Positions 1 through 25,510 of a stretch of 25,510 nt of DNA are shown here, one piece after another. The stretch lies in the IMG/VR virus record IMGVR_UViG_3300009788_002550, positions 1 through 25,510 of that record. One strand, 5' to 3'. A model generated the notes under the pieces. It did no database searches, had not been told where the DNA came from, and was given only the letters and a program-made list of their open reading frames with translations. The stretch comes from a virus. The position numbers were made by a program, and so were the translations under genes. How positions within the stretch are numbered: position 1 is the first letter of the stretch; each line of letters starts with the position of its first letter.

Positions 1-1
1 A

Positions 2-190
2 GGTGGTTCCATGGCCGATTGGGCCAAGTGGAACCGTGCTCTTGCGTCCGATGAAATCCAACTCCTTTACGAACGTCCCAACGCGATCCTGGAACGCAAG
101 TCTAGGGTTTTGCCAGTGGCGACGGCGGCACCTCCAGCAGCCGGCAATCCGTGGAACTATTACGCACAACAAGCGACATTGGTAGGGTAA
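2..190 (+). CDS. LamG-like (concanavalin jelly-roll) protein, 3' end only
   Basis: The reading frame is open from the left edge of the window to a TAA at 188-190, and no start is visible, so this is the C-terminus of a longer gene. The segment WNRALASDEIQLLYERPNAI matches the typical last strand and helix of LamG/concanavalin-like jelly-roll domains, which usually end in WNRALSADEI followed by LY. Such domains bind carbohydrate or act as structural modules in phage adhesins. About 25 linker-like residues rich in Ala and Pro follow the domain. The next gene starts 4 bases after the stop, so they are probably co-transcribed. That the missing part belongs to a tail or adhesion protein is inferred from the domain and from the tailspike gene downstream. 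Confidence 0.7.
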   Translation, partial: GGSMADWAKWNRALASDEIQLLYERPNAILERKSRVLPVATAAPPAAGNPWNYYAQQATLVG

Positions 191-194
191 CCAC

Positions 195-3100
195 ATGGCG
201 AACATTTGGATCGATGTCGACACGGCCGTGACGGTGCCAGTGAACGTGATGCCGTTGATCGACGATACGGATTTCAAGTCGCGGGAGGAATCGGTTACCT
301 ACAACCAGGCGGGTATGGACCTGGTGTGGAATTCCGTGTCTACGGCGGGTGTCCAAACGCAGACAGCCGTCACCCCGACAGACACGGGGGGCGATTACGA
401 TTGGGTCAACGTCGGCAACGGGATGTATAACATCGAGATTCCGGCAAGCGGCGGCGCTTCGATCAATAATGACGCCGAAGGCTTTGGGTGGTTCTCAGGA
501 TTTGCGACGGGTATCTTGCCGTGGTCTGGTCCGGTTGTCGGGTTTCGGGCTGCTGGCCTGAATAACCTATTGATCGATTCCGCATTCTCAACAACGCGAG
601 GACTGACGGGCACGGCGGTTCCGGCTGTTGCTGCTGATGGAGCGGGTGGACTACCGATCAGCGATGCTGGTGGGCTGGATCTCGACACACTATTGGGCAC
701 TCTAACCAGCCTGGCTGCTGCACCTCGCAGCGCCAACCTTCTTGATCAACTCAAGACTGTGATCGCTGTAATCGAGAGCCAGCGAGACGCGCATACACAC
801 CAGCCAGGAACCGGTAGCATCTTGTTCGTTGATGGAACGAACGGTACCACGCATGCCGGCGGAGGAGACGGCGGGGTAAGTAATCCGTACCTTTCGAGGC
901 AGGACGCACACGACAATGCCGGTACCGACTACGGTCACGACCTCTATATCCTTGTAGCGGGAGCAGCCGCATCGACGTCAGTCTACAGCGAGGATTCGAC
1001 TATTTCTAACGGCTATTCTCTATTCCGAGGTCCCGGCCGTGACTTATCACTGATGCCGACAGCGAACAACACTGTCGCGTTTACCGTGACGGGGGATGGC
1101 GCAGAGCTGTCTGGGTTCCAGATTGACGACTTCAACGGTACGGGATCGCAAGTCGGGGTACAAATCACGGATGCGGACTTCGCAAACGTTCACCACGTGT
1201 GGTTCAACGAGACGCGAGGCGACGGCGTCAACATACTCCGTGGGAGCAATTGCCAAATCGAGTCGAACCATTTCGACGGGACGGGAGTTGCTGCTTCCGG
1301 GCAGGGAATACACATTGTTGGCACGGCTGGAGCCAGCAGTGATAACTCGCTCTGCAACAATCACCTCGCCAATACAGGTGGTGATTCGATTCTAATCGAG
1401 GATGGAACGACCAACGATACCGAGATCCACCACAATACGATCCACAACGCGGGGGGCTGGGGTGTTAACGTAGGGGCGAGTTCCACAGATGCACAAGTCC
1501 ACAGCAACATTCTCGGGAACAATACCAGCGGAGACATTCAGGACAACGGAACGACGACAATTGAGAAGAACAATGTATCGTGGCTCTCGTCAACTGTGGA
1601 GGGCAGGACGCTCGACGTAACGGACACTGGATTGGTGAGCCTTGCCGCCACTGGCCTTGATGCCATAGTATCCACGGCAACGGGAATGGTCGAAATCGCC
1701 AAGGCTATTTGGGACCGACTACTGACGGCAGCGACACACAACATACCCGGTTCCGCCGGCCGTCGGTTGAGAGACCTTGCCTCGCAGATAATAGGGACGT
1801 TCGACGTGGTGTCGGCAACGGCAAACACCGTTACGCTCGATGCTACAGCAAGCGCAGTGGATGGCAGCTACGATCCATCGCAGATACTTATTACCGAAGG
1901 AACTGGATCAGGGCAAGTACGGGGAATCCTCGAATACTTCGGTGGCGCAGGCAATGGCAATGCGGCCAAGACTGCCATTCTCGATCGGGATTGGAAAGTA
2001 GTTCCAGACGGGACGTCCACGGTCGTTGTCATTGCACAGGACGGGCGCATGTCGACGAACGAAGGTCAAGTGCGTGCTGGGTCAACGACAACGGCGACAC
2101 TAAACGCCCTATCTCCGGCGGCTGATATTTCTGGGCAGACGCTTCAATTCCTCTCTGGGACGGGGCAGGATCAATCGGCACTGATTGTCTCTTATTCCGA
2201 TCCGGTAGCGACGTTTAAGGCATTGGATGTTGCCGTGGATGACACGACAGGCTACCAATTGCTGCCGACTGGGATGGTGTCTCTCGAAGCGATAAACAAC
2301 GATTTGCAATCGGCGATCGACCTGAAGGACTTTGCCGACGCTGGCTACGATCCAGGAACCAATAAGGTGCAAGGTGTCGTGCTGGTAGATACAGCTACAA
2401 CTGTGACAGTTCTCCGTGATGAGGTCGAGCGACTCCACGGCATCAGTAGGTGGCCGATCTACGGAGACGACAAGCTGTTTGCGGCTGGAGCTGGAGACAA
2501 CGGACGAAGTCGGGGACCGTGCATCGTTTGGGACGGAACCAGTTCATGGGTGTTGTACTATGTCGCTTTGGATTCTGGCAAGAACATTATCCGACGGCGG
2601 ACGAGCACGGATGGCAAAACATCATGGTCGGCTGGCACGACGGTACTGGAAGGATCTGTTGGGGGCTGGGACTCCGTTGGAGGAGTGTGGGCACCGCGCG
2701 TCTGGCGTGAAGGTGCTGGTGATTGGCGGATGCTCTATACGTCGAAGCAAGCCGACACGATCATCGCAACGGGATACGCGACCAGTGCGGACGGAATCAC
2801 GTGGGTGAAAGAAGCAACGAACCCGGTGTTGATACCGACGCTGACTTGGGAGCGAGATTCAGTGGAAGTGACCGGCGTCATCAAGATCGCCTCAACTTAC
2901 TACGCTTGGTACACGACGCTCATAACGGGTTCGCATGAGCCGGCGTCCGATCGGAAGATCGGGTACGCGACCAGCACGGATCTAATCACCTGGACGAAGG
3001 GCGGCGACCCAGTTTTCGGCGACACCGACAACCTGTCGCACCGCCAGCCGTATTACGGCTACTATAGCCCGTCCCCATTCCGAAACGGCTCGGGCTACTA

Positions 3101-3740
3101 CTACCTTGCCGTCGGTGTCTATGGCGCGAATAACGACTACACGCGGTTTGAACTATGGGAGTCCTACGAGCCGACGTTTGATCCTGATATCCGACGCCGG
3201 GTAGCTACCTTCCAGTCAGTTTCCAACGACGGCACGTCCTACCCGAAACGGGATGTCGACATCATCACGTTTGCGACCGATGACATTGGACGAGATACAT
3301 TCGTGGAGACGTCAGGCGAAATACGTTGTTATTTTGGAGCGAATCACAACGGTGTTTGGTCTACCGGACTATGCACGAAACCGACAATGGAGGACGCATT
3401 ACGATGGGTGCCGGCTATTCAAGATCCGGTCCTTGACGCCTTGCCGCATACGAGGTGGTCGATAGCTGCGGAGGCGGCGGAGGCGGATGTTTTGACGCAA
3501 GTCAATGCGGCCCTCGATACGGCAATCGCAGAGCTGGGGGTGGCTCAGCCGGCGATCACGCCGACGTTACGGACCGCCGTCATGCTCATGTACATGGCGC
3601 TTCGCAATGATTTGGACGTGAATACGAGCGACGACCCGGATAAGCTCAAGATTAAGAACGACGCGGGAACCGTCATCGCACAGAAGACACTAACGGACGA
3701 CGGCGACGATTACAATGAAGCGAAGATGGTGTCAGGATAA
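195..3740 (+). CDS. Large tailspike / receptor-binding-like protein: beta-helix plus GH43-like propeller
   Basis: This is a multidomain protein of 1181 residues. Residues 1-120 form a beta-rich N-terminal domain, with a YDWVNVGNGMYNIEIPASG segment, that plausibly anchors it to the virion. Residues about 205-460 look like a right-handed parallel beta-helix: repeated short strands with Asn ladders such as NNHLANTGGDSILI and HHNTIHNAGGWGVNV, as in tailspikes and carbohydrate-active enzymes. Residues about 755-1075 carry three blades of a five-bladed GH43/GH32-type propeller, marked by GYATSADGITW and GYATSTDLITW. The last 80 residues, with paired TDDGDDYNEAKM, are probably a tip or assembly domain. 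The protein may bind or cleave host surface glycans. I cannot assign catalytic acids with certainty, so it could be binding only. The ATG follows a GGTAGGG stretch. Confidence 0.75.
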   Translation: MANIWIDVDTAVTVPVNVMPLIDDTDFKSREESVTYNQAGMDLVWNSVSTAGVQTQTAVTPTDTGGDYDWVNVGNGMYNIEIPASGGASINNDAEGFGWFSGFATGILPWSGPVVGFRAAGLNNLLIDSAFSTTRGLTGTAVPAVAADGAGGLPISDAGGLDLDTLLGTLTSLAAAPRSANLLDQLKTVIAVIESQRDAHTHQPGTGSILFVDGTNGTTHAGGGDGGVSNPYLSRQDAHDNAGTDYGHDLYILVAGAAASTSVYSEDSTISNGYSLFRGPGRDLSLMPTANNTVAFTVTGDGAELSGFQIDDFNGTGSQVGVQITDADFANVHHVWFNETRGDGVNILRGSNCQIESNHFDGTGVAASGQGIHIVGTAGASSDNSLCNNHLANTGGDSILIEDGTTNDTEIHHNTIHNAGGWGVNVGASSTDAQVHSNILGNNTSGDIQDNGTTTIEKNNVSWLSSTVEGRTLDVTDTGLVSLAATGLDAIVSTATGMVEIAKAIWDRLLTAATHNIPGSAGRRLRDLASQIIGTFDVVSATANTVTLDATASAVDGSYDPSQILITEGTGSGQVRGILEYFGGAGNGNAAKTAILDRDWKVVPDGTSTVVVIAQDGRMSTNEGQVRAGSTTTATLNALSPAADISGQTLQFLSGTGQDQSALIVSYSDPVATFKALDVAVDDTTGYQLLPTGMVSLEAINNDLQSAIDLKDFADAGYDPGTNKVQGVVLVDTATTVTVLRDEVERLHGISRWPIYGDDKLFAAGAGDNGRSRGPCIVWDGTSSWVLYYVALDSGKNIIRRRTSTDGKTSWSAGTTVLEGSVGGWDSVGGVWAPRVWREGAGDWRMLYTSKQADTIIATGYATSADGITWVKEATNPVLIPTLTWERDSVEVTGVIKIASTYYAWYTTLITGSHEPASDRKIGYATSTDLITWTKGGDPVFGDTDNLSHRQPYYGYYSPSPFRNGSGYYYLAVGVYGANNDYTRFELWESYEPTFDPDIRRRVATFQSVSNDGTSYPKRDVDIITFATDDIGRDTFVETSGEIRCYFGANHNGVWSTGLCTKPTMEDALRWVPAIQDPVLDALPHTRWSIAAEAAEADVLTQVNAALDTAIAELGVAQPAITPTLRTAVMLMYMALRNDLDVNTSDDPDKLKIKNDAGTVIAQKTLTDDGDDYNEAKMVSG

Positions 3741-4018
3741 TGGCTCTTGATACCCAAGAAAAAAGAATGAACATGGTCGGCGTGGCCCGACCGTATCTGC
3801 GGAGCAAGCTACCCGGGGATAAAGATCAGCAGTGGCGGGTTGCTTCCGGTAATGCTTACGGCGGGAATGCGGTTGCGTTGCCGTCGGTTGCGCGCGACTT
3901 TGTTGTGGTTGCATCGAACGACCGGCAACGAACGGGCCCCATGGTAATGAATGGCAATAGCCGGCCGGGTGCGCAAGTCATGGGCAATAGCCCGTTGGTA
4001 GGAGCCGAAGTAATCTGA
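3740..4018 (+). CDS. Small phage protein of unknown function, probably virion-associated
   Basis: This 92-residue protein has an ATG that shares one base with the stop of the tailspike gene (TAATG), indicating translational coupling. The N-terminal DTQEKRMNMVGVARPYL stretch resembles the opening of small phage proteins that often sit beside tail-fibre genes and begin with a KR-S-hydrophobic-P pattern. No enzyme motif, signal peptide or membrane segment is seen. The rest is Gly/Ala/Asn-rich with several NS or NG turns (GNAYGGN, MNGNSRPG, MGNSPLVG), which suggests a small beta-structured or extended protein. Its role is unknown. Its position between the tailspike and the gp36-like gene makes a structural role more likely than a regulatory one. 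Confidence 0.6.
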   Translation: MALDTQEKRMNMVGVARPYLRSKLPGDKDQQWRVASGNAYGGNAVALPSVARDFVVVASNDRQRTGPMVMNGNSRPGAQVMGNSPLVGAEVI

Positions 4019-4033
4019 TAGGAGTGCTGAGCG

Positions 4034-4876
4034 ATGGCAATAATCGGAAAGGTCGAGATCCTCGAAGGCGCTAGCGTGCCTTTGCTGTCGCGTGTGCGAG
4101 CCTATGACGGTGGCTTCCTCGTTCAGGCCGACGTTAGTTCCATTGCCTATCAGGTAGACGACCTTGACTATCCAACGGTGACCGGTGCAACCGGTGCCCT
4201 ACTGGCGAGCAACGTGGTCTTCGACACGCTCCAGACGGGCGACCTATGGACTGAGGATAGTACGGGCTATAACTTCGCGTGGACTCCCCCTGCATCGCTG
4301 CTTCCAGGGGCACCTTCTGCTGGTGGTCGCAAGTTTTACCAGGTCGAAGTTGCCATAACGCCGGCCACGTCTTCCAACAAAATTATGCTTGTTTGGATTA
4401 TCTCGGTCCTCAACACACACAGTGGCTCGTCTGGCGTAACCGACCCTGACGCCTATTCAGGCATCGGTTACTGTAATCGGAACGACATTGAGTTGATGTT
4501 CGGCCGGGCCAACGTCGCCCAGTGGTCCGACTTGGAGAATACCGCCGACAGTCAGCTTGGCTTCACGCGAGTGTCGAGAGCGATTGAAGTGGCGCAAGAG
4601 ACCATAGATAACTCGCTTCGCGACGGTCGATATGTGATTCCGTTTGGATCACCGCCTATCGCCATAGTGAACATCGCCGCGACGTTGGCGGGCGTGTGGC
4701 TGTACGAGTCTCGGGGTATAGAGGACTTCGACGAGGACACGGGGGCCGCGACACACAAGCTAAGCGGCCACAAGCGAATGGCGATGCATACGCTTAGCGA
4801 GATCCGTGGAGTGAAGCAAAGTCTTGACGCCCCGACCACTGCACGGTCGGGGGCAACGGTACCTTTTGTAGGATGA
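4034..4876 (+). CDS. Mu gp36-like (DUF1320) head-tail connector with an N-terminal beta domain
   Basis: This 280-residue protein has two parts. Residues about 145-265 match the DUF1320/Mu gp36 family: YCNRNDIELMFGRANVAQW at the start, then RAIEVAQETIDNSLRDGRYV, the IP-F-P segment (VIPFGSPPIAIVNIAATLAG), and a C-terminal helix ending around GVKQSLD. In Mu-like phages gp36 lies in the head-tail joining region. Residues 1-130 are an added beta-rich domain (VFDTLQTGDLWTEDSTGYNF, FYQVEVAI), about as long again as the usual 140-residue family member. It resembles N-terminal domains of phage baseplate or tail proteins only in general character. An AGGAG site (4020-4024) precedes the ATG. The gene lies upstream of terminase rather than after the capsid gene as in Mu. 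Confidence 0.75.
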   Translation: MAIIGKVEILEGASVPLLSRVRAYDGGFLVQADVSSIAYQVDDLDYPTVTGATGALLASNVVFDTLQTGDLWTEDSTGYNFAWTPPASLLPGAPSAGGRKFYQVEVAITPATSSNKIMLVWIISVLNTHSGSSGVTDPDAYSGIGYCNRNDIELMFGRANVAQWSDLENTADSQLGFTRVSRAIEVAQETIDNSLRDGRYVIPFGSPPIAIVNIAATLAGVWLYESRGIEDFDEDTGAATHKLSGHKRMAMHTLSEIRGVKQSLDAPTTARSGATVPFVG

Positions 4877-4880
4877 GAAT

Positions 4881-5090
4881 ATGACACACGAAGAACTGGC
4901 CGCCCTGAATAATGCTCGGGAATTCGTAGCTGGCGAGTACAAGCCAGGATCGACATTGGATGTCAAGTACGCGGTGCCGATGGTGAGTGCGTTGCTTGAT
5001 ATGTTAAGCCTGCGTGGCGCCATGGCCGAGTCAATTGAATCCGATTCGGATGAGAGCGGTTCGCCGATTCCGGAGCCGCAACCCGAGTAG
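4881..5090 (+). CDS. Small hypothetical phage protein
   Basis: This 69-residue protein starts 4 bases after the gp36-like gene. Residues 1-50 look helical (THEELAALNNAREFVAGEY, then VPMVSALLDMLSLRGAM). The tail is acidic and low in complexity (ESIESDSDESGSPIPEPQPE), probably disordered. I recognise no family. The tight spacing to both neighbours (4 and 5 bases) and its place directly before the terminase genes suggest a role in packaging or capsid assembly, but that is inferred from position alone. Coding is supported by a continuous open frame that fills the gap between two confident neighbours. Confidence 0.55.
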   Translation: MTHEELAALNNAREFVAGEYKPGSTLDVKYAVPMVSALLDMLSLRGAMAESIESDSDESGSPIPEPQPE

Positions 5091-5095
5091 GGCAT

Positions 5096-5530
5096 ATGGA
5101 AAACAACGAACCACCAGACGACCCAGAAGATAATAAGTCTGACGAAGGCGGGCTGTTCACTGATCCACATCACGTCAGGGGTGACATGATGATGGTAATT
5201 AGTGCGATGAAGTCGGGTTATCACATCGATGATTCAATGCGTAAGCTGGCTACAGACACGGCCGTGAAACTGATGGAGAACAAGAAGGAGCGAATTCAGG
5301 CCACTGGGGTGAGGGCGTTTGCCGAAATCGAGCGATTGAGCATGGAACGCGAGGATCGACTTTCAAAGGCAGATAAAGAAGCGGGCAACGAGGCAGGGAG
5401 AAGCATTTTCGATATAGCATCGGAGCAAGCCGACGCTATGGACCTTACCATTTTGGCGCCTGGTGCCATACGGGCGAATGGTCGCCATAACGGCAAGGCG
5501 AATGGAAACGGAAATGGGCATGCTGACTAA
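5096..5530 (+). CDS. Hypothetical protein in the small-terminase position
   Basis: This 144-residue protein lies immediately upstream of, and overlapping, the large terminase gene, where a terminase small subunit is usually encoded. Residues 1-20 are acidic and disordered (ENNEPPDDPEDNKSDEGG). Residues about 45-110 are strongly helical and charged (MRKLATDTAVKLMENKKER, then EIERLSMEREDRLSKADKE), suggesting a coiled coil or helical oligomer. The tail is rich in Gly, Asn and His. No clear helix-turn-helix is seen, so the small-terminase role is inferred from position and helical character. A DNA-binding assembly factor of another kind is equally possible. Confidence 0.6.
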   Translation: MENNEPPDDPEDNKSDEGGLFTDPHHVRGDMMMVISAMKSGYHIDDSMRKLATDTAVKLMENKKERIQATGVRAFAEIERLSMEREDRLSKADKEAGNEAGRSIFDIASEQADAMDLTILAPGAIRANGRHNGKANGNGNGHAD

Positions 5531-6833
5531 AGCTTGGACACAACTGCGGCCACATGCAGGACAGGCGGCATTGTGGTCATGCGAAGAGCGTTTCGTTGCC
5601 GTGCCGGCTGGTAGGGGCTCGGGTAAGACCGAATTAGCTAAGCGGCGACTTGTGCGGTTCCTGCCAATCCTTAAGCCATGGCCGAACCCTCAGTACTTTT
5701 ACGGCGCGCCCACCCGGAATCAGGCGAAGCGGATTGCCTGGAATGATCTCAAGAATCTTATTCCGGATAGCTGGAAGGCGGAGGTGCGTGAAGGCGAGTT
5801 GCGGATTGTCACGGTGTTTGGCTCGTCGGTGTGTATCATTGGCATGGACAACCCCGCGAGAGTGGAGGGTGTTCAATGGGACGGCTGCGTCCTGGATGAG
5901 TCTTGCGATCTGAAGCCGGGTTTATTTGATAGGTCAATTCGCCCGGCGTTGGTTCACAGAGTCGGTTGGTGTTGGCGTATTGGGGTACCGAAGCGGCAAG
6001 GGCCGGGCGCCAGGGACTTCCGGGCGTTTTACGAGTCAGCTTCGGCAGGCGAGTTCCCGGAGGCCACTGGATTCACTTGGCCTAGCTCTGACATCTTGCC
6101 GCCCGAAGCGTTAGCAGCAGCCAAAGCGTCAATGGACCCGAAGGATTATCGGGAGCAATTCGACGCACATTGGGAAACGGCCGGTGGCCAGGCGTTTCAT
6201 TCATTCGATCGCGACTACAACGTTAGGCCGTGTAGCTATTCACCAAAGAAGACGATCATTGTCGGCAGTGATTTTAACGTGGACCCGATGGCGTGGGTTA
6301 TCGGTCATCGGTGGCCAGACCATATAGAATGGTTCGACGAGCTATGGATGCGAGACACGAACACCCCAGCCGCGCTGGGTGCATTGGCGGGCAGGTATCC
6401 GGGGCACACAGGCCAGTGGGAATTCTACGGCGATGCGTCGGCGAAAGCACGCAAGACGTCGGCGGCGGCGAGTGACAGAGTGCATATCATGGGACACCCG
6501 AAGTTTCGCGATATGGGTCACACGATCCATTACACCGAGAGCAACCCCCGGGTGGAGAATCGGCTTGCGGCGTGCAATGCGATGTTGTGCAATGCGGCTG
6601 GGGATCGGCGAATGTTCATTGACCCGAGATGCAAGAGATTGATTGACGATCTCGAAGCTAGGTGCTATAAGCCAGGCACGCGAGACTTGGCGGACGTTGG
6701 TGACCTTGGCCACATCACGGACGCGATGGGCTATCCGGTTCACCAGCTCTTCCCGGTTCGAGCCGAGATATTCAGGGAACAACAGACAGTGATTACCAGG
6801 GGCGGCACTACGTCGCCTTACGTTTTTAGATAG
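5520..6833 (+). CDS. terL: Terminase large subunit (DNA-packaging ATPase/nuclease)
   Basis: This is the packaging motor, 437 residues from the chosen start. The ATPase domain has a Walker A motif PAGRGSGKTELAKR near residues 29-42 and a Walker B CVLDES near 123-128. The C-terminal RNase H-like nuclease shows the expected acidic positions: GSDFNVDP near 249-256, FYGDAS near 302-307 and LGHITDAMGY near 396-405. The reading frame is open from a GTG at 5463, but that would overlap the previous gene by 68 bases. ATG 5514 or 5520 overlaps by less and puts the usual TKAW-LRPH-Q opening near the N-terminus; GGAA (5510-5513) lies 6 bases before 5520. Length and motif spacing fit Mu gp28-type and related terminases. 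Confidence 0.93.
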   Translation: MLTKAWTQLRPHAGQAALWSCEERFVAVPAGRGSGKTELAKRRLVRFLPILKPWPNPQYFYGAPTRNQAKRIAWNDLKNLIPDSWKAEVREGELRIVTVFGSSVCIIGMDNPARVEGVQWDGCVLDESCDLKPGLFDRSIRPALVHRVGWCWRIGVPKRQGPGARDFRAFYESASAGEFPEATGFTWPSSDILPPEALAAAKASMDPKDYREQFDAHWETAGGQAFHSFDRDYNVRPCSYSPKKTIIVGSDFNVDPMAWVIGHRWPDHIEWFDELWMRDTNTPAALGALAGRYPGHTGQWEFYGDASAKARKTSAAASDRVHIMGHPKFRDMGHTIHYTESNPRVENRLAACNAMLCNAAGDRRMFIDPRCKRLIDDLEARCYKPGTRDLADVGDLGHITDAMGYPVHQLFPVRAEIFREQQTVITRGGTTSPYVFR

Positions 6834-6841
6834 GTTTCAAT

Positions 6842-8194
6842 ATGCCACTTCCAAAAGCAATAGTCGACTTTTTCAGCCGGAAGCCGACGCAAAAGGAACA
6901 GACCGGCGTACAGGGTGCGCGGACTACCAGCACGGTTTTCAATCTGCTTGGGCCGCAGTCGTCTGCTATCTACTCCACATACAGGACAATAAGGAAACAC
7001 CCTACCGTAGCCATTGGGAGAACGCTAGCTGTAGCGCCGATCTTGGCGGCCGAGTGGTCCATCGAGGCTGGAGAAGACGCACCGGACGGAGCGCAAGACT
7101 TCATAGCTGACCAGTTCCTTGAAGCCAGGCAGCCGCTACTGCGGGACGCGCTGTTGTTCGGATACATCGATTATGGATTTCAGTCGTTCGAGAAAGTGTT
7201 TGAAGAAACCGACGACGGGCGGATTGGAATCAGGAAATTCAAGCCGTTGTTGCCGGATATTACCCATTTGCGCGTTGATCAGGCGACGGGTGCGTTCGAC
7301 GGCGTTAGGCAAGGTGAGGTTATTCTGCCCGTGGAGCATACGTTGCTCTATTCGTTCGCCATTGAAGGGACGAATTGGGGCGGCGTGCCATTGCTGGAAA
7401 ATGTACGAAAGACGTGGATTGAGTGGGAGCAAGCGAACGCGGGAGCGGTAAAATATGACCGCAAGGTCGCCGGGTCGCATTTGGTCGTACACTACCCGCC
7501 GGGGCAGAGCACAGACGTCGAGGGAGCCAAGATTGACAATGTCGTCATTGCGCAGCGGATAATGGATTCACTCGAAGCTGCGGGGTCCGTAGCGATCCCG
7601 AAGCCGGAAGCGGTCGCTTCCGACCTAAATTGCGAAAACGCTGGGTGGGACATCTCGATGTTACAGGATAGCGGTGGTCGACAGCCTACGTTCATCGACC
7701 GGTTGCGATACCTGGATTCTCTGATACTTCGCGGCTTGATATTACCGGAGCGGATTGCACTGGAGGGCCAACACGGCACACTAGCAGAGGCGGGCGAACA
7801 TGCAGACCTGGCCATGACTAACGCAGAGCTAGTACATGAGCAGGTCACCAGGATCACAAATTGGCACGCGGTCGACCAACTGCTAGCGATCAACTGGGGC
7901 GATGCCGCAAGAGGCACGGTCAAGCTTATTCCTTCTCCGATACAGGACTCGAAGCGGCTGTTTTTGAGCGCGGTCTATAAGGCGGTGCTGGCAAACCCAT
8001 CGGGATTCCTGGAAGAGTTCGGCGAAATGGACACCAGTAGTTTGCGGCACAGTCTCGGTGTACCGTCGCTCGAAGAGGGTGACGATCGCCGCTCTGATCC
8101 TATGGCGATTGATGGCGTTGACCCAAACGACCCTGATGCAGCGACGGCACGGAGAGTATTACAGGCAGTTGGGGAAGAGGCGGAGGGCTCCTGA
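6842..8194 (+). CDS. Phage portal protein, DUF935 family (Mu gp29-like)
   Basis: This 450-residue protein matches the Mu gp29/DUF935 portal family. Residues about 40-75 carry YRTIRKHPTVAIGRTLAVAP and an EWSIE strand. Residues about 95-130 carry RDALLFGYIDYGFQSFEKVF, the conserved G-DYGFQ-FE segment of these portals. Later come the Trp-rich TNWGGVPLLENVRKTWIEWE and a clip or stem region. The C-terminus is acidic (LEEGDDRRSDPMAIDGVDP), as is common for portals. Portals form the dodecameric ring at one capsid vertex through which TerL pumps DNA. The gene lies 8 bases after terL and shares one base with the next gene (TGATG). Length is slightly under Mu gp29 (about 500). Confidence 0.9.
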   Translation: MPLPKAIVDFFSRKPTQKEQTGVQGARTTSTVFNLLGPQSSAIYSTYRTIRKHPTVAIGRTLAVAPILAAEWSIEAGEDAPDGAQDFIADQFLEARQPLLRDALLFGYIDYGFQSFEKVFEETDDGRIGIRKFKPLLPDITHLRVDQATGAFDGVRQGEVILPVEHTLLYSFAIEGTNWGGVPLLENVRKTWIEWEQANAGAVKYDRKVAGSHLVVHYPPGQSTDVEGAKIDNVVIAQRIMDSLEAAGSVAIPKPEAVASDLNCENAGWDISMLQDSGGRQPTFIDRLRYLDSLILRGLILPERIALEGQHGTLAEAGEHADLAMTNAELVHEQVTRITNWHAVDQLLAINWGDAARGTVKLIPSPIQDSKRLFLSAVYKAVLANPSGFLEEFGEMDTSSLRHSLGVPSLEEGDDRRSDPMAIDGVDPNDPDAATARRVLQAVGEEAEGS

Positions 8195-9159
8195 TGGTAA
8201 GGCAAGCAGCGGGCTCGGTATCCCGAGAGGAAAGACGACAAGCGAGGCTTCAGGATCGGGATCGATCTCGGTTGCAGCGGATCGGGATTGATGCTTCTCG
8301 TTTGATAGGGGATCGCATTCAACGCGCAGTCTTCAAGGCGGGGGACAACAGCGACAGGATATCACAGGCAGTTCGAGCGGGAATGCGTCCGTTGATCCAA
8401 TTGCTGACCGAGGGCATGACAACCGCGCACCTGGCTGGCCATAGCCGGTCACGGACGCTGGTCCCGAAGGAAGTGGCCTTGGCGTTATTCGATAGCGCGA
8501 GCCCGTACAATACAGCGGTCCGCGTCCTGGAAGAACGCTTGAAGATCAAACCTGAGCGGCTGACCGATGTGGAACTAGCGTACGATGTGACGTCGATTCG
8601 TGTAGTACAGGAAGCGAGTGACGCAGTAGAGCGAAAACTGCAAGAGTCGATCCTTGAGTCGACACGGTCAGGCGCGACGGTCAAGGAAGGCAAGGCGTCC
8701 CTGCGTCGTGCGTTTACAGCGGCGGGCATTAGCCCGCAGAACAGTTTCACATTAGAGGCCATCTTCCGGACGCAGACGCAGCTTGCGTACAATGCCGGAT
8801 GGTCACAGGCCGACAGCCACCCAGCGTTGCAAGAGATCCTATGGGGATACAAGTACGTTACTGTAGGCGACGACCGAGTGCGAGACGAACATGTAGGCTT
8901 CGAGGGCGTGACGTTGCCAAAGGATGATCCATTTTGGAACGTCGCTTGGCCGCCGAACGGCTGGGCTTGCCGGTGTGCAGTGATCTCGATCTACGAACAG
9001 CAGCCGGTAGTCCCGGTGCCGGATACGGTTGACGTTGACGGGGAGGACGTTGCACCGCAGGTGTCGCGTGGTTTCCGTTTCAATCCTGGTCAGTTTTTCG
9101 CGAATGCAATGAGGATTACATGCCGCTATTGTCACCGAAGCAGGTTGCCGCCGAGCTAA
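8194..9159 (+). CDS. Head morphogenesis protein, SPP1 gp7 / Mu F-like
   Basis: This 321-residue protein belongs to the phage head morphogenesis family of SPP1 gp7 and Mu gpF. The diagnostic segment lies at residues about 180-262: TLEAIFRTQTQLAYNAGW, then VGDDRVRDEH with the conserved D-R-R-EH pattern, and WPPNGWACRC near 252-261, whose Cys pair and Trp-Pro-Pro-N-Gly-W are typical. These minor head proteins sit inside the capsid near the portal and may be ejected. The N-terminus (residues 1-35) is rich in Arg and Glu. The ATG overlaps the portal stop by one base, indicating coupling. The last 40 bases overlap the small HTH gene that follows. Confidence 0.9.
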   Translation: MVRQAAGSVSREERRQARLQDRDRSRLQRIGIDASRLIGDRIQRAVFKAGDNSDRISQAVRAGMRPLIQLLTEGMTTAHLAGHSRSRTLVPKEVALALFDSASPYNTAVRVLEERLKIKPERLTDVELAYDVTSIRVVQEASDAVERKLQESILESTRSGATVKEGKASLRRAFTAAGISPQNSFTLEAIFRTQTQLAYNAGWSQADSHPALQEILWGYKYVTVGDDRVRDEHVGFEGVTLPKDDPFWNVAWPPNGWACRCAVISIYEQQPVVPVPDTVDVDGEDVAPQVSRGFRFNPGQFFANAMRITCRYCHRSRLPPS

Positions 9160-9302
9160 ATATGTCCGCGAATACAGTGCGCAGATTGCTCAAGTCCGGC
9201 GAGTTAACCGGCAGGAAGTTCGGCGGGCAGTGGCGGGTAAAACCAGGAGACTTGTCGCTGAGTGAGTCCAGCGACAAAGAAAACCGAGAAGGAGACCAGT
9301 AG
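9120..9302 (+). CDS. Small helix-turn-helix protein, excisionase/MerR-like (HTH_17 type)
   Basis: This 60-residue protein begins SPKQVAAELNMSANTVRRLL and continues KSGELTGRKFGGQWRVKPGD. This is the standard pattern of a winged helix-turn-helix of the excisionase (HTH_17, MerR-like) family: helix, turn, recognition helix, then the wing ending in WRV. The C-terminus is short and charged. GAGG five bases ahead of the ATG supports the start, although the gene overlaps the end of the F-like gene by 40 bases. DNA binding is very likely from the fold. Its target is unknown. A small DNA-binding gene inside the head module is unusual, and 10-bp repeats lie just downstream. Confidence 0.8.
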   Translation: MPLLSPKQVAAELNMSANTVRRLLKSGELTGRKFGGQWRVKPGDLSLSESSDKENREGDQ

Positions 9303-9340
9303 CAAGAGCCAGGGCAACGCGTGATTGTCCATGGGGGCGG

Positions 9341-9380
9341 CGTGTCAGGATGTATCAGGATGTATCAGGACGCACCAGAA
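9341..9380 (+). repeat. Four-unit 10-bp tandem repeat in the gap before the protease gene
   Basis: Four consecutive 10-base units read CGTGTCAGGA, TGTATCAGGA, TGTATCAGGA and CGCACCAGAA. Two are identical and the outer ones diverge. The period is close to one DNA turn, so all copies would face the same side of the helix. They lie in the 140-bp non-coding gap between the HTH gene and the protease gene, the longest gap in the head module. I see no strong promoter hexamers beside them. Confidence 0.6.
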
Positions 9381-9442
9381 TGTCACCATCTGGAATTCCA
9401 GTGTAGCCGGCCCCCTGGTTTCGTGTGTACATTGCGGGAGTT

Positions 9443-10549
9443 ATGTCCGACCAAGCAATGATTCTGTTGTCACCCGAAACACCACTCGCAATGGCTGGGT
9501 CTGCGCGCGAAGAGGGCGGGCAGCCGGTGCGACGATTCACGAAGCAACTGATTCGCAAAGGCAGCTACCACAAAGCGGCTGACGGAATCAGTTTCGAAGT
9601 CACCGACAAGGCGCTCGATCATTGGGCAGCCACCTTTTCGGCCATGAAAGAGAATGGCGTCAAGGTACCGATCCCCTCCGGGCATTCCGTTGATCCCGAA
9701 GACAATCGAGGCTGGCTCGTCGACATGTATCGAGAAGGCGACGCGCTAGTCGGCGTGCTTGACCTTGTCGGCGAACACGGCATTGAGATGGCCGGTACGT
9801 CTGATGTCTCGATCTATGCACCAGGCCAATGGACCGACGGCCACGGAAACACATACACGCGACCTATCAGGCACGTTGCGCTTTGCACCGATCCGGTCAT
9901 CCCCGGCCTATCGGGATTCGTTGCGGTGTCTGCGTCCCTCGGTGCCGCGCCGGAAGACGTGCCTGTTTTTACTTTCAAAACAAAAGGAACTCCAAGCATG
10001 GACCTTAAGAAGATTCAAACGGAACTCGGCATTCAGACAGATATGACGGACGACAACGCAGGGGACTTGATTTTGTCCGGCGTGGTCGACCTGAAGAAAA
10101 AGCAGAGCACACTTGAAGCGACTAGCGTGAGCCTGGTGGCCAAGTGCGACGCCATGGAGAAGCGGCTTGCTGATTCCGGCAAGTCACCTGTCGCACCCGA
10201 TCCACTGATGCTGTCGCTTGCTAGCGACAACTGCAAGATGAAACTGGATGGCCTTGTCCAGGCTGGCAAGGTCACGCCGGCCGTGCGTGACGGCCTGCAT
10301 GACCTGTTCGTCGGCGACAAAGGCACGGCTCTGGCCCTGAGCCTTTCTAGCGGCCAGGGCATGTCGCATATCGACAGGCTAGTTGAGATCCTTGCTCTAA
10401 ACATTCCGGTGACACTCGGCGAACAGACAGGGCGACAGTCTGGCGACTTGCAGCTATCGCAGGCCGGCAACTCTGAAGAGGAGAAAGCCGAGAAAGAGGT
10501 AACACGCCAACGGATGCGAAAGGGCGCCGGCCTAGCAACCGCTAGCTAG
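9443..10549 (+). CDS. Mu I-like head maturation protease with C-terminal scaffold
   Basis: This 368-residue protein resembles the Mu gene I (gp32) protease. Residues about 28-160 include KQLIRKGSYHKAADGISFEV, the VPIPSGHSVDPEDNRGWLVD strand with a conserved His, GTSDVSIYAPGQW and the IRHVALCTDPVIPGLSGF segment. The S in TSDVSIY and the H in SGHS are candidate catalytic residues, by analogy only. Residues 186-368 are helical and charged, as expected for scaffold. The frame is open from a GTG at 9425; ATG 9443 follows GGGAG closely, so the exact start is uncertain. The protease would cut the scaffold during capsid maturation. Decoration and capsid genes follow, as expected. Confidence 0.85.
   Translation: MSDQAMILLSPETPLAMAGSAREEGGQPVRRFTKQLIRKGSYHKAADGISFEVTDKALDHWAATFSAMKENGVKVPIPSGHSVDPEDNRGWLVDMYREGDALVGVLDLVGEHGIEMAGTSDVSIYAPGQWTDGHGNTYTRPIRHVALCTDPVIPGLSGFVAVSASLGAAPEDVPVFTFKTKGTPSMDLKKIQTELGIQTDMTDDNAGDLILSGVVDLKKKQSTLEATSVSLVAKCDAMEKRLADSGKSPVAPDPLMLSLASDNCKMKLDGLVQAGKVTPAVRDGLHDLFVGDKGTALALSLSSGQGMSHIDRLVEILALNIPVTLGEQTGRQSGDLQLSQAGNSEEEKAEKEVTRQRMRKGAGLATAS
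9998..10549 (+). CDS. Nested in-frame scaffold protein (Mu Z-like internal start)
   Basis: An ATG at 9998 lies in the same frame as the protease gene and is preceded by AAAAGGA with 9 bases of spacing, a strong Shine-Dalgarno site inside a coding region. Starting there gives a 183-residue protein beginning MDLKKIQTELGI, with a helical middle (LKKKQSTLEATSVSLVAKCD) and a charged C-terminus (NSEEEKAEKEVTRQRMRKGA). In Mu and relatives, scaffold Z is made from an internal start in protease gene I. The junction here falls after the protease domain, as that model requires. Both the site and the domain boundary are visible; expression is inferred. Confidence 0.65.
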   Translation: MDLKKIQTELGIQTDMTDDNAGDLILSGVVDLKKKQSTLEATSVSLVAKCDAMEKRLADSGKSPVAPDPLMLSLASDNCKMKLDGLVQAGKVTPAVRDGLHDLFVGDKGTALALSLSSGQGMSHIDRLVEILALNIPVTLGEQTGRQSGDLQLSQAGNSEEEKAEKEVTRQRMRKGAGLATAS

Positions 10550-10599
10550 CAACACGCTTTCAGAATACGTAACCCAACCTCCAGACGGAGTAAACTCAC

Positions 10600-12015
10600 A
10601 TGACAAATCAGAACGCACTGCCCGGACCTGGCGCAACCGTTGCTAGCGACTTCCGGAACATCTTTACGTCGATCGATCATAAGGTTCTCAAGCCCGCTGG
10701 TGTCATCATTCAGGGAGCGAAGGCACGAGACCCGGGCAATACCGGCTACATCGACACGCTGCGAAGTGGCATACTCATGGGCAAGATCACCAGCGGCGGC
10801 AAGTACGCCCCGTCGATCCTCGGAACGCTCGGGGACGCCTACGACGGTGCTGCCACGCAGATGAACGTACTGAACATCCCCGAGGCGACGGAAATCGCCC
10901 GACGGCTCGGGTCGAGTGGCACGTTCAAGCTGACTGGCCCTCCTGCTGCAAATGGAACCGTCCGAACCGAAACAATCACCTATAGCGCGGTCGGTTCCGG
11001 GACGGGCGGCGACGAGGTGCAAACCTTTGTAGCCGATGCCGCATCGAGTGCCGGCTCCTACACGATCCTCCTACAGAAGCCCGACGGGACCACCGTTCGC
11101 ACGGCGTCGATTGCCTATGACGATACCCTGGCGGCCTGCCAGACTGCAATCACGCTCGCCCTCGGTGCCGTGGCCGGGTGGGTCGCATCGACCGCTGGTT
11201 CCGCCGTTCCGTTCTCTGCTGGCCCGATTGACCTGGTGTTGACAGCCAGTGGAACAGGTTACCTGAAAACAGACTTCCCGATGTGCTCGGTCGACCCCGA
11301 TTCTCTGACCGGCGTTACGACGATCACTGGAACCCAGACCACGCGGGGCATCCCGGTTGCCGGAACCATCACGGTTACGGCCGTTGGTGCCGCTGCTGAT
11401 ACGGTCCAGACCATCACGGTCGGTGGTACGTCGTCAGGCGGCACAATCAAACTAGGGTTCCGCGACGTTGCCGACCCGGCTGGCGAGATCAAGTGGACGG
11501 ATACGATCGCCTGGAGCGCAACCGAAGCGACGATGACGACCTCCGGCCAGACTGCTTTGGATAACTTGCTCGGCTCCAATGTCGTGGTTCTGTCCACGAT
11601 CGCGGATTCGGCCTCGCTGGTCATGGTTCTGACTTGGAGTGGAACCGGAGCAACGGAACTCGCACAAGAAGAAGTCCACGTCGATACGTCCGCGCTAACG
11701 GGTGCGAGCACCGTCGCGGTCGTGATGACTACCGCAGGCGTTACGGCCTCTGAGAATGACTTCGCGGCCGGTTCGTTCATCCAGCCTGTCGACGGTTCCG
11801 AGACGATCATCGGGATCATGGGCGAAGAGGCTGGGATCAAAGTTACCGACGACGCGGGTGTATCGCTCAACGTCCAGCTTTCAGAGTTCGTCATCGGCGG
11901 TCAACTGGACGCCAGCCAACTCATCCTCTGGCCGAGTGACACCAGCCTTATCGCCTGGATCAAGGCCGCGCTGCGGGCTGCTGGCTACGCCTACACATTC
12001 GACGACGTCTTTTGA
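10600..12015 (+). CDS. Head decoration-like protein interrupted by an Ig-like repeat insertion
   Basis: This 471-residue protein has terminal parts that look like two halves of a lambda D-like head decoration protein. Residues 25-75 contain VLKPAGVIIQ, GILMGKITSGGKYAPSI, and residues about 385-471 contain FIQPVDGSETIIGIMGEEAG, then FVIGGQLDASQLILWPSDTS and a last helix. Between them, residues about 105-385 are Thr/Ser/Gly-rich beta domains in at least two copies: VQTFVADAASSAGSYTILLQ with a GTGYL end, and VQTITVGGTSSGGTIKLGF with a GTGATEL end. These resemble Ig-like modules on virion surfaces. Decoration proteins stabilise the capsid, and the insert would project outward. GGAG precedes the ATG at a good distance. 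The capsid gene follows. Confidence 0.65.
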   Translation: MTNQNALPGPGATVASDFRNIFTSIDHKVLKPAGVIIQGAKARDPGNTGYIDTLRSGILMGKITSGGKYAPSILGTLGDAYDGAATQMNVLNIPEATEIARRLGSSGTFKLTGPPAANGTVRTETITYSAVGSGTGGDEVQTFVADAASSAGSYTILLQKPDGTTVRTASIAYDDTLAACQTAITLALGAVAGWVASTAGSAVPFSAGPIDLVLTASGTGYLKTDFPMCSVDPDSLTGVTTITGTQTTRGIPVAGTITVTAVGAAADTVQTITVGGTSSGGTIKLGFRDVADPAGEIKWTDTIAWSATEATMTTSGQTALDNLLGSNVVVLSTIADSASLVMVLTWSGTGATELAQEEVHVDTSALTGASTVAVVMTTAGVTASENDFAAGSFIQPVDGSETIIGIMGEEAGIKVTDDAGVSLNVQLSEFVIGGQLDASQLILWPSDTSLIAWIKAALRAAGYAYTFDDVF

Positions 12016-12066
12016 GCAAAGGTAGCTCTGTCGTAAACCCAATAACCGAAAATCGGAGTCTATAAC

Positions 12067-13170
12067 ATGGCTGCAACAACGTTTACCAACGTCTTGAATT
12101 TCGAGATGCTTAGCGGGCTTATCAAGGAAGTGATTGACGGCGTACCCGGCGATCTGCTTCCATCGTCATTCATGACGAGCAATGAAAGCTTCGAAGGCAA
12201 GGTCGGAACGTATGATCGGATAGCGACGACCCGACAGGCTGCGAGGATCGTGAACGCGGGCTCCCCGTCGGTCAACACCAAACTGCAAGGGATCAGCAAA
12301 CAGCCGATCACGCTGATTCACTCATTCGAGCATCAGAACCATCCAGCCGAACAGTTGATCTCGCTGCGGAACGAGGGAGGCGACGGCAAACAGACGAAGG
12401 GCGAACAGACTATAGCCGGTCAGGTGCGAGAGTTTGGCCGTAGGTTCAGTAACCTGAGACAGGGTGCCGTCTACAGCTTGCTCGCCAAGGGGGCTATCTT
12501 CGTTGGTGCTGACGGCTCCCTCCTGGCGTCCGGCTCCGGTGCGGCATACACGATCGACTTCGATGTGCCGGCGGGGAATAAGGACCAGCTAAACGTACTT
12601 GGAGACGGTGACATCCTCGACACCGACTGGACGGCAGCCGGCACTGACATCAACGCGCAGATCGAGGCACTGAAGTCAGCCGCCCGAAAGCTGACCGGGT
12701 ATCCTATCAAACATGCGTTTTACGGCACGAACGTCGCCGGATACCTATGGGCCAACACGCAGATCAAGGCAGCCATCACCGGAAGTTCGCGCACAAGTGA
12801 ACTGATGACAGCAGGCGAACTGCCAGACGGACTGCTTGGCTTGAACTGGCACCCTGTGAATCAGGCGTTTTTCGAGTTGGTAAATGGGACGGTAACCGAT
12901 TGGTTTGGAGCTAACGACGTGATTTTCACGCCGGATCCGTCGCCGGACTGGTATGACATGATTGAGGGATCACACTTTGTGCCGACTGACTTAACAGTCG
13001 GTGCCGATGCCTCGGCGATGCTGGCTAACATAGCCGAAGTCACCGGTGGGTTCTCCTATGCCGAGCTGGCGACAGATCCATTGAGCGTCAAGCATATGGC
13101 TGGTGACACGTTCTCTCCGGTCCTCAAGGTCCCCAAAGCCCTGTTTATCGGCGAAGTTCCCACGGCATAG
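12067..13170 (+). CDS. Major capsid protein (lambda E-like family)
   Basis: This 367-residue protein directly follows the decoration gene, the classic position of a major capsid protein. It shows features of the phage capsid E family: an early helix (NFEMLSGLIKEVIDGVPGD), the YDRIATTRQAARIVNAGSPS stretch, RRFSNLRQGAVYSLLAKGAI, a long spine-like helix region, AFYGTNVAGYLWANTQIKAA, and a C-terminal P-domain-like part with WFGANDVIFTPDPSPDWYDM. The family has the HK97 fold. GGAG (12055-12058) is 8 bases before the ATG. An intrinsic terminator follows 34 bases after the stop. Assignment to the E family is by recollection of its pattern; a plain capsid role is firmer. Confidence 0.82.
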   Translation: MAATTFTNVLNFEMLSGLIKEVIDGVPGDLLPSSFMTSNESFEGKVGTYDRIATTRQAARIVNAGSPSVNTKLQGISKQPITLIHSFEHQNHPAEQLISLRNEGGDGKQTKGEQTIAGQVREFGRRFSNLRQGAVYSLLAKGAIFVGADGSLLASGSGAAYTIDFDVPAGNKDQLNVLGDGDILDTDWTAAGTDINAQIEALKSAARKLTGYPIKHAFYGTNVAGYLWANTQIKAAITGSSRTSELMTAGELPDGLLGLNWHPVNQAFFELVNGTVTDWFGANDVIFTPDPSPDWYDMIEGSHFVPTDLTVGADASAMLANIAEVTGGFSYAELATDPLSVKHMAGDTFSPVLKVPKALFIGEVPTA

Positions 13171-13203
13171 TGCTCTGTAGCGGGTGGAGTCTTGCTTTCC
13201 TGG

Positions 13204-13241
13204 AGCGGCTCGGTTTCCGTCGAGGAGGCCGGGCCGCTTTT
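13204..13241 (+). terminator. Intrinsic terminator after the major capsid gene
   Basis: AGCGGCTCGG at 13204-13213 pairs with CCGGGCCGCT at 13229-13238, a 10-bp stem with one G-T wobble and a 15-base loop. T residues follow at 13238-13241. It lies between the capsid stop and the next ATG. The T-run is short, so partial termination that lowers expression of the tail genes is more likely than a full stop. Confidence 0.6.
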
Positions 13242-13253
13242 AATGGGTTTCCT

Positions 13254-13886
13254 ATGGCTGAAGACTCAGTACAAATCAAAGTCAAGCTTAACCTTGAACC
13301 GCTGGATCGGATTTCGCGCTCGCTGCGCAGGCAGTCACTCGGTGGGGAAGGTCCGGTGCGAGACACCTTCAGACAGTGGGCTGGACGGTGGCGATCATTT
13401 ACACGTCAGCGGTTCGATCGGCTGTCGAAGTTCGGTGGCGGCGAATGGGACGCCCTGGAAGAGTCCACTAAGGAAGCGCGAGCACGAAAGAAGCAAGCGA
13501 GAGGCGGCAAGAAACACAAGAAGGGCACTAAAGTCAACATAGCCGGTCGGCGATTTTCCATTCTTCGCGACAATAACTTGCTATTTGGTGCAATCTCCCA
13601 GACCTTTGCGCGGGCTTCCAAAACATGGAATAAGCCAGGCGGGCTACAAGAGGACATCAAGGAAGGAATCCGCGCTGGCTACGGTGGGCCGTCACTGCAC
13701 AAGGACAGCGCCGGCAAAACAAGCGTGGCGACAATAGCGGACATTGCAAGCTTTCACCAGACTGGGGCGGGCCACTTGCCCGAACGCAAGATCGTCGTCT
13801 CGCCTGACGACGCAACAATTAGGCGAATGAATGGCGACCTTGAGCGCGGCGTGAAGAAACTCATATCACAGGAACTTAGTCGATGA
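13254..13886 (+). CDS. Phage virion morphogenesis / Mu gpG-like protein
   Basis: This 210-residue protein fits the Mu gpG/tail-completion family. The segment ADIASFHQTGAGHLPERKIV at residues about 162-181 is the family hallmark (a helix, H-x-x-G, then P-R-x-hydrophobic). The N-terminal part has helices rich in Arg and Lys (QWAGRWRSFTRQRFDRL) and a basic stretch (KKQARGGKKHKKGTKVNI). Related proteins act in head completion or head-tail joining. The frame is open back to a GTG at 13170, but that stretch carries the terminator stem and translates poorly, so ATG 13254 is preferred even without a good ribosome site. The stop overlaps the next start (ATGA). Confidence 0.8.
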   Translation: MAEDSVQIKVKLNLEPLDRISRSLRRQSLGGEGPVRDTFRQWAGRWRSFTRQRFDRLSKFGGGEWDALEESTKEARARKKQARGGKKHKKGTKVNIAGRRFSILRDNNLLFGAISQTFARASKTWNKPGGLQEDIKEGIRAGYGGPSLHKDSAGKTSVATIADIASFHQTGAGHLPERKIVVSPDDATIRRMNGDLERGVKKLISQELSR

Positions 13887-14398
13887 GCGTCGACCCATTC
13901 AGCTTGGTGTACAACATGCTGTGGGACGTGCTGGAATCACATGCCGGATTTCGCAACGCGGTCAAAATCGGCAATCGCGTCAAGCTGTCGGCCCGCAACA
14001 GAGACCCCATTAAGACGGAAGTATCGCCAGCAGACCTTCCCGAGGTTCGCATCATCGCGAACGGCATCACCCTTGGACTGAATAATACCAGCAGCAGCTC
14101 TCGGATGGCTGTCATCTATGAGGTGGGCATTGCTACCGGCGATCAGAGGCTGACGGCAAGCGTATTCCCAATGCTGTGGGAAATCATTCGAGCGTTATCA
14201 CAAGAAGAGTTAACCAAGCGACTGGCGACACTTGAGTGGGATGGGACGGCAGGATTCGTCAAGCGAGTCACGGTGGGCCCGGCCGCTATCGGCGTTACCG
14301 ATCGCGACTTGAATCGAGGCATTGCCGAGTGGTCGTCGCTTCTTTCCATTGAAACTGACTTGTGGTTCGCAAGGTCATCGATCGAACCAATAGAATAA
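13883..14398 (+). CDS. Probable tail terminator / tail completion protein
   Basis: This 171-residue protein overlaps the gpG-like gene by 4 bases (ATGA) and precedes the tail tube gene, the place where tail terminator proteins (lambda U-like) are encoded. It has no motif I recognise with certainty. Visible features are a helical start (SLVYNMLWDVLESHAGF), a central beta part (VRIIANGITLG; AVIYEVGIATGDQR), a helical LTASVFPMLWEIIRALS stretch, and a C-terminal beta segment (IETDLWFARSS). A two-helix plus beta-sheet arrangement suits the tail terminator fold, but this is inference from order. It could also be a head-closure protein. Confidence 0.6.
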   Translation: MSVDPFSLVYNMLWDVLESHAGFRNAVKIGNRVKLSARNRDPIKTEVSPADLPEVRIIANGITLGLNNTSSSSRMAVIYEVGIATGDQRLTASVFPMLWEIIRALSQEELTKRLATLEWDGTAGFVKRVTVGPAAIGVTDRDLNRGIAEWSSLLSIETDLWFARSSIEPIE

Positions 14399-14410
14399 GG
14401 ACGATTCATC

Positions 14411-15118
14411 ATGTCTATCTTATCTGGAAAAGCTGGAGCCGTAGATGGTGCGGCGATTGTTCGTAACTGGAATATCTCAACCACAGCTGACACCCAAGCC
14501 TATGTTGCCAGCAATACGCAAGGCGGTACGGGGAGGCAGATAGGCAATACGGACTGGTCTGGCGCGTACGATGCTTATGGGCACACCCCGGCCAACATGC
14601 CGGGCGAGACGTTCGAGTTCAAGGGATCAGTCCAGGGCACGACGGGCGCCGTAAGTCCAGCAAGTGGCGCGATCGTTGAATCGGTTGTGATCACATGCGA
14701 TATCGAGGGCGGGGGAATTCTCTCGCACGTTGTGAACTTCGCCGGCAATGGCGTACTGACAAAGGGGGCGGCGGTTGCGACAGACCCGACTGCCCTGATC
14801 CCGACCAGTTCGATCGGATGCGATGCGCAACTCGGCACGCTTGCAGCGAGTCCGGTGTATACAGCGATCACTGACGTTCGTGGCTGGACGTTGACGATTT
14901 CCGCTGCGAATCAGTCGTATGTGTCGAGTGATACTGCGGGCGGCACGAAGCGAACCATGGGGAACATCGACGCGACGTTGTCGATTTCTGTCTATGAGTC
15001 CGACCTCACAGCGCTGCCGGTCGAGAATGACATAAATGCCATCAGGCTCTTTGTCGATGCTAGCACCCATTGGGAAATCCTCTGGGGCATGTTCGGGAAA
15101 TCTCAGACGTCCTCGTAG
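14411..15118 (+). CDS. Major tail (tube) protein with duplicated halves; 3' end out of frame
   Basis: The 235-residue frame precedes the chaperone and tape measure genes, so it is the tail tube. The protein is an internal duplication. VRNWNISTTADTQAYVASNT with GGTGRQIGNTDWSGAYDAYG (residues 17-56) matches VRGWTLTISAANQSYVSSDT with GGTKRTMGNIDATLSISVYE (156-195). After the first copy a strand region SVVITCDIEGGGILSHVV (91-108) occurs. Its partner in the second copy is not in this frame but in the -1 frame after the stop (15088-15243). The frame here ends in ILWGMFGKSQTSS. Either the gene has an indel or the ribosome shifts to make the full-length product. Confidence 0.75.
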   Translation: MSILSGKAGAVDGAAIVRNWNISTTADTQAYVASNTQGGTGRQIGNTDWSGAYDAYGHTPANMPGETFEFKGSVQGTTGAVSPASGAIVESVVITCDIEGGGILSHVVNFAGNGVLTKGAAVATDPTALIPTSSIGCDAQLGTLAASPVYTAITDVRGWTLTISAANQSYVSSDTAGGTKRTMGNIDATLSISVYESDLTALPVENDINAIRLFVDASTHWEILWGMFGKSQTSS

Positions 15119-15243
15119 ACATCGAAACGGCGACTGTGATTGGCGCGACGCTGAATGCGAGCATGAACGGGCTGGCGGACATCGCGAGTACCGACACGAT
15201 AGGATCGATCAAAACGCCTGCGGACGTGACGTTCTGGCCGTAA
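15088..15243 (+). other. Displaced C-terminal coding segment of the tail tube gene (-1 frame)
   Basis: This segment is open from 15064 in the frame one base behind the tail tube frame and ends at TAA 15241-15243. It reads REISDVLVDIETATVIGATL followed by NASMNGLADIAS and ends ADVTFWP. It matches the end of the first tube repeat (SVVITCDIEGGG, then NFAGNGVL) in spacing and residues. Codon choice looks like the surrounding genes. It fills the 150-base gap before the next gene and has no ribosome site or obvious own start. It is best read as the missing end of the tube protein, not as a separate gene. Confidence 0.65.
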
Positions 15244-15268
15244 ACCTCGAAACGAAACAGGAAAGCAA

Positions 15269-15742
15269 ATGACGACACGAGCAGAAGCGACCGCTGCGCC
15301 GGGTGAAGTAACCATCGGCGATAAGACATACCGTATGAGCCCGCTTACAGACCGGGACATAGGCGAGCTAGACAACTGGATACAGGCAAAGTCACTTCGC
15401 ATCGCTCGCGAAAGTATCCCGAAAGATGCGAGCACGGACGAATACAACCGGATGATTACGGCCGCGATGGTTGGCATTCAGTCTCTGACAATGTCGAGCA
15501 CGCGGGGTGCGGCTGTGATGGCTTCGGTAGATGGTTTGGCACGTGCGCTGTGGCAGGGCATTCATCCACATCACCCCGACGTAACGGTCGACGATGTGGC
15601 GTCTGCGTTATACACGGCGAAGGACATAGGCAGCGCTGCGTTTGACTTTAAACGAGTGAATCATTTTGGATCGTCAAAAAAAAAGCGTCGCCAGAAGGAC
15701 AAGAAGAGGAAGCGGAACAGAAAGAACCGACGGGCCCGGTAG
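15269..15742 (+). CDS. Tail assembly chaperone (lambda G-like, short form)
   Basis: This 157-residue protein lies between the tail tube and tape measure genes, the lambda G position. Residues 1-30 start with a beta-like EVTIGDKTYRMSPLTDRDIG segment and continue into helices (ELDNWIQAKSLRIARESIP; AAMVGIQSLTMSSTRGAAVM; DVTVDDVASALYTAKDIG). The reading ends in a very basic tail (KKKRRQKDKKRKRNRKNRRA). That tail comes from translating past a slippery A-run, so it is probably a by-product of the frameshift design. Lambda G proteins coat the tape measure during tail assembly. AGGAAAG precedes the ATG. Confidence 0.8.
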   Translation: MTTRAEATAAPGEVTIGDKTYRMSPLTDRDIGELDNWIQAKSLRIARESIPKDASTDEYNRMITAAMVGIQSLTMSSTRGAAVMASVDGLARALWQGIHPHHPDVTVDDVASALYTAKDIGSAAFDFKRVNHFGSSKKKRRQKDKKRKRNRKNRRAR

Positions 15743-15942
15743 ATGTGGGCACGCAGTACAGAGATCTTGCCGAGCGGTGTGGTTTCACGGCATCGGAAGT
15801 GGCCGACATGACACCAGCCCAGCGAGAAATGTATTACACAGGTGCGCCTTCCGGCGCGACCGAGAGCCGAGACAAGCGAACCGGAAGACCGACTGCAACA
15901 TTCCCCACACTCAATGAAGCGAGAGCATTTCTAAATGGCTAA
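15269..15942 (+). CDS. Tail assembly chaperone long form (lambda GT-like, by -1 frameshift)
   Basis: A -1 shift at the heptamer 15679-15685 (A AAA AAG) joins 139 codons of the short chaperone to an open stretch from 15685 to 15942, giving about 224 residues. The downstream part begins ASPEGQEEEAEQKEPTGPVD and continues YRDLAERCGFTASEVADMTP, then ends LNEARAFLNG. No stop lies between the slip site and the TAA at 15940-15942. The helical AERCGF--SEV segment is typical of the second chaperone domain. The long form would bind tube subunits while the short form coats the tape measure. A GTG at 15745 could start the second part alone, but no ribosome site supports that. Confidence 0.78.
15679..15685 (+). 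promoter_or_regulatory. Programmed -1 frameshift slippery heptamer A AAA AAG
   Basis: A run of nine A residues (15676-15684) followed by G supplies the canonical -1 slippery heptamer in exact phase with the chaperone frame: codons AAA at 15680-15682 and AAG at 15683-15685. After slipping, the next codon GCG starts at 15685 in the frame of the second chaperone part. I see no obvious downstream pseudoknot or strong upstream Shine-Dalgarno stimulator. Confidence 0.85.
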
Positions 15943-17707
15943 CCCAGACGTCACAATTGACCTGAAGGCGAACGACTCGAAGGCGCGCAGGATCTTGGCG
16001 CGGTTCGGTAAGTTCACCCAGGGGCTTGGACGGACGCTGGCGGGAGCATTTCGCCTAGGGCGTCAAGGCTTGGCGTCTATCGCAACCGCGGCTACGAAAG
16101 CCGCTAAGGCCCTCGCTGTTGTTGGTGCGGCGACTGTTGCGCTGGGTGGTTTCTTTCTTAAGTTATTTGCCGAGCAGGAAGATGCAGAGATCAGGCTTGC
16201 GGCAGTGATAAAAGCCACTGGTGGCGCCGCCGGTTTTACGTCAGACCAACTCAAAGAGATGGCTTCCGATCTTCAGAAGATAACGCGCGTCGGCGATGAG
16301 GTGATTCTTAATGCTCAGGCCATTCTTCTGACATTCAAAAACATCAAGGGTGACCAGTTCAGGGACGCGACGAAAGCTGCCCTTGACATGTCGGCGGTTC
16401 TTCAAAAGGAAGATCTTAACTCGGCGATACTACAGCTCGGCAAGGCCTTGAATGATCCCATTAAGGGTGTAACCGCACTAACAAGGGCCGGAGTGTCGCT
16501 AAGCGAACAACAAATTGAAATGATACAATCGTTTGTTGAGTCGAACGATATCATCAGTGCACAGAAGATTGTACTCGACGAACTGAAAGGCGAGTTTGGG
16601 GAGGTAGCGGCAGCATTGGCACGTTCGACGGGCGGGATGGTGGCTCAGTTGAGAAATCGTCTTGGCGATATTGGTGAGCAGCTAGGCAAGGCATTGGTGC
16701 CTGGACTGGAAAGAGTAATAGGGGCAGTCGATCGCGCGGCGGACACAATCGAAGAGAACCTTGACGACATCACGGCTGACATCACGGCCATGGTAAAGGG
16801 AACGATAGACGCCTTCGTGCAAATATCGCCGCACGTCGAGCTTCTTGCACGCGACCTGGCTGGATTGTTTTCCGAAGTGAATGCAGACGCGAAGGAGTTT
16901 GGTGAGAATCTTGGAATACTCGACAAGTTCTTAGGGCAGATAGGCGACGTCGTCCATACTGTCGGCCTTGGATTCAAGGCACTTCAGCGCGACATGGACG
17001 CAACGGTACTGGCTACGGTACGGGCAGCGCTGGCTGTGGCTGAGCTGTCGCAGGCGACATCTGACTTCATTCCGGCAGCGGCAGCAGTAGAAGGGATACA
17101 GAGAATACTCGGCCTACCTACAATCGACGACACAGTGGCGTTCTTGAAAGAGTTCGAGGACGAGATAACCAAGACCGCCGACAAATCAAAGAAGGCTTTC
17201 GATGAGGCCTTTCTAGGCAAGACGTTCTCAGAGCGGGTCGATGCACTCAGGAAGAAACTACAAGCCGACGCCGATAAAGCGAAAGCTGATGCTGAAGACT
17301 TCATACCGGAGCCGACTGGCCCGCCTGAATTCTTGGAGCAGTCGACGGGCCTCAAGGACGCCGGCTTGGCGGTAGCCAAGGCCCTTGGACTGTCGCTATT
17401 GGAATCGGGCACTTCCGTTGCCGAAGGGTTCAAGGCGGCAGGTATAGCCGCTGCCGATGCTGCCGAAGAAACGATAAGCAAGATCAAACCGCCCGAGACG
17501 CCGGGCTTCACTGCCGCATTCGAGGGCCTGCAATCCCTGGCGCGTCGGATCGACCTGGCTGGAGCTTCCGTTAGTCCCGAGGAACGCACAGCCAAGGCTG
17601 CCGAGAAGGGCGCGGCGGAGGGTAAGCGCACTGCTGACGGGGTCGGGAAACTTGTCGAGTTGGTCACGAAGGGTGCCGGAGAAGTCGTCGCCGTCTTTGG
17701 CACATAG
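15935..17707 (+). CDS. Tail tape measure protein
   Basis: This 590-residue protein directly follows the chaperone pair, overlapping the end of the long form by 8 bases. It is Ala/Lys-rich and helical. Residues about 45-80 are a hydrophobic stretch (ALAVVGAATVALGGFFLKLF), typical of the membrane-interacting part of tape measures. Residues about 95-260 match prophage tail-length proteins: VIKATGGAAGFTSDQLKEMA, ILLTFKNIKGDQFRDATKAA, and AILQLGKALNDPIKGVTALT with RAGVSLSEQQ. The rest is coiled-coil-like. By the usual 0.15 nm per residue rule the tail would be roughly 85-90 nm long. The protein fixes tail length and is ejected with DNA. Confidence 0.9.
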   Translation: MANPDVTIDLKANDSKARRILARFGKFTQGLGRTLAGAFRLGRQGLASIATAATKAAKALAVVGAATVALGGFFLKLFAEQEDAEIRLAAVIKATGGAAGFTSDQLKEMASDLQKITRVGDEVILNAQAILLTFKNIKGDQFRDATKAALDMSAVLQKEDLNSAILQLGKALNDPIKGVTALTRAGVSLSEQQIEMIQSFVESNDIISAQKIVLDELKGEFGEVAAALARSTGGMVAQLRNRLGDIGEQLGKALVPGLERVIGAVDRAADTIEENLDDITADITAMVKGTIDAFVQISPHVELLARDLAGLFSEVNADAKEFGENLGILDKFLGQIGDVVHTVGLGFKALQRDMDATVLATVRAALAVAELSQATSDFIPAAAAVEGIQRILGLPTIDDTVAFLKEFEDEITKTADKSKKAFDEAFLGKTFSERVDALRKKLQADADKAKADAEDFIPEPTGPPEFLEQSTGLKDAGLAVAKALGLSLLESGTSVAEGFKAAGIAAADAAEETISKIKPPETPGFTAAFEGLQSLARRIDLAGASVSPEERTAKAAEKGAAEGKRTADGVGKLVELVTKGAGEVVAVFGT

Positions 17708-17718
17708 AGGAGAATCAA

Positions 17719-18513
17719 TTGCCAGTTGCCTACACAGAAGAAGCCGGATCACCCCGGGAAAACTACAACCCTAGTTTCACCGCCAGCCGCGTGTTGCGCT
17801 GTGATTGGGGCGATCGACATGTTCTCGTTGACGAACTCGTGGGAGGTGATGCCGGGCAGGGATTGCTATACGAGCCTGCCCCGGCAACGCTGGGCCGTGC
17901 CCTGTCTGCAAGCATTGAACCAGCGCCAGGCCAGCAGGCTCCTTTCTCTTCTACCGTCGCCGGATACGAAAAAGCACTCGTCATAATCAACTACGGTTTC
18001 GGAAAGGGGGAATCGGTAAACCTTGTGAGTGAGTCGCTGGAGCCAACAGCCGAGTTCATGACCGAGGACAACCGGTTGTATCAGTGGGACACGCACGTCC
18101 GCGATGACACCCTGACGCTGAAGGAAGACGAGGCGCCAGGTCGCCTTGTCATCGGGCTGGATTACGTCCTGACGCGGTATCAAGTGCCGCTGGTGCCTTT
18201 GGCGATTACCACGTTACCGGGCAGTGTGAACGACGCAACGGTGACCTCGTCCACACTACTGATATCCACGGGCCCGAATGTGTTCATGAGCTTCGCGGCC
18301 GAGACCTTACTTTTTCAGGCGCCGGTCATGGATCGAACAATACAGACGGACAACGCGACTACCTGGACACTGCGATACCGGTTGTCGTTTCGTAAACCAG
18401 GATGGAATAAATACTGGCGGTCGTCGACGCAGGACTACGAGACAATCTACAAGATCGGCGTGGGGGCGTACGTCTCATACCCGCTTGCATCATTCGCCGG
18501 AATACTGCCGTGA
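17719..18513 (+). CDS. Distal tail / baseplate protein of unknown family, TTG start
   Basis: This 264-residue protein lies directly after the tape measure gene, the usual place for distal tail (Dit-like) or tail tip proteins. A TTG start at 17719 has a strong GAGGAG (17707-17712) 6 bases ahead, and no ATG nearby competes. The protein is beta-rich with many aromatic and charged strands (SRVLRCDWGDRHVLVDELVG; KALVIINYGFGK; RYQVPLVPLAITTLPG; TTWTLRYRLSFRKPGWNKYW). The ending ASFAGILP overlaps the next gene by 4 bases. No enzyme motif is visible. A structural adapter role is inferred from place and beta character. Confidence 0.65.
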   Translation: MPVAYTEEAGSPRENYNPSFTASRVLRCDWGDRHVLVDELVGGDAGQGLLYEPAPATLGRALSASIEPAPGQQAPFSSTVAGYEKALVIINYGFGKGESVNLVSESLEPTAEFMTEDNRLYQWDTHVRDDTLTLKEDEAPGRLVIGLDYVLTRYQVPLVPLAITTLPGSVNDATVTSSTLLISTGPNVFMSFAAETLLFQAPVMDRTIQTDNATTWTLRYRLSFRKPGWNKYWRSSTQDYETIYKIGVGAYVSYPLASFAGILP

Positions 18514-20693
18514 CCCGCGATCTAATCCAAAAAGCCAGGCCGGGCGCGCCGATCTCTGCTGAGCAGTACAACCGGCTCGTAGACCAGGCCAACAAGGAAA
18601 CTACCGGGGCGGCGCAGTTCAACGGCGGTAGCGGAACGTTCTCTCGTGGCCGTCGCAATCGCGTGTACCGGTGGGAGTGGGCCAAGCTGGACGCCGACTT
18701 GGAGGGCGGCGTTGAAAGCGGCCCTGGTACTCTCTTCTCCGTAACCGCTTCTATTTGGCGTCAGCTCACGGACAATACCGCTTTCTTCGATACGGGAATC
18801 GACGAAGAGAAGGTATACGCCCCACCTGACCTAGCTTCAGGTGAGACAATAGAGGCTGGCGAGTTCGTCCGCATTGCACAGTTTACCGATGCGCCCGACA
18901 ACCGATGGTATGTTGTTCAGCCGGCCGAGTCCGATCCACTGCGATGGTGTAAGGCACTGAGCAATTGGGATGCGACAGACCCCGACAATCCTGTTGTGTC
19001 GTGTCGACATTCGGATAGGGCTGGTGTCATTGATGACGCGGGCGAGACACCATTCGACGTCCAGCTACCAATCAAGCGAGTGGATGGCGTGACGAATGCG
19101 CCACTTGACCCGTCGGTGTACACTGATGATGTCATCTCATATCAAGTGGACGAGGACGACGACAAAATATGTCAGTCGCCATACCTGTGGTCGTTCATTG
19201 GGCAGATCATCGAGTATGGCAGTGTGGCCCAGGCCGGAAAAATCCCTAAAGGCTGGGAGGACCTGACCGGTGGTGTCGGCCGAGTTGCGTTACAACTAGA
19301 CAGCGGTGGCGAAACAAACGAGCGGACGATAGGCGGAACCGGTGGGTTCACATTGCATGGGGCGCTTGAGAACGATCACGACGATCATGATGGTTTCGGT
19401 ACCCATACGATAGCTGACCACGGATCCCATACTATTCTGAACCATGGTAGCCATTCGATTGATTTCCATAGCGCCCACACGATAAGTAATCACGGTACCC
19501 ACACGATCGGCGATCATGGCAGCCATATGATAGCTGACCACGGCGCCCACACGATTAGCGATCACGGCAGTCACACGATTCTCGACCACGGCGCCCACAC
19601 GATTAGCGACCACGGCGCCCACACGATTAGCGACCACGGCGCCCACACGATTAGCGACCACGGCGCCCACACGATTCTCGATCACGGCAGTCACACGATT
19701 CTCGATCACGGGACGCACGGCATCGGGGGCCATGACGCCCACACGATCAGTAATCATGGCGCCCATACGATTAGCGATCATGGCGCCCACACGATTGGTG
19801 ACCATGACAACCATCCCGACCACGATCACCACCCCAGCGCAGAAACCCCCGTTGTCGATCAGGTGGCGGGAGTAACCGACGGCACTGCCACAACGGGAGC
19901 GGCAAGTGCAGGCACCCCACATACACACGACTTTACTGTAGCCTCGACGGAAGCATGGTTCTCCCCGGATGAATCGAGTGGAGCCACGACTATCGGACTC
20001 GGAACGGGTAGCTCTGGACTCTTTACTCACTCCGTTCACACTGGCACGGCGATCACCGATACTTACGTTCACGCCGGCACAGCCATCACGGATACTTACA
20101 TTCACGCATCCGGGGCTGGCCAAGGTCTGGGGCATGACGCACACGGCGGCACGGCGATCACTGATGCTTACGTTCACGCCGGCACAGCGATCACAGATTT
20201 GCATATTCACGCCGGAACGGCGATCACCGATGAGTATATTCACGCCGGAACGGCGATCACGGATACTTACATTCACGCCGGCACGGCGATCACAGATACT
20301 TATATTCACGCTGGGACAGCGATCACAGATTTGCATGTTCACGCAGGCACGGCGATCACGGATTTGCATGTTCACGCCGGCACGGCGATCACGGATACTT
20401 ATGCCCACAGTGAGGGGGCTGGCATGGGATTGGAACATGGCAACCACGACGGAACAGCGATCACGGATACTTACATTCACTCGTCAGGTGCTGGCCAAGG
20501 TCTGGGGCATGACGCACACGGCGGCACGGCGATCACTGACCAATATGTTCATTCTGGGACAGCGATCACAGATTTGCATATTCACGGCCCTGGGGCCGGC
20601 ATCGGCTTGGGACACACCGGGGTAGGAACGCACTCCACAACGGACAACAGGCAAAAGTTCCTTGTTGTCAAAAGAATCATCAGGACATCATGA
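18510..20693 (+). CDS. Histidine-rich repetitive tail fibre protein
   Basis: This 727-residue protein starts at a GTG overlapping the previous stop (GTGA). Residues 1-285 are non-repetitive and beta-rich and probably attach to the tail. Residues about 297-433 hold 17 copies of an 8-residue unit, consensus AHTISDHG. Residues about 510-693 hold 13 copies of an 11-residue unit, consensus HAGTAITDTYI, interrupted by four longer GAGQGLGHDAHG-like inserts. Between them is a short non-repeat stretch. The regular His spacing (3 and 5 residues) is like the metal-binding His of some phage fibre shafts and spikes, so a metal-stabilised trimer is plausible. The gene lies after the distal tail gene and before two glycosyltransferase-like genes. 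The last 18 residues are non-repetitive and basic. Confidence 0.75.
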   Translation: MTRDLIQKARPGAPISAEQYNRLVDQANKETTGAAQFNGGSGTFSRGRRNRVYRWEWAKLDADLEGGVESGPGTLFSVTASIWRQLTDNTAFFDTGIDEEKVYAPPDLASGETIEAGEFVRIAQFTDAPDNRWYVVQPAESDPLRWCKALSNWDATDPDNPVVSCRHSDRAGVIDDAGETPFDVQLPIKRVDGVTNAPLDPSVYTDDVISYQVDEDDDKICQSPYLWSFIGQIIEYGSVAQAGKIPKGWEDLTGGVGRVALQLDSGGETNERTIGGTGGFTLHGALENDHDDHDGFGTHTIADHGSHTILNHGSHSIDFHSAHTISNHGTHTIGDHGSHMIADHGAHTISDHGSHTILDHGAHTISDHGAHTISDHGAHTISDHGAHTILDHGSHTILDHGTHGIGGHDAHTISNHGAHTISDHGAHTIGDHDNHPDHDHHPSAETPVVDQVAGVTDGTATTGAASAGTPHTHDFTVASTEAWFSPDESSGATTIGLGTGSSGLFTHSVHTGTAITDTYVHAGTAITDTYIHASGAGQGLGHDAHGGTAITDAYVHAGTAITDLHIHAGTAITDEYIHAGTAITDTYIHAGTAITDTYIHAGTAITDLHVHAGTAITDLHVHAGTAITDTYAHSEGAGMGLEHGNHDGTAITDTYIHSSGAGQGLGHDAHGGTAITDQYVHSGTAITDLHIHGPGAGIGLGHTGVGTHSTTDNRQKFLVVKRIIRTS
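19399..19811 (+). repeat. 24-bp coding tandem repeats (8-residue His units)
   Basis: Seventeen in-frame units of 24 bases encode variants of AHTISDHG. Three units in the middle (about 19590-19661) are identical at the DNA level, while the outer ones have diverged. The mix of exact and decayed units points to recent expansion by slippage or unequal recombination. Confidence 0.85.
20035..20588 (+). repeat. 33-bp coding repeats (11-residue GTAITD units)
   Basis: Thirteen in-frame units of about 33 bases encode variants of HAGTAITDTYI or HAGTAITDLHV, with four longer inserts encoding GAG-GL-H. A 50-base stretch at 20115-20164 recurs exactly at 20490-20539, so one block of the array was copied as a whole, 375 bases apart. 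Confidence 0.85.
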
Positions 20694-20703
20694 CGGGTGG
20701 GAC

Positions 20704-21405
20704 ATGCAGTGGAGCTATGGGGTACTAACAGTGCCCTCCAGGAAAGACGGGCTCTTTCCCGACACCGTAGCCAGTCTGTCGGCGGCCGGGTTTCCTAACC
20801 CTAGGCTGTTTATCGACGGTGCTGAAGACGGACGCGAGTACAGCCACATTGGCAGCCCCGCGTCAATTACGTGTCACAGTCCGGCAGTGGGCATCTTTAG
20901 CAATTGGCTGCTGGCGTTGTGGGAGTTGTTCTATCAGTCGCCTCACGCAGATCGATACGTGCTGTTTGAAGATGACATTATTGCCTGCAAGAATCTTCGG
21001 CAGTACCTAGAACTAACTGGGTATCCTCTTCGTGGCTTCTGCAACCTCTACACCTGGCCGCAGAATGAGATGTTGTTTTCCAAACATCGCGGAACGGAGA
21101 AGGGCTGGTGTCCTTCCCTTCAGCGAGGGCAAGGGGCGGTAGCCTTGATGTTTGACAACTACACTGCCTCGGCAATACTGACGAACCATCAATTCATCGA
21201 GCAGGCCAAAGGCACAGACGATGAACGTATCTGCATTGACGGTGGGATTATGGTGACGATGAAAAACATGGGCTGGAAGGAGTACGTTCACAGTCCGTCC
21301 CTAGTGCAGCACGTGGGAATGACGAGCGTGCTTGGGCATGATCCGTTTCCGCAGTCAACGTCTTTCCCCGGCGATGAATTCGATGCACTGGAGCTAGTAG
21401 GATGA
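20704..21405 (+). CDS. Glycosyltransferase-like protein 1
   Basis: This 233-residue protein, from the ATG at 20704, has features of a GT-A type glycosyltransferase: an early YGVLTVPSRKDGLFPDTVAS segment, RYVLFEDDIIA near residues 84-94 where EDD can serve as the DXD metal motif, a GQGAVALMF strand near 142-150, and DGGIMVTMKNMGW near 179-191 followed by SLVQHVGMTSVLGH near 199-212. The last motif resembles the C-terminal His segment of enzymes such as the LPS GT25/GT54 type. The frame is open to a TTG at 20662, but ATG 20704 avoids overlapping the fibre gene and has GGTGGG ahead. Its substrate is unknown. Its stop overlaps the next start (ATGA), so the pair is coupled. Confidence 0.7.
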   Translation: MQWSYGVLTVPSRKDGLFPDTVASLSAAGFPNPRLFIDGAEDGREYSHIGSPASITCHSPAVGIFSNWLLALWELFYQSPHADRYVLFEDDIIACKNLRQYLELTGYPLRGFCNLYTWPQNEMLFSKHRGTEKGWCPSLQRGQGAVALMFDNYTASAILTNHQFIEQAKGTDDERICIDGGIMVTMKNMGWKEYVHSPSLVQHVGMTSVLGHDPFPQSTSFPGDEFDALELVG

Positions 21406-22379
21406 AATGTTCGATTTGTATGGCCACTCACAACAAGGCAGAGATATTGCCATTGGTGTTCGAGAGCATACTCAAGCAATCGCCCCCATTTGAATGGGAA
21501 CTTGTCGTCGTCGATGACAGCAGCATTGACGACACTCCGCAGGTGTGCGGCGCGTATCCTAAGGTGAGGTATCATCGGATCGACAGAGGTGAGGGCTTTC
21601 ACAATCCGGCGATTCCGCGAAACCTTTCATACAAATTGGCAAGTGGGGATGTGTTGATCTGTCAGTCCGATGATGTGGTACATGTCTCCCTGAACGTTAT
21701 CGAGTCACTTGCCACGGGGCTCAAGCCGGGAACCTTTTCTATTGCCGACGTGTGGAATACAGACCCCGAAGGCAATCGCAAACCCCTACGGGAATGGCCG
21801 TCGATAACTCAATTGACCGGCCCTGGTTTTCCGCGACCGTTCTTTTTCCTTGGTTCCATCTTGCGCAGTCACATGTATGAAGCAGGCGGCAACGACGAAC
21901 TCTATACCGGGTACGGTTGCGAGGACGACGCTTTCGCGGCGTCCCTTATTCATGGGTTGGGATTGAACCCGAGGTATGTTGACGTACTCGGGCGCCATCT
22001 CGACCATTCGCGACCAGCTAACCTCAGTGAGATGACCCAGCACAGCGAGGCTCGCTTGGCCGAAAGAAAGCGTGCCTGTGTTGCCGGCGAACAGTCCTGG
22101 CTGTCCCCTGATCCGGGCTGGGAATACGTTGCAGGGCAGCCGCTAATGACGCCGATCGATCCCCGGGCGTACCTTGAATCGGCATCGGCCTCTGGTGGCC
22201 TCTCTAACGTCACGCCAGACGACACGGCCGACGTATCGAATGTTGCGTCGAATGCCCCTAACTGGTCAACCAGGCATGCACGGAGCTATTTCATGCCCTT
22301 GGCGAGTGCGGGGCGAAGGCCAGGCGGTTCCACGTCCGCCGATTACTCGGGCGTTGGCCTCCGTGCGAGCGGATGCTAA
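21402..22379 (+). CDS. Glycosyltransferase family 2-like protein
   Basis: This 325-residue protein has a clear GT2 fold. It opens CSICMATHNKAEILPLVFES, then ELVVVDDSSIDDT near residues 33-45 (nucleotide-binding Asp), NPAIPRNLSYKLASGDVLIC near 68-87, and QSDD near 88-91 as the DXD metal motif. GYGCEDDAFA near 170-179 fits the catalytic base (ED) of GT2 enzymes. HLDHSR follows near 199-204. From about 225 the sequence becomes simple in composition (Ser/Ala/Arg-rich), perhaps a disordered tail or decayed end. The ATG overlaps the stop of the first glycosyltransferase. It likely modifies virion fibre, host surface sugar or another acceptor. Confidence 0.85.
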   Translation: MKCSICMATHNKAEILPLVFESILKQSPPFEWELVVVDDSSIDDTPQVCGAYPKVRYHRIDRGEGFHNPAIPRNLSYKLASGDVLICQSDDVVHVSLNVIESLATGLKPGTFSIADVWNTDPEGNRKPLREWPSITQLTGPGFPRPFFFLGSILRSHMYEAGGNDELYTGYGCEDDAFAASLIHGLGLNPRYVDVLGRHLDHSRPANLSEMTQHSEARLAERKRACVAGEQSWLSPDPGWEYVAGQPLMTPIDPRAYLESASASGGLSNVTPDDTADVSNVASNAPNWSTRHARSYFMPLASAGRRPGGSTSADYSGVGLRASGC

Positions 22380-22440
22380 TCCCTGCCTGATCTTGATTCA
22401 ATACCCTTCCTCTGGGGTAGCCGAAAAGTATTTCGGAATT

Positions 22441-22456
22441 CTCGTAAAATAACGAG
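22441..22456 (+). promoter_or_regulatory. Palindromic operator-like site O1
   Basis: CTCGTAAAATAACGAG is an imperfect palindrome with CTCGT and ACGAG ends. It lies 33 bases centre to centre upstream of O2, close to three helical turns, consistent with cooperative repressor binding on one face of the DNA. It also forms half of a longer inverted repeat (22447-22459 with 22471-22483). Confidence 0.55.
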
Positions 22457-22464
22457 GATGGCTA

Positions 22465-22492
22465 TTGACAATCCTCGTTATTTAACGAGAAT
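22465..22492 (+). promoter_or_regulatory. Predicted promoter for the small-gene/XRE operon
   Basis: TTGACA at 22465-22470 is a perfect -35 hexamer. GAGAAT at 22487-22492, after a 16-base spacer, is a 4-of-6 match to the -10 hexamer. The palindromic site O2 lies in the spacer, so a bound repressor would block polymerase. The first gene downstream starts at 22543 with a ribosome site. Confidence 0.55.
22474..22489 (+). promoter_or_regulatory. Palindromic operator-like site O2
   Basis: CTCGTTATTTAACGAG is a perfect 7-bp palindrome around a TT centre. It shares CTCGT--TAACGAG with O1 and overlaps the promoter spacer and first bases of the -10 region, as in autoregulated repressor genes. The HTH gene two ORFs downstream is the natural candidate ligand. 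Confidence 0.6.
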
Positions 22493-22542
22493 GGTAATTA
22501 GTGAGTGGGAAACAACAGCAACGCAAACAAGGAGACGAGACG

Positions 22543-22716
22543 ATGAACGCACACGAAATCGAGAACGCAATTGACGACATGCTTAGCCCACAAGCGTTGG
22601 GCTACTGGAACGGAATGGAATCGCATAACGAGATTGTGATTGAGGCTCAACGGAACGGCATCGACGCGGCGATCGCACTTGTTGAGGCGCTGGCATTGCC
22701 TGAGGTAACCGCATGA
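22543..22716 (+). CDS. Small hypothetical protein upstream of an XRE regulator
   Basis: This 57-residue protein starts at ATG 22543. AAGGAG at 22529-22534 lies 8 bases ahead, which decides against the longer GTG start at 22501. The sequence is short, helical and acidic (HEIENAIDDMLSPQALGYWN, EALALPEVTA). No family is recognised. The stop overlaps the next start (ATGA at 22713), so it is translated together with the XRE protein. The pair could be an auxiliary-regulator cassette or a toxin-antitoxin-like arrangement, but nothing in the sequence specifies toxin activity. Confidence 0.55.
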   Translation: MNAHEIENAIDDMLSPQALGYWNGMESHNEIVIEAQRNGIDAAIALVEALALPEVTA

Positions 22717-22952
22717 CCAAAACACCAACGACCCCCGGTAGCCGAATCGCGGCCGCCCGGAAAAAAGCCGGCATGACCCAGCAGCAACTCGCGAGGAGAA
22801 GCGGCGTCGGCGCCACTTATATTGCGGATCTGGAGGGGGATCGGGGAAAAAACGGACCAACCGGACCGACATTGAAAAAGCTGGCGAAGGGACTCGGGTG
22901 CGAATTACTCGAGTGGCGATTCGTTTTCAAACCTACCAGCACGCGAAAATAA
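22713..22952 (+). CDS. XRE-family helix-turn-helix regulator (Cro/CI-like)
   Basis: This 79-residue protein carries a lambda-repressor type HTH: GSRIAAARKKAGMTQQQLAR, then SGVGATYIADLEG and GPTLKKLAKGLGCELLEW. The Q-Q-LA-SGV spacing is the standard XRE pattern; residues 9-65 cover the five-helix fold. The C-terminus (RFVFKPTSTRK) is short, so there is no separate oligomerisation or protease-sensitive domain. It overlaps the previous gene by 4 bases and is followed by a terminator, so the two genes form one operon behind the operator-bearing promoter, which it probably represses. A Cro-like role is inferred. Confidence 0.85.
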   Translation: MTKTPTTPGSRIAAARKKAGMTQQQLARRSGVGATYIADLEGDRGKNGPTGPTLKKLAKGLGCELLEWRFVFKPTSTRK

Positions 22953-23019
22953 GGAGACCGATCATGCCCCCGAAGTAATCGCAAACGACTCCCCCGCCTC
23001 TGCTGTGGCAAGCGGGTTA

Positions 23020-23047
23020 GGCCGGTTCCTGAACCGGCCATTTTTTT
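23020..23047 (+). terminator. Intrinsic terminator after the XRE operon
   Basis: GGCCGGTTC at 23020-23028 pairs perfectly with GAACCGGCC at 23031-23039, allowing an 8-bp stem with a four-base loop. A run of seven T residues (23041-23047) follows after one A. This is a textbook rho-independent terminator ending the operon. Confidence 0.9.
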
Positions 23048-23056
23048 GCGCTGGAC

Positions 23057-23085
23057 TTGACGCATGACCGTCGAGCATGTAGCAT
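23057..23085 (+). promoter_or_regulatory. Predicted promoter of the second XRE-like gene
   Basis: TTGACG at 23057-23062 and TAGCAT at 23080-23085 are separated by the optimal 17 bases. The next ATG is at 23093, so transcription would begin at or just before it, giving a leaderless mRNA. The promoter follows the terminator directly. Confidence 0.5.
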
Positions 23086-23092
23086 CTAACGG

Positions 23093-23305
23093 ATGCCCAA
23101 GATCAAGACCATAAGCGCCACCGAAATCAAGCGAATCCGAACCACGCTCGGACTGACGCAACAGGAACTTGCGGACGAGCTCCAGTTGACCCGCGACGCG
23201 ATCGCCCAGTGGGAAGGGGGAAGATGCTCGCCACAGGGGCCAGCCAGAATCCTTCTTCGGCGGATGGCTGACCGAGCTGATTCTAAGTCAAAACCTCGCC
23301 GCTAA
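23093..23305 (+). CDS. Second XRE-family helix-turn-helix protein, probably leaderless
   Basis: This 70-residue protein has the HTH pattern SATEIKRIRTTLGLTQQELA, then DELQLTRDAIAQWEGGRCSP and GPARILLRRMADRA. The W-E-G-G-R-x-P segment is typical of XRE/HigA-like proteins. The C-terminus is basic (SKSKPRR). The upstream gene is not coupled, since a terminator lies between them, and a promoter ends 7 bases before the ATG, leaving no room for a ribosome site. This resembles lambda cI made from its maintenance promoter. It may be a second repressor acting in a switch with the first one; the roles are not decided by sequence. Confidence 0.8.
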   Translation: MPKIKTISATEIKRIRTTLGLTQQELADELQLTRDAIAQWEGGRCSPQGPARILLRRMADRADSKSKPRR

Positions 23306-23335
23306 AAGTTTTTCCAGAAAACTTCCCAAGACCTA

Positions 23336-23374
23336 TTGACGTGCCGACAATCATATGTTAGATTCTACACATAT
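23336..23374 (+). promoter_or_regulatory. Predicted promoter with flanking inverted repeat
   Basis: TTGACG at 23336-23341 and TAGATT at 23359-23364 are separated by 17 bases. ATATGT (23353-23358) and ACATAT (23369-23374) form an inverted repeat flanking the -10 element, a reasonable operator. A small AAGTTTT/AAAACTT hairpin (23306-23324) lies upstream, after the XRE stop. Confidence 0.45.
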
Positions 23375-23672
23375 CAAATGTCATGCACTTCTGCTCGAAA
23401 CGGAAGCCACCCGCAATGTTTTCCACGAAACCAAACACCTGCGACGCGATGAGGCCAGTGACTCGCAGCCAAGTGGCCCGGAACGTCGTGGTCAGGTCGT
23501 CGAGAGGTCTGCGGGGCCTCTCGGCGGCCGTCTTTATGCGACATTCGGCGACGAGGCGTGGCGCGTTTACACGGCTGTGGGGCTCGACATCAAAGCGCCT
23601 ACACTAAAGAAACTGAAGTGGCTAGTGTCCGCCAGGCGACAGTGGCCGAGGGGCGATCACGGAAAACTATAA
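23355..23672 (+). CDS. Doubtful hypothetical protein
   Basis: This 105-residue open frame has a convincing second half (RLYATFGDEAWRVYTAVGLD, then IKAPTLKKLKWLVSARR), with codon choice like its neighbours. Its first ATG, however, lies on the predicted -10 element, and no ribosome site supports any start. A competing frame (23383-23607) encodes a less protein-like, Arg/Ser-rich sequence. The real product may begin later in the frame from a non-ATG codon, or the segment may be a decayed gene. No family is recognised. This is the only candidate gene in the 427-base stretch between the XRE gene and 23733. Confidence 0.35.
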   Translation: MLDSTHIKCHALLLETEATRNVFHETKHLRRDEASDSQPSGPERRGQVVERSAGPLGGRLYATFGDEAWRVYTAVGLDIKAPTLKKLKWLVSARRQWPRGDHGKL

Positions 23673-23673
23673 T
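23668..23673 (+). promoter_or_regulatory. Possible -10 element (TATAAT) before the cement-like gene
   Basis: A perfect TATAAT lies 60 bases before the gene at 23733, in AT-rich DNA, and contains the stop of the preceding doubtful frame. No good -35 hexamer is found 16-18 bases upstream, so the promoter would need an activator or an extended contact. Confidence 0.3.
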
Positions 23674-23732
23674 CAAGCCATTTTAACTAGTGAACTCTTC
23701 ATCTACCCCATCTCAAAACAAAGGACGAAAGA

Positions 23733-24194
23733 ATGAGCGACACAATGCGTTGGAGATATGGAGCTACGAACCCCGTGGTTGCCGCGGTCGACTCGGCAAC
23801 CGTTATCGAGGTCGGCGACTGCGTGTGGCAGGACAGGGGCGATGCTAAACCTGCCTCGGACCAAGCTAGGCAAGGAACTGAGTCGGATGACCGGATGGTA
23901 TTTAAGGACCATTTCCTGGGAATCGCCATGCAACGCAGTCGAGCGGGCGACACGGCCCCGACCCAAGTTGCCACGACCGGCGTATTCGAATTCGACTGTC
24001 GCGACAACACGTTTAAATTGGGAGACCTCGTCGGTGTCGACGAGAACACGGCCGGCGATGCCTTGCTGAACCAACAGGTCGACTCGGTCTCTACGTCTGC
24101 CGAAGCGATCGGCCGCGCGGCGCGGCGTGAGGCGACGGCTACTACCAGCGTGTTGGTCGACGTTCGATCGACCATCATGAGCGGTGGTGTATAG
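23733..24194 (+). CDS. Capsid-cement-like protein (DUF2190-like)
   Basis: This 153-residue protein has the character of phage head cement or decoration proteins of the DUF2190 type: an N-terminal VVAAVDSATVIEVGDCVWQD strand pair, then a KDHFLGIAMQRSRAGDTAPT segment with the FLGIA-x-QRS motif, ATTGVFEFDCRDNTFKLGDL, and a GDALLNQQ/EAIGRAARR stretch ending VLVDVRSTIM. The alternation of strands with GD turns and an FLGVA-like core recalls small beta-barrel cement proteins. AAAGGA precedes the ATG. The gene is far from the head module, among regulators and small genes, which is unexpected for a capsid part. It could be a related fold with another job. Confidence 0.55.
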   Translation: MSDTMRWRYGATNPVVAAVDSATVIEVGDCVWQDRGDAKPASDQARQGTESDDRMVFKDHFLGIAMQRSRAGDTAPTQVATTGVFEFDCRDNTFKLGDLVGVDENTAGDALLNQQVDSVSTSAEAIGRAARREATATTSVLVDVRSTIMSGGV

Positions 24195-24225
24195 TTTTAC
24201 TAGGCCTTGGTGTACCAATGAACAC

Positions 24226-24237
24226 AAGTCATGACTT
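24226..24237 (+). repeat. Perfect 12-bp palindrome
   Basis: AAGTCATGACTT is an exact palindrome in the 110-base gap between the cement-like gene and the next small gene. It could be a regulator binding site. An imperfect palindrome (TTGGTGTACCAA) lies just upstream at 24208-24219. Confidence 0.4.
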
Positions 24238-24304
24238 TTGGGTGCAACCCCCAGCAAGGCCTCTTGTCGCCCTTGTGGTTTCGTAACAAGAAGGAGAAGG
24301 ACTT

Positions 24305-24502
24305 ATGTTCCAGATGTACAAGAACCCAGAAGCAACAGGCTGGTTGGGTTGGTTTGAGGATTCCGAAGGCGTTGCTACTGCCTGCGTGGCTCTGGATCGA
24401 ACAGTCCTGTTCGCGTTCGAGCTGTATAAACTGAACCCACTTCGGCGGGAATTCAATAGAAAAACAACGAGGGATGGATATGAAAACCACAATTATACCT
24501 AA
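24305..24502 (+). CDS. Small hypothetical protein
   Basis: This 65-residue protein begins at ATG 24305, with AAGGAG about 8 bases ahead (24291-24296). The first part (MYKNPEATGWLGWFEDSEGV, then ATACVALDRTVLFAFELYKL) could form a small beta sheet around aromatic residues. The last 15 residues are polar and overlap the next gene by 23 bases, so the true functional part may be the first 50 residues. No family is recognised. It belongs to a run of small genes, each with its own ribosome site, typical of phage accessory regions. Confidence 0.5.
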   Translation: MFQMYKNPEATGWLGWFEDSEGVATACVALDRTVLFAFELYKLNPLRREFNRKTTRDGYENHNYT

Positions 24503-24743
24503 TTCCGGCGGCGCAGAGTTGCCGTTTACGGAAGCAGCTGTAGGCGACTACTACCACCTTTCAGCCAGACACGACGCCCAGGCGATCATGAAGCTCAGTC
24601 ATGACGTTGCAAGTAATGAGTACCACGTGATGTTTTTCCATTCTGCCGGCAAGACGTTCGGGACCATGACCGGTCCATACGCCGCGACTGTCATGGTAAC
24701 GAAGTTCCTAGCCGGCGAAAAATTGATTCACTTATTCGAGTAA
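24480..24743 (+). CDS. Small hypothetical protein, paralogue A
   Basis: This 87-residue protein starts at ATG 24480, preferred over 24474 because GAGGG ends right before 24474, leaving 6 bases to 24480. Visible are VGDYYHLSARHDAQAIMKLS, EYHVMFFHSAGKTFG and LAGEKLIHLFE. The spacing of Y-x-L, H, A-x-x-K, S-x-EY-x-V and GEK-x-I matches the protein encoded at 24831, so the two are paralogues by duplication. The fold looks like a small beta domain, but the function is unknown. A GC-rich hairpin follows the stop. Confidence 0.6.
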   Translation: MKTTIIPNSGGAELPFTEAAVGDYYHLSARHDAQAIMKLSHDVASNEYHVMFFHSAGKTFGTMTGPYAATVMVTKFLAGEKLIHLFE

Positions 24744-24749
24744 CCACTC

Positions 24750-24807
24750 GGCGGGTCGGTGGGGCTTCCATCCCCGAGGGCGATTGGCAGAGTTTCGCCG
24801 GCCCGCC
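24750..24807 (+). other. GC-rich structured RNA element between paralogous small genes
   Basis: GGCGGGTCGG at 24750-24759 pairs with CCGGCCCGCC at 24798-24807 (one G-T wobble). Inside it GGGGCTTCCATCCCC (24761-24775) forms its own hairpin. No T-run follows. This could be a leader structure controlling the next gene, whose ATG is at 24831, or an RNA-processing or stabilising element. Confidence 0.4.
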
Positions 24808-24830
24808 ATGCCTTTACGGAGAGAGAGACA

Positions 24831-25091
24831 ATGATAAACAGACTAGTCAGAAGCAACAGGTCATGTGAGTGTTCCATTGGCGACGCCGTCGCGGGAAAAC
24901 TATACCGGCTGCCGCCTGGTCATAATTCCGTGGCGGTTATTAAAGTCGTTGATTTGAACGCCTCGGAATACACTGTGGTGTGGATCGAGCATTGCGGGAC
25001 AAGGGTTGGGTCTATTCCAAAAGCACTAGACGTCCATGATTTAACACTAACTCCTCTAGCCGATGGCGAAAAAGTGATACTGGAGGAGTAG
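24831..25091 (+). CDS. Small hypothetical protein, paralogue B
   Basis: This 86-residue protein starts at ATG 24831, with GGAGAG about 8 bases ahead (24818-24823); the longer frame back to 24759 runs through the hairpin and is not favoured. It shows GDAVAGKLYRLPPGHNSVAV, IKVVDLNASEYTVVW and PLADGEKVILEE. The same skeleton as in the protein at 24480 (Y-x-L, H, A-x-x-K, SEY-x-V, GEK-x-I near the end) marks it as a diverged duplicate. A second terminator-like hairpin lies after the stop. The function is unknown. Confidence 0.6.
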   Translation: MINRLVRSNRSCECSIGDAVAGKLYRLPPGHNSVAVIKVVDLNASEYTVVWIEHCGTRVGSIPKALDVHDLTLTPLADGEKVILEE

Positions 25092-25155
25092 AAACAAGGA
25101 GGGCTCGTCGTGGAGAGCGACGAATGAAGGAGCACGAGGAAGAACGTGCAACGGG

Positions 25156-25197
25156 CCCGGCGGCGCGGTCACGATGACCGCGCTGGCCGGGGGTTTT
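25156..25197 (+). terminator. Strong GC-rich hairpin, terminator-like
   Basis: CGCGGTCA (25164-25171) pairs perfectly with TGACCGCG (25175-25182) around a CGA loop, and CCCGGC (25156-25161) with GCCGGG (25186-25191) extends the stem past a small internal loop. Four T residues follow at 25194-25197, so termination is plausible but may be incomplete. Confidence 0.5.
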
Positions 25198-25220
25198 GGA
25201 ACACGAAGGGAGCAATCGCG

Positions 25221-25510
25221 ATGCTTAAGAAAACTAAACAGTTGATCGTTAGGACGCCGGATTTGTTTGAGCCTAGTTGGTCTGCGGATTTCGTAGGCGC
25301 CGAGGATGAAACTCCTTACTTCTGCATAGAGCACCTGCTGTTGTATTTCGATATACCGGCTACGGCGGAGGAAGTGCATGTCGACGGGAGTCGATCGCAT
25401 TTGCCTGGCGAGAGCGTTCGGTTTCAAGTCAAGCAGGGAACGATACGGCCTAGGTGGCGGCGCCGCCGATGTGATGCCTGGCAAGAGATGTACCCCGCAG
25501 AGACGCCTTA
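25221..25510 (+). CDS. Hypothetical protein, 3' end beyond the window
   Basis: The frame opens at ATG 25221 and stays open to the right edge (96 codons), so the C-terminus is missing. AAGGGAG lies 8 bases ahead. The sequence starts KKTKQLIVRTPDLFEPSWSA, continues DETPYFCIEHLLLYFDIPAT and ends in a basic stretch (RPRWRRRRCDAWQEMY). The middle has an alternating strand pattern and an AEEVHVDG turn. No family is recognised. The hairpin just upstream separates it from the paralogous pair. Confidence 0.55.
   Translation, partial: MLKKTKQLIVRTPDLFEPSWSADFVGAEDETPYFCIEHLLLYFDIPATAEEVHVDGSRSHLPGESVRFQVKQGTIRPRWRRRRCDAWQEMYPAETP

Follow-up and report, generated by a model that had tools for sequence, protein, structure and literature searches.

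The tail tube gene of this uncultured phage occupies positions 14411-15118 of the window, by which we mean the whole 25,510-nucleotide stretch of DNA analysed here; this ORF and the parts of it described below all lie on the plus strand. As read in the record the gene is truncated, encoding 235 residues with the C-terminus ...WGMFGKSQTSS (...FVDASTHWEILWGMFGKSQTSS) and ending at a premature TAG in the starting frame (15116-15118). A complete first tube domain (copy 1, 14411-14770) is followed by the in-frame portion of a second tube domain (copy 2, 14834-15097), by the GGGAAATC tract in which the frame breaks (15095-15102), and by the displaced end of copy 2 together with a C-terminal tail in the -1 frame (15100-15243). 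After a stop at 15061 the -1 frame stays open as far as a TAA at 15241-15243, and encodes ISDVLVDIETATVIGATLNASMNGLADIASTDTIGSIKTPADVTFWP.

The tube gene lies just upstream of a chaperone-like gene (15269-15942) and a tape measure gene (15935-17707), the latter matching PF06791 (E 1.7e-8) and phrog_27166 (E 2.3e-34). A neck/tail-completion-like gene is present at 13170-13886; in the related contig G001, introduced below, its homologue (16673-17260) separates the chaperone gene from the tape measure gene, a difference in gene order. At 195-3740 the window encodes an 1181-residue protein with a right-handed beta-helix match, of which about 408 residues (692-1100) are missing in the G001 homologue, where the flanking parts are adjacent and in one frame.

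An intact relative and the position of the break

A previous sequence-only reading of this DNA had proposed that the tube gene is broken by a -1 frame change and that its missing end is visible downstream. Open alternate-frame stretches of 59 codons occur at a level of about 14% among the genes of the window; such openness is not rare, and the case for a displaced end therefore rests on homology. The only close relative found in the collections searched was locus L001 of the IMG/VR contig IMGVR_UViG_3300037245_001138 (G001), which is 64% identical. Its tube gene is one uninterrupted ORF of 279 residues, with the C-terminus ...FWEIRWGIFGDISDINIDIETAAMVGATLNASLNVIENIDSTDTIGAIVNPATSDFWPPA, and encodes in frame the same end that is displaced in the window, bearing out the proposal. 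The match of the window to L001 runs in the 0 frame as far as WGMFG and resumes in the -1 frame at ISD, and the displaced tail compared by itself with L001 gave a z score of 23.6 (0 of 2000 shuffles). Differences from the relative in the -1 frame are rich in third positions (16, 11 and 28 at the first, second and third codon positions, respectively). The dN/dS ratios before and after the break are similar, a comparison that decides nothing, as synonymous sites are saturated, and it covers the entire period since the divergence of the two phages.

Two approaches locate the switch. By tblastx against G001, the window matches in frame 2 up to 15097 and in frame 1 from 15097, whereas G001 stays in one frame across the corresponding site (15885/15886). 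A codon-usage Viterbi model, which makes no use of a homologue, places the switch at 15095/15096. The 0-frame match ends with the codon at 15095-15097, and the -1 match begins with the codon at 15100-15102. These codons are separated by two bases in place of the three of a full codon, and the tube gene in the record is thus one base short of an open frame. The switch, which had been expected within about 15064-15118, is in this way pinned to some eight bases at 15095-15102.

The downstream segment (15070-15243) could also be taken for a separate small gene, with a TTG at 15070 opening the -1 frame. However, none of the start codons in this segment has a clear Shine-Dalgarno-like sequence upstream, and in L001 the segment forms the C-terminus of the tube protein. 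Homologues that end naturally and carry the downstream segment as a gene of its own, which the sequence-only reading had named as the evidence that would speak against a broken gene, were looked for and not found, the one close homologue being the single ORF of L001. We dropped the separate-gene reading because L001 fuses the segment in frame, and now regard it as scarcely credible.

Searches for tube homologues in INPHARED phages and in genome_contigs found none, and a pattern search of viral_contigs that allowed a length change at the break found no near-identical copies. Searches with the capsid protein and the protein encoded at 10600-12015 brought in two further relatives, L004 and L011; the L011 contig stops short of its tube gene.

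A two-domain tube protein

The window protein is predicted to be a tandem two-domain tube. Comparison of copy 1 with copy 2 gave a z score of about 11 (0 of 1000 shuffles), in agreement with the duplication that had been noticed by eye, and the same comparison within L001 gave 6.7. The accompanying claim, that the internal repeat predicts the true frame with no recourse to a database, did not hold: for the tail segment the repeat is not significant (129 of 1000 shuffles), and relatives were needed.

More distant contigs encode one-domain tubes at the equivalent operon position, namely L004 (130 residues) and L013 (122 residues), the latter with a sister, L016, at 74% identity. L004 matches both copies of the window protein (z 19 for copy 1 and 14 for copy 2), as does L013 (z 24 for copy 1). 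The displaced IETATVIGATLNASMNG has its counterpart in ETGELLGATLTIEANG, the final strand of L013 (6 of 2000 shuffles), so that one-domain relatives carry the displaced strand in frame at their end. The break accordingly lies inside the second tube domain and removes the end of that domain, including its final strand.

Judged from these comparisons, the window protein is a tail tube protein, its link to known tubes being an indirect one through L004, which matches PHROG 1407 (phrog_1407, major tail protein; E 3.3e-9). The window protein itself gave no match to Pfam or PHROG models at the thresholds used, and a profile search of the PDB returned no match to any chain. A predicted model of L013 (pLDDT 78.6) gave best Foldseek matches that, as listed, were mostly tail tube proteins, but with E values of 4.2e-3 or weaker, and PilZ barrels were equal to them in a second look. 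T5 pb6 was not among the matches listed in either L013 fold search, which excludes nothing. An AlphaFold model of the two-domain relative had a pLDDT of 30.5 and was left out of the analysis.

Indel or recoding

The sequence-only reading had left two options for the break, an indel in the phage or its assembly and an unusual recoding site giving a short and a long tube protein. In the second of these, programmed -1 ribosomal frameshifting or other recoding would yield tube proteins of 235 and about 277 residues, as might be suggested by the open -1 frame across the overlap, the conservation of the displaced end, and the existence of tail tube recoding in SPP1 and Listeria phages. No in-phase X_XXY_YYZ heptamer was found in the overlap (15064-15118), however; the GGGAAAT present there is, as had been stated, in the wrong phase for a -1 shift from the tube frame, and the sole in-phase slippery heptamer of the tube gene, at 14761, is outside the overlap. 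Nor is there an unusual RNA fold downstream, the stretch 15098-15200 being ordinary with a z score of -0.14 in a test of pseudoknot-free structures. The two-frame arrangement is not kept in the one close relative, since L001 is a single ORF and needs no shift. The short form would moreover miss the end of a tube domain, where SPP1 instead appends a whole domain to a complete tube. Each virion requires hundreds of copies of a tube protein (PMC6316719), and a low-efficiency shift would therefore be expected to leave most subunits incomplete.

The same phage offers an internal contrast. About 600 bases downstream of the tube break, the tail assembly chaperone gene (15269-15942) carries a canonical in-phase A_AAA_AAG at 15679-15685 (the phase was worked out by hand), from which the -1 frame runs on to 15942. 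G001 has the identical heptamer in phase (L001 4266-4272) and the same layout (L001 3853-4520), and the codon-usage model also detects this switch, at about 15650. In E. coli few sequences are as prone to shifting as A_AAA_AAG (PMC5009743), and the chaperone gene is likely to use a programmed -1 frameshift of the gpG/gpGT type. The chaperone thus has the site expected of such a system, which the tube break does not resemble. We consider programmed frameshifting or other recoding at the tube break very unlikely. Marginally less probable again is a non-canonical -1 recoding event, peculiar to this lineage, that takes place within the second tube domain and gives two tube proteins of which one has an incomplete second domain.

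A second frame break, likewise of one base relative to G001, was found by tblastx at 22229, towards the 3' end of a glycosyltransferase family 2 gene (21402-22379). Beyond it, the differences are concentrated in third codon positions of the displaced frame (18, against 9 and 7 at the other two), and a TAA follows. In the stretch corresponding to 22152-22379, G001 has an intact Cys-rich segment (CCVGCPSLVNQAC...); the window carries the TAA in that frame. The presence of two one-base breaks within 25.5 kb points to consensus error or decay more than to anything peculiar to the tube gene. At the 22229 site, however, the additional stop codon suggests that the break may be real decay and that the two breaks need not share a cause. 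Further along, at 22438-22492, is a long RNA hairpin (-29.8 kcal/mol, z -5.2), perhaps a terminator, operator or leader element, in a DNA stretch conserved with G001.

Taken with the intact relative, the located switch, the lack of an in-phase slippery site and the position of the break inside a domain, this second break favours the indel among the two options. We think it highly probable that the frame break is an ordinary one-base indel in the GGGAAATC tract, with no dedicated decoding mechanism. A single base would have been lost in the tract at 15095-15102 of the two-domain gene, which cuts off the second tube domain ahead of its final strand and probably leaves a tube protein that does not work. 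The missing base would stem either from a consensus or assembly error or from a real, recent loss-of-function mutation, an error being somewhat the likelier of the two. Against an indel, the tract consists of just GGGAAA and is no long error-prone homopolymer, and the intactness of the gene is known from one close relative. Up to 21.4 kb, the codon model and tblastx show no other unexplained break in coding sequence, so that the error rate, if this is an error, is low.

Comparison with known systems

The record should not be read as a new recoding site. What it does point to is a group of phages, so far undescribed, in which one-domain tail tubes occur beside fused two-domain ones; these would form a small natural series for studying the origin of tandem tubes of the T5 type. 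PHROG 1407 is matched by the one-domain relative L004 and not by the window protein at the thresholds used. In T5, pb6 has tandem tube domains and forms a trimeric, pseudo-hexameric ring (PMC9022992). The window protein resembles pb6 in having two tube domains fused in one polypeptide, but differs in that it has no PDB match, no Ig-like domain was seen in it and its second domain is frame-broken.

As in the tails of SPP1 and Listeria phages, coding in the tube gene continues in another frame past the first stop. In SPP1 (gp17.1 and gp17.1*) the shift is +1, takes place at the CCCUAA of the stop, and appends a whole FN3 domain after the complete tube (PMC6316719, PMC9022992), whereas the change in the window is -1, occurs without a shift site, and interrupts a tube domain. 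Indels in assemblies are recognised as a common cause of falsely truncated proteins (PMC13087279), and the SPP1 record itself has received several corrections of the single-base type (PMC6316719). The tube gene shares with such indel-truncated genes a single-base break and an intact homologue elsewhere, and the break in the window may have a similar origin.
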